61,115 nt of DNA from an uncultured Bacteroidia bacterium (GTDB lineage: Bacteria > Bacteroidota > Bacteroidia > Bacteroidales > F082), in assembly GCA_902801625.1 (NCBI GenBank), contig CADCJI010000016.1, positions 1 to 61,115 of the forward strand. The letters run 5' to 3'. A program made the position numbers and the translations under genes. Below the pieces are notes generated by a model, which saw nothing but the letters and a program-made list of their open reading frames with translations, did not search any database and was not told the origin of the DNA. The stretch's first letter is position 1; every line of letters starts with the position of its first letter. Of this stretch, positions 1 to 61,115 are shown piece by piece.

Positions 1-2673
<2,673 letters not shown>

Positions 2674-2695
2674 TTGCTTCAACTACAACAAAAGA

Positions 2696-2736
2696 ATCGG
2701 GCTTCATCAGTTGATGGTGAAGCCCGATCTATTTTT
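2696..2736 (+). terminator. Intrinsic terminator of valS
   Basis: An 11-bp perfect stem (2696-2706 with 2718-2728) is followed by an A/T tract with five T residues. It starts 23 bases after the valS stop codon, as expected for a Rho-independent terminator. Confidence 0.85.
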
Positions 2737-2842
2737 ACAATCTATACTAGGAAAAAACACATTAAATTGAGCAATCCAAGCCTGTAATTCGATGATAAAA
2801 CTCTCTATGACTTAAGAGTCTTTCAAAGCCACAGACTTTGTC

Positions 2843-3079
2843 TTATTCTATTTCTTCATAGTACATATCAAGAAACTCTTTTGAGTATGGATTTCCTTCG
2901 TCATCAAAATAATAGATATTTTCACCGCCAACACATTGGCTTTTTGCATCCATGTTGAATATTGGATTAGAATTATTGTTATTAATAGTCTTTATGACGA
3001 CATCATCACGCAATTCAAGTGTATCTTTCAAATCCATGACAATCTTTGCTTGTGTCAATTTAATCCTGAATTTCTTCAT
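2843..3079 (-). CDS. Hypothetical protein, 78 aa
   Basis: Small acidic protein that I do not recognise. It starts MKKFRIKLTQ and ends in a run of acidic and aromatic residues (DMYYEEIE). No signal peptide or membrane segment is visible. A TAnnTTTG -7 element lies about 55 bases upstream on the same strand (3134-3141), which supports a real, separately transcribed gene. It sits alone between the valS terminator and a lipoprotein gene. Short proteins of this kind in Bacteroidales are often lineage-specific. Function unknown. Confidence 0.55.
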   Translation of the reverse strand: MKKFRIKLTQAKIVMDLKDTLELRDDVVIKTINNNNSNPIFNMDAKSQCVGGENIYYFDDEGNPYSKEFLDMYYEEIE

Positions 3080-3133
3080 TTATTTATCTTTATTTTTAGT
3101 TTATTCTGATTTTCAGTCCCCACCTCCTTGTGG

Positions 3134-3141
3134 CAAATATA
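3134..3141 (-). promoter_or_regulatory. Bacteroidetes -7 promoter element for the 78-aa gene
   Basis: TATATTTG on the minus strand matches the Bacteroidetes primary-sigma -7 consensus TAnnTTTG. It predicts an untranslated leader of roughly 45-50 bases. No convincing -33 TTTG is seen at the usual distance. Confidence 0.5.
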
Positions 3142-3205
3142 CGGAATTATGTCAATATAAGAAAGAAAATGAAACATATTTTGTCACAAACCAATAATAC
3201 TCCAA

Positions 3206-3808
3206 TCACAAAGTCCGATTTCTCACAGCAGTAACCCTCCCCGTCTTGGTATTGACATCTACAGTAGCCCCCCAATCATTTAACCATCCTTTTATCCGAT
3301 ATGTCCTTGTGTACTGGGTTTCGTTTATTAAAGTACTTTGTGTATGATTCTTTACCAAACCCTCTGGTGTACCTACGAGAATTTCTCCCTTATCAAGCAA
3401 AGCATCAACATACTTCTTGCCGTATTGTTGGTTTAAGTTTTGTCTTTTCTTCAATTCCTGCTCTTTTCTTGCAGCTTCTATTGAATCAGTAGATACTGTA
3501 TATAATACCGCTCCTTGTTCTGCCTCTTGCGAATAGTATTTATTATACAACGAGTCTAGTTCAGCAGCATAGTCCCTCGACGGCGTCAGTTTTGTCGTCA
3601 CAGGTATGAATGTCGCTTGAGCCTCTGGTGTTTCTTCATCGTATTTGTTCTGCATGTCTCTTGCTTCATCTGTTCCATGAGAGGCTGTGTTTTGCATAGA
3701 ATAGCATCCTGTTAGCAGAATTAACGATAACATTAATCCTCCCAAACCAATAATTTTGGTTTTAATAATAGAACACCTACAGACTTCTTCAATTGTACTA
3801 TTATTCAT
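3206..3808 (-). CDS. Putative lipoprotein, 200 aa
   Basis: The N terminus has a hydrophobic segment ending in the lipobox LLTGC (Cys at about residue 35), so the protein is predicted to be exported and lipid-anchored. The rest is polar and Lys/Gln-rich, with a helical stretch (about residues 70-130). It ends in a region (GWLNDWGATVDVNTKTGRVT) that looks like a small beta-rich domain. I do not recognise a family. The start at 3808 gives an n-region of about 18 residues. Upstream lie some 340 bases without a gene, holding a long stem-loop and, beyond it, a -7 element on the same strand. The mRNA may therefore carry a very long structured leader. Confidence 0.7.
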   Translation of the reverse strand: MNNSTIEEVCRCSIIKTKIIGLGGLMLSLILLTGCYSMQNTASHGTDEARDMQNKYDEETPEAQATFIPVTTKLTPSRDYAAELDSLYNKYYSQEAEQGAVLYTVSTDSIEAARKEQELKKRQNLNQQYGKKYVDALLDKGEILVGTPEGLVKNHTQSTLINETQYTRTYRIKGWLNDWGATVDVNTKTGRVTAVRNRTL

Positions 3809-3932
3809 TTCTTAAACCCTAAATTCGTCATCGGGCGCAACTTCAAAATTTGCGGATTCCCGAACGCAAGATGATTATAAAATGGCAAGCCATACAACGA
3901 AAGAAGCGCGGGAATCAACCTTTGCTTATCCC

Positions 3933-4086
3933 GCTATCGAGGCTCTCGCATTGCCCAACTATGTAAGATAAGCAATGCATCAGCCCACGCTTTTGGTACG
4001 ATATTTTGAGCAATATATACCAAAATGATGGACGATGACCATTGCGTTATCACGACATAGTTTAGAATTTGCGAGATTCCGATAGC
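3933..4086 (-). ncRNA. Long structured stem-loop, candidate ncRNA or 5' leader
   Basis: The non-coding stretch 3809-4168 holds one large imperfect hairpin. Helices from outside in: 3933-3939/4080-4086, 3944-3949/4071-4076, 3957-3964/4055-4062, 3967-3971/4047-4051, 3972-3977/4040-4045, 3978-3981/4034-4037, 3985-3987/4029-4031, 3991-3998/4018-4025, 4001-4005/4012-4016. That is about 52 pairs with small internal loops. Flanking it are further short hairpins: 3850-3869, the palindrome 3882-3893, and 4096-4110. A TAnnTTTG element at 4155-4162 points into it on the minus strand. It may be a free RNA or the leader of the lipoprotein gene ending at 3206. I know no RNA class with this layout. The minus strand is favoured only because of the promoter element. 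Confidence 0.5.
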
Positions 4087-4154
4087 CGCGAATAAACGCT
4101 AGCTCAGCGTCTTTGTTAATATGTCTGCCGCTTGGGTTTTACCAAACGACGGTG

Positions 4155-4162
4155 CAAATATA
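4155..4162 (-). promoter_or_regulatory. -7 promoter element reading into the stem-loop
   Basis: TATATTTG on the minus strand matches TAnnTTTG. Transcription from here would begin near 4148 and pass through the stem-loop toward the lipoprotein gene. No clear -33 element is present, so this is moderate support only. Confidence 0.45.
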
Positions 4163-4168
4163 AGGAAA

Positions 4169-4276
4169 ATGATTTCAATCTTTGGAAAAAGAAGAAAAGT
4201 TTTTCAAAAATACAACCCTACCTTCACGGCCACGCTGAAATGCTTCAAGGAGATGAAGAAACTGGGGTGGATTTGA
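4169..4276 (+). other. 35-codon ORF, possible gene remnant
   Basis: An ATG preceded by AAGGAAA opens a 35-codon frame ending in TGA at 4274-4276. The last 22 codons (KYNPTF...KKLGWI) read like the C terminus of a larger basic protein. It may be the leftover end of a deleted gene next to the toxin-antitoxin pair, or chance. I cannot assign a family. Confidence 0.2.
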
Positions 4277-4281
4277 GACAA

Positions 4282-4686
4282 TTATAGTCCTTGTTGCGAA
4301 ATCAAATAATCATAAAGCATCGAAGGAGAAAAAACCAGAGGACGCTCAATATCTGCTTCTATAAAGTCTTTGTCACCGGAAAGTATCATGTCGGCTTGAT
4401 GGAAGAGTGCATCACTTAATACAGGAATGTCCTTCGCATCACGCAAATTACCTATTGGCATCGGGGAACTACCACAAAACACAAAAGGCAGTTTGTGGTA
4501 TAACGAATAAACCTTTTCCGACTTTTCTTTCCATTTCATTTCGAGTATTGCCTTAAACTCGGCATCCACATAATCGGACACTAATAGTTCATGGCTGCTC
4601 TCGAAAAGCATATTCATCAAGGTCCCAGCTTTGCCACCAAAAACGAAAGCCGACACCAACACATTCGTGTCGATTAATATGCGCAT
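4282..4686 (-). CDS. PIN-domain toxin (VapC-like ribonuclease)
   Basis: 134-residue PIN-domain protein, the size of a VapC-type toxin. Such toxins are Mg-dependent RNases that act on tRNA or mRNA. The acidic metal-binding set is visible: Asp6 in ILIDTNVLVSAF, Glu43, Asp83/Asp86, and Asp105 in LSGDKDF. It matches the group annotated as 'putative toxin-antitoxin toxin component, PIN family'. It starts 13 bases inside the end of the upstream gene (4674-4940), a translationally coupled order with antitoxin first. Autoregulation by the antitoxin-toxin complex is known for the family and not shown here. Confidence 0.85.
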   Translation of the reverse strand: MRILIDTNVLVSAFVFGGKAGTLMNMLFESSHELLVSDYVDAEFKAILEMKWKEKSEKVYSLYHKLPFVFCGSSPMPIGNLRDAKDIPVLSDALFHQADMILSGDKDFIEADIERPLVFSPSMLYDYLISQQGL

Positions 4687-4940
4687 TGGGCAACCCTTTC
4701 ACGCCTAAAACCAGCCAAATCCTTAAGCATCTCGTCCTCGGAAGCCCAACCTTTAGCCTCTGCGAACATACCTTGGATTTCGCTGAGCACAGCCTTTGCC
4801 GATGCACCTTTCTCCTTAGCCGATTCGTTCAGCTGTCTGAGGCGCATCAGCTTCAACAAATACTCCATCACATAAAGCTGTTCGGCGTATGAAAGCCCTT
4901 CCAACTGGTTTTCAAACACTCTCATTTCTACTGCTGACAT
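4674..4940 (-). CDS. Antitoxin partner of the PIN toxin
   Basis: 88-residue, Glu/Lys/Leu-rich, mostly helical protein starting MSAVEMRVFEN. Its 3' end overlaps the PIN toxin start by 13 bases. The ATG at 4940 is chosen over one at 4970 because a -7 promoter element (4968-4975) covers the upstream ATG, so the mRNA should begin after it. No ribbon-helix-helix or AbrB fold is obvious. Identity as antitoxin rests on size, composition and position. Similar short helical partners accompany PIN toxins in Bacteroidales. Confidence 0.7.
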   Translation of the reverse strand: MSAVEMRVFENQLEGLSYAEQLYVMEYLLKLMRLRQLNESAKEKGASAKAVLSEIQGMFAEAKGWASEDEMLKDLAGFRRERVAQCAY

Positions 4941-4967
4941 GATTCTTCCTTTTTCATTCTCAAGATG

Positions 4968-4975
4968 CAAAAATA
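4968..4975 (-). promoter_or_regulatory. -7 promoter element of the PIN toxin-antitoxin operon
   Basis: TATTTTTG on the minus strand (consensus TAnnTTTG) lies about 28 bases upstream of the antitoxin ATG at 4940. It fixes that start codon. Confidence 0.55.
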
Positions 4976-5171
4976 AACAACTTTCGTAATACGAGCATCA
5001 TATTCAGAATAAATCATGAAAAAACAATCAATTATCTCATACTATTTCAAGTGGAGGAATCAAGATGATAAACTTCCCCAAAAACACTATTCCAAAGAAA
5101 ACGTTCAAGCAAGTTGTGCAATTTACCATATCCTTTTTCGCAAAAAAACACAGAATCATTCTAAACAATAG

Positions 5172-5220
5172 AAAACTCTGAGAAAAAATCACAAAATCCA
5201 TGATTTTTCCCCAGAGTTTT
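5172..5220. repeat. Imperfect inverted repeat in the 4941-5276 intergenic stretch
   Basis: Arms 5172-5190 and 5202-5220 pair with few mismatches; the outer 9 bp (5172-5180 with 5212-5220) are perfect. It lies downstream of the slyD-like gene and could end its transcript, but it is A/T-rich and has no clean T-run. The rest of 4976-5171 is A/T-rich with no gene I can support. Confidence 0.5.
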
Positions 5221-5230
5221 ATCAAAAACA

Positions 5231-5262
5231 TTGTAGAGACGCGCCATGGCACGTCTCTACAA
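5231..5262. repeat. 32-bp palindromic repeat (GTAGAGACG...CGTCTCTAC type)
   Basis: A near-perfect palindrome centred on CCATGG, with one mismatched pair (5242/5251). Palindromes with GTAGAGACG arms around a central CCATGG are, as far as I recall, a widespread intergenic repeat in several bacterial phyla. It lies 14 bases beyond the stop of the slyD-like gene. Confidence 0.75.
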
Positions 5263-5276
5263 ACAGCATATTAAAA

Positions 5277-5816
5277 TCAGTTGCAACCGCCGCCGCAGCC
5301 TTCGCAACCGCCTTCACTACAGTCGCCACCGCAACCGGCACAGCCGCCTGCGCCGAAGTCTTCATCGGTCGACTCGCGCACATCGAGGATCTCGCCCGAA
5401 AAATGGAGGTGTTTGCCCGCCATGTCGTGGTTGAAGTCCATCTTTACGTGCTTGTCGCCAATCTCGCGGACGATGCCGGCAATCGGGCGACCGTCGGAGG
5501 TCTGCATCATCAGTTGAGCACCGACTTTCACCATGTCCATCAGCACGTTGTTCTGCATGAACATGTTCTTATCGAGGTCCATCACATAAGCCTCATCACG
5601 CTCACCGTAGCCCTCTTCGGGAGTCAGGTGGAAGGCATAATGGTCGCCAGGCTCCTTACCCATCAAGTTCTCCTCAAACTTGGGCAACAGTTGATGCATG
5701 CCAAAGATAGCAACAAAGGGGTTCTCTTTTGTGGTCTCCTGAAGGATGGGACCGTTTTCGTCGTTCTCACGCAGGACGTAGGTCATCGTGACGACGGCTT
5801 GATCTTGGATTTTCAT
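5277..5816 (-). CDS. slyD: FKBP-type peptidyl-prolyl isomerase, SlyD-like
   Basis: 179-residue FKBP-family prolyl isomerase and likely metallochaperone, probably cytoplasmic since no signal peptide is seen. The FKBP half-domains surround an insert-in-flap region (about residues 70-130), with the SlyD-typical LTPEEGYGERDEAYV segment. The last 25 residues form a Gly/Cys tail with six Cys in GGC, GC and GGGC units, the position of the metal-binding tail of SlyD. The tail has almost no His, unlike the E. coli protein. It stands alone between a palindromic repeat downstream and a hairpin-rich gap upstream. The symbol reflects family membership; the exact orthologue is not certain. Confidence 0.85.
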   Translation of the reverse strand: MKIQDQAVVTMTYVLRENDENGPILQETTKENPFVAIFGMHQLLPKFEENLMGKEPGDHYAFHLTPEEGYGERDEAYVMDLDKNMFMQNNVLMDMVKVGAQLMMQTSDGRPIAGIVREIGDKHVKMDFNHDMAGKHLHFSGEILDVRESTDEDFGAGGCAGCGGDCSEGGCEGCGGGCN

Positions 5817-5904
5817 TTTACTACAAATTTATGTTTAACAATTGATTTTCTTTTATTTAACTACGAATTTTACAAATTATGCGAATTGGATTGAAAATGA
5901 TTCT

Positions 5905-5954
5905 GGATGCAAGCATCCGATGAATACGAATCTCTGACTATCCAAAGATTCGTA
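5905..5954. repeat. Two adjacent hairpins between the VWA gene and slyD
   Basis: A 6-bp hairpin (5905-5910/5913-5918) stands next to a 9-bp hairpin (5925-5933/5946-5954). Neither has a T-run, so they are not convincing intrinsic terminators. They may be a small palindromic repeat or an RNA-stabilising end. Confidence 0.4.
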
Positions 5955-6022
5955 CACATTAGCGGCTTGTCCGCAAAATTTATCGCCATTATTCGTTCCA
6001 TTTGTTTAATTCGTAGTAAGTT

Positions 6023-8095
6023 TTAATACGACCCGAACATCTTCCGCAACAACCATTCTACTGCGGCCAAGCCGATGAGGGCGAAGAAAATCCACTTGGA
6101 ATGAATCAAGTCCTCAAAGCGGCTCTCATGGTGTTCAACGGAGGTGATGCGCGAATCATTGTGCAAGTCGGCAAAAAGTTGCTGCAACTCGCGAGAGGTA
6201 TAGCAGTTTCCGTTGGTCAGGCGAGCGATGGTGCGCATCCGGTCGATGTCAGCAGTAAGTTGTTGTGCCTCAATGCCGATGGCCACTACACTAAAGGTGC
6301 CGTTCACATTAATCTTGCGCTCGCCCATCAGCGCTTGCACCTTATAGGTATACAGGCCTTCGGGTAGTAGGCCAGCATTCAGCTCATAGTCGTGGTCGCG
6401 TTTCGAGAAGGTGTAGTCATAGGTCTCCCCCGTCAGCTTGTTCTCGATTTGAATGGTCAGGTCGGGGTCGGTCACGAGTTCGTTGTTCGGGTTACGCAAC
6501 TCGGCGGTGATGATGACGGGCTCGTTGCTATAGTAGGTCTCCTTGGCATAGATGGCCGAACCGTCGTTGGCCGACAGCAGCAAGTATTTCAGCGACTTAG
6601 AGAACATCTCGTCAAACACATCGTGGTTCTTCGATTGGTAGTATTCGTACAGCCTCCAACGCCAGATGTTGGTACCAAACAGGAAGGCCATCTTGCGCCC
6701 ATCGTTAGCGAAACTCAGCAGCGGCAGTCCTGACTTGATGCCCATCACCTCTTGCAAAAGCAGGTCATCGTGCGACTTCAAGGCATTGATTTCCAGATGT
6801 GGCAAGGCCAAAGGTGGGTATTTCGCAATGAGTTGCTCCGACTTCGAGTCAAAGGTAAAGGTCGAGAAGGCCGTGTTTTGGTGCGCCTTGACATCCATCA
6901 AAGTGTTGGTTGCGCCAGAATGCAAGGCAAAGACATTCTGCAACTTGCTTAACATATCGCGGTCGGTGTCGTTGCCAACAATGAAGAGAACGGGCAGTTT
7001 CACATTCTTGTCCAGTTGCGCCTTTAAAGCGTTGAAATCCGTGCGTGCCGAAGGCACCTGATGCAGGATGACCAAATCGTAGTTGGCAAAGTCGGGTAAA
7101 GTTTCTTTACCGAAGCAGAAGTCCACCTCGTAATTGTCGTTGAGCACGCTGCGCAAGGCACCCAAGTCGGGATGTGGTGAAGATGCCACACAAAGCAGCT
7201 TATATTTCTGATCGAGCACCTCGACATAGATATGACGCACATTGTTCAGCAGTTGCTCTTCCTCAGCGATGCCGCTCACCTCGATGTCGATGGCCATCAC
7301 GCCTTTCTTGGTAGCATCGAGCATGAAGTCAATTTCTTTGGAGAAGCGGTTGGATGGAATCTCAATGTCACGTTTCTCAATGAGGCGACCGCTTTCCTTG
7401 AGGGTCAGTTGGGCTTTGCGGCCAGCCAAATCGCGGGCGGCGACAGTCACACGGATGGGGAAGGTTGCGCCAAGTGACACCACCTTATTATAATGCACAT
7501 TGCGGATGGCGAGATCGGGATAGGAAACCGTGTCACCCAAAACGACGGTATGGATGGGGAACGGGAAGTTCTCCGCCACCAGTTCCGGCTCGAAGCCTCG
7601 GTTGTAGATGCCATCAGAGAAAAGCAGCACTGCACCCACATTGCGCTTGTAATATCTTCTGTCCAAAGTCTTTATGAGTGACGACAAGTCCGTCAGTTGG
7701 TCGGAGAAATCGAGTTGCTCAAAATCGCGGACATCTTCACCGAAGAGATATTCATCGACTTGAAAATCAGCGTTCAAGTCTTTCCTAAACTGCTCAAATT
7801 GGGTCTGGTAATCCTTTTTGTAGAACGCCGAATCCTTGCAAAGGACGACGGACGAAGAATTGTCGTGTGCCAATATAATCGTAGGCGTTTCCACCGAACT
7901 GAATTTCTGCCTTATCAATGGGTTGAAAAGCAGCAAGACCACCAATCCGACAATCAAGGTTCGTAATGCAAACAAGATGGCATTCAAGGCTTTGCCATAG
8001 TGTTGCTTCTTGTTCCGGAAATACAACACTGTAGCCGCCGCCAGACCAGCCAACAGCGATAAAGCCAACATCCATATTGGGATTCCGATATTCAT
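6023..8095 (-). CDS. Membrane-anchored VWA-type domain protein, 690 aa
   Basis: Inner-membrane protein with two N-terminal transmembrane segments (about residues 7-25 and 38-59) and one near the C terminus (about 665-685). The soluble part between them faces the periplasm in the usual topology. After the second segment comes a von Willebrand A-like region with a DxSxS metal site (Asp78-Ser82, DNSSS) and LLFSDGIYNRG. This is followed by beta-sandwich regions and a class I glutamine-amidotransferase-like fold, as in large Bacteroidetes proteins related to the BatA/BatB group. Molecular function is unknown. It is not linked here to MoxR or other Bat genes. The toxin-antitoxin pair upstream ends only 31 bases before its start, so readthrough is possible. 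Confidence 0.75.
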   Translation of the reverse strand: MNIGIPIWMLALSLLAGLAAATVLYFRNKKQHYGKALNAILFALRTLIVGLVVLLLFNPLIRQKFSSVETPTIILAHDNSSSVVLCKDSAFYKKDYQTQFEQFRKDLNADFQVDEYLFGEDVRDFEQLDFSDQLTDLSSLIKTLDRRYYKRNVGAVLLFSDGIYNRGFEPELVAENFPFPIHTVVLGDTVSYPDLAIRNVHYNKVVSLGATFPIRVTVAARDLAGRKAQLTLKESGRLIEKRDIEIPSNRFSKEIDFMLDATKKGVMAIDIEVSGIAEEEQLLNNVRHIYVEVLDQKYKLLCVASSPHPDLGALRSVLNDNYEVDFCFGKETLPDFANYDLVILHQVPSARTDFNALKAQLDKNVKLPVLFIVGNDTDRDMLSKLQNVFALHSGATNTLMDVKAHQNTAFSTFTFDSKSEQLIAKYPPLALPHLEINALKSHDDLLLQEVMGIKSGLPLLSFANDGRKMAFLFGTNIWRWRLYEYYQSKNHDVFDEMFSKSLKYLLLSANDGSAIYAKETYYSNEPVIITAELRNPNNELVTDPDLTIQIENKLTGETYDYTFSKRDHDYELNAGLLPEGLYTYKVQALMGERKINVNGTFSVVAIGIEAQQLTADIDRMRTIARLTNGNCYTSRELQQLFADLHNDSRITSVEHHESRFEDLIHSKWIFFALIGLAAVEWLLRKMFGSY

Positions 8096-8126
8096 TTAGG
8101 GCTCAAATATGTATTGCAAAAAAGCC

Positions 8127-8399
8127 TCACTTCTTGAAAAGCTTGGAATGTGACCCTACACGGACAAGTTTGATGGTGTCACCGCTTTTTTCAAACCAAA
8201 TCAGAAGCATATCGGGGCGAAGATGGGCTTCCAAATTATCCTTGTACTTGCCTTTAAGCGGATGTGTCAGATACGGATCGTATGGCAATGTGCCAGTTGT
8301 TGCAAGAATACCTAAAGCTGTCTCTAGAAGTTTTGTGTCAGAAGCAGAGAGTGCCTTGTAGTCCTTCTTGAATTGGGTTGACGATTCGAGGTTGTACAT
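8127..8399 (-). CDS. YafQ-type mRNA interferase toxin
   Basis: 90-residue RelE/ParE-superfamily toxin of the YafQ group, a ribosome-dependent endoribonuclease. It has the family pattern HPLKGKYKDN, then EAHLRPDMLLIW, then VGSHSKLF. His46, His59, Asp63, His84 and Phe88 line up with the active-site residues known from E. coli YafQ, so it is predicted to be active. It begins three bases after the stop of its antitoxin (8403-8606), the usual antitoxin-toxin order. Confidence 0.88.
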   Translation of the reverse strand: MYNLESSTQFKKDYKALSASDTKLLETALGILATTGTLPYDPYLTHPLKGKYKDNLEAHLRPDMLLIWFEKSGDTIKLVRVGSHSKLFKK

Positions 8400-8402
8400 G
8401 GG

Positions 8403-8606
8403 TCAGTTTCTGAGATAGTTCAACATATCCTGCAAGTTCGATGCCTTATAGGTTTTCCCAGACTTTACCTCCTCAATAGCCTTTATTGTTGTTGCATTAG
8501 GCTCGTCGTCCTTCAGAATCTTGAAAATTCCAAGACTCTCTATAAACTTGACGACAGCCTGTGCTGTCTTGTTGCGCTCATTATAGCTTAACGTTATTGT
8601 TGTCAT
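8403..8606 (-). CDS. Antitoxin partner of the YafQ-type toxin
   Basis: 67-residue protein starting MTTITLSYNERN, with a beta strand plus helices and a C-terminal toxin-wrapping tail (SGKTYKASNLQDMLNYL). It looks like the short DinJ/RHH-like or YafQ-partner antitoxins of Bacteroidales. The upstream ATG at 8654 would place the start before the -7 element at 8633-8640, so 8606 is the better start. Autorepression with the toxin is inferred from the family. Confidence 0.75.
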   Translation of the reverse strand: MTTITLSYNERNKTAQAVVKFIESLGIFKILKDDEPNATTIKAIEEVKSGKTYKASNLQDMLNYLRN

Positions 8607-8632
8607 ATTGTTCACTTTTGTGTTTATGCTGC

Positions 8633-8640
8633 AAAAGTAA
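8633..8640 (-). promoter_or_regulatory. -7 promoter element of the YafQ-type operon
   Basis: TACTTTTG on the minus strand (TAnnTTTG) lies 27 bases upstream of the antitoxin ATG at 8606. Confidence 0.55.
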
Positions 8641-8696
8641 GAAAAAATCTCCAAATCTTTCTTACCTCTCCGACTTCTTCGTCTATAGATACATTT

Positions 8697-8858
8697 TCAT
8701 TTCAAAAACATCTGACGAAATAACCCGTCTATATCAGCCACTTCTTTTATCGCTTGCCTTTTCGATACGCTTTTCTCCCAAGAAATGCTACTGTCAATTA
8801 CACTTATTTTCAATGCCATAATTATACTACATTTTACGGCAAAGAATCCGATGTTCAT
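8697..8858 (-). CDS. Possible small protein, 53 aa
   Basis: A short open frame between the antitoxin and the divergent glycosyltransferase. It starts at an ATG at 8858, with an alternative at 8819 giving 40 residues (MALKISVIDSSISWEKS...). A TATCTTTG element (8879-8886, minus strand) matches the -7 consensus and would drive it. No family recognised. It could be a small unannotated gene or chance. Apart from this I see nothing in 8641-8950. Confidence 0.25.
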   Translation of the reverse strand: MNIGFFAVKCSIIMALKISVIDSSISWEKSVSKRQAIKEVADIDGLFRQMFLK

Positions 8859-8951
8859 CGATTACTCTTATAAAGGCACAAAGATAGGAGTTTTGTTGTG
8901 ATTTTCTACAGATTTCTTTGCGAAGCAAATCCCCATAACCGAAGAAAACAT

Positions 8952-8959
8952 TACTTTTG
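8952..8959 (+). promoter_or_regulatory. -7 promoter element of the glycosyltransferase gene
   Basis: TACTTTTG (TAnnTTTG) ends 16 bases before the ATG at 8976. It rules out the longer frame that opens at 8898. Confidence 0.55.
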
Positions 8960-8975
8960 CGCAAAATTTGCGTCC

Positions 8976-9737
8976 ATGAACAGCATTTCGGTCGTCATCA
9001 TCACCTTCAACGAGGAGCAGAAAATCGCGCAATGCCTTGACTCCATTAAGGATATTGCAGACGAGATCATCGTCGTTGACTCGCATTCCACCGATACGAC
9101 CGAAGCCATCTGCGACCGCTACGGCGCGAAGTTCTTCTCACAAGACTGGCTCGGCTACTCCGACCAGAAAAACCTCGCCGACGACCTCGCCACCTGCGAC
9201 CTCATCTTCAGCATCGACGCCGATGAAGCGCTCTCCGACGAACTCAAGCAATCCATCAAAGCGCTGAAAAACAAGGAAATCACCGAAAACGAGGTCTTCG
9301 CCATGAACCGCCTCAACAACTATTGCGGTCAGTGGGTGAAAGGCTGCGGGCTTTATCCTGAGACCAAGATCCGCATCTGGCGGCGCGGCTTCGCCGAGTG
9401 GGAAGGCATCATACACGAGTGGCTGAACTTCAAGGAAACGCCGAAGAAAACCCTGTTAAGCGGAGACCTGCTTCACTATTCCTGGGACACTCCTGAGGCC
9501 TTCCGCAAACAGCAGTTCCATTTTGCCGAACTGGGTGCACAGTCATACTACGAACGCGGCAAGAAGACAGGCATTCTACCTTGGATCTTCAGCCCGTGCA
9601 TTAACTTTATCCGCACCTATATTATAAAAGGCGGCTTCCTCTACGGCAAGACGGGCTTCAGCATCTGCCGCACGATGATGCAGGCCAATAGGCATAAATA
9701 CAATCTATTAAGAAAGAAAATCAAAGAGAAACAATAA
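8976..9737 (+). CDS. Family 2 glycosyltransferase, LPS-core type (WaaE/KdtX-like)
   Basis: 253-residue GT-A glycosyltransferase that starts directly with the nucleotide-binding strand SVVIITFNEE. The metal/acceptor loop reads DADEALSDEL, and RIWRRGFAEWEGIIHEWL follows, typical of the family annotated as LPS-core beta-glucosyltransferase (WaaE/KdtX). There is a short hydrophobic C-terminal stretch but no long membrane domain, so it likely acts at the cytoplasmic face of the inner membrane. The ATG at 8976 is chosen because the promoter element lies just before it. A palindromic repeat separates it from tsaC. Confidence 0.85.
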   Translation: MNSISVVIITFNEEQKIAQCLDSIKDIADEIIVVDSHSTDTTEAICDRYGAKFFSQDWLGYSDQKNLADDLATCDLIFSIDADEALSDELKQSIKALKNKEITENEVFAMNRLNNYCGQWVKGCGLYPETKIRIWRRGFAEWEGIIHEWLNFKETPKKTLLSGDLLHYSWDTPEAFRKQQFHFAELGAQSYYERGKKTGILPWIFSPCINFIRTYIIKGGFLYGKTGFSICRTMMQANRHKYNLLRKKIKEKQ

Positions 9738-9764
9738 TGGGAGAACGAGAACAGAGCCTTTAAT

Positions 9765-9851
9765 CGTCATGGCGGACAAGGATCCGCCATCTCCCAACTG
9801 CGAAGATGAAACCCTGCGATTGGGAGATTGCGGGTCAAGCCCGCAATGACG
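9765..9851. repeat. REPIN-like palindromic element, 87 bp
   Basis: Ends CGTCAT/ATGACG (9765-9770/9846-9851) enclose a small hairpin on each side (GGCGGA/TCCGCC 9771-9788; TTGCGGG/CCCGCAA on the right). A 9-bp inner stem (9789-9797/9820-9828) joins them. It resembles the common intergenic CGTCATTGCGGGC repeat found across bacteria. It fills the gap between the glycosyltransferase and tsaC. Confidence 0.75.
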
Positions 9852-9890
9852 ACTAAGGGAAATGTGATACCCAAATAAAAAACAACCATT

Positions 9891-10463
9891 ATGGAAGAAG
9901 CATTTGAACAAGAAGTGGAACGCACGGTAGCGGCGCTGAAAGCCGGAAAGACCATCCTCTACCCTACCGACACCATCTGGGGCGTAGGCTGCGACGCCAC
10001 CAATAACAAGGCCTGCCTGCGCGTGTACGCCGTCAAGCAGAGGCCGCTCAACAAGAGCCTTATTATCCTTGTCGATTCGGTGGATAGGCTTCAAGATTAT
10101 GTAGTTAGCGTGCCAGCCATCGCCTACGACCTCATCAAGGGTGCCAAAAGTCCGCTGAGCATCATCTATCCCGAAAGCAAGAACTTGGCCAAGGCCGTTT
10201 CCGATGACAAGAGCATCTGCATCCGCGTGGTTGACAACGAGTTCTGCAAGGAAGTCATCCGTCGCCTCGGCAAGCCCATCACTTCCACCTCAGCCAATCT
10301 AACCGGGCAACCTTCTTCGATGATTTTCAACGACATCTGCGATGAAATCAAGAACTCGGTCGATTATGTGGTGCAACTCTACCACGACAGCTTCTGCAAG
10401 CCCAAAAGTTCGACGATTATCAAGCTGAACGAAGACAACACTTTTGAGATTTTGAGGCAATAA
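9891..10463 (+). CDS. tsaC: L-threonylcarbamoyladenylate synthase (Sua5/YciO/YrdC)
   Basis: 190-residue YrdC-domain enzyme. It makes threonylcarbamoyl-AMP from Thr, bicarbonate and ATP for the t6A37 modification of ANN-decoding tRNAs. Characteristic motifs are YPTDTIWGVGCDA near the N terminus, KQRPLNKSLIILV, and PITSTSANLTGQPS. It has the short TsaC form without the Sua5 C-terminal domain. It is 25 bases ahead of the Sel1-repeat gene on the same strand and may be cotranscribed with it. Partners TsaB/D/E are not in the window. Confidence 0.93.
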   Translation: MEEAFEQEVERTVAALKAGKTILYPTDTIWGVGCDATNNKACLRVYAVKQRPLNKSLIILVDSVDRLQDYVVSVPAIAYDLIKGAKSPLSIIYPESKNLAKAVSDDKSICIRVVDNEFCKEVIRRLGKPITSTSANLTGQPSSMIFNDICDEIKNSVDYVVQLYHDSFCKPKSSTIIKLNEDNTFEILRQ

Positions 10464-10488
10464 CCCGTAAAGAAAATAGTAGATTCTC

Positions 10489-11676
10489 TTGAAAAAATTT
10501 TCCAAAATGTCGCGAAACAGTATCACAACACGCTTGCTCCAACTGTTATTCATTTGCCTTTTGTCATCCTGCCATTCTCTCCCACAAGACGATTATTTAG
10601 CATCACTAAAGGAAGCAGCAAAAAGTGGGAACAAGGAAGCACAAAACGATTTGGGTGGCTATTATTTCGAAAATCAGGAATTTGAAGAAGCCTTCGAATG
10701 GTTTCAGAAGTCCGCCGAACAAGATTACATTCACGCGTACCACAACCTAGGGATTTGTTATGTTAACGGTATCGGCACAAAACAAGATGTGGCAAAAGCC
10801 ATTGAAAACTATACCAAAGCAGCTGAAAAAGGCAATGGCAATGCCGCACTCACTTTAGGTTATCTTTACAAGGATCAACTTCTTGAATGCTTCGACTCGC
10901 AAAAGTCAATCCATTGGTTTGAGCAAGCTGCCAAACATAATATCGCCCAAGCCGATTTCGAAATCGGGAACCTATACCATCAAGGCGATATCGTAGAACA
11001 TAACGAACCATTGGCGATGCAACATTTCCAACAGGCCGCTTACCACGGGAACGCCCCAGCCCAGTTAATGTTAGGCCTCGCATACAGGGACGGAGTCATT
11101 GTACCGCGCGATTACAACCTATCCATACAATGGTTGAAGAAATCCGCTGACCAAGGCCTGATGGAAGCTCAAACTGCGTTGAGCACAAGTTATTTTTATG
11201 GGCTGGGAATAGAACAAGACCACGAAATGGCTAGATTCTGGCAAGACAAAGCCAACGAGCAACGCAGTCTCATTGATAACGCCGACCTGCTCAACCAAAT
11301 CCAAATGCCAGAAACTGCTTCAAAAAAGATTGCCATCATCGAACCATTGGGCCAAGAAAAAATCAAGACAGAGGCCGACTCGCTGTATCAACGAGGTTTT
11401 CAACTGCTGTTTGGCAGCAACACAACGAATTTCAACAAAGAAGGCATCGACTGCCTGACACAAGCCACCCTGAAAGGAAACAGAAGTGCCAAGATTCTCT
11501 TGTCGTATTGTTTTGCTACTGGGTACGGTGTTTACCCGAGCAAGGTGGCCGCTTCCAGACTTTTTGTCGGCAAAGGGCAAATCAAATATAGCATCGGCAA
11601 AGAGTGCTACACTATTGACTTCGAAATCTTTGAAGATGGCAATTACGAAAAAAGCATAAGCATTGATATCGGTTAG
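10489..11676 (+). CDS. Sel1-repeat (TPR-like) lipoprotein, 395 aa
   Basis: Signal segment ending in the lipobox LLSSC (about residues 24-28), so a lipid-anchored envelope protein. A tandem array of Sel1-type helical repeats follows, about residues 40-255, with units such as AYHNLGICYVNGIGTKQD and AQLMLGLAYRDGVIVPRD. Another repeat near residue 340 (SAKILLSYCFATGYGV) is followed by a short beta-like tail. Sel1 repeats are protein-protein scaffolds; the partner is unknown. A second in-frame ATG (MSRNS) lies six codons downstream and may be the true start. It closely follows tsaC. Confidence 0.85.
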   Translation: MKKFSKMSRNSITTRLLQLLFICLLSSCHSLPQDDYLASLKEAAKSGNKEAQNDLGGYYFENQEFEEAFEWFQKSAEQDYIHAYHNLGICYVNGIGTKQDVAKAIENYTKAAEKGNGNAALTLGYLYKDQLLECFDSQKSIHWFEQAAKHNIAQADFEIGNLYHQGDIVEHNEPLAMQHFQQAAYHGNAPAQLMLGLAYRDGVIVPRDYNLSIQWLKKSADQGLMEAQTALSTSYFYGLGIEQDHEMARFWQDKANEQRSLIDNADLLNQIQMPETASKKIAIIEPLGQEKIKTEADSLYQRGFQLLFGSNTTNFNKEGIDCLTQATLKGNRSAKILLSYCFATGYGVYPSKVAASRLFVGKGQIKYSIGKECYTIDFEIFEDGNYEKSISIDIG

Positions 11677-11714
11677 AACTATTTTTGTCATGACTAATAT
11701 CCCGAAAAAAAATG

Positions 11715-11722
11715 TAACTTTG
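11715..11722 (+). promoter_or_regulatory. -7 promoter element of the S41 protease gene
   Basis: TAACTTTG (TAnnTTTG) lies 25 bases upstream of the ATG at 11748. Confidence 0.5.
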
Positions 11723-11747
11723 CGACCCTAAAACCCCATCATTACAC

Positions 11748-13361
11748 ATGAAATCACTGAAATTGTTTTTCTTGGCTGCCCTTTGCCTTTTAGCGATGGC
11801 AGCAACAGCCCAAAACCAACCACAACAGCCCCAATCAAAAGGGCAGATGAACTCACAAAAACTGGCCACGACACTTTACCTCATCGAGAACTTCTATGTC
11901 GACACAACTAATTTAGACAAAGTGACGGAAAACGCCATCGTCGCTGCACTGAAGGAACTCGACCCCCACTCTGCCTACATCTCTAAAAAAGATGTGGAGA
12001 AAGCCAACGAGCCCCTCGTGGGCAGCTTCGAGGGCATCGGCGTAACCTACCAACTCATCCGCGACACCATTACCGTCATTAGTCCAACGGCAGGTGGTCC
12101 ATCCGAGAAAGTGGGCATCATGGCTGGAGACCAGTTCATCAAGATTGACGGCGAAGATGCCTTTGGCAAAAAGGTCGACAATGAATATGTTCAAAAGCGA
12201 TTGCGCGGCAAGAAGGGCACCAAAGTCACTGTAAGCGTGAAACGCGGAAATGACAAAGAACTCCTTGATTTTGAAATCATCCGCGACAAGATCCCATTGA
12301 ACAGTATCAACGCAGCTTATATGCTCGACAAGCATGTCGGCTATATCAAACTTGACCGTTTCGCACAAGAGTCGACACAAGAGTTCAAGGAAGCCTTCAC
12401 CAAGCTACAAGCCCAAGGTATGGAATCACTCATCTTCGACCTGCGGGGCAACACGGGTGGCTACCTCAACACCGCTATTGACTTGGTAGATCAATTCCTT
12501 ACCGAAAACCAACTCGTCGTATTCACCGAAGGCATCCATTCACCCTATCAGGAATGGCGCTGTACCAAAAAAGGACTCTATACCACAGGCAAGTTGGTCG
12601 TCCTCATCGACGAAGGCTCTGCCTCGGCCAGCGAAATCCTCTCAGGAGCCATCCAAGATCATGACCGTGGCATCGTGATTGGTAGGCGTTCATTTGGCAA
12701 AGGTTTGGTTCAAAGACCTTTCAATCTGCCTGATGGCTCGCAAATCCGTCTCACAACTTCGCGTTACCACACACCTTCGGGACGCTGCATCCAACGCCCA
12801 TACGAAAAAGGTGTTGAAGACTATGCCAAAGAAATGGAAAAGCGCCTTAAGCACGGCGAATATTTCCATGCCGACAGCATCCACTTCCCCGACTCGCTGA
12901 AATACAAGACCGATGGCGGGCGCACAGTTTATGGTGGCGGAGGCATCATGCCCGACCTCTTCATCCCTGCCGACACGGCTTATAACAGCAAGCTCTACAC
13001 CAACCTCGTCCGCAAGGGTGCCTTGAACCGTTTCACCACCGACTATGGTCTGAAACACCGCGATGAAATCAAGGCTCAATATGGTGATTTTGAACACTTC
13101 AACAAGTCGTTCATTATTGGCAGTGACCTCATCGATGGATTGAAGAAAGCAGCTGAAGAAGCCAAGGTTGAATGGAACGACGAGCAGTTTGCCCATTCCG
13201 AAAAATTCCTCCTCCTGCAGATGAAGGCATTGATTGCCCGTAATGTTTGGGAGACACAGCAATATTATCAAGTGATGGCCTCAACTGATCCAGGCATAAA
13301 GAAAGCCATGGAAGTACTTGGCAATGAAAAGGAATACAAACGCATCTTAAAAGGCAAATAG
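11748..13361 (+). CDS. S41 family C-terminal processing peptidase (CtpA/Prc-like)
   Basis: 537-residue periplasmic serine protease with a clear signal peptide (FFLAALCLLAMAATAQ). Order: signal, helical N domain, PDZ domain (about residues 88-175) that binds hydrophobic C termini, then the catalytic S41 core. The Ser/Lys dyad is visible: Ser293 in the middle of GSASASE, and Lys318 in RRSFGKG, 25 residues apart as in E. coli Prc. The C-terminal 150 residues are helical and typical of the Bacteroidetes form. It probably processes or degrades envelope proteins. Its position directly before a T9SS protease gene is suggestive, but it has its own promoter element. Confidence 0.93.
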   Translation: MKSLKLFFLAALCLLAMAATAQNQPQQPQSKGQMNSQKLATTLYLIENFYVDTTNLDKVTENAIVAALKELDPHSAYISKKDVEKANEPLVGSFEGIGVTYQLIRDTITVISPTAGGPSEKVGIMAGDQFIKIDGEDAFGKKVDNEYVQKRLRGKKGTKVTVSVKRGNDKELLDFEIIRDKIPLNSINAAYMLDKHVGYIKLDRFAQESTQEFKEAFTKLQAQGMESLIFDLRGNTGGYLNTAIDLVDQFLTENQLVVFTEGIHSPYQEWRCTKKGLYTTGKLVVLIDEGSASASEILSGAIQDHDRGIVIGRRSFGKGLVQRPFNLPDGSQIRLTTSRYHTPSGRCIQRPYEKGVEDYAKEMEKRLKHGEYFHADSIHFPDSLKYKTDGGRTVYGGGGIMPDLFIPADTAYNSKLYTNLVRKGALNRFTTDYGLKHRDEIKAQYGDFEHFNKSFIIGSDLIDGLKKAAEEAKVEWNDEQFAHSEKFLLLQMKALIARNVWETQQYYQVMASTDPGIKKAMEVLGNEKEYKRILKGK

Positions 13362-13434
13362 GCCAATTCAACTTTTTTTGAAGCGTCTGTAACTTTTTTG
13401 AGGTATTTCCGTACGATTTCTACGGAATTATTCC

Positions 13435-13442
13435 TAATTTTG
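13435..13442 (+). promoter_or_regulatory. -7 promoter element of the Kgp-like gene
   Basis: TAATTTTG (TAnnTTTG) lies about 68 bases before the ATG at 13511. The leader contains a direct repeat (ATCAACTAATTAA twice, about 13476-13502). Confidence 0.5.
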
Positions 13443-13510
13443 TCGTTTCGAAACTTCCTTTTTGTAGGAATTGATCAACTAATTAAATATCAACTAATTA
13501 AATCCAAACA

Positions 13511-16500
13511 ATGAAGAAATTTGGTTTACTCACCGCAGCATTCCTGATGATTGGATTGTTGTTTGGCACGCAAGCAATGGCTCAGCACATTGAACTCGGC
13601 GTGGCCAAGTCGGCACAGAGTTGTGCCAACGTGACTGACGAAGGCTTCACAGCCTCTTTCTCCTTCAGCAGCATCGATGCCACTGAAGTCACCACCGAAA
13701 AAGGTGTTTTCTCCAACATCACCATCGAAGGTACCTATCCCTCCGGCAATGTAGGCGACCCTTCGCTTCCTGCCGCTCACCAACTGATTTCTGTTCCTTA
13801 CGGTGCAAAGATTGCCTCTTTGGAAGTAAAGAGCTACAGCACTACTACCTACAGCCTCGCTGACTACAACATTAAAACTGTCATGCCTCAGCAACCTTCT
13901 GTTCGCAAGAATCAGAAGCCAGAGGATGTGAAGTTCGTTTACAACGAGAAAGCTTACGCTGCCAAATCGTTCAACGAGCGTCCCATCGCCACCATGGAGA
14001 TTAATGGTACCATGCGCGGCATCCAAGTCGGTTCACTGACCATCAACCCTGTGCAGTACAACCCCTCCACTAACAGCATTCGTGTATTCAACAACATAGA
14101 GATTGAAGTGCGCTACGACGACTACGACAAATCCGCTGCCTACAACGAATTTGCCCGCACATTCAGCCCCTATTTCGCCTCCGTTTACAAGGCCATGTTC
14201 AACTGGCGCGACGATGTGTACGACCAACATCCTGACCTTTGGCAAGCTCCTGTGAAGATGCTCGTCATCGCTGACCGTATGTTCGAAGAATGCATGCAAG
14301 ATTGGATTGCATGGAAGACCATGAAGGGCTTCTATTTGGACGTGAACTACACCGACCAAATTGGCACTACCGCCTCTGCTATCCGCAGCTTCATCCAAGA
14401 CAAATATGCCGAAGACGCTCCTACCTTCGTCATCATCTTCGGTGACAAGAACCAAGTAGCCGCTAGCGGTACGGGTAGCGAGACCCACTGCGTCACCGAC
14501 TTGCAATACATGAGTGTTGACAACGATGATTTCCCGGACATCTACCACAGCCGTATGTGTGCTGAAAATGTCCAACAAATGACGAACATCATCACCAAGA
14601 CGCTTTGGTACGAAAAGCTACAATTCGAAACTCCTATGCGCGACATCAGCTATCTCGGCAACGTGTTACTCATTGCTGGCTGGGACGGCTCTTGGAACCC
14701 CCGCGTCGGCAAACCCACCATCCAGTATGCCATGGAGTACTACTATAACGCCGAACACGGATTCAACAACGTTTACAACTGGCTTCAACAACCCTACACG
14801 GGCTGCTACGCTCCTTTGAACACCGGTGTCGGTTTCGTGAACTACACAGCTCATGGTGGCAATGACTGTTGGGCTGACCCGCAATTCACTGTTAGCAACG
14901 TGAATGGCCTGACCAATGAAGGCATGCCTTTCTTGGCAATGGGTAACTGCTGCGAGGCTGCCGACTGGGGCATCAGTGGCACCTGCTTCGGCGAAGCCAT
15001 GATCCGCAATAATATGGCCGCTGCTTACGCTTACATTGGTTCCTGCCCCAGCACCTATTGGTGGGAGGACTATTACTTTGGCGTGGGTGCCACCAACGTG
15101 ACCAACCGAATGCCCACATACGAAGAGACTGCATACGGTTGCTATGATGCCATTTGGAACGATGATGAATACAATTGCGTCTCTGCCATCCCAGTCATCG
15201 GCAACCTCGCTGTATGCTATAGCCATGCCAACGGTTACCAAGGCAGTGTTTCCGACAAGTATTACTGGCAAGCCTACCACGCTCTCGGCGACGGTTCTGT
15301 CATGCCTTTCCGCGTGATTCCTACCTCCAACAATGTCAGCCACATGGCCATCTTCCCTATCGGCATGCCTACATACGAAGTGAGCGCTGACCCAGGTTCA
15401 TACGTCGCCATCAGCAAAGACGGCGTACTCCACGGTGTCGGTTTAGTTGATGAAAGTGGTGTTATCGAAGTTGAGGTTGATCCCGTCACTTCCAGTGGTG
15501 ATGTCACCATTTGTGTGACTGGTCTCGACAAGATTCCTTATATCGCCACTGTTCCTGCCGCCGCCTTGGAAGGTCCTTATGTCTCCGTTGACAGCTACAC
15601 GCCTGCCAATGTTCATGTTGGCGACGAGTCATCAATGAGCATTACCTTCAAGAACGTTGGTTCTTCTGCCACCAATGGCACTACAACGGTGTCTCTGAGT
15701 TGTAATGATGAACACCTCACCATTATCGAAGGTACTGGTTCTTTCGAAAGCCTTGAACCCGAAGCTACTGTTCAAATTAGCGGCTTCAGATACAGCATCG
15801 CCGAAGGCGTCCCTGACGGCACTCGCTTCACCATCAACACCACTGCTGTTTGTGGCAACGATACTTGGGAAGGTAGAACCGTCATTACTGCTGGCGAAGC
15901 AGTGCTTGAATTTAACGGCTTGACCACTCCTGGCGGTTTCGTCCCTGGCGAAACCATCTCAATCACCGCCTCATTCAAGAATACTGGACATTACAAAGCC
16001 ACCAATGCCATCGCTCACATCGCCTCAACGAGTGATTACGTCAGCTTTGAAAACGACACCTTTGAAGTTGGAACACTTGACCCAACGGGAATCGCCACAT
16101 GTGTATTCAACGTCACCATCGATGCCAACTGTCCCACGACCGAGCAACTGCCTTTGACTTTCACTCTGAATGCAGATGGCGATCTCATGGCTGAGGGCAC
16201 TGGTGTTATAAAGAACGCCTGCAATGTCGTCTTCGAACTCACCGACTCTTACGGTGACGGTTGGAATGGCAACTACCTCAATGTCAGCTTCAGCGATGGC
16301 ACGCCCGCACAGAGTCTGACCATTCAAGACGGTGCCTCGGCCAATTATGTCATCGAAATCGGCAATGGCGTTCATGTCACTCTGAGCTGGACCATGGGCC
16401 AATGGCCTACCGAGTGTTCCTTCGTTGTTCGTTATGAGGATGGCGACGTGATTTGCCAAGCATCAAGCCCCAACGGTACTTACTCGTTCGAATTTGACTG

Positions 16501-17017
16501 CAACTGCGCTGTTGGCGCTCCTGTTGGCAATTTCGACCCCGTAGAGGACCTGCAAGCTGAAGCCACCGAGACAGGCGTCACCTTGGCTTGGAACGCTCCT
16601 GAGGGTGCCATCAATTACATCATTTACCGTAACGGCATCGAAATCGCCCAAACGACTGAGACCACTTACACTGACAACATTATCAGCAAAGACGGCTTCT
16701 ACACCTATTGCATTGTGGCCGAATATGCTGAAGGTGCCTCGGTGCCTGATTGCGTCATCGTTGAATTCCTCGATGCCATCATCGAAAACGAAGCAGAATT
16801 TGCCATTTATCCCAACCCCGTCAACAACACCTTGTATGTGAGTAGCGGCAACACCGATTTCAGCTACGAGATGTTCAATGGCATGGGACAAAAAGTCGCC
16901 AGCGGCAATGCCACGGGCAACACGCAAATCAATGTCAACGACATGACTAAGGGCATCTACTTCCTCCGCCTCACCACGGGTACGCAAGTGCGCATGGAAA
17001 AGGTCGTCGTGGAATAA
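13511..17017 (+). CDS. Gingipain K-like C25 cysteine protease, T9SS cargo
   Basis: 1168-residue secreted protease: signal peptide (to about residue 25), C25 propeptide (about 30-225), catalytic domain, two CARDB/APHP-like beta domains, a DxYGDGWNG beta domain (about 905-1000), an FN3-like domain, and a T9SS type A sorting domain from the YPNP motif (Tyr1100) to the end. His448 (TAHG) and Cys481 (second Cys of GNCC) are 33 residues apart, as in Kgp. Asp520 (WEDYY) sits at the same offset from His as the Kgp S1 aspartate that selects Lys. The match to Kgp continues through HALGDGSVMPFR and GSYVAISKDG. The hemagglutinin region of P. gingivalis Kgp is missing. Lys specificity and surface anchoring are inferences. 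Confidence 0.93.
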   Translation: MKKFGLLTAAFLMIGLLFGTQAMAQHIELGVAKSAQSCANVTDEGFTASFSFSSIDATEVTTEKGVFSNITIEGTYPSGNVGDPSLPAAHQLISVPYGAKIASLEVKSYSTTTYSLADYNIKTVMPQQPSVRKNQKPEDVKFVYNEKAYAAKSFNERPIATMEINGTMRGIQVGSLTINPVQYNPSTNSIRVFNNIEIEVRYDDYDKSAAYNEFARTFSPYFASVYKAMFNWRDDVYDQHPDLWQAPVKMLVIADRMFEECMQDWIAWKTMKGFYLDVNYTDQIGTTASAIRSFIQDKYAEDAPTFVIIFGDKNQVAASGTGSETHCVTDLQYMSVDNDDFPDIYHSRMCAENVQQMTNIITKTLWYEKLQFETPMRDISYLGNVLLIAGWDGSWNPRVGKPTIQYAMEYYYNAEHGFNNVYNWLQQPYTGCYAPLNTGVGFVNYTAHGGNDCWADPQFTVSNVNGLTNEGMPFLAMGNCCEAADWGISGTCFGEAMIRNNMAAAYAYIGSCPSTYWWEDYYFGVGATNVTNRMPTYEETAYGCYDAIWNDDEYNCVSAIPVIGNLAVCYSHANGYQGSVSDKYYWQAYHALGDGSVMPFRVIPTSNNVSHMAIFPIGMPTYEVSADPGSYVAISKDGVLHGVGLVDESGVIEVEVDPVTSSGDVTICVTGLDKIPYIATVPAAALEGPYVSVDSYTPANVHVGDESSMSITFKNVGSSATNGTTTVSLSCNDEHLTIIEGTGSFESLEPEATVQISGFRYSIAEGVPDGTRFTINTTAVCGNDTWEGRTVITAGEAVLEFNGLTTPGGFVPGETISITASFKNTGHYKATNAIAHIASTSDYVSFENDTFEVGTLDPTGIATCVFNVTIDANCPTTEQLPLTFTLNADGDLMAEGTGVIKNACNVVFELTDSYGDGWNGNYLNVSFSDGTPAQSLTIQDGASANYVIEIGNGVHVTLSWTMGQWPTECSFVVRYEDGDVICQASSPNGTYSFEFDCNCAVGAPVGNFDPVEDLQAEATETGVTLAWNAPEGAINYIIYRNGIEIAQTTETTYTDNIISKDGFYTYCIVAEYAEGASVPDCVIVEFLDAIIENEAEFAIYPNPVNNTLYVSSGNTDFSYEMFNGMGQKVASGNATGNTQINVNDMTKGIYFLRLTTGTQVRMEKVVVE

Positions 17018-17036
17018 AGACTAAGTTTCACAAATG

Positions 17037-17064
17037 AAAAAAGCCGCTCGAAAGCGGCTTTTTT
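17037..17064. terminator. Bidirectional terminator between Kgp-like gene and J-domain gene
   Basis: Stem 17041-17048/17053-17060 (AAGCCGCT with AGCGGCTT) around a CGAA tetraloop, with an A-run before and a T-run after. It serves the two convergent genes ending at 17017 and 17069. Confidence 0.9.
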
Positions 17065-17068
17065 TCAT

Positions 17069-17803
17069 TTATATACCTCGTTGTTTCTTTATTGCCTCGT
17101 ATGCTGCATTGATTTCCTGGAACTTCTTCTCGGCCGCTTGCCGCACCTCGTCGCCCAGGCTGCTCACCAAGTCGGGGTGATTCTTCTTGGCCATTTCGCG
17201 GTAGGCTTTCTTCACCTCCTCGTCAGTAGCGGAAGGCTCAATGCCAAGAATCTTATAGGCACTGTCTGTTTCCTTGATGAACATGGCTTTCACGGAAGCG
17301 AAATCGCTGTTGGTGATGCCCATATAGTCCGAAATCGTATTGATTACACTCAACTCTTGAGGCGACACCACCCCATCCGATTCAGCAATACCAAATAAAT
17401 AATGAAGCAGCTGGAGACGCGTGGAATAGTCCATGTAACGTCCCACCTGTTGGCTCACTTCATAGATATTGTAATCCTTTTGCAATATCTCGCGGAGCAT
17501 CTTGATGTAGTTCTCGGCGCGTTGCTGCCCAAAATTCTGCAAAAAGAAACGTTTCACATAATCCAGTTCAGAGCGCTTCACATTGCCATCGGCCTTCATA
17601 ACTGCTGCTGAAAGCACAAGCAAAGTCACATTGAAATCGCGCTTTTCCTCGGTATTGCCAAAAGTATCCGTCACTTCGGAACGGATGACACGCGGACTCC
17701 CTCCGGAGAAAAGGCTACCAATCGCATAACCGATGATACCTCCCAACGGACCGCCAAACGACCATCCCAATCCTGTCAAAATCAGTTTCAAAAAGAATCC
17801 CAT
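17069..17803 (-). CDS. TerB-like/J-domain co-chaperone (DjlA-type)
   Basis: 244-residue protein with a Gly-rich hydrophobic N terminus ([26 protein letters not shown]) that probably sits in the membrane. A TerB-type all-helical domain follows (about residues 50-165), then a C-terminal J domain (about 180-244) with the HPD motif in KKNHPDLV. The order anchor-TerB-J is that of DjlA, which stimulates DnaK ATPase at the membrane. The DnaK partner is not in the window. A -7 element at 17849-17856 drives it, and it shares its intergenic region with the second gingipain-like gene. Confidence 0.88.
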
Positions 17804-17848
17804 GGTTATTGATTTTACCGAAATATAGCTAGTATTTTAATCAGGCGG

Positions 17849-17856
17849 CAAAGGTA
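17849..17856 (-). promoter_or_regulatory. -7 promoter element of the J-domain gene
   Basis: TACCTTTG on the minus strand (TAnnTTTG). A perfect 12-bp palindrome (17869-17880) lies 13 bases upstream, between this promoter and the divergent one at 17925. Confidence 0.5.
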
Positions 17857-17924
17857 CACAAAAAACAGCACCTATAGGTGAAAAATAATTCCTCAGAAAA
17901 ACAGCCGCCTCAGAAAAAGATTTG

Positions 17925-17932
17925 TATTTTTG
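17925..17932 (+). promoter_or_regulatory. -7 promoter element of the first Rgp-like gene
   Basis: TATTTTTG (TAnnTTTG) ends 39 bases before the ATG at 17972. Confidence 0.5.
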
Positions 17933-17971
17933 CGCTTTTAAAGTCAATCAACAATTTTAATTTCATCACAC

Positions 17972-20900
17972 ATGAAAAGAGTACTTTTTTCTCTCGTGTT
18001 TGTGGCTTTGTCAGCAATGACATTTGCCCAACAATGGACGAGCCTTGGCAAGAGCACTCCTTCCAAACCTGAGGTTAAGTTGGTATCGAGCAGCGAACGT
18101 CAAATCGTTATCGACTTCTCATTGGGAGGTTTCTATTTGACCAGGGTGAACACTCCAAACGGCGTCCAGCAAGTTGTGTCCGTCCCAAAGATGGCCTCTA
18201 TGCTTGAAGCTGCAGCTCCCGATCTTCCACAATTTCCAGTTCCTACCATCATAGGTGACCTGGCTGAGATGGAAGTTAATGTCACCAAGAGCGACTTTAC
18301 GGATTATCAAAATGTTGTAATCGCCCCCTCGAAAGGCAATTTCAGCCGTCAAATCGACCCTGAAAACGTTCCTTACACCTACGGCGAGATGTACAACCAG
18401 AATGCTTTCTATCCTGCCGCTCAAGCCTATCTTGAAACGCCTTACATCCTCCGCGACTTCCGTGGTCAAAACATCATGGTTCGCCCCTTCGCCTACAATC
18501 CGATAACGAAGACCCTTCGCGTGTATCACAACATGACTATTGAGATGCGCAAAGTGAGCAACAATGGTGTAAACCAGAAGCTGAGCCGCAAGGCCATCCA
18601 AAAGATTACCCCTGAAATGGAGGAAGCCTACAATCATCGTTTCATCAACTACACGGAAAGCACTTCCAAGTACAACTTCATTCAGGACCGTGGCGAGATG
18701 CTTGTCATTTGCCCCGACCAGTACATGGAAAGCATGCAACCTTTCGTCGAATGGAAGAACCAATCAGGCCGACCCACCACTATCGTAAGCCTCTCAGAAG
18801 TGGGTGGCAACAACGACAACCAAATCAAGAATTACATCCGAAACATCTACGATGACCCGGCACACAACCTTGAGTTCATCCTCCTTGTCGGCGACTATGC
18901 CGACCTCACACCTCATTCGATGAGCGGAGGCCGTTCCGACAACTGGTTTGGTCAATTGGAAGGTAATGACTACTACCTTGAAGTCCTCACTGGCCGTTTC
19001 TCGGTGCAAAGCATCAACGATGTGGAAACCCATATCGAAAAGGTGTTGTATTACGAGCGCGACATGCCTGAAGGCCTTACTTGGCTCAACCAAGGCATCG
19101 GTATCGGCGCCAACGAAGGCGCTGGTAATGGTCACAATGGCGGCGAAGCCGACTATGTGCACATCAATTACATCCGCGACACTTTGATGCACTACACCTA
19201 CGAGAATGTCACGCAACAGTATAGCGGCGTAGGTGGCGGCACCAGTGCCACTGCCATCAGTGCCGATTTCAATGCAGGTAAGAGCATCTGCAACTATTGC
19301 AACCACGGTTCCCAAACAAGCTGGGCTGTTGCCAACTATAGCAATAGCAATGTTAACGCGTTGGTGAACGACGACAAATGGCCTTTTATTTGGTCCGTTG
19401 CATGCAATAATGGTGAGTTTAATGGCAACTGCTTCGGAGAAGCTTGGCTGAGAGCAACCAACAATACCACTGGACGTCCTACCGGCGCTGTTGGTGGTAT
19501 GTTCAGCTGGATTTCTCAACCTTGGGTGCCTCCAATGACAGGTCAGGATGAGATGGTGGACATCCTCACTGAATGGAAGCATGAAGACAAGTATTGCCAC
19601 ACTTTCGGTGGTGCTTCGCTGAATGGCAGCATGTACATGCTTGACATGCACCCAAGCGACAATGGCGACACACACAACACATGGATTCTTTTCGGCGACC
19701 CGAGCCTAATGGTTCGCACCGACAATCCTGTCAGCATGAACGTCACCTGCACACCATCGGTACTGATGCTTGGCATGAGCGAGCTGGAAGTCTCTGCTGA
19801 AAACACCGCTTATGGTATCGTCACTTTGATGATGGACGGAGAAGTAATTGCTACAGGTTCCATCTTTGACGGTGTTTGCAGCCTCAGCTTCCCACCGTTG
19901 AGCACGGTCGGCACGGCAACCCTCACCGTTATAGGATATAACAAGGTGACCGAAGTCCAAGCCATGGAAATCCTTCCTGCTGAGGGTCCCTATGTCACTG
20001 TGACGGAATACACACCTAATTTCGCCCCAGTCAATGTGGAGACGAGCCTCACTCTTAGCTTCAAGAACGTGGGGGTCGATCCCACTGCAGGCACCACCAA
20101 TGTCAGCTTAACTTGCAACGATCCTCGTTTGAGCATCATCGATGGTACAGAGGCATTCGATGTGTTGAACGCCGATGAAACTATCACCTTACAAAATGCC
20201 TTTAGCTTCATCATTTCCGAAGGTGTTGAGGACGAAACCCGCTTCCTGATCGATGTCAACATGACCGATGGTAGACAAGCCTGGAGCGGAAGAGTCTTCG
20301 TCACTGCTGGACAGGCCGTCCTTGAATATGCCGACTCTGAATGGGCAGGCAGCTTCGTGCCAGGTGAGACAGTAACCATCGTGACCAATTTCAAGAACGT
20401 TGGACATTACATGGCTACCAATGCTGTTGCCACCATCGCCTGTGAAAGCGAATATGTCACCCTTCTCAATCCTAGCGTTGAGTTAGGCACCCTCGACCCA
20501 GAAGGCATCGGCACTTGCGTGTTCACCATTCAAATCGATGAGAGCTGCCCAGAAACCGAACTGATTCCTGTGAGCTTTATGATGCAAGCCGATGGTGACC
20601 TATCAGCAGAAGGCGACCTCACCCTGAGAAATTCCTGCAACGTCGTATTCGCACTCACCGACTCTTACGGTGACGGTTGGAATGGCAACTACTTAAACGT
20701 CAGCTTTAGCGACGGCACGCCCGCACAACACTTGACCATCCAAGATGGTTTCAACGACAACTATATTATTGAGATTGGCAACGGCGTCCATGTCACTTTA
20801 GGCTGGACCATGGGACAATGGTCTTCCGAGTGTTCATTTGTCGTTCGCTATGAGGGTGGTGATATCATCTGCGAAGCTTCAAGCCCCAGCAGCTCATACT

Positions 20901-21430
20901 CGTTCGAATTCGACTGCAACTGCGCTGGTGGACAGACTACCAACACCTACGACCCAGTCGAAAACCTTACTGCCGAAATGGACATGGGAGCCATCAAGCT
21001 CACATGGGATGCGCCTGAAGGTGCTGTCAACTACATCGTCAAACGCAACGGCATTGAAATCGGTCAGACGAGAGAGCCCGAATATACAGACGAAGTCTTC
21101 ACCGAGCTCCATTATACCTATTGCATCGTTGCTGAATATGCCGATGGCTTCAGCATTCCTGAGTGCATTATGATTAAATCCGAGCTTGGTATTGACGAGT
21201 ACGAGACAGAGTTTGCCATCTACCCCAACCCAGTCAACAATACGTTATACATCAACGGTGGCAATGCCGAGTACAGCTATGCAATGTACAACAGCATGGG
21301 TCAGGTGGTTGCCAACGGCAATGCCAAAGGCACTGAACAAATCAGTGTAGAAGGCATGACCAAGGGCATCTACTTCCTCCACATCACCTCTGGCACACAA
21401 GTGCTTGTGGAAAAGGTTGTGGTGAAGTAA
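17972..21430 (+). CDS. Gingipain R-like C25 cysteine protease, T9SS cargo
   Basis: 1152 residues: signal peptide (to about residue 19), C25 propeptide, caspase-like catalytic domain (about 230-570), Ig-like domain, two CARDB/APHP-like domains, a DxYGDGWNG domain (about 890-985), an FN3-like domain and a T9SS sorting domain (YPNP at Tyr1084). His445 (CNHG) and Cys478 (SVACNNGEF) keep the 33-residue spacing of RgpB. Asp394 in GGEADYVH aligns with the RgpB S1 aspartate that binds Arg. The stretch WILFGDPSLMVRT is nearly the same as in RgpB. The last 250 residues closely match the Kgp-like gene 1 kb upstream, down to shared nucleotide blocks. Arg specificity and surface location are inferences. 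Confidence 0.93.
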   Translation: MKRVLFSLVFVALSAMTFAQQWTSLGKSTPSKPEVKLVSSSERQIVIDFSLGGFYLTRVNTPNGVQQVVSVPKMASMLEAAAPDLPQFPVPTIIGDLAEMEVNVTKSDFTDYQNVVIAPSKGNFSRQIDPENVPYTYGEMYNQNAFYPAAQAYLETPYILRDFRGQNIMVRPFAYNPITKTLRVYHNMTIEMRKVSNNGVNQKLSRKAIQKITPEMEEAYNHRFINYTESTSKYNFIQDRGEMLVICPDQYMESMQPFVEWKNQSGRPTTIVSLSEVGGNNDNQIKNYIRNIYDDPAHNLEFILLVGDYADLTPHSMSGGRSDNWFGQLEGNDYYLEVLTGRFSVQSINDVETHIEKVLYYERDMPEGLTWLNQGIGIGANEGAGNGHNGGEADYVHINYIRDTLMHYTYENVTQQYSGVGGGTSATAISADFNAGKSICNYCNHGSQTSWAVANYSNSNVNALVNDDKWPFIWSVACNNGEFNGNCFGEAWLRATNNTTGRPTGAVGGMFSWISQPWVPPMTGQDEMVDILTEWKHEDKYCHTFGGASLNGSMYMLDMHPSDNGDTHNTWILFGDPSLMVRTDNPVSMNVTCTPSVLMLGMSELEVSAENTAYGIVTLMMDGEVIATGSIFDGVCSLSFPPLSTVGTATLTVIGYNKVTEVQAMEILPAEGPYVTVTEYTPNFAPVNVETSLTLSFKNVGVDPTAGTTNVSLTCNDPRLSIIDGTEAFDVLNADETITLQNAFSFIISEGVEDETRFLIDVNMTDGRQAWSGRVFVTAGQAVLEYADSEWAGSFVPGETVTIVTNFKNVGHYMATNAVATIACESEYVTLLNPSVELGTLDPEGIGTCVFTIQIDESCPETELIPVSFMMQADGDLSAEGDLTLRNSCNVVFALTDSYGDGWNGNYLNVSFSDGTPAQHLTIQDGFNDNYIIEIGNGVHVTLGWTMGQWSSECSFVVRYEGGDIICEASSPSSSYSFEFDCNCAGGQTTNTYDPVENLTAEMDMGAIKLTWDAPEGAVNYIVKRNGIEIGQTREPEYTDEVFTELHYTYCIVAEYADGFSIPECIMIKSELGIDEYETEFAIYPNPVNNTLYINGGNAEYSYAMYNSMGQVVANGNAKGTEQISVEGMTKGIYFLHITSGTQVLVEKVVVK

Positions 21431-21450
21431 TAGCACACAGATCTTAAACA

Positions 21451-21487
21451 TGAGAGGCGGCCTCGTTTGACGAGGTCGCCTCTCTCA
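21451..21487. terminator. Bidirectional hairpin terminator
   Basis: A GC-rich stem of about 16 bp with one mismatch (21452-21466 with 21470-21485) sits between the convergent Rgp-like gene and the DUF4249 gene. Confidence 0.75.
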
Positions 21488-21508
21488 TTTAGCATAGTTC
21501 ATAAACTA

Positions 21509-22420
21509 CTATTCAAACATATTCTCATGATAAATGCTCTCACCTTCAATGACCGAAGTGGCATTGAACCATCCTATGGCATTGCAATTGGAAAAAAGGT
21601 TGGAGAACACAGCCGGGAAGGCCCCCATGATAGGATTGACTCCTATAGCCAGCTTTTGACCCGCCAAGAAATACATGTAATCCTTTGAGATGCTGTAAAG
21701 CTTCACCCCTATCACATCACCCTCGTGCAAATACGACTTGTTCATTATGCCAACTGGAACCTCTGCATTGTTTTTCAACATCTCAGGGCCATTAAAATAA
21801 TAACCAGCATAGCCTTCCATGGAAAACAGATTGAACAATCTGGATGGTCTGTTCTTGAAAAGCCTACCATTCAGATATAATTCCACTTGATAGATGATAT
21901 TCTCATTAGAAAGGGTCTGAAAATAGGGGCACACACACACTGCTGCATTCTCATCGACAAAAGGCAAGCCTTCTTCATTTCGCAAAGGCAGCAAACCCAC
22001 TGAGTCAATGCCAGAAGCATTATTGGACATTTTTGTGTCTGCATATATATGGATAGGTGCCGCAAAAAGCGTGTTGTCTTCAGCATTGATTTCCAAATGA
22101 TACCATCTATTCTTAATCCCAGCCAACGAATCAGAGAGATAATGACCCTGCTTATTATCCTGCTCGTAAAACCAAATGGTATCATCATTGCTCGTCATAT
22201 ACACTTCTGCACCAGTAATCATCTCTTTACTATCCGTGCTATACAATTCCGAAGAATAGCTGAGTATTACCTCATGACGCTTACATTCATTCGTAATGGA
22301 GCCTTCCACCACTGGCACTTTTCTTCCTTCAGGCAAATCCATCATGATATCCTCAGTGCAAGATGCCGTAATCAAGCCGAGGACAACCATCAAACCAATA
22401 TATAATTTCCTATTTACCAT
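21509..22420 (-). CDS. DUF4249 lipoprotein (second of the pair)
   Basis: 303-residue outer-membrane-type lipoprotein with lipobox LITASC and the DUF4249 pattern: PVVEGSITNECKRHEVILSYSSELYST, then a Tyr/Gly-rich segment (GYAGYYFNGPEML), and a C-terminal NPIMGAFPAVFSN...GWFNATS. In Bacteroidetes DUF4249 genes are coupled to TonB receptors like the one just upstream. A surface or periplasmic accessory role in uptake is likely, substrate unknown. The ATG at 22420 is preferred over a TTG three codons earlier. It leaves a 9-base gap after the preceding paralogue's stop. Confidence 0.88.
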   Translation of the reverse strand: MVNRKLYIGLMVVLGLITASCTEDIMMDLPEGRKVPVVEGSITNECKRHEVILSYSSELYSTDSKEMITGAEVYMTSNDDTIWFYEQDNKQGHYLSDSLAGIKNRWYHLEINAEDNTLFAAPIHIYADTKMSNNASGIDSVGLLPLRNEEGLPFVDENAAVCVCPYFQTLSNENIIYQVELYLNGRLFKNRPSRLFNLFSMEGYAGYYFNGPEMLKNNAEVPVGIMNKSYLHEGDVIGVKLYSISKDYMYFLAGQKLAIGVNPIMGAFPAVFSNLFSNCNAIGWFNATSVIEGESIYHENMFE

Positions 22421-22429
22421 AATTCTCAA

Positions 22430-23320
22430 TTATTTGTGAAAAACCGTTTCTGAAGACACGACAGATGCCGTAAAAAACCATCCAACACCCTTACCTTCAG
22501 GCTGGATATTGGTGCTCACATTGGCTGGCGCACCCAACAAGGGATTGCTACCCGACGAAATCAAAAGACTATAGAAATAATAATAATACTCTGGAGTGAT
22601 ACTATACAAATCTGCATGAATCCTATCTCCGTCCCTCAGCTGCGACCGACGGAAATAGGCGATGGGGATTTCTTTGTTGGATTGGAGCATTTCAGGACCA
22701 TTCACATAATAGCCAGCGAATCCGCCTTGTGCAATCATCATGCGCATTTTCAAACTGTCAGTTAAAGAAGTGTCATTCTTCGAGACCATAGGCATATAAA
22801 TGATATTGGGATCAGGAAGGCTTTGGAAATAAGGATAAAGCCACTCTATGGTATCCATGAAAAACGTTGAGGGCATTGTATCGTCCACCCCGTTGAAATG
22901 CTTCACCACCAAACTGTCGATACTTTCCACATTTTCGGGTATGATGCTTTCTGCAAAAACCTGTTGAACAGTTCCATCAGGTTCGGGAATATCAACACAA
23001 AGACGATACATAGTGTTCTTTTTTCCTGCAACCGAATCAGTGAAATAATGGCCGATTTGCTCCGCATCCTCATAATAATAGGATGTGTCTACGCCATCGG
23101 TAACATACACAGTAGCACCACTCACCATTCTTAATTCATTCCCATGGTAAAACTCTGACGTATAGCTTAATATGGCCTCATGATGCTTCAGTTGGTCTGT
23201 AAAATAAGCCTCCACACCTATCATGGGTTCGCCTTTCTCCACATCAATCACAATATCTTCCTTACACGAGGAAAATATCACGAAAGCGAAAAGTGCCAAA
23301 ATACCATACAGCCTTTTCAT
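22430..23320 (-). CDS. DUF4249 lipoprotein (first of the pair)
   Basis: 296-residue lipoprotein with lipobox VIFSSC and the DUF4249 layout: IGVEAYFTDQLKHHEAILSY near the N terminus, GGFAGYYVNGPEMLQSNKEIPIA in the middle, NPLLGAPANVSTNI near the end. It is clearly paralogous to the next gene (21509-22420). It starts at the ATG at 23320, five bases after the stop of the TonB receptor; a TTG at 23329 overlapping that stop is the less likely start. Order receptor-DUF4249-DUF4249 implies one transcript. Confidence 0.9.
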   Translation of the reverse strand: MKRLYGILALFAFVIFSSCKEDIVIDVEKGEPMIGVEAYFTDQLKHHEAILSYTSEFYHGNELRMVSGATVYVTDGVDTSYYYEDAEQIGHYFTDSVAGKKNTMYRLCVDIPEPDGTVQQVFAESIIPENVESIDSLVVKHFNGVDDTMPSTFFMDTIEWLYPYFQSLPDPNIIYMPMVSKNDTSLTDSLKMRMMIAQGGFAGYYVNGPEMLQSNKEIPIAYFRRSQLRDGDRIHADLYSITPEYYYYFYSLLISSGSNPLLGAPANVSTNIQPEGKGVGWFFTASVVSSETVFHK

Positions 23321-23325
23321 CACAA

Positions 23326-25671
23326 TCAATATTTGAAGTTGTACGAAATGGAAGGCACGGCTGAAAACAGATACATGTTCTTCGTCTCGATGCTACCGTT
23401 TTTGCCTTGTTCGAAAGTAATTGCCCATGTATTATGACGGGCATACGCATTGTATACCGAAACATTGATCTCATGTTGCCAGCGGCGATTGTCGAGCTTG
23501 CCCAACTTGCAAGTGAACGACAAGTCGAGACGATGGTAATCAGGATAGCGGCTTTCGTTGCGTTTGCCGTTATATACGGCGTAAGTCATGCCATTGAGGG
23601 TGTATTGACCGTATGGGAAAGTCACTGGCTGCCCAGTATTGTAAATCCAGTTGGCGGCCAAAGTAATACGCGGATTAAGTTCGTAGCTACCCACGATAAC
23701 GATATTGTGAGGGCGGTCGTATGGGGAGCGATATTCCAATCCCTTACTGATTCCTTTGATAGTGCGGAACGTGCGTGAATAGGTGTAAGAAATCCACCCC
23801 GTAAACTTGCCTACGTTTTTCCTGACGAGAAACTCAGCACCATACGAGCGACCTTTACCGACACGCAACTCACCATCAATCAGAAGATAGCCGTAAGTGA
23901 TGGCATTGTCCTTGAAGTCGATGACATTCTTCATGTTCTTATAATACAACTCAACCGAGGTCTCTATGGCATCGTTATCGAAATTTCGGAAGTAGCCAAG
24001 GGCAAATTGGTCACATTTCTGAGGCTTTACATTGGGACCTGTCGGGAACCACACATCGAAAGGCAATCCACCCGTTGCTGACGAAGCCACCTGGGCATAT
24101 TGCACCGTGCGCGAATAGGAAGCTTTGACCGACGAATGCTCGTCCAACTGATACTTAGCTGCAAAGCGTGGTTCAGGATTGATAACCGTGTTAAACACCT
24201 CGCCCTTACCATAATACAAAGTATCAGTAACAAGATAGACGACATCATCAAAGACAAACAATTCTTCTTCACCAATATTCTGGAAACACGACAATCTCAT
24301 GCCTGCTCGGAAAGAAAGTCGTGGTGTAGGCGTGTAATCATGGGTGAAATACAAAGCATGTTCCAATCCTTTACGTGCCACCGACTTCGACTGATCAATT
24401 TGGAGATATTGTGAAAGCGCGCCACCTCTGTCATCGATTTCGCCTTGTAGATAAGATTGTATACCTGTGGTAAGGCCAAACTTCGAATTATGCCTGTCAT
24501 TCCAATGCATAGCGAAGTCATAGTTGAGGCTGACCGCATCAGTGCCTGCCTTGATAGCAAAGTCGTATGGGCTGTAATTCATGTCAATGTCATAGCGATA
24601 TCGTGAACCAATCAAGGAAAGATTGGAGACAAGACGGTCGGAAAAGATATGACTCCACCTAAGGGTAGCGCTGCTGTTTCCATATCCCAAGCCTATCATT
24701 TGCTGCATCGAAAACTGATCGTGGCCATTATATAAGGAAAGGAAAAGACGGTCGTTCTTGCCTAGCGTCTGCGTCACCTTGGCATTTATATCATAAAAAT
24801 TAATCTTCGATTTGTTGAGGTCTTCACCCAAGAATGGGAGGACAAGACCTGCATATGTCCTACGACCCGCCAACATCACTGAGGTCTTATGATCAAAAAG
24901 CGGGGATTCGAGCATCAAATGGCTCGTCACCAATCCAACACCACCCTGGATTCCAAAACGTTTCGGCATCTCATCTTTCACTGAAACATCGAGAACAGAG
25001 GACAGACGGCCACCAAAATAAGCGGGAATATCACCTTTGTATAATGTGGCATCTTTCACCACATCGTTGTTGAACACCGAAAAGAAACCAAGAAAATGCG
25101 AAGCATTGTAAATCGGGGCACCATCAAGAAGAATAAGGTTTTGGTCGGTGGCACCGCCACGCACACTGAAGCCTGACGATCCTTCGGATGCCGATTGCAC
25201 GCCTGGCAACAATGTGATGGACTTGATGACGTCCACCTCACCCATCAAAGCAGGAATCTTCTTGATGGTAATCATGTCGAGGGTCTGGACACTCATCGAC
25301 ATGGCCGTCACGTTGCGATCCTTGCGCTCACTGGTGACTTGCACCTCAGATAGCTTTTCCGATTCGGGTTGCAACTTGATATTGACAGTAATAGGCTTAG
25401 CTCCTATGTTTACATTTTTGTAAAGTGTAGTATAGCCGATGTAGGAAATGCGCAAAGAATGCTCTCCTACAGGCAAATCCAATTCATAATGGCCTTTTTC
25501 GTCGGTCGTTGTACCCACTTGTAATTTTTCCTCATAAATGGAAACGCCAATCAAAGTCCCATTGGTCTCGGCATCCTTTATAACGCCAACAACTTGACCT
25601 TTTTGTTGAGCAAACAAGTTGATTACCAAGCTAAAAAGGCAAATCAATAACAATACTAATCTTCGATGCAT
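23326..25671 (-). CDS. TonB-dependent outer-membrane receptor
   Basis: 781-residue receptor: signal peptide (LICLFSLVINLFAQ), a carboxypeptidase-regulatory-like beta domain (about residues 20-100, GVIKDAETNGTLIGVSI), a plug domain with GSSGFSVRGGATDQNLILLDG, and a 22-strand barrel ending in Phe-Lys-Tyr. This is the form without SusC length (about 1000 residues), commonly paired with DUF4249 proteins rather than SusD. The substrate is unknown; an ion chelate or peptide is as likely as a glycan. The start at 25671 (MHRRLV) is fixed by the -7 element at 25694-25701, which excludes the ATG at 25704. Confidence 0.93.
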   Translation of the reverse strand: MHRRLVLLLICLFSLVINLFAQQKGQVVGVIKDAETNGTLIGVSIYEEKLQVGTTTDEKGHYELDLPVGEHSLRISYIGYTTLYKNVNIGAKPITVNIKLQPESEKLSEVQVTSERKDRNVTAMSMSVQTLDMITIKKIPALMGEVDVIKSITLLPGVQSASEGSSGFSVRGGATDQNLILLDGAPIYNASHFLGFFSVFNNDVVKDATLYKGDIPAYFGGRLSSVLDVSVKDEMPKRFGIQGGVGLVTSHLMLESPLFDHKTSVMLAGRRTYAGLVLPFLGEDLNKSKINFYDINAKVTQTLGKNDRLFLSLYNGHDQFSMQQMIGLGYGNSSATLRWSHIFSDRLVSNLSLIGSRYRYDIDMNYSPYDFAIKAGTDAVSLNYDFAMHWNDRHNSKFGLTTGIQSYLQGEIDDRGGALSQYLQIDQSKSVARKGLEHALYFTHDYTPTPRLSFRAGMRLSCFQNIGEEELFVFDDVVYLVTDTLYYGKGEVFNTVINPEPRFAAKYQLDEHSSVKASYSRTVQYAQVASSATGGLPFDVWFPTGPNVKPQKCDQFALGYFRNFDNDAIETSVELYYKNMKNVIDFKDNAITYGYLLIDGELRVGKGRSYGAEFLVRKNVGKFTGWISYTYSRTFRTIKGISKGLEYRSPYDRPHNIVIVGSYELNPRITLAANWIYNTGQPVTFPYGQYTLNGMTYAVYNGKRNESRYPDYHRLDLSFTCKLGKLDNRRWQHEINVSVYNAYARHNTWAITFEQGKNGSIETKNMYLFSAVPSISYNFKY

Positions 25672-25693
25672 TTTAATTCCGATAAAATTTGTG

Positions 25694-25701
25694 CAAAAAT
25701 A
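25694..25701 (-). promoter_or_regulatory. -7 promoter element of the receptor/DUF4249 operon
   Basis: TATTTTTG on the minus strand (TAnnTTTG), 22 bases upstream of the receptor ATG at 25671 and just after the HAD gene. Confidence 0.6.
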
Positions 25702-25711
25702 CAAAACTAAA

Positions 25712-26407
25712 TCAAAGTAACTCTTTTATTTTCAACAAATCGTGAACTTCAAAAGTAGATTCCCCCTCTACTTTCTCGTTTTTTAGGTTCAAGAAAACCG
25801 TATCCATACCAATTGCGCGAGCGCCATCTATGTCGACGGCCATCTCATCACCAATCATGAGACTCTCTCCAACACTGGCATGAGCCTTGCGCAAAGCATA
25901 ATGGAAAATCTCTGGATTGGGCTTTTTCACCCCGACTTCCTCCGAAACGGTCAAAGTCTCAAAAAAAGGCTCCAAGCCTGAACCGTTCAACTTGGTGTGC
26001 TGAACTTCTTGGAAACCATTGGTAATCAGATGCAAATGGTAGTTTGGCTTCAAATACTCCAGCAATTCCATTGTGCCTGGAACCAACCTGACGATGCGTG
26101 GTGACCAATACACATAGTCCTCACTGAGATGATCGGCCAAATCAGTGTCGTTAATGCCATAATGTTCCAAAGGCAATACGAAGCGGGTGCGATTCAAATC
26201 CTCTTTTGTAATTTTATCCTCACGGTAAAGTTCCCAAAGACGCTCATTCAGTGGATGATACACTTCATGAAACTCATGCGCACTTGGAATGCCAAGGTTT
26301 TTCAAGTTATACTTCTCATAGATGCGTTCAAAGGCCACTTCGGCAGCAGCATCAAAATCCCACAACGTACGGTCGAGGTCAAAGAAAATATGTTTGTAAT
26401 GCTTCAT
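25712..26407 (-). CDS. yjjG: HAD-family phosphatase, YjjG-type nucleotidase
   Basis: 231-residue haloacid-dehalogenase hydrolase with motif I FFDLDRTLWDF, motif II LITNGF, motif III Lys in GVKKPNPEIF, and motif IV MIGDEMAVDIDGA. The helical C1 cap and the overall pattern match YjjG, a 5'-nucleotidase that removes non-canonical pyrimidine nucleotides. Its ATG at 26407 overlaps the TGA of the methyltransferase gene (ATGA), so translation is coupled; an upstream in-frame ATG at 26431 is unlikely. The exact substrate is inferred from family. Confidence 0.85.
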   Translation of the reverse strand: MKHYKHIFFDLDRTLWDFDAAAEVAFERIYEKYNLKNLGIPSAHEFHEVYHPLNERLWELYREDKITKEDLNRTRFVLPLEHYGINDTDLADHLSEDYVYWSPRIVRLVPGTMELLEYLKPNYHLHLITNGFQEVQHTKLNGSGLEPFFETLTVSEEVGVKKPNPEIFHYALRKAHASVGESLMIGDEMAVDIDGARAIGMDTVFLNLKNEKVEGESTFEVHDLLKIKELL

Positions 26408-26925
26408 CTTTCTCGCATTTGCCGTTGCCATTCAAACAATGCCACCGCAGCGGCATGGCTGACGTTGAGCGAACGGGTTGGACCAGGCACGGGAATATAG
26501 ATCACCATGTCACATTGACTAAGCAAATCTTCACTTAGTCCATGGGTCTCGCTTCCAACAATAAAAGCTACATTCTCAGGAAGTTTAGTATCATAAATGC
26601 AAGTGGCATTATCGGCAGTCTCGATGGCGACGATGGCCTTATCTTCCGGAACGATTTTGCGCAAATCGCTCTCTTCACTGAAGTACCAATGAATGTTATC
26701 ACGGCTTGAAGCAGCAGCACGACGCACTTTGCCAAGACGATGTTCTTCTTCCCTACCCAAAAAACAAACTTCGTTGGCACCAATATTATCGGCCAAACGT
26801 ATCAAAGCACCCATATTGTCAGGTGTCAGCAAATGGTCTGCTATTAGGACAGGATGCGGCACTTGATCATATAGTTTTTCAGGAGCAAGTTCTCCAAACA
26901 AATCGTTGGATTTCAAATAGGCCAT
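26404..26925 (-). CDS. TrmH/SpoU-family RNA 2'-O-methyltransferase
   Basis: 173-residue SPOUT methyltransferase with no extra RNA-binding domain. The knot motifs are visible: DNMGALIRLADNIGA (motif 1), IVGSETHGLSEDLL (motif 2), and the C-terminal PGPTRSLNVSHAAAVALFEW (motif 3) that forms the SAM site. It probably methylates a ribose in tRNA or rRNA; the target cannot be told from sequence. It starts 11 bases after the gingipain-like gene (26937-30512) and ends in ATGA overlap with the HAD gene, so the three may share one transcript. Confidence 0.9.
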   Translation of the reverse strand: MAYLKSNDLFGELAPEKLYDQVPHPVLIADHLLTPDNMGALIRLADNIGANEVCFLGREEEHRLGKVRRAAASSRDNIHWYFSEESDLRKIVPEDKAIVAIETADNATCIYDTKLPENVAFIVGSETHGLSEDLLSQCDMVIYIPVPGPTRSLNVSHAAAVALFEWQRQMRER

Positions 26926-26936
26926 GTCCTGCCAAG

Positions 26937-29900
26937 TTATTGAACGATGATTTTCTTAGTATAAACTTTTGTCTCCGTGGCAACGAACAAGATATACACA
27001 CCTTGCGGCAATGCACGACAATCTATCTGGGTGTTGCCTTCACTTTCACCGAACCATATTTGATGCCCAACACTGTTGAAAAGCATATAGCTAAACGGCT
27101 GTTCGTAGCTGATGTTCAAATAGTCACGCACAGGATTAGGATACAGGCGCAGCGTATTCTCAACGCTATCAATTCCAAGCATAGTGATCTCCACCGTGGC
27201 AAAGGCTGGTATAGATTGCAAGCCCTCACTGCTGATAGTCGTAACGCTATAAGTGTATGAGCCCAGATTAAGCCATTCTGAAAACGTTGTTTCATGTTGC
27301 ATCGCAATGGGCGTTCCATTACGCCTAATGAGGTAGTCATCTGTCGGGTTTTGTGTCGGCCAAGTTAAAGTCACTTCGTTTTCAACCACTTGGGCTTCCA
27401 ACTCAAATGCCGGTAACATCGAGAATGTATGGGATGCAGGGAATTGTACATCGTCAATCCAACAGCAGTCATCACCATAACTACCACTGCCATTCTTCAT
27501 ATAAATCCACCTAAACCTGTGCACTCCAGCGGACACTGGGAAAGATGCATGACTCCAATCCGTCTCGCCTGACCAAACATCCTTGGTCTCATTGTCAATA
27601 TAGAAAGTCAGCTTGTCCTTGTCACCTTCGGAGCTGGTTTTTAAGAAGAAACTGATTTCGCCGTCTTCGACGACTATCACCTTCACTTGGAGCGAACTGA
27701 GATTGTTATCACTGATGGCTCCCGAGCGTGCACTATAGGTTCCCGAATGAGCAGTACTACTATCGACATACCATGATGAGCTGCCAAGACTTTCCCACTC
27801 AAAAGCACTGAAATCTCCTGTCTCAAAAGATTCATTGATAGTGCCAATGTTTAGGAACTTAGTGCCGCTGTATGAATATGGCGTAGCGTCTAGAGCGTAA
27901 AACACCTCAAAATTCGATCCATTGGGAACATTCGAGGAACAGTTGAATGAGGCCAACACAGTCGCATCTCCTCCTGATAAGATCTCTCCAAATTCGTGAG
28001 CAATAGGATTGAAAACCAATTCAGTTGAGCTGCTATACAACTCTATCTTAACATTACGTGCAGCTGAAGAGCCTGTATTTCTGACTCCGATTACAAGATT
28101 TCCAACTTCACCAGGATAGGGGGTATTCATGGGCCTAAACTCTGAAACGACGAGAGATGGCGCATGCAAAGTCACACGGAAACGGCTGCTCCAGATATCG
28201 GTACCATCAGTGCAAGTGATTACAAATTCAGCTTGGCTACCATCAGAAATTGCTTCGTTTACCGCGATTTCGAATGCATTGGCAATAGTATAATGCTCCA
28301 AAGAGGCAACATATGGAATGCTAGCATTACCATGAACGACTTCCACCAAGGGAGAATCGGTACTGAGCATGGCCTGTACATTTGAGGCATCAGCGTTTCC
28401 AATGTTTTTGATGGTCACGTTAATGCCAACCGTATCCCCATAGTCAGCTTGGCTGTCTTCGTCATTGACGAGGAAACTATCGTAGGTAAGATAAGCTCCG
28501 TTGCTAGGAATAACTGCTATATCGCGAACTTCTGTAACTCTGTTATAAGCGGTAACCACAAGTTGCAAATTACCAACTTCAGTTGGACTGACGAAACTAA
28601 GCGTGCCTTCTCCGTTGACAATAGGAGTGCAAGCAAGCACTTCCCCATTATTAGAAAGGGTGGCAATGGCATAGTCTGCATCAACGGTAACGAAGAGTTC
28701 GGTTTGTCCAAGGAAGACAACATCTGGCTGGCAGCTGACATTAAGGTCAGTAGGAGCTTTTGTGCGCAGCAACAGGCTTGGGTCGCCAAATAGAATCCAA
28801 GTATTGTGGGTCTTGCCTTGGTCGGAAGGATGCATGTCAAGGATTCTCATATTGCCATTAAGCGAGGCACCGCCAAAGGTATGGTGAAACCGGTCAGTCG
28901 AGCGCCATTCACAAAGAATGTCCACCATCTCATCCTGACCCGTCATGGGCGGTTGCCAAGGTTGGGAGGTCCAACTGAACATGCCACCAATGGCACCCGT
29001 AGGTACACCCGTCACATTGTTGGTGGCGCGCAACCATGCCTCAGCAAAACAATTCACATCAAACTGACCATTGTAGCATGCCGTTGACCAGATGAATGGC
29101 AATTTATAGTCGTTGGTCAGCCTATTCACGTGAAAAGTGCCAAAACCGCCGACAGACCAACCCGTTGTGGAACCATGATTGCAATAATTGCAAATGCCCA
29201 CACCCTCATTGAAGTTTTGACTTATCATGGATGAATTGGTGCCTGCACCTACACCATGATAATGTTGCGAAACTTCAGAATAAGTGTAATGCATCAACGT
29301 GTCACGGATAAAATCAACATGTTGGTAATCAGCCTCGCCACCATTATGTCCATTGCCTGCGCCTTCAATAGAACCTATACCTATGCCTTTACCCAACCAG
29401 TCGGCATCAGCGGTGATGTCGCGCTCATAGTAAATCACTTTAGCCACTTGATTCTGAACATGGGTTACGTTCTCTGCCGAAAAACGGCCAACAAAAACCT
29501 CTGGATAATAGTCATTGCCTTCCAATTGCCCAAACCAAATATCGGAAGCACCGTCGTTCATGGCTCTTGGCGTGATTTGATTGTAGTCACCCACCAAAAG
29601 CACATAGCAAAGATTCTCGTTGGGATTGTTGTAATGGCTGAGGATGAAAGACTTGATCTGATCCGTATTGTTACCGCCTATGTCTGAAAGGTTGACCAAG
29701 GTTGTTGGACGACCCGACTCGTTTTTCCAAGCCACAAAAGGCCGCATGGCGTCAAGAAACTCGGGAGGACAAATGACCATCATCTCCCCCTCGTCAGGGA
29801 TGAAGTTGTATTTTGCCGCCCGCACCTTATAGTTAACGAAACGTTGCTGGTACATGGCGTTGGCTTCAGGAGTCACTCTCGCTTGGCTTGACTTGCGGCT

Positions 29901-30512
29901 TAGTTTAGGATTGCTACCGTTTTCGCCTGTCTTGCGCATTTCCAACGTCAATTTAGTGTAGACCCTAAGCTTTTTTGTGACAGGATTGTATGCAAAAGGA
30001 TAAATCAAAATATTCTGCCCACGGAAGTCACGAAGGATATATGGTTGGTCTAATTGCGCCTGAAAACCGGGGAAGAAGCGGTTCTGGGAATATGCATCGC
30101 CATAGCGGAACGGCACTTCATCGGGATTGATCTCGCGGCTGAGATTGCCTTTGGACGGTGCGATCTCGATGCCTTCAAAGTCTTGGTATTTAGCCTCCTT
30201 AACCTGGACTTCCATCGCAGCCAAGTCGTCGATGAGCACGGGGATGGCATAAAGTGGAAGGTCGGGCGAGCCTTCCTCGAGCATCGAAGCCATCTTAGGC
30301 ACCTTGATGATGTATTGCAAGCCTTTTGGTGTGTTGACTTCTTCCTTAAAGAAACCACCCAAGGCAAAATTCAATTCTGTTTTCTGCTCTGTGTCAGAAA
30401 TCATTTTGACCTTGGGAGCGATGGGAGTCTGTTGGGGACAGCCCACCCATTTCTGTGCAAGCAAGTTGATGGATGCCAGACAGATGACAAGAAACAGCAA
30501 TCCTTTTTTCAT
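26937..30512 (-). CDS. Gingipain R-like C25 protease with adhesin-like domain, T9SS cargo
   Basis: 1191 residues: signal peptide (to about residue 19), C25 propeptide, catalytic domain, Ig-like domain, CARDB/APHP-like domains (about 660-880), a cleaved-adhesin/MAM-like beta-sandwich (about 889-1026, ESFETGDFSAFEW...CCWIDDVQFP), an FN3-like domain and a T9SS type A sorting domain (YPNP at Tyr1124). His446 (CNHG) and Cys479 (STACYNGQF) are 33 apart. Asp395 in GGEADYQH matches the RgpB S1 aspartate, so Arg specificity is predicted. It is paralogous to 17972-21430 but lacks the DxYGDGWNG domain. The adhesin-like domain recalls the hemagglutinin units of RgpA. Confidence 0.93.
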   Translation of the reverse strand: MKKGLLFLVICLASINLLAQKWVGCPQQTPIAPKVKMISDTEQKTELNFALGGFFKEEVNTPKGLQYIIKVPKMASMLEEGSPDLPLYAIPVLIDDLAAMEVQVKEAKYQDFEGIEIAPSKGNLSREINPDEVPFRYGDAYSQNRFFPGFQAQLDQPYILRDFRGQNILIYPFAYNPVTKKLRVYTKLTLEMRKTGENGSNPKLSRKSSQARVTPEANAMYQQRFVNYKVRAAKYNFIPDEGEMMVICPPEFLDAMRPFVAWKNESGRPTTLVNLSDIGGNNTDQIKSFILSHYNNPNENLCYVLLVGDYNQITPRAMNDGASDIWFGQLEGNDYYPEVFVGRFSAENVTHVQNQVAKVIYYERDITADADWLGKGIGIGSIEGAGNGHNGGEADYQHVDFIRDTLMHYTYSEVSQHYHGVGAGTNSSMISQNFNEGVGICNYCNHGSTTGWSVGGFGTFHVNRLTNDYKLPFIWSTACYNGQFDVNCFAEAWLRATNNVTGVPTGAIGGMFSWTSQPWQPPMTGQDEMVDILCEWRSTDRFHHTFGGASLNGNMRILDMHPSDQGKTHNTWILFGDPSLLLRTKAPTDLNVSCQPDVVFLGQTELFVTVDADYAIATLSNNGEVLACTPIVNGEGTLSFVSPTEVGNLQLVVTAYNRVTEVRDIAVIPSNGAYLTYDSFLVNDEDSQADYGDTVGINVTIKNIGNADASNVQAMLSTDSPLVEVVHGNASIPYVASLEHYTIANAFEIAVNEAISDGSQAEFVITCTDGTDIWSSRFRVTLHAPSLVVSEFRPMNTPYPGEVGNLVIGVRNTGSSAARNVKIELYSSSTELVFNPIAHEFGEILSGGDATVLASFNCSSNVPNGSNFEVFYALDATPYSYSGTKFLNIGTINESFETGDFSAFEWESLGSSSWYVDSSTAHSGTYSARSGAISDNNLSSLQVKVIVVEDGEISFFLKTSSEGDKDKLTFYIDNETKDVWSGETDWSHASFPVSAGVHRFRWIYMKNGSGSYGDDCCWIDDVQFPASHTFSMLPAFELEAQVVENEVTLTWPTQNPTDDYLIRRNGTPIAMQHETTFSEWLNLGSYTYSVTTISSEGLQSIPAFATVEITMLGIDSVENTLRLYPNPVRDYLNISYEQPFSYMLFNSVGHQIWFGESEGNTQIDCRALPQGVYILFVATETKVYTKKIIVQ

Positions 30513-30531
30513 TTCTCGAATGTATTTTGCG

Positions 30532-30539
30532 CAAAAATA
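30532..30539 (-). promoter_or_regulatory. -7 promoter element of the second Rgp-like gene
   Basis: TATTTTTG on the minus strand (TAnnTTTG), 19 bases upstream of the ATG at 30512. Confidence 0.55.
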
Positions 30540-30594
30540 AGACTTTTTTGCCGTTCGAATGCACTTGGAAAGAATAATTGGCGTAAAATAACAA

Positions 30595-30624
30595 CAAACG
30601 GACTCCCAAAAGGAAGCCCGTTTG
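30595..30624 (-). terminator. Hairpin ending the dcw operon
   Basis: Stem 30595-30607/30612-30624 with two mismatches and an AAAA loop, 41 bases after the ftsZ stop. On the minus strand it is followed by an A/T-rich tract, so it is a moderate intrinsic terminator. Confidence 0.6.
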
Positions 30625-30665
30625 CCTCGTCGGATCTCAAATAGTCTGTAACGATAAGTTATAAA

Positions 30666-32537
30666 TTAGTCCACGCGTTTATGAAGATACGAGTTCTCCC
30701 CGCTAATGCCGTATTGGGAAGCCGAATAATCCGACAATTCCTCATCGGCTTGGTTGATTTCCACATTGCGGCGTAAATAGGCGGGTTGGTTTTCCAGTTC
30801 CTCCAATCCCCTTGCCGTCCTGAAATTCATGCTCAAGGCACGCAGACGCTGCTTCTTCAGCTGCTCTTTCGGGTCGGCTTGCTTGGCTTTCTTGGCCTCC
30901 AACACGGCGATTTCCTGCTCGGCCTTGGCTTGAACCTCTTCCTGAGTCATGATGCGCGAGGTGATTTCGAAACCGTCATCATCGTTACTGCTGCTTGAGC
31001 GGAAGGGATTGTCGAACACCCTCACCACTGGTTTTTCCTCTTCATAATGGACCGTGCGAGGTGTTTCTGGAACAGGAGCTGGTGTTGGTTCAATGGTTGG
31101 CTCGAAGAGCGGTGTGTCGTCTTCTGTAGATTGGGTCGGCCCTTCGACGGGCTCAGGGGCCTTAGGTTCGACAGGCTCAACGGCCTTAGGTTTTTCGGTG
31201 ATATTGGTCGGCCCTTCGACAGGCTCAGGGACCTTTGGCTCGACAGGCTCAGGGACCTCGGTAACTGGAGTGAACAAGGAATGGACCGTCTTTTCTTCAT
31301 GTTTTTCAACGGGCTGTTCTTCCTTAGGGAACATCTTCTCAACCTCGGTAGCTGCAACTGAGCCCACAGCCAGATTTGCCAGCTGGGCAGGTCCTTCGAC
31401 CTTTCGGCTCTGCTCAGGAACCTCAGGGGTCTCAGTTGTCTCGCCTTTCACCTTGCCACTCAAGTCGTAAACCTTCTTCGGCTGGACAGGACCGGCAGGA
31501 TTGACAGGGTTCTGCTTTTCGGCAATAACGGCACTGTAAGGCTTGGCATCGTGGTTGAAGCCCGTGGCAATCAAGGTGACACTTAGAGCCTCACCGAGGC
31601 TTTCGTCAGTGCCATTACCCCAAATGACATCGGAATTGTTGCCACAAGCGTTCTGTGCAATTTCGAGAATCTCGTCCACTTCGTCCAAGGAAACTTCATC
31701 AGTACCCGAGGTGATATAAAGTAGGATGTTCTTCGCGCCCTCAATGTTCGAGTCGTTAAGCAATGGCGAATGGATGGCGTCTTTGATAGCCTTCTCGGCG
31801 CGGTTCTCGCCTTCGGCGACACCCGAGCCCATGATGGCCTTGCCACTGTCTTTCATGACAGTCTTCACATCCTCGAAGTCGACATTGACATAACCAGGCA
31901 CGGTGATGATTTCAGCGATGCCTCGGGCTGCCGTAGCCAACACATCGTCAGCCTTCTTGAAAGCTTCGGAAAGCTTCATGTTGCCGTATTGGTCACGCAG
32001 TTTGTCGGTGCTAATGAGTATGAGCGTGTCAACACACTTCTTCAGCTCATCAATGCCCGCCAAGGCTTGCAGCTTGCGGCGACGACCTTCGCGTTCCATA
32101 GGCATGGTGACAATGCCCACGGTAAGGATGCCTTTTTCCTTGGCCATCTTGGCCACGACAGGAGCAGCACCAGTGCCCGTACCACCACCCATACCAGCGG
32201 TGACAAACAGCATTTTGGTATCATCGTCCATCAAAGCCTCAAGCTCGTCACGGCTCATTTCGGCGGCTTCGCGACCGATGTTGGGGTCGTTGCCGGCACC
32301 CAACTCGCGTTTGCCAAGGTGAACGGTGGTCTTGACCTTACTCTTCAGCAAAGCTTGATGGTCAGTATTGCAAAGTACGAAGTCGACGCCTTGGATGCCT
32401 TCCTCCATCATGTGATTGACGGCATTGCCGCCGCCACCACCGACGCCGATGACTTTGATATAGTTGGGTTTCTCCACATCAACGGGCTTGAACAACTCGT
32501 TTTGGGCGTTTGGGTTAGTCATGTAGTCTTCTGCCAT
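30666..32537 (-). CDS. ftsZ: Cell division protein FtsZ with long repeat-bearing linker
   Basis: Tubulin-like GTPase that forms the Z ring. The N-terminal 340 residues are canonical, with GVGGGGGNAVNHM, the tubulin signature GGGTGTGAAP and NVDFEDVKTVM. An intrinsically disordered linker of about 230 residues follows, then the conserved C-terminal peptide region NQPAYLRRNVEI that binds FtsA. At 623 residues it is far longer than E. coli FtsZ (383). Part of the linker is built from PEPVEGP/PEPVEPK units, encoded by copies of a palindromic DNA repeat seen elsewhere in the cluster. Last gene of the dcw operon, 20 bases after ftsA. Confidence 0.98.
   Translation of the reverse strand: MAEDYMTNPNAQNELFKPVDVEKPNYIKVIGVGGGGGNAVNHMMEEGIQGVDFVLCNTDHQALLKSKVKTTVHLGKRELGAGNDPNIGREAAEMSRDELEALMDDDTKMLFVTAGMGGGTGTGAAPVVAKMAKEKGILTVGIVTMPMEREGRRRKLQALAGIDELKKCVDTLILISTDKLRDQYGNMKLSEAFKKADDVLATAARGIAEIITVPGYVNVDFEDVKTVMKDSGKAIMGSGVAEGENRAEKAIKDAIHSPLLNDSNIEGAKNILLYITSGTDEVSLDEVDEILEIAQNACGNNSDVIWGNGTDESLGEALSVTLIATGFNHDAKPYSAVIAEKQNPVNPAGPVQPKKVYDLSGKVKGETTETPEVPEQSRKVEGPAQLANLAVGSVAATEVEKMFPKEEQPVEKHEEKTVHSLFTPVTEVPEPVEPKVPEPVEGPTNITEKPKAVEPVEPKAPEPVEGPTQSTEDDTPLFEPTIEPTPAPVPETPRTVHYEEEKPVVRVFDNPFRSSSSNDDDGFEITSRIMTQEEVQAKAEQEIAVLEAKKAKQADPKEQLKKQRLRALSMNFRTARGLEELENQPAYLRRNVEINQADEELSDYSASQYGISGENSYLHKRVD
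31141..31257. repeat. Palindromic-repeat copies inside ftsZ linker
   Basis: Four half-element copies of TTCGACAGGCTCAGGGAC-type sequence at about 31141-31160, 31165-31182, 31212-31232 and 31237-31257, all in the same orientation. A more diverged relative lies at 31391-31423. Read on the minus strand they encode PEPVEG, EPVEPK and (the diverged copy) EQSRKVEGP. The same repeat forms a complete hairpin at 36046-36089. Confidence 0.75.
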
Positions 32538-32557
32538 AGTGCTGTAGTTTTGATGGG

Positions 32558-33925
32558 TTATTCAATGTTGTCGGGTGTGAAGAAATCAGTGAGGGAAGCA
32601 ATAATCCCTTTTACATCGAAGCCTTTTTTCTTTGGCTTTTTCTTGCTATCGTTTTCGTCTTTGGTATCCTCGACATCCTCCTCTTCAGGATTCACGGCAG
32701 GGACTTCCACTTTTTGCTGGGCTTCGAGACGAGATGCCTCAGCGGCTTTTGAGGCTTTCAGATACTCATCGTGTTCCATGCGGGCGATGGTCTCGATGAC
32801 AATACCGATACCTGTCGAGTACATTGGGCTCGACATTTCCTTCATCTCGGTCTGGTTGAGATGTTCGTTAGGATAGCCGATACGCACCTCCAAACCCGTC
32901 TTGAACTCAGCGAGTTGCTGGATGTGCTTCATCATTGCGCCACCACCAGTCAGCACGATGCCGGCGATAAGCTGGTTGTCAGTCTTGGCCTTTTGGATTT
33001 CGTAGTTGACCAGTTCAAAGATTTCCTCCAAACGAGCCTGGATGATATGAGCCAAGTTCTTGAAAGAGATTTCCTTGGGCTCTCTACCACGGATGCCAGG
33101 GATGGAAACCACCTCATCGTCGCGGTTTTCACTAGCCAAGGCAGAACCAAACTTCACCTTCACCTCTTCAGCGTAATGCTTGATGATTGAACAACCTGTG
33201 CAAATGTCCTCCGTGATGATGTTGCCGCCAAACGGAATCACAGCGGTATGTTGGATTTTCTTGTCCTTGAAGATGGCTATATCGGTGGTACCACCGCCAA
33301 TGTCAACGAGCACAACACCCGCGTCCTTTTCTTCCTCATCAAGAACAGCCTGTGCCGAGGCAATAGGCTCAAGGATCATGTAATCCATGTCCAAACCAGC
33401 GTTTTGGATGCAATGGATGATGTTCTTGGCCGCCGAGGTCTGTCCGATGATGACATGGAAGTTGGCTTCAATCTTATTCCCCAACATTCCCACAGGGTTG
33501 GTGGCCAACTCGCCATCGACATAGGTGTCCTGACGAATGACATCGATGATTTCCTCGCCAGGCGTCATGTTGATCTTAAAGGTGTCGTTGCGCAAACGCT
33601 CAAGCTCTGCCTCCGAGATTTCGGTCTCGTGGTTGTCGCGCATCAAAACGCCACGGTGCTGCAAACTCTTGATGTGCTGACCTGCGATGCCTACACTGAC
33701 ACGGTTGATTTCGACGCCCGACTGGTCGGAGGCTTGCTTGACCGCCGTCTTGATGGCCTCAACGGTGTCGAAGATATTGGTGACCACACCACGCCGCACA
33801 CCTGTGGATACGGTCTTGCCGTACCCCAAGATTTCAATTTTTCCTTTGTCGGACTTCCGGCCCACGATACAAGCCACTTTGGTAGTGCCGATGTCCAATC
33901 CGACGATGATTTTTCCTTCGCTCAT
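32558..33925 (-). CDS. ftsA: Cell division protein FtsA
   Basis: 455-residue actin-like ATPase that ties FtsZ to the membrane. The N terminus has the phosphate-1 loop IIVGLDIGTTKVACIVG, the 1C domain lies at about residues 85-170, and phosphate-2 is VVLVDIGGGTTDIAIF. ADENOSINE-type motif ILTGGGAMM is near residue 325. After a charged Lys/Glu-rich linker the last 20 residues (KGFDVKGIIASLTDFFTP) form the amphipathic membrane-targeting helix. It lies 4 bases after ftsQ and 20 before ftsZ. Confidence 0.97.
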   Translation of the reverse strand: MSEGKIIVGLDIGTTKVACIVGRKSDKGKIEILGYGKTVSTGVRRGVVTNIFDTVEAIKTAVKQASDQSGVEINRVSVGIAGQHIKSLQHRGVLMRDNHETEISEAELERLRNDTFKINMTPGEEIIDVIRQDTYVDGELATNPVGMLGNKIEANFHVIIGQTSAAKNIIHCIQNAGLDMDYMILEPIASAQAVLDEEEKDAGVVLVDIGGGTTDIAIFKDKKIQHTAVIPFGGNIITEDICTGCSIIKHYAEEVKVKFGSALASENRDDEVVSIPGIRGREPKEISFKNLAHIIQARLEEIFELVNYEIQKAKTDNQLIAGIVLTGGGAMMKHIQQLAEFKTGLEVRIGYPNEHLNQTEMKEMSSPMYSTGIGIVIETIARMEHDEYLKASKAAEASRLEAQQKVEVPAVNPEEEDVEDTKDENDSKKKPKKKGFDVKGIIASLTDFFTPDNIE

Positions 33926-33929
33926 AACA

Positions 33930-34694
33930 TTATCGTTTTGTACAGACTATTTGATTTTTATAATTCAGATTGATGCTTTTCAAGGTCTTGGTCTCAGGGC
34001 TCTCGATGCGCTGCTTCATGAAGTTCTCCAATCGTCTCAGCTTGTCGGCGGCATCGCAAGTGTCGCCCACAATCACCCTACCTTCAAAGCCCTTCACGGT
34101 GAGCTCAAACTGGTTTCTTTTGTTACAATACAGCTGCCCAACGCATTGTCTCACAAAGTCGTTTCCCTCAATGGCTTCACACCAATGCAAGGCATTGAGC
34201 AAGTTCCTATCGCTGCCAAGAGTGTCGGTGAGTTGATAGTTGACCGTGTCATGCCTAAGCTCAAAATTGCCGCTGGCCACCAACACATAGGGTGTATAGG
34301 TACGGCTCGAAGGGATAACGAAACCTTCGCGAGTGACATAGACAGAATGTCCGTCCTTGCCAAACACCCTAAACCAAGGCTCATACTCCTTGAAACTGAC
34401 TTTAAGGGTTCCGTCAAGGTCAACATAAGAGGTGCTATTCTCAATCCACGAATTGTTTTCCATCAGCTTCTGGATAGCAATCATATTGACAGTGCCGATG
34501 TTCGACTTGCCACAAATCCGTCCAATTTCGTCGTGCAATGCCGTCTTCCTGACAAAGCCCGTATCAGCAGCTGGAATCAGCTGGATTGACTTCAAAGGCG
34601 TGGTCAAGTAGTTCTCTCTCGCGAAGACGAACAAAACCACCAGTCCAGCGGCTGTGGCAACCCACAATAATATGCTCAATATCTTCTTTACCAT
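33930..34694 (-). CDS. ftsQ: Cell division protein FtsQ
   Basis: 254-residue bitopic inner-membrane protein: a single N-terminal membrane segment (about residues 5-24), then a periplasmic POTRA-like part and beta domain (NSWIENSTSYVDLDGTLKVSFKEYEPWFRVF). It links FtsL/B to the divisome. Sequence is poorly conserved outside this pattern, as usual for Bacteroidetes FtsQ. Its start overlaps the end of murC by 7 bases and it ends 4 bases before ftsA. Confidence 0.9.
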   Translation of the reverse strand: MVKKILSILLWVATAAGLVVLFVFARENYLTTPLKSIQLIPAADTGFVRKTALHDEIGRICGKSNIGTVNMIAIQKLMENNSWIENSTSYVDLDGTLKVSFKEYEPWFRVFGKDGHSVYVTREGFVIPSSRTYTPYVLVASGNFELRHDTVNYQLTDTLGSDRNLLNALHWCEAIEGNDFVRQCVGQLYCNKRNQFELTVKGFEGRVIVGDTCDAADKLRRLENFMKQRIESPETKTLKSINLNYKNQIVCTKR

Positions 34695-36031
34695 GTCTTT
34701 ATCAGTTCTTCAAGGGGTTCAACAAAACGGTCGATGTCGCCAGCACCCATCGTAATCAGCAACTCAGGCTTTTCGCTGTCAATCAAGCCGATAAGCTCCG
34801 ACTTTGAGCAGACTCTCTTGTTAGCCATCGGAACCTTTTCCAACAAGGCGGAAGAGGTGATGCCTTCAATAGGCTGCTCACGGGCAGGATAGATGTCCAA
34901 GAGAATAAGTTCGTCGGCCAAGGCCAAAACCGATGCAAATTCGTCCATGAAATCGCGGGTACGGCTGAACAAATGGGGTTGGAAAACCAATGTGATGCGT
35001 TTTCCAAGATATGAAGCTCTCACGGCAGTCAAGCAGGAACGAATTTCCTCAGGATGATGCGCGTAATCATCTATATAGCAATGTTTTTCATTGTTGACAC
35101 GAATATCGAAACGACGCTTCACACCTTTGAAGCTCGACAAAGCCTCGGCAATGGCCTGTGCAGGCAATCCCACTTGACGAGTTGCAATGAAGGCAGCCGT
35201 GGCATTCAGCACATTGTGGTCACCCGCCATAGGCAACCTAACCTCAGTCTTTTGGCCTTTGCCTTCAATCACGAAATCCGTGACACCTTTTTCTGACTTG
35301 ACGACTTCGGCACGGTAGTCACAAGTTTCACCAAAGCCGAAACGAATGCAGTTCTCCACTTCGATGTCCAAGCCCTCTTTGACGATGACTTTATCCTTTG
35401 TGAGATGCGCGAAGTCGTTGAAACTCTGCACCAAATGCTTTCGATCGCCATAGATGTCCAAGTGGTCGGCATCGATGGAGTTGATGATGCTAATGTTAGG
35501 ATGGAGTCGCAGGAAGGAATGGTCAAACTCATCGGCCTCCACAACCAAAGTGCTATCCGTGCCTTCACCCAAAAGTAGGTTGCTATTGAAGTTATTGGCA
35601 ATGCCGCCGATGAAGGCGGTGGTGTTCACTTTGCATTGATGCATAATATGAGCAACCATAGCAGTAGTCGTGGTCTTACCATGTGTGCCAGCCACCGCGA
35701 TGGTGAAGTGACCTTCCGTGATTTTGCCCAAAGCTTCAGCGCGTTTCAAAATCGGTAGATTGCGCTGTCTGAGAGTCTCAAACTCTTTGAGGTCGTACGG
35801 CACTGCAGGAGTGTAGATGACCGACTCAATGAGGGCGGGCAATAAGTTGTTGTTATCTTCATAATGGATTGCCACGCCCTCATTTTCCAATTGCCGAGTC
35901 AGCGGAGAAGGCGTGCGGTCGTAACCTGCCACTGTGTAGCCCAGGCTACGGTAATACCGAGCCAAGGCGCTCATTCCGATGCCGCCAATGCCTAAAAAAT
36001 AAATCGTATGTCCTTCTCCGTGTTTCATCAT
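34688..36031 (-). CDS. murC: UDP-N-acetylmuramate--L-alanine ligase MurC
   Basis: 447-residue cytoplasmic Mur ligase that adds L-Ala to UDP-MurNAc. N domain has IYFLGIGGIGMSALARYY. The central ATPase has VAGTHGKTTTTAMVAHIM and EADEFDHSFLRL. The C domain has YAHHPEEIRSCL and VFQPHLFSRT. The second Met (MKHGEG) may be the true start. Unlike its neighbours it is separated from murG by 84 bases, which hold a palindromic repeat. Confidence 0.97.
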   Translation of the reverse strand: MMKHGEGHTIYFLGIGGIGMSALARYYRSLGYTVAGYDRTPSPLTRQLENEGVAIHYEDNNNLLPALIESVIYTPAVPYDLKEFETLRQRNLPILKRAEALGKITEGHFTIAVAGTHGKTTTTAMVAHIMHQCKVNTTAFIGGIANNFNSNLLLGEGTDSTLVVEADEFDHSFLRLHPNISIINSIDADHLDIYGDRKHLVQSFNDFAHLTKDKVIVKEGLDIEVENCIRFGFGETCDYRAEVVKSEKGVTDFVIEGKGQKTEVRLPMAGDHNVLNATAAFIATRQVGLPAQAIAEALSSFKGVKRRFDIRVNNEKHCYIDDYAHHPEEIRSCLTAVRASYLGKRITLVFQPHLFSRTRDFMDEFASVLALADELILLDIYPAREQPIEGITSSALLEKVPMANKRVCSKSELIGLIDSEKPELLITMGAGDIDRFVEPLEELIKTW

Positions 36032-36045
36032 TCTTTCTTTTCAGG

Positions 36046-36089
36046 GGTTCGACAGGCTCAGGGACCGAAGTCCCCGAGCTTGCCGAAGG
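36046..36089. repeat. Complete palindromic element between murC and murG
   Basis: Arms 36046-36065 and 36070-36089 pair imperfectly around a CGAA loop. The left arm is the TTCGACAGGCTCAGGGAC sequence also found in the ftsZ coding region. Confidence 0.75.
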
Positions 36090-36115
36090 TTCACATAACT
36101 ATTAACACTTAAATA

Positions 36116-37213
36116 TCAAACAATAACATTAACAATTTGATCTACAATATCTTCGGCAGCATTCGGTCGGGCGAACTTGCCGATGTTTTTACTTAATTTA
36201 GCCTGCAACTCATGATCGTCTTTCAGTCGGAACAAAGCTGGGACGAGTTCTTTCTCCGCATCAGCGTTGCGCACCATAAGGGCGGCTTCCGCATCGACGA
36301 GTTGCTGGGCATTCTTGGTCTGATGATCTTCGGCTGCCGTGGGCAGGGGCACGAAGATGACAGGCTTTTGCACCAAGGCCAATTCCGAGATCGACATAGC
36401 ACCTGCACGCGAGATGACCACATCGGCAAGACCGTATGCCAAATCCATGCGGTCGATGAAGACGGTAGGCTTCACCTGGTTTTCCAAACCCAAAGCTTTC
36501 ACTTCAGCTTGAGCCTGACTAATGTAAGTCTTGCCAGTCTGCCAGATAAGCTGCAAATCGCTGTCCTTGAAAGCTGCAAGTTGCGCACTGATGCCCTTGT
36601 TGATGCCTAAGGCACCTTGACTGCCACCCACAAGCAAGGCGACAGGCTTTGTCGGGTCGAGTTTGAAAAACTCAGCCGCTTCTTCACGAGTGCCATTGAG
36701 GGTGATGTTGGCCCTCAAGGGGTTGCCCGTGAAATGTATCTTCTCGGCAGGAAACCATTGGTCGAGATGGTCGTAGGCCACACAAATGGTTCTTGCCTTC
36801 TTTCCTACATTGCGGTTAGTCTTGCCCGGATAGGAGTTCTGTTCCTGAATGACAGTTGGGATGCCAAGGTAATTGGCAGCCATCAAGGTAGGTCCGCTGG
36901 CAAACCCACCAACGCCAATCACCACATCGGGCTTGAAGCGCTTCAGGATAGCAATGGCATGGTTGATACTACTCGTTAGCTTTAAGGGAAGCAAAAGCGA
37001 CTTGATATCTCTGGTCATTCCACTAATCCACAGTCCCTCAATACGATAGCCGGCCTTAGGCACTCTTTCCATCTCCATGCGGCCTTTTGCACCGATAAAG
37101 AGGATGTCGGCCTCGGGAAACCTCCGTTTCAAGGCATCTGCAATGGCAATGGCGGGAAAGATGTGACCGCCTGTGCCACCACCACTAATCACGACTTTCA
37201 GGTTCTCTTTCAT
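36116..37213 (-). CDS. murG: Lipid II synthase MurG (GlcNAc transferase)
   Basis: 365-residue GT-B glycosyltransferase on the inner face of the membrane that turns lipid I into lipid II. Glycine-rich loops: ISGGGTGGHIFPAIAIADAL at the N terminus, IGVGGFASGPTLMAANYLGIP, VGGSQGALGIN in the C domain. UDP-GlcNAc pocket: VISRAGAMSISELALVQKPVIFVPLP. Its start overlaps the end of ftsW by 29 bases, a strong sign of coupled translation. Confidence 0.97.
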   Translation of the reverse strand: MKENLKVVISGGGTGGHIFPAIAIADALKRRFPEADILFIGAKGRMEMERVPKAGYRIEGLWISGMTRDIKSLLLPLKLTSSINHAIAILKRFKPDVVIGVGGFASGPTLMAANYLGIPTVIQEQNSYPGKTNRNVGKKARTICVAYDHLDQWFPAEKIHFTGNPLRANITLNGTREEAAEFFKLDPTKPVALLVGGSQGALGINKGISAQLAAFKDSDLQLIWQTGKTYISQAQAEVKALGLENQVKPTVFIDRMDLAYGLADVVISRAGAMSISELALVQKPVIFVPLPTAAEDHQTKNAQQLVDAEAALMVRNADAEKELVPALFRLKDDHELQAKLSKNIGKFARPNAAEDIVDQIVNVIV

Positions 37214-38474
37214 CTTCAGTAGTTTCTGTAAGTGCTTGTATCTCTTGTTCTTTATTCATTTCCTCGTCTTCCATGCTCCGCGTAACGCTCAATATCATGC
37301 CCAAGATAAGACCCGTGGCCATCAACGAGGTACCGCCCATGCTTACCATAGGTAAGGGCTGTCCCGTGACCGGCAGCAATCCTATGGAAACACCCATGTT
37401 AATCATCGCCTGCAAAATGACCAAGAATCCCAATCCGAAGGCCATCAGCGCGCCAAAACTGAGCGGACGCTTGATGACGATGCGCAACACCCGAGTGAAG
37501 AGAATCACATAGAGCAGTAACACGACAATACCACCAATGAGCCCATATTCCTCTACAATGATGGCATAGATGAAATCGGAATAAGGGTGCGGCAAGAAGT
37601 TTCGCTGCTCACTCTTTCCGGGACCTTTTCCGAAGACCGAACTCGATGCCACAGCTATGTCGGCATAGGTGCGTTGCAAGTGCTTGTCATCAAAAGGATC
37701 GACTTTCTCCTTGTCCTCTCCCATCGACTTCAGGCGGTTGGTCCAAGTCTGGATTCGATTCTGCTTTGCCTTGTATTCAACACTCACCTCGCCCTTAGCC
37801 AAAGCTTCCTGCTGAGCCTTCACGCCACGATTGTTCAGGATGCTGGTCTTGGCAGCATCGAAGCCCAAATAAGCGGCCATGCCGACAATACAAATCCCGA
37901 TAAGTGCCAAGATGTGCAGGATCTTTACCCTACCGATGAAAAGCAGTACCATGCAAACCAGCACTAAAATGAGAGCGGTAGAAAGGTTCTCGGAGAAAAT
38001 CAAGGCGGCTGTCAACAGGATGGGCGCGGCCAGTTTAATCAGGAAGTCTTTGAAAAGATAAACCGAGCCTTCCATCATGATGATTTGGCGCGACAAATAG
38101 GTGATAAGGATGATTTTGGCCATCTCACTGGGCTGGAACGAAAATCCTCCAAGGTTGATGGAGCGGCTGGCATCGTTGATGTTGCGCCCGAACACCAAAG
38201 TGTAGAGCAACAAGGCCAAACTGGGAATCATCAACAGCAAGGCTAGTTTCGCATAGCGCTTGTAGTTGATTCGCGAGGCACCAATCATCATCAGAATGCC
38301 GAAAACCAGCATACCCAGATGCTTCATCATCAGGCGACCCGTGTTGCCATCGTATTTTGAGACTGCCAAGACGCTGGTGGCGCTATACACCACAATCAGC
38401 GAGATGATGCTCAAAATCAAGGCGACAATCCAAATCACCTTGTCACCCTTCATTATTTTATTGATGACGTTCAT
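37185..38474 (-). CDS. ftsW: FtsW, SEDS septal peptidoglycan polymerase
   Basis: 429-residue SEDS-family membrane protein with about ten transmembrane helices, the glycosyltransferase that works with FtsI at the septum. Family features: GGFSFQPSEMAKIILI, the large extracellular loop about residues 205-280, and TGQPLPMVSMGGTSLMATGLILG near the end. A polar Glu-rich tail follows. The start overlaps the end of the murD fragment by 17 bases and the end overlaps murG by 29. Confidence 0.96.
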   Translation of the reverse strand: MNVINKIMKGDKVIWIVALILSIISLIVVYSATSVLAVSKYDGNTGRLMMKHLGMLVFGILMMIGASRINYKRYAKLALLLMIPSLALLLYTLVFGRNINDASRSINLGGFSFQPSEMAKIILITYLSRQIIMMEGSVYLFKDFLIKLAAPILLTAALIFSENLSTALILVLVCMVLLFIGRVKILHILALIGICIVGMAAYLGFDAAKTSILNNRGVKAQQEALAKGEVSVEYKAKQNRIQTWTNRLKSMGEDKEKVDPFDDKHLQRTYADIAVASSSVFGKGPGKSEQRNFLPHPYSDFIYAIIVEEYGLIGGIVVLLLYVILFTRVLRIVIKRPLSFGALMAFGLGFLVILQAMINMGVSIGLLPVTGQPLPMVSMGGTSLMATGLILGMILSVTRSMEDEEMNKEQEIQALTETTEDEREPESRD

Positions 38475-39021
38475 GCTCCATTCTCCTTACAGTTTCCGTG
38501 AATTGGTTGCCGCGATCGGTATAGGTCTCCCCTATCGCCGATTTGCAGGCAGGCGAAAACAGCACAATGTCGTTGTCCTGGGCAAGCAAAGATGCCAAAT
38601 TGACCGCTTCATCGATGCTCTCAACTTCAAACAAATCCGTTATGTCTTTATGAAAAGCCTTCTTCAACTTGGCATTGCCCTCACCAACACAAACCATGGC
38701 TCTCACCTTTTGCTTCACGACCTTTTTCAAGTCCTTGAAATCAGCCATACTGTCGTCACCACCCACAATCCAAACGACAGGCTTGACGATGTTCTGGAAG
38801 GTGAACCAAGTGGCGTTGACATTTTCGGCACGCGAGTCGTCGTAATACATCACGCCGTCAACGGTGGCAATATACTCCTGACGATGGTCGACAGTATTCA
38901 AGTCACTGAGGCTCAGCTTAATGTTCTCTTTCCTAATTTGCAAAACCTTTGACGATATGCCGTCTACCATAGTGGTGGGACATTTTAATCTGGTGTTGGT
39001 TAATTCTTCGTAGTATGTCAT
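38458..39021 (-). CDS. murD: MurD C-terminal fragment (truncated, probably not a working ligase)
   Basis: 187 residues in the murD position between mraY and ftsW. Only the end of the central domain (about residues 10-45, ISSKVLQIRKENIKLSLSDL) and the C-terminal Mur-ligase domain (about 46-180, DHRQEY, KPVVWIVGG, YTDRGNQF) are present. The N domain and the whole ATP-binding core with GKT are absent. An in-frame stop lies upstream, and only 125 bases separate it from mraY. Substrate motifs are altered: usual DSKATN reads DSRAEN, and usual SPACASFD reads SPACKSAI. Full MurD is about 440 residues. It is either a decaying pseudogene or a repurposed domain; a full MurD should exist elsewhere. Assembly error at the adjacent repeats is possible. 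Confidence 0.85.
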   Translation of the reverse strand: MTYYEELTNTRLKCPTTMVDGISSKVLQIRKENIKLSLSDLNTVDHRQEYIATVDGVMYYDDSRAENVNATWFTFQNIVKPVVWIVGGDDSMADFKDLKKVVKQKVRAMVCVGEGNAKLKKAFHKDITDLFEVESIDEAVNLASLLAQDNDIVLFSPACKSAIGETYTDRGNQFTETVRRMEHERHQ

Positions 39022-39030
39022 TTTTGGTTT

Positions 39031-39146
39031 AGAGTTTAGAGTTCAGAGTTTAGAGTTTAGAGTCAGTTGAGAGTTTAGAGTTGTTCAGTTAAAAAGTGCG
39101 ATTCTTGAATTTTGAATTTTGAATTTTGAATCTTTGAATCTTTAAT
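39031..39146. repeat. Simple-sequence repeats at the murD deletion point
   Basis: Several copies of an AGTTTAGAG-type unit (39031-39082) are followed by GAATTTT/GAATCTT units (39107-39140). The tract lies exactly between mraY and the truncated murD and could have promoted recombination. Confidence 0.7.
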
Positions 39147-40424
39147 CTATCTGATTTTAAATGTAATAAGGGTGAATGCAGCCAGCAATATGGTGACGAT
39201 CCAAAACCGAATGGTGATCTTCACCTCATGATGGACGGTATTGAAGCCCTCACCACGCCCCTTGAAAGTGACGGTGGAGTTAGGCCATGCTTTCTTGAAG
39301 TCACTATAGCTCGTTCTGAAGTGGTCATGCAAGGGGCCTTTCTTCCATATGCGGTGCTTCTTGCCTGTCTTGACAAAGCGCTTCACATCCAAGTCGGAAA
39401 GAATCTCAAACAGGAACACGCCGCAAAGCAAAGGCAACAGCAACTCCTTGTGCATAATGATAGCCGACACAGCGATGATGCCACCGATGGTCAGGCTACC
39501 TGTGTCACCCATGAAAATCTGAGCTGGGAAAGAGTTAAACCACAAGAAGCCGACAAGGGCACCTACAAAAGCAGCCATAAACACGACAAGTTCCTCACTT
39601 CCTGGGATATACATCACATCGAAATGGCTAGCTGTGACCGCATTACTGGAGATATAAGCCAAAATGACCAATGTGATTCCTATGATGGCCGAATTGCCCG
39701 AAGCCATACCATCCATACCATCGTTGAGATTGGAGCCGTTGCTGACAGCTGCCACGACAAAGACAGTAAGCAGCACAAAGAAAATCCATGCAAGGTTGTA
39801 CATCCACTTGGGACCAGCCCACTTGAACAAGTCGGCATAGTTGAGGTTGTGGTTTTTCAGGAACGGGATAGTAGTCCTTGTCGACTTCACGTCGGGACTC
39901 TTCACCACGATTTCCTTGTTGTCCTCAATCTTCAACTGGACAGTCTCGTTGATTTGCACCGCAGGGCTGAAACGCAAGGTCAAGCCGACAAGCAGACCGA
40001 GCAGAATCTGTCCGCCTAACTTTACTGCAGGCTTCAGTCCGTCTTTCTTGCCCCTAAAGGTCTTCACAAAGTCATCGGCAAATCCTAAAATACCAAGAAT
40101 CAACGTAGTGGCAATCATCAATAGGGTGTAAACACTATGAAGCTTGCACACCAAAAGCACTGGGATCAAAATGGCGGCAATAATGATTACGCCACCCATA
40201 GTGGGTACACCAACTTTCTTGGTGTTATATGGATCAATGGACTCATCACGCTGGGTCTCAACGATTTTCTTACGCTTCAACATCTTGATGAACCAATTGC
40301 CAAACCACACGGCCACAACCAATGAGAGGATGATGGCAACGGCAGCCCGGAAGGTGACGTAGTTGAACACACCCGCACCCGGAAAATCGCATTGTTGCAG
40401 ATAATTGAACAGATAGTACAACAT
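39147..40424 (-). CDS. mraY: Phospho-MurNAc-pentapeptide translocase MraY
   Basis: 425-residue polytopic membrane enzyme that makes lipid I from UDP-MurNAc-pentapeptide and undecaprenyl phosphate. Conserved pieces: GVPTMGGVIIIAAILIP, GFADDFVKTFRGKKDGL (Asp pair), NLNDGMDGMASG, and FMGDTGSLTIGG. It is longer than E. coli MraY (360) because of an extracytoplasmic insertion at about residues 155-200, as in other Bacteroidetes. The last helix and the C-terminal HHDHF-like segment (GPLHDHFRTSY) are intact. It ends at the repeat tract before the murD fragment. Confidence 0.96.
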   Translation of the reverse strand: MLYYLFNYLQQCDFPGAGVFNYVTFRAAVAIILSLVVAVWFGNWFIKMLKRKKIVETQRDESIDPYNTKKVGVPTMGGVIIIAAILIPVLLVCKLHSVYTLLMIATTLILGILGFADDFVKTFRGKKDGLKPAVKLGGQILLGLLVGLTLRFSPAVQINETVQLKIEDNKEIVVKSPDVKSTRTTIPFLKNHNLNYADLFKWAGPKWMYNLAWIFFVLLTVFVVAAVSNGSNLNDGMDGMASGNSAIIGITLVILAYISSNAVTASHFDVMYIPGSEELVVFMAAFVGALVGFLWFNSFPAQIFMGDTGSLTIGGIIAVSAIIMHKELLLPLLCGVFLFEILSDLDVKRFVKTGKKHRIWKKGPLHDHFRTSYSDFKKAWPNSTVTFKGRGEGFNTVHHEVKITIRFWIVTILLAAFTLITFKIR

Positions 40425-40427
40425 GGC

Positions 40428-41885
40428 TTATGCCTCCTTCAATGCTTCCGACAACACTTCCTTGTCGTCGAAATGGTTCTTTACTCCGTTGATTTCCTGA
40501 TAGTTCTCATGACCTTTGCCTGCCAAAAGGATGATGTCACCCCGTTTAGCCAAGGCCACAGCAGTACGAATTGCCTCGCGACGGTTGGTAATGCTCAACA
40601 CCTTGCCACGGTCTTCTTCGGCCACACCAGCTTTCATCTGACGAATAATCTCATCAGGGTCTTCGTTGCGAGGATTGTCGCTGGTGAGGATGACGCGGTC
40701 ACTGAGCTTCACTGCAACGGCAGCCATCTCGGGACGCTTTGTGGTGTCACGGTTGCCGCCACAACCCACCACTGTGATGAGCGTCTCCTTGTGGCAACGC
40801 ACCTCATTGATGGTCACCAACACATTCTCCAATGCGTCAGGCGTGTGGGCATAGTCAACAATACCGACAATACCCTGCTCAGAATGCACCATGTCGAAAC
40901 GACCATTAGCACCACGCAACTTGCTGATTTCGACTAACAATTCATCCTTATCAAAACCCAAAGCAGTAGCCGCGCCATAAATAGCCAACAGATTACTCGC
41001 ATTGAAGCCACCGACGAGCTGAGTGAACATCTCTGTACCATTCACCTTAAGCAACATACCAGCGAAATGGCTTTCCATTATGACACCTTTGAAGTCGGCA
41101 TCGTGTTTCAAGGCATAGCTCAACTTGCGGGCCTGCGTGTTTTGCAGCATAAACGCGCCGTTCTTGTCATCCAAGTTGGTCAATGCGAATGCGGACTGCG
41201 GCAAACCGTCGAAGAACTTCTTCTTGGCGTTGCGATAGTTGGCCATGGTCTTATGGTAGTCGAGGTGGTCGTGCGTCAAGTTAGTGAAGATGCCACCAGC
41301 GAAATGCAATCCCGCGATGCGGTCTTGCGCAACACTGTGGGAGCTCACCTCCATAAAAGCGAATTCACAGCCCTTGTCAACCATCTGCTGCAACAAGGTG
41401 TTCAGCTCGATAGGATCAGGAGTCGTGTGCGTTGAAGGAACAACCTCACGGTTGACGATGTTCTCAATCGTCGAGAGCAAACCGCAACTATAGCCCGCTT
41501 CAGTGAAAAGCCTATATAATAAGGTGGCGATGGTGGTCTTGCCATTGGTACCTGTCACGCCCACCAACTTCAACTTCTCCGAAGGATTGCCGAAGAAATT
41601 GGAAGCGCCAACACCCAATACGTATGCTGAGTTATCTACTTTCACGTAGGTGACATTTTCAGCTTTTTTACGGGGCAGTTTCTCACACACAATCACCGAA
41701 GCGCCTTTTTCGATGGCACCGTCAATGTAGTCGTGGCCATCGACCTGCGTACCTTTGACGGCAAAAAACAAGGTGCCTTGGCTTACCTTACGGGAATCGA
41801 AAGTGATGTCGGCAACATCGACGTCTTTCTCTCCAACGATCTCCAAAAGGTTGCAATTCGTCAATATGTCTTTGAGTTTCATCAT
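40428..41885 (-). CDS. murE: UDP-MurNAc-tripeptide synthetase MurE (meso-DAP type)
   Basis: 485-residue Mur ligase that adds the third peptide residue. The ATP loop is GVTGTNGKTTIATLLYRLF. The carbamylated-Lys region and SHSVAQDRIAGL are present, and the amino-acid selectivity motif DNPRNEDP specifies meso-diaminopimelate, the expected Bacteroidetes cross-link residue. The start overlaps the ftsI stop by 4 bases. mraY begins 4 bases after its end. Confidence 0.97.
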   Translation of the reverse strand: MMKLKDILTNCNLLEIVGEKDVDVADITFDSRKVSQGTLFFAVKGTQVDGHDYIDGAIEKGASVIVCEKLPRKKAENVTYVKVDNSAYVLGVGASNFFGNPSEKLKLVGVTGTNGKTTIATLLYRLFTEAGYSCGLLSTIENIVNREVVPSTHTTPDPIELNTLLQQMVDKGCEFAFMEVSSHSVAQDRIAGLHFAGGIFTNLTHDHLDYHKTMANYRNAKKKFFDGLPQSAFALTNLDDKNGAFMLQNTQARKLSYALKHDADFKGVIMESHFAGMLLKVNGTEMFTQLVGGFNASNLLAIYGAATALGFDKDELLVEISKLRGANGRFDMVHSEQGIVGIVDYAHTPDALENVLVTINEVRCHKETLITVVGCGGNRDTTKRPEMAAVAVKLSDRVILTSDNPRNEDPDEIIRQMKAGVAEEDRGKVLSITNRREAIRTAVALAKRGDIILLAGKGHENYQEINGVKNHFDDKEVLSEALKEA

Positions 41886-44035
41886 TTTTCAAGTTTTAAG
41901 TGCATTGTGCTATTGGCTTTGACGGTATCGCCAGCGTGCAGCGACTGCTCTTTGACAACACCTTGACCCGTGAATTCCGTACTGATGCCCATATTCTCAA
42001 GAAGATAAATGGCATCCGTGATGTCCATACCGACCACATCAGGCACAACGCTATTGGAAAGTTTGGCCTCGCGCATGGTGATTTGGCCATTCTCATTGCT
42101 CTCCACCGTCACCCAGTCGCCGTTGATGGCATAGTCACTGTAGTTTCTGGCAATGCCTTTAAGGTACTGCGACTCCTTATCGTGACGCACAATGACAGGT
42201 CCCTTAGCTTTATCCGCTTTCATCACGACGCTGTCATCTTCCATGATTCCAATACGCGCGGCATACACCTTTTCGGCAATCTCCCTGAAACCTGGCGCCG
42301 ACACGCCACCAGCAGCCCATTTGGCGCCACGGGCGCGGCTCACCATGATGATGCAGCTGTAGCGCGGCTTGTCGGTGGGGAAATAACCCACAAAAGTGGT
42401 GTTGTACAACTTTCTTCCAATGCCCGGTTCGTGGTAGGCATAGCCTTGAACCTTGTCGTAATACTGTGCAGTGCCCGTCTTGCCCGCCACTCCAACAACA
42501 CAGTCGGCAAACTGACGCTTGGCCGTGCCTCTAATTACCACACCCTCCAGCATGGTCTGTATTTTCTTTATGGCCTCTGGCGAAGCGATATGCTCATTGA
42601 GCACAATAGGCTCAAATTTCTCCACGGTCTGTTCGCCACGACGAATCTCAGTGACAAATTGGGGCTTCATCATGCGACCCCCATTGGCGATGGCATTATA
42701 AAGCATCAAGAGCTGCATCGGGGTGACATTCACCTCATAGCCGATTGACATCCACGGCAAGGACACATTCGACCAAAGCTTACGACCATCCTTAGTCTTA
42801 TCGTTCGGGTGCTTGATGACTGGCTGGGCCTCACCCGAGATGCCTGTGCCGATCTTCTTGTTCAGGCCCAAGGCATACAAACCATCGACATATCTCTCGG
42901 GATGTGCGGCGAAGTTTTTCGTAACCAACACCGCAGTGCCTTTGTTCGACGACTGCTCAATAACCTCCTGAACGGTGCAGATGCCACCTTTGGCAAAGCT
43001 ATGGTCGTCCTTCATCGTACGATTCGAGAACTTGATGGGGCCCGTGCCGATGTTCACCTTATCGCTGAGGCTCATGTTTTCGTTGTTGTTGAGCAGCACG
43101 ACCATCGAAGCAATCTTGAATACTGATCCCGGCTCGTAGCGCTCAGTCAAAGCCACATTGTACAGCTCCTCATATTTACCCGTCTCATGGTTGAGGCTCA
43201 AGTTGGCCAAGGCCTTGACATAGCCCGTCTCCACATCCATCAGGATGGCGCAACCTTGTTCCGCCTTGTTGACGGTCAACGTATTGTTGAGCGCACTCTC
43301 CACAATATCCTGCAACTTGATGTCGAAGGTGGTGATGACATCGTCGCCATTTTGGGCATCGGTGTTGTCTTCTGAGTCGACGGGAATCCAACCACCATGG
43401 TGGATCCTACGCACCAATTGTCTGCCGTTTTGTCCTCTGAGATAGTCATTGTAAGCGCCCTCAAGACCGAAAAAGTAGCCCTTCTTCTCGTTGGCCATGC
43501 CAAGCATAAGGCTAGCCAGGTTCTTATAGGGATGTTCACGCCTGATCTTCTTTTCAACGATGATGCCACCCTTGTAGATGCCACGGTTGAAGATGACAAA
43601 ACTCTGCATCTTGCGCAGTTCCGCTTGGGTGATATTCAGTGCTATCTTGTAATGGCGGTTCTTTTTGGCCTTGCCTTCGGCGAAGAAAGCCTTCCATTGG
43701 GCAGCATTACGCTTAGGAAGCAACTCTGCCATCTGTACGCAAAGCGAATCGATGTTTTCGGCCAAAACAACCGAGTCAACTGCCTTGTAATCGAAAAAGA
43801 CATCATAGAGCGGGATGGTGGTTGCCATCAGTTGCCCGTCTGAAGAAAAGATGTTGCCGCGCGATGCTTCCAAAGTGTCGACACGGTATTCACGCTGTTC
43901 GGCGAGCTTCACCAACTCCTTATTGTCCTTGGTCTGCACCACGATGATCTTCGCGATGATGGCGATGCCAAAGACAAGGACGAGGAAATAAACCAAGTAG
44001 GTTTTCCAAAGCGTATCGGTTTTCGGATCAATCAT
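41882..44035 (-). CDS. ftsI: Septal transpeptidase FtsI (PBP) with PASTA domain
   Basis: 717-residue class B penicillin-binding protein. One N-terminal membrane helix (about residues 12-32), the pedestal domain, then the transpeptidase domain with Ser304-Val-Phe-Lys307 (EPGSVFK), an SSN motif and Lys519-Thr-Gly (GKTGTAQ). A single C-terminal PASTA domain (about 650-717, VPDVVGMDITDAI) may bind nascent peptidoglycan. It cross-links septal wall and is the target of beta-lactams such as aztreonam. Start overlaps the ftsL stop (ATGA); end overlaps murE. Confidence 0.96.
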   Translation of the reverse strand: MIDPKTDTLWKTYLVYFLVLVFGIAIIAKIIVVQTKDNKELVKLAEQREYRVDTLEASRGNIFSSDGQLMATTIPLYDVFFDYKAVDSVVLAENIDSLCVQMAELLPKRNAAQWKAFFAEGKAKKNRHYKIALNITQAELRKMQSFVIFNRGIYKGGIIVEKKIRREHPYKNLASLMLGMANEKKGYFFGLEGAYNDYLRGQNGRQLVRRIHHGGWIPVDSEDNTDAQNGDDVITTFDIKLQDIVESALNNTLTVNKAEQGCAILMDVETGYVKALANLSLNHETGKYEELYNVALTERYEPGSVFKIASMVVLLNNNENMSLSDKVNIGTGPIKFSNRTMKDDHSFAKGGICTVQEVIEQSSNKGTAVLVTKNFAAHPERYVDGLYALGLNKKIGTGISGEAQPVIKHPNDKTKDGRKLWSNVSLPWMSIGYEVNVTPMQLLMLYNAIANGGRMMKPQFVTEIRRGEQTVEKFEPIVLNEHIASPEAIKKIQTMLEGVVIRGTAKRQFADCVVGVAGKTGTAQYYDKVQGYAYHEPGIGRKLYNTTFVGYFPTDKPRYSCIIMVSRARGAKWAAGGVSAPGFREIAEKVYAARIGIMEDDSVVMKADKAKGPVIVRHDKESQYLKGIARNYSDYAINGDWVTVESNENGQITMREAKLSNSVVPDVVGMDITDAIYLLENMGISTEFTGQGVVKEQSLHAGDTVKANSTMHLKLEK

Positions 44036-44400
44036 GGCTCCTCTTTCTTTTCAGGTTCGACATTCATGTTGATGCGCTTCAGGGGCTCGGTGGCTTCCTT
44101 CAGCCCTGTGCCTTGCAGCCTTTTGACCAGCACAGACTGTTTTGAAGCCTCCATAATGGCCGATTTCACCTGTATGTATTCCACCTGCAAGTCGTTAAGG
44201 TGCTTGTTGGCCTTGACTAACTCACGGTTTTTCTCCTCGGCGATATAGGTATTGGTGATGATGACCATCAACAAGATGGTGACATACGCAAGGAAGAGAA
44301 ACTGCTTGGTGAATTTCTCCCTCACGAGGAAAGTGCCGCCCAGAACCGACATCACTCTCTTACTGCTCTTCTTTTTCTTTGACTCTTTCTGTTCTTTCAT
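44032..44400 (-). CDS. ftsL: FtsL-like division protein
   Basis: 122-residue bitopic protein: Lys/Ser-rich cytoplasmic N terminus, one membrane helix (about residues 32-51, LFLAYVTILLMVIITNTYI), then a periplasmic coiled coil (about 52-95). Little sequence identity to E. coli FtsL, but size, topology and position between rsmH and ftsI identify it. It belongs with FtsQ and FtsB in the divisome core; a Bacteroidetes annotation would read FtsL-like. Confidence 0.85.
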   Translation of the reverse strand: MKEQKESKKKKSSKRVMSVLGGTFLVREKFTKQFLFLAYVTILLMVIITNTYIAEEKNRELVKANKHLNDLQVEYIQVKSAIMEASKQSVLVKRLQGTGLKEATEPLKRINMNVEPEKKEEP

Positions 44401-44404
44401 GTCG

Positions 44405-45301
44405 TTATTTCCTTTCCGCGATTCTGAGTTTGGCGCTGCGAGCCCTGTTGTTGTTTTCCATCTCCTCGTCGGAGGGAACGATAGGCTTGCGCGTAATAAT
44501 AGTATAAGGTGTCAGCAGGTTGCCATAGAAGTCTTTTTCCTCCTTGCCTTCGGCATTGCCAGTCTTCATGAAGTTCTTCACAAGACGGTCTTCCAACGAA
44601 TGGTACGACATCACCACAAGACGGCCACCCTGCTTCAAAACATCTGGGCAGTGTGCGAGGAAAGCACTGAGGGCTTCAAGCTCTTGGTTCACCTCAATGC
44701 GCAAGGCTTGGAAGAGCTGGGCGAGCACCTTGTTTTCCTTGCCGCGTGGGAGGCGACGCTGCACCGCTGCTTTCAGCTGTTCCGTGGTCTCAATAGGCTC
44801 AGTCTCGCGCGCCATGATGATGTCGGAGGCCATGAGCTGGGGCTGTTGCATCTCGCCGTAGAGTCGAAAGATGCGCGTCAGGTCGGCATGGTCGTAGGTA
44901 TTCACCACGGTGGCGGCGTCGTTGGGGGTCATCTGGCTCATACGCATGTCCAAAGGTCCGTCGAAGCGTGTCGAGAAGCCTTTCTCAGGTGTGTCGAATT
45001 GGTGCGAAGAAACACCCAAGTCGGCGATGACGCCGTCAATCTGACGGCCGCCGTTATAAAGCTGAATAAAGTTCTTGAAGTACTTGAAGTTTTGGGGAAT
45101 GAAGGTGAAGCGTTCATCATCAAAGGCATTGGCTTCGGCATCCTCGTCCTGGTCGAAAGCATAGAGGTGACCCGTCGTCAACCTTTCAAGGATGGCGCGC
45201 GAATGGCCACCACCGCCAAAGGTAACGTCGACGTAGATGCCCTCGGGGTTGATGTTCAAGCCCTCGATGCACTCTTTCAACATGACCGGATTGTGATACA
45301 T
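44405..45301 (-). CDS. rsmH: 16S rRNA m4C1402 methyltransferase RsmH (MraW)
   Basis: 298-residue SAM-dependent enzyme that N4-methylates C1402 in the ribosomal P site. N terminus HNPVMLKECIEGL, SAM loop YVDVTFGGGGHSRAIL, DLGVSSHQFDTPEKGFSTRFDGPLDMRM, and the C-terminal VMSYHSLEDRLVKNFM. Its place right after mraZ is conserved in the dcw cluster. It ends 4 bases before ftsL. Confidence 0.97.
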   Translation of the reverse strand: MYHNPVMLKECIEGLNINPEGIYVDVTFGGGGHSRAILERLTTGHLYAFDQDEDAEANAFDDERFTFIPQNFKYFKNFIQLYNGGRQIDGVIADLGVSSHQFDTPEKGFSTRFDGPLDMRMSQMTPNDAATVVNTYDHADLTRIFRLYGEMQQPQLMASDIIMARETEPIETTEQLKAAVQRRLPRGKENKVLAQLFQALRIEVNQELEALSAFLAHCPDVLKQGGRLVVMSYHSLEDRLVKNFMKTGNAEGKEEKDFYGNLLTPYTIITRKPIVPSDEEMENNNRARSAKLRIAERK

Positions 45302-45312
45302 GTTTATCCTCC

Positions 45313-45762
45313 CTATTTGATGTTTTCGCCAAGCAGGTTGAAGAACTCCTCGTCGTCAAGCTCGTCGATGGACTGTTCGTAGAGGTTCTTGTCCCAGATT
45401 TCCATCTTCGTCGTGACCGAAGTGATGACCAGGTCTTTCACGAGCGCACCTTTTTCGATGAGGTCCTTGGGAATCTGCAGTCGGCCGCTGCCGTCGAGTC
45501 GCACGAAACGGGCTCCAGCATTGTATTTGCGCAGCACCGCCTCCTGCTTCGCCTTGAATTGACTGAATGCAGCACGCAGCTGGTCTTGCACCTCATCCCA
45601 GTCTTTTCTCGTGTAGAGTTCAAGGCAGGTGGCATGAAGACCAGGACGAAGGACAAAGCCTTCTTCCACTTGACTTCCCAATTGCTCCTTGAATTCGCTA
45701 GGCACCAAAAGACGGCCTTTCGAATCCAATTTGCAGTTATAATGTCCTACCAAGTAACTCAT
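45313..45762 (-). CDS. mraZ: Transcriptional regulator MraZ
   Basis: 149-residue protein with two MraZ/AbrB-type swapped-hairpin repeats: GHYNCKLDSKGRLLVPSEFK at the N terminus and ARFVRLDGSGRLQIPKDLIE in the second half. First gene of the dcw operon. In other bacteria MraZ binds repeats upstream of itself to control the cluster. No clear set of direct repeats is seen in the 176 bases upstream here, only the promoter. Confidence 0.96.
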   Translation of the reverse strand: MSYLVGHYNCKLDSKGRLLVPSEFKEQLGSQVEEGFVLRPGLHATCLELYTRKDWDEVQDQLRAAFSQFKAKQEAVLRKYNAGARFVRLDGSGRLQIPKDLIEKGALVKDLVITSVTTKMEIWDKNLYEQSIDELDDEEFFNLLGENIK

Positions 45763-45789
45763 TGTCGTTTGTCATCATTTTTCCAGCTG

Positions 45790-45819
45790 CAAAGATATAC
45801 ACTTTTTCCCACTTACAAA
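45790..45819 (-). promoter_or_regulatory. Promoter of the dcw cluster (mraZ)
   Basis: -7 element TATCTTTG (45790-45797) and a -33 TTTG (45816-45819) separated by 18 bases, both on the minus strand. The -7 element ends 27 bases upstream of the mraZ ATG. It is the best promoter match in the window together with that at 60902-60931. Confidence 0.7.
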
Positions 45820-45959
45820 CACTTTTCTACACAAATTAAAAACAAGTTATCAACAAAATTTGTTCATAACTTTGTTTATATCTTGTTGAAATCTTGTTAA
45901 TTTTTTAGAGTTCAAAGCAATATTTTTCAACAAAAACAATGGATTTCGGCTTTTTTTGT

Positions 45960-45967
45960 TACTTTTG
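45960..45967 (+). promoter_or_regulatory. -7 promoter element of engB
   Basis: TACTTTTG (TAnnTTTG) ends 28 bases before the ATG at 45996. It excludes the upstream in-frame ATG at 45939. Confidence 0.6.
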
Positions 45968-45995
45968 CAAAATAGTTGAGAAAAACACCGCACTT

Positions 45996-46613
45996 ATGGA
46001 CATCAAAAAAGCCGAATTCCTAATGAGCAACACTCGCTTTGAGTTCTTGCCGAACGACAACATTCCCGAATATGCCTTCATTGGCCGCTCCAACGTGGGC
46101 AAATCATCGCTAATCAACATGTTGGTGCAACGCAAGGGTCTAGCCAAAACTTCATCGGTGCCAGGAAAAACGGTGGCCATCAACCATTTCATTGTCAATG
46201 ACGCTTGGTATCTTGTCGACTTGCCGGGCTATGGTTATGCACAGCACTCGAAGAAGACTCGCGAGCAATGGCGCGTGATGATCAACAACTACATCAGTCG
46301 CCGCCGCAATTTGGTGTGTACTTTCGTTTTGGTCGACTCGCGCATCGAGCCGCAAAACAACGATTTGGGCTTTGTAGAATGGTTAGGTGAAAACCAAGTG
46401 CCTTTCTGCATTGTGTTCACCAAAGCTGACAAGGTCTCGAAAGCCGAGCTTGAAAGGAATGTGGAAGCCTTCAAGGCGAAACTTTTGGAAGAGTGGGAAG
46501 AGCTGCCTCCCATCTTTATCACTTCAGCGGAGAAGAAGACAGGTCGAGATGAAGTTCTCGATTACATTGAGCAGCAAAACAACGAGATCGCTGATTTGAT
46601 GAACAAACGCTGA
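45996..46613 (+). CDS. engB: Ribosome-biogenesis GTPase EngB (YihA/YsxC)
   Basis: 205-residue TRAFAC GTPase needed for large-subunit maturation. G1 [11 protein letters not shown]2 region with KTVAINHF, G3 DLPGYGYA, G4 TKADK, G5 SAEKK. Full family length when started at MDIKKAEF (45996). It is divergent from the dcw cluster and shares its upstream region with mraZ. A small membrane-protein gene follows on the same strand after 45 bases. Confidence 0.96.
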
Positions 46614-46658
46614 CCAACTTAAATCTTTAAATACTAAACCCTTTAATCTAAAATCACT

Positions 46659-46904
46659 ATGTGGGGAATCATTGTATCTATCTTCATCGGAGCACTGGCA
46701 GGTTTCATTGCCGGTAAAATCATGAAAAGAGGCCACGGCCTTTTGGTAAACATCATCGTAGGTCTGGTCGGCGGTGTCCTAGGCAGCTGGATTTTCAGAG
46801 AGCTCGGTCTGACAGTTAGCGACACCTTCTGGGGTCAGTTGCTGGTCGGAACAGCGGGTGCCGTCGTGTTACTCCTTATACTTTCCCTGTTCAAGAGAAA
46901 ATAA
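46659..46904 (+). CDS. GlsB/YeaQ/YmgE-family membrane protein
   Basis: 81-residue protein with three hydrophobic helices rich in Gly and small residues (GALAGFIAGKIMKRG, IIVGLVGGVLGSWIF, LLVGTAGAVVLLLILSLF). This is the transglycosylase-associated/YeaQ family, linked in other bacteria to general stress. Sits in the inner membrane; molecular function unknown. It is followed by a hairpin terminator and probably shares the engB transcript. Confidence 0.88.
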   Translation: MWGIIVSIFIGALAGFIAGKIMKRGHGLLVNIIVGLVGGVLGSWIFRELGLTVSDTFWGQLLVGTAGAVVLLLILSLFKRK

Positions 46905-46925
46905 GAGAATGCTTGAGTAAAAGTA

Positions 46926-46956
46926 ACGGAGTCAGACCATTCTGGCTCCGTTTTTT
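46926..46956. terminator. Bidirectional terminator between glsB-like gene and mutS2
   Basis: Stem ACGGAGTCAGA/TCTGGCTCCGT (46926-46936/46941-46951, one G-T pair) with a T-run 46951-46956. It serves the convergent genes ending at 46904 and 46958. Confidence 0.88.
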
Positions 46957-46957
46957 G

Positions 46958-49348
46958 TCATCTGAAATAAACCCTTGTGATACCTGTCCCACCCGTCTCC
47001 AGCGATGCATCGCAGAAGTGTTCCACTTCACGGTTGTGGCTGAGTTTTTCACGGATGAGCTTGCGCAGGATGCCGTTGCCCTTGCCGTGAAGGATACTCA
47101 CTTCCTTGATGCTCAACAGTTTGGCTTCATCCAAATACTTATCCACGATATCCAAGGCTTCTTCGGCTCGCTTGCCGCGCACATCAAGAGTGAGTTCAAA
47201 ATGCTCAGCTTTCTCGCTGAGGTCCTCAGCGATGCCGTTCTGCCAACGACGCTGGGTCTTGCGGGCTTCGGCGCGGCTCACCTTGCGGAGCTTGTCGGGA
47301 CTGGTACGCAGACGGATATTGTCAAAAAGAATGGTGGCATCGGTGTCGCTGATGGCCAAAATCTCACCCACCACCTGCATCTCCTCGATGCAGACGGTGT
47401 CACCCACCTTGAGCACCACCTCAGCCTCTTCTTTCTTTTTCTCTTCTACTACTTCCTTGGCTTTTTGGGCAATCTCCTGCTTGGTCTTTTCAAGGTTCTG
47501 ACGGATTTCCTTGGTCTTGGTCTTTTCAGCCTGTGCCTCTTTGATTTCCTTGATGGTGCGCTCGATTTGGCTGTTGGCTTTCCGGATCAGTTCCTGGGCC
47601 TCGGCGGCGGCATCGCGGAGATATTGTTTCTTCTTGCCTTCAAGTTCAGCAAGCAAGCCTTTGTATTTCTCCACCACCTCAGTCAATAGTTGGTCGGCAA
47701 TACGCAGGTCTTGTTCCTTCTTGCGGATGGCTTTCTTGTCGACTTCAAGTTGTTGCAATTGTTTCTCAAACTTGAGGTGTTGGTCGCCAGTGATGTTGGC
47801 CGCGTCATCAAGAATCTGTTTTGGGAAGCCAATTTTCTTGGCAATCTCAAAAGCGAAGGAAGAACCCGGCTTGCCCGTCATCATGATATACATGGGCTGC
47901 ATGAACCTCGTGTCGAACAGCATGGCACCGTTAACGATGCCCTCATGGTTGTCGGCCAAAAGTTTGAGATTGGCATAGTGTGTGGTAACCATGCCAAAAG
48001 CCTGCTTTTTGTTGAGTTCCAAAAGGATGGCTTCAGCTATGGCGCCACCCAACTGAGGTTCTGTGCCCGTGCCAAACTCATCGATGAGGAACAAGGTTCT
48101 TCCATCGGCTTGCTCCAATAGCGCCTTCATATTGATAAGGTGTGAACTATAAGTCGATAGGTCATCCAAAATGGACTGCTCATCGCCGATATCGATGAAG
48201 AGGCTTTCAAACAAGCCACACTGCGAATCGACACGCATGGGTAGCATAAGACCACATTGCAACATGTATTGCAGTAAGCCCGTGGTCTTTAGGCAAACTG
48301 ACTTGCCACCCGCATTGGGGCCGCTGATGACTAAAATTCGGTCGGTTTCATCCAACTTCAAATCCAGCGGGACAACCTGCTTGCCTTGAGCTTTCAATTT
48401 GTGTTCCAAGAGCGGGTGTCGTGCTTGCTGCCAATTGATACAAGGTGCATCCAGTAATTCGGGCTTCACGCCTCCGATTTCGTTAGCCAGCAAAGCCTTG
48501 GCTCGAATGAAGTCGAGTTCACCGAGTAGGTTCCAAGCCTTACGAAGTTCGGAGAGGTAAGGACGCAACAATCGGGTGAAAGCCATCAGGATACGATGTA
48601 TCTCACGCCGTTCAGCATATTCCAGCTCCTTGATTTCGTTGGAGGTGTCGAAGATTTCGGCAGGCTCGATGTAGACAGTCTGTCCCGTGGCCGACTCATC
48701 GTGGATGAAACCTCTTATGGCGCGCTTGTCACCTGCCTTCACCGGGATGACCAACCTCCCATCGCGGACGGTAAGCTCTGATTTTTGGTCGACCCATCCA
48801 GCGGTTTTGGTGTCACTCATGATTTGACGGATGCGCTTCTCGATGCCGCCTTGCTTGCGACGGATGCTCTGACGGATTTCAAGCAGTTCAGTAGAGGCAT
48901 TATCAGGGATTTCGCCTTTATCATCGACAAGGCGGTTGACCTCAGTGAAGATACTCCGTTCGACAAAAATATTCTCAATCAGCGACTTGATTCGTGGTGT
49001 AGCATCGGCACTTTCAGAGTGGCCATAGCGCAAAATAGCTTCTAAAACATTGAGCGAAGGCTTCAGCGCAAACAAATCTTCCACACTGAGGCAAGTACCG
49101 TCTATCTGGATGCGGTGGAAGGCCTCGCGCAGATCGTGGAAATCGCGCACAGGAAAAGGTACTCCTGTCTGCAATAGGTGGATAAACTCTTCGGTTTGCT
49201 CCAGACTCTTGAGGATATAGCCTTTGTCTGTCGAAAAATTCATAGTCTCCACCTTCTCCAGTCCCATCTGGCTGATACAATGGTCAGAAAGCATCTGACG
49301 GACGCTGGAGAAGCCGATTTTTTGTTCGAAGTTTGTTGGGTAGATCAC
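46958..49348 (-). CDS. mutS2: MutS2 family ATPase/endonuclease
   Basis: 796-residue MutS-homologue with clamp and lever helices, ATPase core (ISGPNAGGKSVCLKTTGLL Walker A; LFLIDEFGTGTEP Walker B), a long coiled coil (about residues 510-620), a KOW-like linker, and a C-terminal Smr nuclease domain (LDVRGKRAEEAL, ILHGKGNGILRKLI). It suppresses recombination or rescues collided ribosomes in other bacteria. The start is taken as GTG at 49348 (MIYPTNFEQKIGF), the conserved Bacteroidetes beginning. The ATG eleven codons upstream (49381) precedes the -7 element and should not be in the mRNA. Confidence 0.93.
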   Translation of the reverse strand: MIYPTNFEQKIGFSSVRQMLSDHCISQMGLEKVETMNFSTDKGYILKSLEQTEEFIHLLQTGVPFPVRDFHDLREAFHRIQIDGTCLSVEDLFALKPSLNVLEAILRYGHSESADATPRIKSLIENIFVERSIFTEVNRLVDDKGEIPDNASTELLEIRQSIRRKQGGIEKRIRQIMSDTKTAGWVDQKSELTVRDGRLVIPVKAGDKRAIRGFIHDESATGQTVYIEPAEIFDTSNEIKELEYAERREIHRILMAFTRLLRPYLSELRKAWNLLGELDFIRAKALLANEIGGVKPELLDAPCINWQQARHPLLEHKLKAQGKQVVPLDLKLDETDRILVISGPNAGGKSVCLKTTGLLQYMLQCGLMLPMRVDSQCGLFESLFIDIGDEQSILDDLSTYSSHLINMKALLEQADGRTLFLIDEFGTGTEPQLGGAIAEAILLELNKKQAFGMVTTHYANLKLLADNHEGIVNGAMLFDTRFMQPMYIMMTGKPGSSFAFEIAKKIGFPKQILDDAANITGDQHLKFEKQLQQLEVDKKAIRKKEQDLRIADQLLTEVVEKYKGLLAELEGKKKQYLRDAAAEAQELIRKANSQIERTIKEIKEAQAEKTKTKEIRQNLEKTKQEIAQKAKEVVEEKKKEEAEVVLKVGDTVCIEEMQVVGEILAISDTDATILFDNIRLRTSPDKLRKVSRAEARKTQRRWQNGIAEDLSEKAEHFELTLDVRGKRAEEALDIVDKYLDEAKLLSIKEVSILHGKGNGILRKLIREKLSHNREVEHFCDASLETGGTGITRVYFR

Positions 49349-49368
49349 TGATTGAGAGTTTTGGGACG

Positions 49369-49376
49369 CAAAAGTA
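49369..49376 (-). promoter_or_regulatory. -7 promoter element of mutS2
   Basis: TACTTTTG on the minus strand (TAnnTTTG), 20 bases upstream of the GTG start at 49348. It decides that start. Confidence 0.6.
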
Positions 49377-49388
49377 CACATTTTTATG

Positions 49389-49517
49389 AGATTCCCTTCG
49401 GGAATGGAACAAATTCACCTATATGACATGCGGCGGCATGTAGAGCTTACAAACCATAAGCTGCCACAAACCGCCGCTGTTCAATTAATAGCGATACTCC
49501 ATTCCCGAAGGGAATCT
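49389..49517. repeat. 129-bp palindromic element, copy 1
   Basis: Perfect 20-bp inverted ends (49389-49408/49498-49517), each itself a hairpin (ATTCCC-TTC-GGGAAT). Inside are a GC-rich inverted pair GCGGCGG/CCGCCGC (49430-49436/49471-49477) and AGCTT/AAGCT (49444-49448/49458-49462). The same layout returns at 51515-51645. It looks like a REPIN-type or MITE-like element. It occupies nearly all of the gap between mutS2 and the next gene. Confidence 0.85.
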
Positions 49518-49523
49518 TAATCC

Positions 49524-50507
49524 TTACAAACTCAGCTCATACATATAGCCAGTGTATTGCAGCGAACCATCGAGGATGGGGAAGAAAAACTCGCTGTCGT
49601 GCTCCACATTCTTCAGCTTCAGGTTCTCCATGATGACGGTCTTGGTGCCGTCGTCGTTGGTGGTGACCTTCAAGGTGCCACTCTTGGCGATATAGCCTGT
49701 CTGGGGCTGGAAGGTCCAGAAGTCACCGTCGAGAGCCACATGGACGCATGGGAAGACTGGCAGATAAGGTGTGCCAATATAGCCGAGGTTATACTCGCCA
49801 TCAACGACCTGACCGCCCAGATAGCTGACTATAAAGAACCGCTTGCGGTCGGACGACATGAACAGCATCGACTTCACATCGAGACCAAGCGAACTCAGTC
49901 CATTGAGTGCAGTGATACCAGCCAATCCAATGGGGCTTTCGGTGTTCTTAATTTTAAACTTGTTATTGGCATCAAAGGTATAGGGCGGCAGCGTACCGCT
50001 GAAGTTCAAGGCCAACTGCATGGTTTGACCGTTGGCATTGGTGCCCATACTTTGTGACAAAACGACCGTGTAGGTGCCATTGCTTTCGGTGACTGACAGC
50101 AAGCCGTTCATCCAGTAGTAGGTGTCGCCATAGAACAAGGTGTCGGCACCCATGATAAAAGGCAGCTCACCAAGGTTGAACTCGTGGAAGCCGACCACAG
50201 TGGGGACGGGATCCTTCGTGTTATTGCCCATCGTGTAGGTACCGGGGACGATGTTGCCGTTGAAGATGATGGCAATACCTTCATTGTCGGCAGCGGTCAT
50301 CTCCTTGGAAGCGAGGACAATGGCGTTCTTTTGCCCATACTTAATGGTCTTGGCAGTAACGATGTTATCGGTGTTATTGCCTACCGTCATGGCACCAGCT
50401 TGAACTTCGGGTGTCACATTGTTGTTGTTGCTGTTGTTGTCTTTGCAACTAGTGCTGATCATGGCCAAGCCACAGAGGAGCATCAAACTTAAAAATACTT
50501 TTCTCAT
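49524..50507 (-). CDS. Putative lipoprotein, 327 aa
   Basis: Signal peptide and lipobox (LAMISTSCKDNN) followed by an Asn-rich spacer (NNSNNNN), as in many Bacteroidales surface lipoproteins. The remainder is a beta-rich body with repeated Thr/Gly-containing strands (GNIVPGTYTMGNN, GDTYYWMNGLLSV, GTLKVTTNDDGTKTVIMENL). I do not recognise the family. The ATG at 50507 is used because it directly begins the signal peptide; the frame stays open upstream without features. Its end lies 6 bases from palindromic element copy 1. Confidence 0.8.
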   Translation of the reverse strand: MRKVFLSLMLLCGLAMISTSCKDNNSNNNNVTPEVQAGAMTVGNNTDNIVTAKTIKYGQKNAIVLASKEMTAADNEGIAIIFNGNIVPGTYTMGNNTKDPVPTVVGFHEFNLGELPFIMGADTLFYGDTYYWMNGLLSVTESNGTYTVVLSQSMGTNANGQTMQLALNFSGTLPPYTFDANNKFKIKNTESPIGLAGITALNGLSSLGLDVKSMLFMSSDRKRFFIVSYLGGQVVDGEYNLGYIGTPYLPVFPCVHVALDGDFWTFQPQTGYIAKSGTLKVTTNDDGTKTVIMENLKLKNVEHDSEFFFPILDGSLQYTGYMYELSL

Positions 50508-50573
50508 GACAATTTTGGGTTTTAGTGTTGTCTTTATTACATAACGAATAATAACCGCAAAAATTGTGCCTAA

Positions 50574-50652
50574 TGGCTGTGGGACTGTCGTATTACGGCT
50601 GCCGTTATTGGAATTCTGCAACGGCTGCCACGATGTGACAGCCCTACAGCCA
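50574..50652. repeat. 79-bp palindromic element
   Basis: Inverted ends TGGCTGT/ACAGCCA (50574-50580/50646-50652), then CTGTC/GACAG and CGGCTGCCGTT/AACGGCTGCC inner arms. It lies between the lipoprotein gene and the S24 regulator and is unrelated in sequence to the 129-bp element. Confidence 0.7.
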
Positions 50653-50658
50653 ACCGGA

Positions 50659-51468
50659 TTAAATATTCAGCTTCAGCTGTATCTCCTCCACCTGCCGTTT
50701 CAGTTCCTGAACGGTTTGGATAAGTTCTTCCTCACGAAAACGGTTTTCACGTTGTTCGGGCATCTCTGCGCTGATATAATGCACAAACTTCCACACCTCT
50801 TTGATGTCGGCAGCTGGCAAGTCGTATGGGTGATAAAGCGGGTTCAAAGAACTGAGCGTGAGTTTGCTCTCATGTTCGAGTTTGTTGTCCACAATCTTGA
50901 ATACGATTCCGTCATCCTGCGTGAGCACAATGTAGGGCTGTCCACTGCGAATATAGGTCCAATCGAGGACATATTCGCCCGTGACATAGGAACCGTCAGG
51001 GATAGGCAGCATCGAGTCGCCGCTGATTTGGAAGGTGCGGTATTTGCGGTCACGCGAGAGGAAGGGCATGGTGAATGTCGGCAGCACCTTGATGTATTCG
51101 GGGTCGGCAAAGCCCGTGGCATAACCTGCCTTGGCCTTCTCGGTCACGAGTTCGATGTTCTCATCGTTGTCGTTGTTGACCGTAGTGGCCAACACACGCA
51201 AGTTGCTGCCTTTCAGGTGCACATCGTATCCGCGCTCAAGTTGCGAAAGTTGGCTCGGACTAATCGTGCTCAAATCGACTTTCACCAAAGTATCAATGGC
51301 GATGCCGAAATATTTTGAGAAAGCGACCAAGGCTTCAAGGTTGGGCTCAGACACACCATTTTCATAGCCACTCAGCGTGGAGCGTTTCATTCCGAGGGCA
51401 AAAGCGATGTCATCTTGGGTGTGATGGCGGTGTTTGCGCAAAAATTTTATGTTCGAATTGAAGTACAT
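50659..51468 (-). CDS. XRE-family regulator with S24 (LexA-like) self-cleavage domain
   Basis: 269 residues. N-terminal helix-turn-helix (about residues 6-62, TQDDIAFALGMKRSTLSGYENG). C-terminal S24 peptidase fold with nucleophile Ser152 in ISGDSMLP and general base Lys191 in IVFKIVD, 39 apart, and a possible Ala114-Gly115 cleavage bond (AKAGYATG). A coiled C-terminal tail follows (about 240-268). It is predicted to repress until RecA filaments trigger autoproteolysis. It is divergent from dinB-dnaE, the likely regulated operon. A phage repressor is an alternative family role, but no phage genes are near. Confidence 0.88.
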   Translation of the reverse strand: MYFNSNIKFLRKHRHHTQDDIAFALGMKRSTLSGYENGVSEPNLEALVAFSKYFGIAIDTLVKVDLSTISPSQLSQLERGYDVHLKGSNLRVLATTVNNDNDENIELVTEKAKAGYATGFADPEYIKVLPTFTMPFLSRDRKYRTFQISGDSMLPIPDGSYVTGEYVLDWTYIRSGQPYIVLTQDDGIVFKIVDNKLEHESKLTLSSLNPLYHPYDLPAADIKEVWKFVHYISAEMPEQRENRFREEELIQTVQELKRQVEEIQLKLNI

Positions 51469-51514
51469 ATTGTTGAAGTGTTGATTGTTTAACTGTTTAA
51501 TTGTTTAATTATCG

Positions 51515-51645
51515 AGATTCCCCCTTCGGGAAATGGAGTGCTACGTTTGGTTTGAAAAGCGGCGGCAGAAAACACCTTCCAACATTTGAACATCACAAGC
51601 CGCCGCATTATAGCTCTAACTGACCTCCTTTCCCGAAGGGAATCT
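51515..51645. repeat. 131-bp palindromic element, copy 2
   Basis: Same architecture as 49389-49517: ends 51515-51538/51625-51645 carrying the TTCGGG/CCCGAA hairpins with a few mismatches, and inner GCGGCGGC/GCCGCCGC (51559-51566/51599-51606). It lies in the 352-base control region between the S24 regulator and dinB. Upstream of it TGTTTAA occurs three times (51486-51509). Confidence 0.85.
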
Positions 51646-51661
51646 TCCAACAAATCTCATT

Positions 51662-51679
51662 TGCCTCGAATTCGAGGCA
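51662..51679. promoter_or_regulatory. Perfect 18-bp palindrome, candidate operator
   Basis: TGCCTCGAATTCGAGGCA is fully self-complementary. It stands in the divergent region between the S24 regulator and dinB, outside palindromic copy 2. A dimeric repressor site is plausible. It could also be a small repeat arm. Confidence 0.4.
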
Positions 51680-51744
51680 TTTGAAAAAAATATTTTTTTT
51701 GTTGCATCCTATCAGAATAAAATGATTAAATTTACGGCGAAATG

Positions 51745-51777
51745 TTTGATTAAAAACTCGTCAAAAGTACGACTTTT
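51745..51777 (+). promoter_or_regulatory. Candidate dinB promoter overlapped by a dyad
   Basis: A TTTG (51745-51748) is followed after 19 bases by TACGACTT, a poor -7 match. The dyad AAAAGT-N3-ACTTTT (51763-51777) covers that -7 region, 43 bases before the dinB ATG. A weak, repressor-blocked promoter would fit a damage-inducible operon. Inference only. Confidence 0.35.
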
Positions 51778-51820
51778 TTGGAATATGCAAGCTTTTTGAG
51801 CAAAAAAAGGAGGAAATTTT

Positions 51821-52957
51821 ATGGAAAGGACGATTTTGCATTTGGATTTGGACACCTTTTTCGTTTCGGTGGAACGGTTGGTGAACCCATCGCTGGAAGG
51901 CAAGCCCGTCATTGTGGGCGGCATGTCGGACCGTGGCGTGGTGTCGACCTGCAGCTATGAGGCTAGAAAGTTTGGCGTACACTCGGCCATGCCCATGCGC
52001 ATGGCACGACAGCTTTGCGGGCAGGCCGTGTTCATCCGTGGCGACATGGAACTCTACAGCCGCTATTCGCGTCTCGTGACCAACATTATCGCCGACAGCG
52101 CGCCCGTGTATGAGAAGATGTCCATCGATGAGCATTACTTAGACCTGACGGGAATGGACCGCTTCCACAACTGCCAGCTGTGGTCGCACGAACTGCGGCA
52201 AAAGATCATCAAGGAGACAGGCCTCCCGATTTCGTTTGGACTATCAGAGAACAAAACTGTGTCGAAGATTGCCACGGGACAGGCCAAGCCCAACGGCGAG
52301 CTAGAGGTGCCTACACCTTATATTAATATGTTCCTCGACCCGCTTTCGGTGCAAAAGATTCCTATGGTGGGCGAAAAGACCTATGCCCTACTCCGCTCGA
52401 TGGGTGTGGAGAAAATTGGCACCTTGCGCCGACTGCCGCCTTTGGCTATGGAACGCGCCATGGGCAAGCACGGTCTCGAAATCTGGAAGAAGGCCAACGG
52501 GCAAGACAGCACGCCCGTGTGCCCTTACCAAGAACGGAAATCCATCAGCAAGGAACGCACTTTCGAACAAGACACCATTGATGTGACAACCATCAAGCAA
52601 TGCCTTGCGCGCATGGTGGAAAGCCTCGGTTTCGACCTGCGCTCGCAACACAAGCTGACGGGCTGCGTGACGGTGAAAATCCGCTACTCCAACTTTGACA
52701 CACACGATATGCAGCAGCGCATCCCCTACACTGCCTTCGACCATGTGCTGCGCGAAACAGTGAACGGCATCTTCGACCGCCTCTACAACCGAAGGATGAT
52801 GATACGGCTTGTAGGTGTACGCCTCAGCGAACTAGTCAGCGGGGCACCGCAACTGGCCTTGTTTGACGATAACGCCGAGCTGACAAACCTCTATTCCGCC
52901 ATGGACAAAATCAAAATGCGGTTTGGGGAGCAAATCATACATCGGGCTGCGGGGTGA
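51821..52957 (+). CDS. dinB: DNA polymerase IV (DinB), Y-family
   Basis: 378-residue translesion polymerase. Catalytic acids are intact: Asp9 (HLDLDTFF) and Asp103-Glu104 in SIDEHYLDLTG. Palm, finger, thumb and little-finger domains are all present. The C-terminal QLALF (about residues 350-354) is a beta-clamp binding motif. Because the catalytic residues are present it is a true DinB and not the inactive ImuB of imuABC cassettes. It is divergent from the S24 regulator and 98 bases upstream of the short dnaE, presumably one damage-inducible unit. Confidence 0.95.
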   Translation: MERTILHLDLDTFFVSVERLVNPSLEGKPVIVGGMSDRGVVSTCSYEARKFGVHSAMPMRMARQLCGQAVFIRGDMELYSRYSRLVTNIIADSAPVYEKMSIDEHYLDLTGMDRFHNCQLWSHELRQKIIKETGLPISFGLSENKTVSKIATGQAKPNGELEVPTPYINMFLDPLSVQKIPMVGEKTYALLRSMGVEKIGTLRRLPPLAMERAMGKHGLEIWKKANGQDSTPVCPYQERKSISKERTFEQDTIDVTTIKQCLARMVESLGFDLRSQHKLTGCVTVKIRYSNFDTHDMQQRIPYTAFDHVLRETVNGIFDRLYNRRMMIRLVGVRLSELVSGAPQLALFDDNAELTNLYSAMDKIKMRFGEQIIHRAAG

Positions 52958-52963
52958 TGACTA

Positions 52964-53025
52964 TGGCCTATGGCCAATGGCTTGCCTTTACATAGTGGCA
53001 GCTATAGGCCATCAGCCATAGGCCA
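52964..53025. repeat. 62-bp inverted repeat between dinB and dnaE
   Basis: Perfect 11-bp arms TGGCCTATGGC/GCCATAGGCCA (52964-52974/53015-53025) with more pairing inside (CCAATGG region with CCATC). It starts 6 bases after the dinB stop and may weaken readthrough into dnaE. Simple ATAACTA-type repeats follow (53030-53052). Confidence 0.65.
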
Positions 53026-53055
53026 ACTGAATAACTATATAACTAAATAACTGAA

Positions 53056-55974
53056 TTGCTACTTAATGTACATTCATATAACAGCCTGTGCTACGGCACG
53101 ATGCCGATTGCGGACTTGGTCACGAAGGCCGCTGCGATGGGCTATGCCGTCTTGCCTTTGACCGACATCAACACGACGATGGGTGCCGCCGACTTCGTGG
53201 TGGAATGCCAAAGAAAAGGCATTCGGCCCGTCGTAGGCGTGGAGGTGCGCAATGGCAACGAACTGCTCTATGTGGCCTTGGCCAAAAACAACGCAGGCTT
53301 CGCCGAACTGAACCGTTTCTTGACACGACACAACCTCAGCAAACAATCCTATCCTGAAACCGCACCCGATTGGGAACAGGTCTTTGTCATTTATCCCTTC
53401 GGGAAACGAAAGCAGAACTTACTGAAAGAGAATGAATTCCTTGGTATTCGTTTCTCACAATTGACCAAATTGTACAACTGCGAATCCTTTGAGAAGCTGG
53501 TCGCCATGCAACCTGTCACCTTTGCCGAAGATGGTGATTTTCAATTGCATCAGTGCATGAGGGCCATTGATGAAAATGTACTGATTTCGCGCCTTGACTC
53601 TACCGCCTGTGCCGCTCCCGATGAAATTTTGCTACCTATCGAAAGGCTGAGAACGACTTTCGCACTCTATCCGCAACTTATTGAAAATGCAGAGCATATC
53701 CTGAATGAATGCGAAATTAACTTGGATGCAGATGTGAAAAACAAACACACATATACGGACAATGTCTTTGATGATAGGGAACTGTTGCGCCAAAAAGCCT
53801 TTGAAGGAATGATTTATCGTTATGGGACAAGAAGCAAGAATGCCTACCGCCGTATCGAGAAGGAACTCGACATCATTGAGAAGATGGGCTTTTGCGCTTA
53901 TTTTCTTATCGCGTGGGACATCGTGCACTTTGCCATGAAACAGGGCTTCTACCATGTTGGGCGGGGCAGCGGAGCCAATAGTGTAGTAGCTTATTGCCTG
54001 AAAATCACCGATGTGGATCCAATCGAACTGGACTTGTACTTTGAGCGTTTCCTCAATCCCAAGCGGAGCAGCCCGCCCGATTTTGACCTTGATTTTTCGT
54101 GGAAGGATAGGGACCAAGTCATCGCCTACATTTTCAATAAATACGGCAAGGAATATGTGGCATTGCTCGGCGCGACGGTCACCTTCCAGAGCAATTCGCT
54201 TTGCCGCGAATTGGGCAAAGTGTTTGGCCTGCCCAAAGGCGAAATCGACCTGATGGAACGCAACCCCGAGGCTTTCGCCCGACAGAGCGAAATTGGGCAG
54301 CAGATTTTGGCCATCGCCGAACGCCTCCGCGACTTTCCGCGGCAGCGTTCCATCCACGCTGGTGGCGTGTTGATTACGGAAGAACCGATTACCAACTATG
54401 CCGCACTCGACCTGCCACCCAAGGGCTTTCCAACCACGCAATACGACATGTATTCCGCCGAAAAAGTTGGACTTATCAAAATTGACATCCTCAGTCAGCG
54501 CGGCATCGCCCATATTCGAGATGCCGTGGAGATGGTGGAACGCAGTCGAGGATTGCGCATTGACATTCACCAAATTAACGCGCTGAAACAAGATGAACTG
54601 ATTCGCCGACAGTTGCTTAAAGCCGAGACCTGCGGCTGTTTTTACATCGAGAGTCCGGCTATGCGCGGATTATTGCGCAAGTTGCGCTGCAGCGACTACA
54701 AAACTTTGGTCGCAGCCAGTTCCATCATCAGGCCAGGTGTGGCCAAATCGGGCATGATGCGCGAATACATCAACCGCTTCCATCATCCTGAAACTGTAGA
54801 CTATAAGCATCCCGTTTTGAAAGAACTTTTGGCAGAGACTTACGGTGTGATGATTTACCAGGAAGATGTTTTGAAGGTCGGGCATTATTTTGCAGGCTTA
54901 GACTTGGCAGAGGCCGATGTGTTGCGCCGCATGATGGGTCACAAGATGCGTGATAAGACTGAATTTGAAGAGGTTACAAAACGCTTCTTCGACAACTGCA
55001 AGGCCAAAGGTTATCCTGATGACTTGGTGCGTGAGCTTTGGCGACAGATTGAGTCGTTTTCGGGGTATTCTTTCTCCAAAGCGCACTCAGCCTCATACGC
55101 GGTGGAAAGTTACCAAAGCCTCTATCTGAAAAGTCATTATCCGCTTGAGTTTCAGGTGGCTGTGATCAACAATTTCGGCGGATTTTACCAGACTTGGTTC
55201 TACTTCAACGAGGCGCGGCGCATGGGGGCAAAGATCCATCTGCCTTGCGTCAATCGCAGCAGTTACCTCACCTCGTTGAATGGCAGGACAATTTTTATGG
55301 GTTTTGTGCATTTGCAAGGCATTGAGCAACAATTTGTTGAACGATTCGTTGCCGAGCGCAAGGCTCACGGGCCTTTCATTAGTTTGGAAAATTTCATTGC
55401 GCGTGTGCCGTTTTCATTGGAACAACTCGTGTTGCTCATTCGTGGCGGTGCGTTCAGTTTCACGAAAAAAACGAAAGCTGAACTTCTATGGCAGGCGCAT
55501 CTCAACAAAAGCGAAGGCAAAAAAGAACAGCCTGAAACACTTTTTGAACTTGAGAACCAACACTTTGAGTTCCCGAGTTTTTCGGTCAATGCTTTGCAGA
55601 ACGCTTATGATGAGATTGAACTTTACGGTTTCCCTGTCTCCTTGACTTGGTTCGACTTGTTGAAGACCAAGTTCCGTGGTGAGTTGATGGCCTCTCAGAT
55701 GCTACATTTCGTAGGGAGTCATTACAGGATGCTGGGCAAATTGGTCACAGTGAAATATGTGCGTACCTGCAAAGGCGACACAATGGCGCTGGGCACCTTT
55801 GTCGATGTCACGGGTGAGGCTTTCGACACGGTGCATTTTCCGCAAACACTCAAAGCGTGGCCTTTTCAAGGCGACGGTGTGTATTTGCTTTTGGGCAAAG
55901 TTACCGAGGAATTTGGGCAACCATCGTTGGAAGTCGAAAAAATGGGAAGGTTGGAATATAAGGAATTAGGATAA
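53056..55974 (+). CDS. dnaE2: DNA polymerase III alpha, short error-prone type (DnaE2-like)
   Basis: 972-residue C-family polymerase, shorter than replicative DnaE (about 1160-1260). N-terminal PHP domain (NVHSYNSLCYGTM...LTDINTTMGAADF), palm with Asp342 and Asp344 in PDFDLDF, and Asp477 in KIDILSQRG. Next come the fingers, a helix-hairpin-helix region (about 760-800), and a C-terminal OB fold (KLVTVKYVRTCKGDTMALGTF). The long tau-binding tail is missing. Start is TTG at 53056, giving LLNVHSYNSL, the conserved opening; no ATG is in frame nearby. Order S24 regulator/dinB/dnaE indicates a mutagenesis cassette. It ends 7 bases from convergent psd. Confidence 0.9.
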   Translation: MLLNVHSYNSLCYGTMPIADLVTKAAAMGYAVLPLTDINTTMGAADFVVECQRKGIRPVVGVEVRNGNELLYVALAKNNAGFAELNRFLTRHNLSKQSYPETAPDWEQVFVIYPFGKRKQNLLKENEFLGIRFSQLTKLYNCESFEKLVAMQPVTFAEDGDFQLHQCMRAIDENVLISRLDSTACAAPDEILLPIERLRTTFALYPQLIENAEHILNECEINLDADVKNKHTYTDNVFDDRELLRQKAFEGMIYRYGTRSKNAYRRIEKELDIIEKMGFCAYFLIAWDIVHFAMKQGFYHVGRGSGANSVVAYCLKITDVDPIELDLYFERFLNPKRSSPPDFDLDFSWKDRDQVIAYIFNKYGKEYVALLGATVTFQSNSLCRELGKVFGLPKGEIDLMERNPEAFARQSEIGQQILAIAERLRDFPRQRSIHAGGVLITEEPITNYAALDLPPKGFPTTQYDMYSAEKVGLIKIDILSQRGIAHIRDAVEMVERSRGLRIDIHQINALKQDELIRRQLLKAETCGCFYIESPAMRGLLRKLRCSDYKTLVAASSIIRPGVAKSGMMREYINRFHHPETVDYKHPVLKELLAETYGVMIYQEDVLKVGHYFAGLDLAEADVLRRMMGHKMRDKTEFEEVTKRFFDNCKAKGYPDDLVRELWRQIESFSGYSFSKAHSASYAVESYQSLYLKSHYPLEFQVAVINNFGGFYQTWFYFNEARRMGAKIHLPCVNRSSYLTSLNGRTIFMGFVHLQGIEQQFVERFVAERKAHGPFISLENFIARVPFSLEQLVLLIRGGAFSFTKKTKAELLWQAHLNKSEGKKEQPETLFELENQHFEFPSFSVNALQNAYDEIELYGFPVSLTWFDLLKTKFRGELMASQMLHFVGSHYRMLGKLVTVKYVRTCKGDTMALGTFVDVTGEAFDTVHFPQTLKAWPFQGDGVYLLLGKVTEEFGQPSLEVEKMGRLEYKELG

Positions 55975-55981
55975 GACAAGC

Positions 55982-56656
55982 TTATTTCATTGTGGCCAAA
56001 ACCGTTTCCTTACCCGTCGTTTTGTCACCGATTTTCACTTTGATCTCGGCATCCAAAGGCAGGAAGACATCAACGCGTGAACCAAAGCGAATCATGCCCA
56101 GCTCCTCTCCTACTACGGCTTGGTCGCCAGGCTCCAAAGCACAAACGATGCGGCGCGCCACAAAACCGGCAATCTGTCGTACCAATATCTCACGGCCTTT
56201 GGTGTCCTTCAGGATAATCGTATTGTGCTCGTTATCCGTCGACGACTTTGGGTTGAATGCCAGTAAGAACTTGCCGGGATGGTATTTGTAGTAGGTCACC
56301 TCACCGTCGAACGGGAAGAAATTGATGTGGACATCATAAATCGACATGAAGATGGAAAGTTGACGGCGTTTTTCATGGAAGTACTCATCTTCCAGCACCT
56401 CCTCGTTGGCCGCCACAATACCGTCGGCAGGCGATAGCACGGCATTTTCCGCAATAGTCGTTTTCCGCCATATCGGGACACGGAAAAAGCGTACGGTCAA
56501 GACCAAAACCACAAGTTCAAACGCATACAAAAGATAATGCCATACCGTTTGCGAAGGCCAAAGCCAGTTGACCCAAAAAACCGTTACCGCAATGACGGCA
56601 AGAGTGATGAGAATGGCGACCGTTCCTTCTTCGTGTAACCTTTTATGAATCTTCAT
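55982..56656 (-). CDS. psd: Phosphatidylserine decarboxylase
   Basis: 224-residue short-type Psd that makes phosphatidylethanolamine from phosphatidylserine. Two membrane helices near the N terminus (about residues 13-34 and 40-57). Conserved LSPADGIV, SIYDVHINFFPFDGEV and the self-cleavage site Gly192-Ser193 in RFGSRVDVFLP, where Ser becomes the pyruvoyl group. It overlaps the end of cdsA by 4 bases, so the two lipid genes are coupled. The dnaE gene converges on it with only 7 bases between. Confidence 0.95.
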   Translation of the reverse strand: MKIHKRLHEEGTVAILITLAVIAVTVFWVNWLWPSQTVWHYLLYAFELVVLVLTVRFFRVPIWRKTTIAENAVLSPADGIVAANEEVLEDEYFHEKRRQLSIFMSIYDVHINFFPFDGEVTYYKYHPGKFLLAFNPKSSTDNEHNTIILKDTKGREILVRQIAGFVARRIVCALEPGDQAVVGEELGMIRFGSRVDVFLPLDAEIKVKIGDKTTGKETVLATMK

Positions 56657-57465
56657 AGCAACAGCAAATAAACGAAAATAAACGGTACGCTGAACATAAT
56701 AGAGTCGAAACGGTCCAAAATTCCGCCATGGCCTGGTATCAGTTTACCAGAATCCTTCACCCCTGCTTGACGTTTGAGCATCGATTCGCACAGGTCACCC
56801 AAGGTACCGAAAACGACAGCGATGGCAGCCAATCCGACGGCATGAGGGATGGGGAACCACTGGGAATAATGACAGAAGACGATAAGCGAAACCATAGTGA
56901 AAACAAGTCCTCCAATACTGCCTTCAATGGTTTTACCAGGAGAGATGCGGGGGAAGAGTTTATGCCGACCAAGGAGTTTGCCAGTAAGGTAAGCAAAGAT
57001 GTCATTGACCCACAGCAAGCAGAACACCAAAATAATAAGCTTTGGTCCTGCGAGCATGCCAAAAAGGTCTTCGCGATACATGAAAAGCATCAATGAAGCG
57101 GGCAAGCTTAAGAAAGTGAGTGTGGCATAAAGGTAGGTGAATATAGGCTTGGCGTTATGCTTTACGGAGAACAAGGCGTAAAGGAAAGGCATCATTGCAA
57201 TAAGCATCTCGAGAAGAAGCCAACGAGAGGTGATGACTTGTAGTGCTACCAAGGCAGGCAAAGCAAAAAAGCTGATGGAAAGTGCTTCGCCAATGATGAT
57301 GCCAGTTATTGAATTCATTTGCTGGAGTCGCGACATTTCGAAAGTGCCTACAGCAATGATAAACAGTAACAATGCGAACCAAGTCCAAGATGAGATGAAA
57401 ACACATGTGAGGAGCACAATGCCCATCAGCAGACCTGAAATCGAACGAATCAGTAGCTCTTTCAT
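56653..57465 (-). CDS. cdsA: Phosphatidate cytidylyltransferase (CDP-DAG synthase)
   Basis: 270-residue polytopic enzyme that makes CDP-diacylglycerol, the precursor of all phospholipids here. About eight hydrophobic helices. The C-terminal signature KDSGKLIPGHGGILDRFDSIMF carries the metal-binding Asp residues. The start at 57465 (MKELLIRS) is preferred to an ATG seven codons upstream. It is followed by psd with an ATGA overlap. Confidence 0.95.
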   Translation of the reverse strand: MKELLIRSISGLLMGIVLLTCVFISSWTWFALLLFIIAVGTFEMSRLQQMNSITGIIIGEALSISFFALPALVALQVITSRWLLLEMLIAMMPFLYALFSVKHNAKPIFTYLYATLTFLSLPASLMLFMYREDLFGMLAGPKLIILVFCLLWVNDIFAYLTGKLLGRHKLFPRISPGKTIEGSIGGLVFTMVSLIVFCHYSQWFPIPHAVGLAAIAVVFGTLGDLCESMLKRQAGVKDSGKLIPGHGGILDRFDSIMFSVPFIFVYLLLL

Positions 57466-57526
57466 GACATCACAAATGATTTGCAAACTTACATAAAAAA
57501 CTCGAATTACAAATCAGAGGATAGTT

Positions 57527-59272
57527 CTACGGCGCGGAACGCACTGGTCGGACAGACTGACCAAGGCAACGGCCGAAATTGAACAAGAGATATCCTTCCG
57601 AATTGAAATAGAAGTTGCATGCGCCATCTGTATTATTCATATATAGCGAACTCGACCAATAAAGGCCACGCCAGGCTGCGAGTTCAAGAGTGCTTGCGTA
57701 GTAGTAGCCCGCAGCAGGTATGAAGAGACTATTGCCATTGCTGGCAGTGAACAATCTACCATTCACATCATTGACTGTATCCCATGTTACGGTCGTGTTT
57801 TGAACAAGTTCCTGCCATTCTTCTATGGTAGGCATGCGCCAACCACCTCCCCAGTTGGCTACGGCTGCATCATCCTCAGGTAGTAGCGTAGTCAGGCCAT
57901 CGCTTCCTGTGTATCTAGTCACGTTACTACCATCGTAGAGCTGATAGGTTCCCCAGTTGTAGACACTCTTTGGCGTGGTCTCGCCCCAAGCAAAGTATTC
58001 GCCGTAATCCTCTGGAGCATCTGCACCTATGTTGCAGGTAGCCCACAAAAGACCGCTCGGCAGACCGAGGTCAACGTAGGCATGGTCATCATTGCTGGAA
58101 ACAAAATTTGCAACCAAGGTTCGGTTGTTCGTCACAGTAAAGGTATAGTTCGCGCTAGTGGAAACCTGCGTGCCATTCTCCGTCCAATTGACAAAGGTAT
58201 AAAATTCACTTGCCACAGCGGTCAAAGTGCATGATTCACCATTATTGTAAATGCCTGTGCCAGTAATAGTACCTCCATCAGCAGGATTTGACACAGCAAT
58301 GATTTCAAAGCCGCTGGTTGTAAAGACAGCAACATAACTAGCACTTTCGGTCACAGAGAAACTGTAAGTTGGATTGGTAGAGACCTGTATGCCGTTCTTG
58401 GTCCATTTGTTAAAGACGAAGCCCTCATTTGCCGTGGCACTTAAAGTAGCTGTCTCGCCGTAGTTGTATGTGCCAGCGCCATTGACGCTACCACCCTCAG
58501 GCGGGTTTGCTGTAGCCGTAATTGTGTAACTGTCCTGCACGAAGTTGGCAACAAATGACGCATCTGTCGTCACCGTGAAGCTATAGGTGGGATTGTTGGA
58601 AACCACATTTCCGTTCTCCGTCCAATTGAAAAAGATGTATCCAGTGTTGGCTGTAGCTTGTAACATGCAGCTCTGGCCTTGCTCGTATGTTCCACCTCCA
58701 GTCACCATGCCGCCTTCCGGTGGGTTGGAGGATACGGTCACGGTATAGCTTGGCAACGGCTCAGTTGTGAAGCTAGTTTCATTGCCATAGATATACTCAT
58801 TGCCAAGATGCACATAAGCCCGCACATGGTAAGTGGTGTTGGCCGACAAACCTGTCATATTGCAGTTGAAGCTACCTATGCCAGAGCCATCGCTGGCGTG
58901 GTTGTCTGCAAAGGTTGGCATGCCATCTGTGTTCCAGCAGATGCCGCGTTCTGTCACATCCACATAGTCAGCTGCTATAATGCTACCTCCGCATGTAGCA
59001 GTAGTTTGGGTGATATTGGTTACGGACTGAGTAATCAAGGTTAACCTAAAAATATACACAGTATCCATCTCCGCCAAAGGCGACCATTCCATTCCATCAC
59101 TATGAATCAACTCTTGCCCAAGGGTATCAATGTGAATGCTACTGACGGATTGGGTATTGTGATAAATGATATCGCCCTGAGTTTGGTACCTGATGACATA
59201 GTGCCTCACGTTTTGGCAGAAGCCAAAAAGCCCAATGAACAAAAAAACTATGATTAGTACAGCTTTTTTCAT
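57527..59272 (-). CDS. Secreted protein with InlB-like repeats and FISUMP domain
   Basis: 581 residues: signal peptide (IVFLFIGLFGFCQ), a fibronectin-like region (about 78-172), then three InlB B-like repeats of about 72 residues (about 173-395). Each repeat starts with NPPEGG or NPADGG and contains a TYEQGQSC/TYNYGETA and FFNWTENG/FNKWTKNG core ending YVAVF/FVANF. The C-terminal 190 residues are a Fibrobacter-type major-paralogous (FISUMP) domain (YVDLGLPSGLLWATCNIGA ... GGWRMPTIEEWQEL ... SVRPVRSA). Likely surface or extracellular, function unknown. Start overlaps the upstream gene's stop (ATGA). Confidence 0.82.
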   Translation of the reverse strand: MKKAVLIIVFLFIGLFGFCQNVRHYVIRYQTQGDIIYHNTQSVSSIHIDTLGQELIHSDGMEWSPLAEMDTVYIFRLTLITQSVTNITQTTATCGGSIIAADYVDVTERGICWNTDGMPTFADNHASDGSGIGSFNCNMTGLSANTTYHVRAYVHLGNEYIYGNETSFTTEPLPSYTVTVSSNPPEGGMVTGGGTYEQGQSCMLQATANTGYIFFNWTENGNVVSNNPTYSFTVTTDASFVANFVQDSYTITATANPPEGGSVNGAGTYNYGETATLSATANEGFVFNKWTKNGIQVSTNPTYSFSVTESASYVAVFTTSGFEIIAVSNPADGGTITGTGIYNNGESCTLTAVASEFYTFVNWTENGTQVSTSANYTFTVTNNRTLVANFVSSNDDHAYVDLGLPSGLLWATCNIGADAPEDYGEYFAWGETTPKSVYNWGTYQLYDGSNVTRYTGSDGLTTLLPEDDAAVANWGGGWRMPTIEEWQELVQNTTVTWDTVNDVNGRLFTASNGNSLFIPAAGYYYASTLELAAWRGLYWSSSLYMNNTDGACNFYFNSEGYLLFNFGRCLGQSVRPVRSAP

Positions 59273-60858
59273 CTTCTTACGAATTTAATGGATTGGTTGT
59301 TAACTTTGATAACGTATAAGGTGTTTGGCACAAGCCATGACAGGTCAATAACGCACGTCTCCCCAATTTTTTTGTTGTACACAACTCTTCCCATCAAATC
59401 CGAAATGATAACGAATCCATCTTTATTAGGACTTCTGACATACAATTTGTCACCTATGACAGGACTGTCGGGCAACTCATCTACCCCCATCTCACCACGG
59501 AAATGGATGGTGTAAGGTTCATCTACGCTGCCCACAATAGCGTTGGCGATGAAATTTGCTTGTTCTTCGGCATTGTGGATTTCCTCGCCCGTTTCGGTAT
59601 TGTAGAGGCTGAAACGAAGCTCGGAAATGTCATCTCCTGAAATAGTCAAGAAAGCGAGATAACGATGGATGGGTTCAACGTATACAAGTCGTACACTACC
59701 TCGACAATCACCGTTGGCAAAGGCAGCCAACTCATAGTCCTCTGAACTGAGTTCCACATCATTGAGTTCGACTACGGCAGTCAAATTCATGTTATCAGGA
59801 TAGGCAAAGGTATTCGGCAACCAGTGATTATCCTCAGCGGTAAGGTTGGCTTTCAGTTCGCCTCCACTGCCGTTATCAGGATAGGTAAAGGTAACCGTCT
59901 CGCTGTTGGCTGAATAATACATTAGGCCCATACCTGGCTCAATCGTATTAAGAGAGCCATACCAACCGTAATCCAAATAGTAGTCCGCAAAGCAATGTTG
60001 CGACTTCAACCTATCACCAGATGCTGGAGTAATGCCGGCCATCGCAGCATCTACATCCATGGCGAAAGAAGGCACATAGCCAATCCATGTCCAACCTGGG
60101 TTAAGGGTAATAGGATGCTGTGAGGGCAAAGCAGCATTGCCAGTCATGGTAACAGCGCAAGGCTCGCTAGTTATCACTCTGTACGACGACTCGTTGTTGA
60201 TATCCGTAAGTGAGCCGAACCAACCATAGTCAGGATAATAGTCAGTGTAGCCATCAGTCTGCGAAAAAATGGAAATGCCATTGTCGCCCAAGGCTTCCTG
60301 CAACGTGTCTAGTCCATTAATGTTGTCCAACTCAATATAGCTCGACCACCAGTTGTAGCCTTGAGAGAAATTGGCGACCTGAGTAATTTCGCCTTGATCC
60401 TGAATAAAATTAGCAACAAACGAGGCGCTTTCTGTCACGGTGAATGTATAAGTAGGACTGACAGAGACCGCAGTGTCGTTCTTGGTCCAATTGACAAAAT
60501 TGTAACCCTGATTGGCCGTAGCAGTCAGAGTGCAAGTATCGCCATAGGTATAATTGCCATCTCCACTTTGGCTAACGGAACCTCCATCAATAGGATTGGC
60601 AGCGACAGTGATATTATAGGTGCTTGCATGCCCTCTGGAGAAATAGTACTTGACTATATTTTCCATATAAAAGCTCAAGTCATTCACTACTATTATAGAA
60701 TCCTGGAATTGGATGTCAACGCCATTTGCCAGTTCATAGCTGACCAATGAATTGTCGGGGAGGACGAGGTTCAGGTATCTCGACCCACCCATGTCCTGAG
60801 CCCTAAGCCCTTGGCATACGACAGATGCCAACAAGAGAATTAGCAATCGTTTCTTCAT
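59269..60858 (-). CDS. Secreted protein with InlB-like repeat and divergent C-terminal sorting-like domain
   Basis: 529 residues from the ATG at 60858: signal peptide (LLILLLASVVCQGLRAQ), a short N-terminal domain (VLPDNSLVSYELANGVDIQF), one InlB-like repeat (about 85-160, NPIDGGSVSQSGDGNYTYGD...FVNWTKND), two similar Trp/Gly-rich segments (YYPDYGWFGSLTDI and YYLDYGWYGSLNTI, about 200-310), and a beta region. The last 60 residues (IISDLMGRVVYNKKIGE...LYVIKVNNQSIKFVRR) resemble a T9SS type A sorting domain but lack YPNP. It shares its repeat with the next gene, to which it is translationally coupled. Confidence 0.78.
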   Translation of the reverse strand: MKKRLLILLLASVVCQGLRAQDMGGSRYLNLVLPDNSLVSYELANGVDIQFQDSIIVVNDLSFYMENIVKYYFSRGHASTYNITVAANPIDGGSVSQSGDGNYTYGDTCTLTATANQGYNFVNWTKNDTAVSVSPTYTFTVTESASFVANFIQDQGEITQVANFSQGYNWWSSYIELDNINGLDTLQEALGDNGISIFSQTDGYTDYYPDYGWFGSLTDINNESSYRVITSEPCAVTMTGNAALPSQHPITLNPGWTWIGYVPSFAMDVDAAMAGITPASGDRLKSQHCFADYYLDYGWYGSLNTIEPGMGLMYYSANSETVTFTYPDNGSGGELKANLTAEDNHWLPNTFAYPDNMNLTAVVELNDVELSSEDYELAAFANGDCRGSVRLVYVEPIHRYLAFLTISGDDISELRFSLYNTETGEEIHNAEEQANFIANAIVGSVDEPYTIHFRGEMGVDELPDSPVIGDKLYVRSPNKDGFVIISDLMGRVVYNKKIGETCVIDLSWLVPNTLYVIKVNNQSIKFVRR

Positions 60859-60901
60859 ACTCGTGTTTGTTGATTTGGACGGGACTCCGTCCAATGACCT
60901 G

Positions 60902-60931
60902 CAAAGGTAGCAATAAATCGGTTTCGGCAAA
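60902..60931 (-). promoter_or_regulatory. Promoter of the two-gene repeat-protein operon
   Basis: -7 TACCTTTG (60902-60909) and -33 TTTG (60928-60931) on the minus strand, 18 bases apart, the same spacing as the mraZ promoter. It excludes the upstream ATG at 60954. Confidence 0.7.
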
Positions 60932-60971
60932 CGACAACGCGGATTTTTCTGCAACGGGACAAGGACTTACT

Positions 60972-61008
60972 AAAAACAGACAAGCCCGCCAGCTGCTGCT
61001 GACGGGCT
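60972..61008 (-). terminator. rRNA operon terminator
   Basis: Stem 60983-60993/60998-61008 with one mismatch, followed on the minus strand by a T-run (complement of 60972-60976), just after the 5S rRNA. Confidence 0.8.
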
Positions 61009-61018
61009 ATCCGTTGTG

Positions 61019-61115
<97 letters not shown>

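What the first reader, a model, noticed from the sequence alone, without database searches (positions are those of the whole stretch)
38458..39146. murD reduced to its C-terminal domain inside an otherwise complete dcw operon
Between mraY and ftsW only 187 codons of MurD remain; the N and ATP-binding domains are gone, yet the frame is open and overlaps ftsW. The remaining domain has changed substrate motifs (DSRAEN for DSKATN, SPACKSAI for SPACASFD). MurD is essential, so a full ligase must lie elsewhere, or an unusual D-Glu-adding enzyme is used, or the fragment has a new role (a regulator or scaffold for the Mur enzymes). A simple-sequence tract marks the truncation point.
Basis: partly seen in the sequence, partly recalled or inferred. 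Interest (0 to 1): 0.75.

Follow-up and report, generated by a model that had tools for sequence, protein, structure and literature searches.

The report
MurD cut down to its tail domain
In many Bacteroidales that appear to attach glutamate to the cell-wall precursor by an alternative route, the usual enzyme gene murD has repeatedly been cut down to the same tail domain, which stays under selection and which uncut relatives may also make from a hidden internal start, so this piece probably has a second job besides catalysis.

Summary
In detail: between mraY and ftsW lies a 187-codon ORF carrying only MurD's C-terminal domain (CTD). It is neither an assembly error nor recent decay. The genome encodes MurD2 and MurL homologues elsewhere (L-Glu ligation, then epimerisation); no glutamate racemase was found. 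In 393 Bacteroidales genomes MurL (123) and MurI (243) never co-occur. Of 122 other MurL+ genomes, 46 have the dcw murD cut to the CTD; of 80 MurI+ genomes tested, none. On a tree of flanking genes the state changes at least 15 times; as irreversible losses, 17 times (11 with weak branches collapsed). Stumps have median dN/dS 0.078; all 56 aligned lost the HNxxN histidine, 45 the glutamate-pocket lysine, but core sites stay. 40 of 56 begin at one Met that is also conserved inside uncut MurD. In uncut MurL+ genes that internal ATG shows start-like synonymous-site signals, predicted and then replicated in a second sample; homologous sites in MurD2 and murC show none, murE a weak one. Best reading: murD became a two-product gene whose CTD product has a non-ligase role, probably docking in the dcw-encoded precursor complex. 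Selection on the CTD is shown; the internal start is inferred; docking is a guess.

The parts
38458..39021 (-). murD stump: stand-alone MurD C-terminal domain protein, 187 aa (end of the central domain, hinge, CTD)
   Evidence: homologous stumps in 46 of 122 other MurL+ Bacteroidales genomes; median dN/dS 0.078 over 19 pairs
39019..39021 (-). start codon of the stump; corresponds to a Met codon conserved inside full-length murD (ATG in 60 of 62 MurL+, 38 of 48 MurI+ genes examined)
38458..38474 (-). 17-nt overlap of the stump with the start of ftsW
39022..39146 (.). mraY-stump gap with imperfect 7-bp repeats; variable in relatives
37185..38474 (-). ftsW
39147..40424 (-). mraY
40428..41885 (-). 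murE, full length
36116..37213 (-). murG
   Evidence: both family 28 glycosyltransferase domains
34688..36031 (-). murC, full length

Best explanation
The ORF encodes a functional, non-catalytic, stand-alone MurD C-terminal domain (call it MurD-C). In this lineage L-Glu is most likely added by MurD2 and epimerised by MurL, both encoded elsewhere, so dcw murD no longer needs to be a ligase (shown by gene content and residues, not by assay). Its 5' part was lost and only the CTD stayed, starting at a methionine already present at the hinge. In MurL+ relatives with an intact murD the same domain is probably already a second product made from that internal start, so truncation removes the ligase product and keeps the other (inferred from synonymous sites). 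Most likely role (guess): MurD-C keeps MurD's docking place in the precursor complex encoded by the dcw operon, close to MraY and FtsW, so that the neighbouring enzymes still assemble or are regulated although the ligation step has moved to MurD2/MurL.
For: Pathway: full-length MurD homologue next to a MurL homologue; MurD2 residues Glu (53 of 54), Arg (54 of 54) and Ile for Lys319 (54 of 54), against Asp, Lys, Lys in 42 of 42 dcw full-length MurDs (residue roles from PMC8788868); MurL and MurI overlap 0 where 76 are expected. Link: stump in 46 of 122 MurL+ against 0 of 80 MurI+ genomes, p = 2e-12, genomes taken as independent. Recurrence: minimum 15 state changes on the flank tree; 17 stump clades if loss is irreversible, 11 with branches under 95 collapsed; one stump clade rejected by AU test, p = 4e-39, in a 32-row subset; CTDs of the f117, f6, f50, f74, f120 and f13 stumps are close to full genes of the same family. 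Function: dN/dS 0.078 against murC 0.068, ftsW 0.062, murG 0.062; of 52 near-invariant CTD sites 23 stay at 80% or more in stumps, 24 at 50-80%, and only H276, N277, N280, K355, G356 fall below 50%; D326 is kept in 56 of 56. Internal start: AT excess in codons +1..+7 after the Met is 0.309, rank 1 of 324 windows; own murD start 0.000, stump starts 0.238, mraY 0.151, ftsW 0.139; homologous sites in MurD2 0.002, murE 0.057, murC -0.026; replicated in 30 new genes. Dcw context: in stump genomes CTD distances track MraY (partial r 0.58) and FtsW (0.56) more than MurD2 (0.26), MurL (0.08) or MurG (-0.29); the only two MurL+ genomes with an assembled mraY and no sign of the dcw murD have mraY outside the dcw order.
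Against: No experiment shows the protein, the internal product or any partner. At least 67 of 122 MurL+ genomes keep a full-length dcw MurD, with the main catalytic residues in 32 of 32 checked, so truncation is not a necessary result. The stump has the highest dN/dS of the six operon genes compared (mraY 0.038, murE 0.029), and its identity to outgroups drops after truncation (mean 0.045, p = 0.02, 9 pairs, mostly f35 and f95). Old stumps are down to 20-38% identity to this one. f78 genomes seem to live without the CTD. G023 (97% complete) and G050 (98%) carry a stump although neither MurD2/MurL nor MurI was found, so the link is not absolute. The MurI+ gene also shows a weak signal at the same Met: its top windows lie at +1..+4 too (0.08-0.10), AT z 0.57, p = 0.018, and A at -3 and -12 is common there as well (0.61, 0.66). 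A at -6, another favoured place, is only 0.18. murG's true start shows hardly any signal (0.026), so the measure is not a clean start detector. In genomes with full murD the CTD also tracks MraY (0.42) and MurD2 (0.28) and hardly FtsW (0.18), and MraY and FtsW are neighbours, so shared history could make the correlation.
Confidence: 0.55

Rival explanations
1. Cis role: the ORF is kept only to carry ribosomes from mraY into ftsW (translational coupling); the amino-acid sequence does not matter.
For: The stump overlaps ftsW or ends within 30 nt of it in 49 of 55 fetched loci; the CTD is absent only where mraY has left the operon order.
Against: dN/dS 0.05-0.23 in all 19 pairs; D326, F439, S420 and P421 kept at 95% or more across 20 families; 53 of 56 stumps are 176-190 aa in lineages truncated separately.
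Confidence: 0.12
2. Regulatory or structural subunit of MurD2 (or MurL): the dcw CTD binds MurD2 and tunes or localises L-Glu ligation.
For: Stumps occur almost only in genomes with MurL; weak distance correlation with MurD2 (0.26).
Against: Stumps in G050 and G023 without detected MurD2/MurL; f78 has MurL but no CTD was found; MurD2 and MurL show no significant rate change at truncation (8 pairs each).
Confidence: 0.2
3. Slow decay: a dispensable remnant that has not yet been lost.
For: Catalytic residues are being lost; identity to outgroups drops by 0.045 on average after truncation.
Against: Strong purifying selection, core sites kept in 20 families, genus-wide retention, same start in separate lineages.
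Confidence: 0.05
4. The synonymous signal at the internal Met reflects slowed translation at a domain boundary for folding, not an internal start.
For: The Met lies at the hinge between the central and C-terminal domains.
Against: Homologous hinges of MurD2 and murC show no such signal and murE only a weak one (0.057, rank 16 of 264); much weaker in MurI+ murD; A-rich, unstructured upstream stretch as at true starts.
Confidence: 0.2

Closest known systems
MurD (UDP-N-acetylmuramoyl-L-alanine--D-glutamate ligase), C-terminal domain
   Same: Homologous along model positions 287-440 of TIGR01087; all 11 PDB sequences matched by the profile are MurD; same operon place.
   Different: No UDP-binding or ATPase domain; HNxxN histidine lost; Lys348 position kept in only 11 of 56 stumps.
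MurD2/MurL pathway of Xanthomonas oryzae (PMC8788868, parts 1 and 2 of 3 read; PMC5808125, passages)
   Same: MurD2 with the Glu and Arg that set L-Glu specificity, MurL homologue, no MurI found.
   Different: The review names Gammaproteobacteria, Alphaproteobacteria and rare actinobacteria, not Bacteroidota, and what I read describes no MurD remnant; the window genome's MurL scores 253 bits, under the Xanthomonadales model's cut-off of 700.
Mur-enzyme complexes scaffolded by MurG/MreB (PMC6420597 and PMC4929429, passages)
   Same: MurD of Thermotoga reported to bind MurG and MreB, giving a possible reason to keep a non-catalytic MurD part.
   Different: The passages seen describe no complex that uses a MurD CTD alone.
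Bacterial genes with in-frame internal starts (recalled, for example infB)
   Same: One gene, long and short product sharing the C terminus.
   Different: Here the long product is lost again and again; my paper searches listed nothing of the kind for murD.

Membership tests
MurD ligase (active) | N-terminal UDP-binding and central ATPase (P-loop) domains | tested here: not met
MurD ligase (active) | HNxxN motif (nucleotide-binding role recalled) | tested here: not met
   His absent in 56 of 56 stumps
MurD ligase (active) | C-terminal glutamate-ligase domain | tested here: met
   PF02875 46.6 bits
MurD2 (L-Glu ligase), gene in L001 | Glu and Arg at the Asp182 and Lys348 positions of E. coli MurD | tested here: met
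MurD2 (L-Glu ligase), gene in L001 | Pro and Phe at the Ala414 and Leu416 positions, as in Xanthomonas MurD2 (no effect on stereospecificity when changed, PMC8788868) | tested here: not met
   Ala, Ser or Pro (31, 21, 2 of 54) and Tyr or Phe (53, 1 of 54)
MurD2 (L-Glu ligase), gene in L001 | L-Glu ligase activity | not testable with these tools
   needs an enzyme assay
MurL epimerase, gene in L001 | near full-length homology to MurL | tested here: met
   NF041275 E 3.6e-75, model positions 5-391 of 447
MurL epimerase, gene in L001 | score over the curated equivalog cut-off | tested here: not met
   253 against 700 bits; the model is named for Xanthomonadales, and none of 393 genomes passes it
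MurD2/MurL pathway | no other D-Glu source (MurI) | tested here: met
   MurI in 0 of 36 genus members and 0 of 123 MurL+ genomes; the own assembly is 84% complete
MurD2/MurL pathway | no D-amino-acid transaminase | tested here: inconclusive
   no match over the cut-off in 80 genomes, weaker matches in 30 of 80; own genome not searched
Internal-start isoform | initiation at the internal Met | tested here: inconclusive
   indirect sequence signals only

The most novel reading that the evidence does not exclude
In MurD2/MurL Bacteroidales the dcw murD is a two-product gene: an internal start makes a free C-terminal domain whose non-ligase role is the part that is hard to lose, and 11 to 17 lineages have thrown away the ligase and kept only that product.
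Probability: 0.5. Interest if true: 0.88.

Novelty: new variant of a known kind. Interest (0 to 1): 0.78.

Why it matters
It would give evidence from evolution, and a clean genetic handle, that a Mur ligase domain has a role apart from catalysis, a question that studies of Mur complexes have left open. It also shows the genes of the MurD2/MurL route in about a third (123 of 393) of sampled Bacteroidales genomes, beyond the taxa in the review that I read, which matters for racemase inhibitors and for annotating gut and rumen genomes. The repeated truncation to one pre-existing start is a natural experiment on how a gene can split its functions.

Tried and rejected
Assembly collapse: rejected, because the same locus is seen in dozens of separate assemblies, one of them a 5.26-Mb contig (G292). 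Recent pseudogene: rejected by dN/dS. Single origin of all stumps: rejected by AU test (rows were chosen from families already known to be mixed). Internal promoter instead of internal start: a TAnnTTTG-like motif lies upstream of the internal Met in 2 of 62 MurL+ genes against 9 of 62 in a control stretch; SD-like in 2 of 62 against 10. Glutamate sensing by the stump: unlikely as a general role, since pocket residues are lost in many older stumps. D-amino-acid transaminase as D-Glu source of genomes with full MurD: TIGR01121 matches (E <= 1e-15, none over cut-off) in 21 of 40 full and 4 of 30 stump genomes, p = 0.0009, and in 5 of 9 MurI+ genomes; suggestive only, since such weak matches may be other class-IV transaminases. 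Mirror-tree and rate tests gave only weak pointers. Paper searches for truncated or stand-alone MurD, MurL/MurD2 with Bacteroidales or Bacteroidota and internal starts with murD or the dcw operon listed no title or abstract that describes this; most subscription papers are not in that library.

Rows dropped: in the MurL+ count, G130, G142 and G414 were set aside as contig-cut; six had no dcw CTD hit: G055, G164, G271 without mraY in the assembly, G195 with murD cut by the contig end, G112 and G216 of f78. Two of 100 rows of the flank tree were not scored (G041, G414). Of 122 MurL+ genomes, the dcw region was fetched for 44 stumps or contig-cut stumps and 32 full genes for the tree and residue counts, and murD alone for 30 more full genes. 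One search used only genomes with all six proteins to hand (22 stump, 18 full). In one search, stump starts were taken only from ORFs under 190 aa (52 of 56). G050 was left out of the stump set. The 80 MurI+ controls are a hand-picked spread of the 243. In one search, 9 of 30 MurI+ genes had no ATG at the site and were not scored for context.

Full report
What is there. The window carries a dcw operon on the minus strand. Between mraY and ftsW lies a 187-aa ORF (38458-39021) that matches only the last third of MurD. It overlaps ftsW by 17 nt. The genome is an assembly of 3.58 Mb, 84% complete; the nearest named relative found is an uncultured Bacteroidales, RUG245, 97% identical in this protein (the rumen origin of RUG names is recalled). 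The genus could not be named from the calls.

The missing step. The same genome has a full-length MurD homologue on another contig (312 bits, over the curated cut-off; [quoted passage not shown] According to PMC8788868 (parts 1 and 2 of 3 read), MurD2 of Xanthomonas adds L-Glu and MurL epimerises it; Glu197 and Arg358 set the L-Glu specificity, and changing Lys319 of E. coli MurD lets it accept L-Glu. In 54 Bacteroidales MurD2 proteins these positions are Glu (53), Arg (54) and Ile in place of the Lys (54); in 42 dcw full-length MurDs they are Asp, Lys and Lys. Two further Xanthomonas MurD2 residues that do not affect stereospecificity are mostly not shared. MurI was found in none of 36 genus members. 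MurL was found in 32 of the 36 at strong scores; G002, G003 and G016 (72, 71 and 77% complete) and G023 (97%) lack it.

Order-wide survey. Of 393 Bacteroidales genomes (own included), 123 have MurL (E <= 1e-20) and 243 have MurI (E <= 1e-25). No genome has both, where 76 would be expected by chance; 27 have neither. In the 122 MurL+ genomes other than the window's, the dcw CTD is in a stump in 46, in a full-length gene in 67, cut by contig ends in 3, and without a hit in 6. Of those six, three have no mraY in the assembly, one has murD cut by a contig end, and two (family f78; 91 and 73% complete) appear to lack it and have mraY away from ftsW and the rest of the dcw order. In 80 MurI+ genomes all 80 hits are full length, in frames of 441 aa or more. 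One other MurI+ genome, G041, shows a 111-aa piece at a contig end besides a full MurD.

Repeated truncation. On a quick tree of MraY, FtsW and MurG for 100 loci (56 stumps, 42 full, 2 unscored) the state changes at least 15 times (direction not inferred). If loss cannot be undone there are 17 stump clades, or 11 when branches under 95 are collapsed and stumps in a polytomy are merged. One of the 17 is G397, placed apart from its family with only 35% of the columns filled, and another is G050. A single stump clade is rejected (p-AU 4e-39 in a 32-row subset of 12 stump and 20 full rows, chosen from mixed families). In f117, f6, f50, f74, f120 and f13 a stump's closest CTD outside its own stump sisters is a full-length gene of its own family, or nearly so (G159); the f95 and f27 stumps are closest to full genes of other families; f35 and f4 are too diverged (under 0.45) to say.

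Same start. 40 of 56 stump ORFs begin at one alignment column and 48 have Met there; that column is Met in 30 of 32 full MurL+ and 17 of 18 full MurI+ proteins of the first sample. 24 of 56 stumps are exactly 182 aa and 53 are 176-190 aa.

Selection. Over 19 close pairs (not independent; seven include the window) the stump's median dN/dS is 0.078 (range 0.054-0.234), the highest of six operon genes but near murC 0.068, ftsW 0.062 and murG 0.062; mraY is 0.038 and murE 0.029. Full-length MurDs of MurL+ genomes keep the main catalytic residues in the 32 checked (P-loop Lys, Glu157, His183, Lys319, Lys348 positions 32 of 32). In stumps (20 families, family-weighted, G050 left out) 23 of 52 near-invariant CTD sites stay at 80% or more, 24 at 50-80%, and five fall below 50%: H276, N277, N280, K355 and G356 in the numbering of the G056 protein, that is the HNxxN motif (nucleotide role recalled) and the Lys348 loop; D326, F439, V370, A403, S420, I349, W336, G377 and P421 stay at 95% or more. 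The Arg302 equivalent is Arg in 45 and Lys in 11 of 56; PMC4816537 (passages) places Arg302 in the hinge that moves this domain.

Internal start. If the CTD alone is useful, uncut genes might already make it. In MurL+ full genes the 20 nt before the internal ATG are as A-rich as before the annotated starts and the region is as unstructured, unlike at other internal ATGs (30 sites). Against synonymous shuffles with each gene's codon usage, mfe z is +0.63 (p = 5.5e-4) and A z +0.92 (p = 8e-4) at 30 MurL+ sites, and -0.30 and -0.01 (p = 0.71, 0.96) at 17 MurI+ sites; other ATGs of MurL+ genes show only a slight A excess (0.23, p = 0.013). I wrote down the prediction, fetched 60 further genes and repeated: MurL+ (30 of 30 ATG) mfe z +0.64 (p = 2.6e-4), A z +1.20 (p = 6e-7); MurI+ (21 of 30 with ATG) mfe z 0.03, A z 0.15 (not significant), AT z 0.57 (p = 0.018). 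Direct MurL+ against MurI+ comparisons give p = 5e-4 and 0.023 for mfe and A in the first sample, 0.022 and 5e-4 in the second; AT does not differ significantly (0.068, 0.15). ATG is kept in 60 of 62 MurL+ and 38 of 48 MurI+ genes (p = 0.0045). Family means of the upstream seven codons (32 families) agree: 28 above zero for A. Along the gene the AT excess peaks at codons +1..+7 after this Met (0.309, rank 1 of 324 windows); in MurI+ genes the top windows also lie at +1..+4 but are small (0.08-0.10). The excess is 0.000 at the annotated start of the same MurL+ genes, 0.129 at that of MurI+ genes, 0.238 at stump starts, 0.151 for mraY, 0.139 for ftsW and only 0.026 for murG; at homologous hinges it is 0.002 in MurD2 (54 genes), 0.057 in murE (50) and -0.026 in murC (38, one genus). 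Bacteroidetes lack SD sequences and favour adenines at -3, -6, -12 and -13 and low structure (PMC6847099, passages); here A is 0.75 at -3, 0.67 at -12 and 0.62 at -13 but 0.18 at -6, and MurI+ genes have 0.61, 0.66, 0.34 and 0.08. These genes are related to each other, so the p-values overstate independence; the family test lessens this only in part.

Role. That the CTD protein is under selection without ligation is shown by sequence. What it does is inferred. The link with an intact dcw order, distance correlation with MraY and FtsW beyond the other proteins in stump genomes, and reports that MurD binds MurG and MreB (PMC6420597 and PMC4929429, passages) point to a docking or regulatory role in the membrane-side precursor complex. 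In genomes with full murD the CTD also tracks MraY (0.42) and MurD2 (0.28) but hardly FtsW (0.18), so this evidence is weak. A MurD2 partner role is the main protein-level rival, but G050 and G023 carry stumps without detected MurD2 or MurL, f78 seems to do without the CTD, and MurD2 and MurL show no significant rate shift at truncation.

Limits. No structure model was obtained.

Noticed in passing
L162 (G050, family f16): Stump between mraY and ftsW in a 98% complete genome with no MurL, no MurI and no full-length MurD at E <= 1e-30; how it adds glutamate is unknown.
   Followed up: partly
L165 (G023, same genus): 97% complete genus member with the stump but no strong MurL hit, no MurD2 at E <= 1e-30 and no MurI; could be one assembly gap over a murD2-murL pair.
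   Followed up: no
27 of 393 Bacteroidales genomes have neither MurL nor MurI at the thresholds used.
   Followed up: no
L269 (G114) and genomes G019, G021, G024, G028, G031, G142, G218, G308, G375: MurD2 and/or MurL matches lie in open frames of 885-996 aa, suggesting fused MurD2-MurL proteins.
   Followed up: no
window 31141-31157, 31213-31229 (ftsZ) and L001 1721-1737, 2937-2953 (murD2, murL): The same short repeat (CCTGAGCCTGTCGAAGG, up to one mismatch) sits in frame inside ftsZ, murD2 and murL, giving PEPVEG-like peptides.
   Followed up: partly
L250, L251 (G112, G216; family f78): mraY lies away from ftsW and the rest of the dcw order, and no MurD CTD of the dcw type was found although MurL is present.
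   Followed up: partly
Weak D-amino-acid transaminase-like matches in 21 of 40 genomes with full murD but 4 of 30 with stumps.
   Followed up: partly
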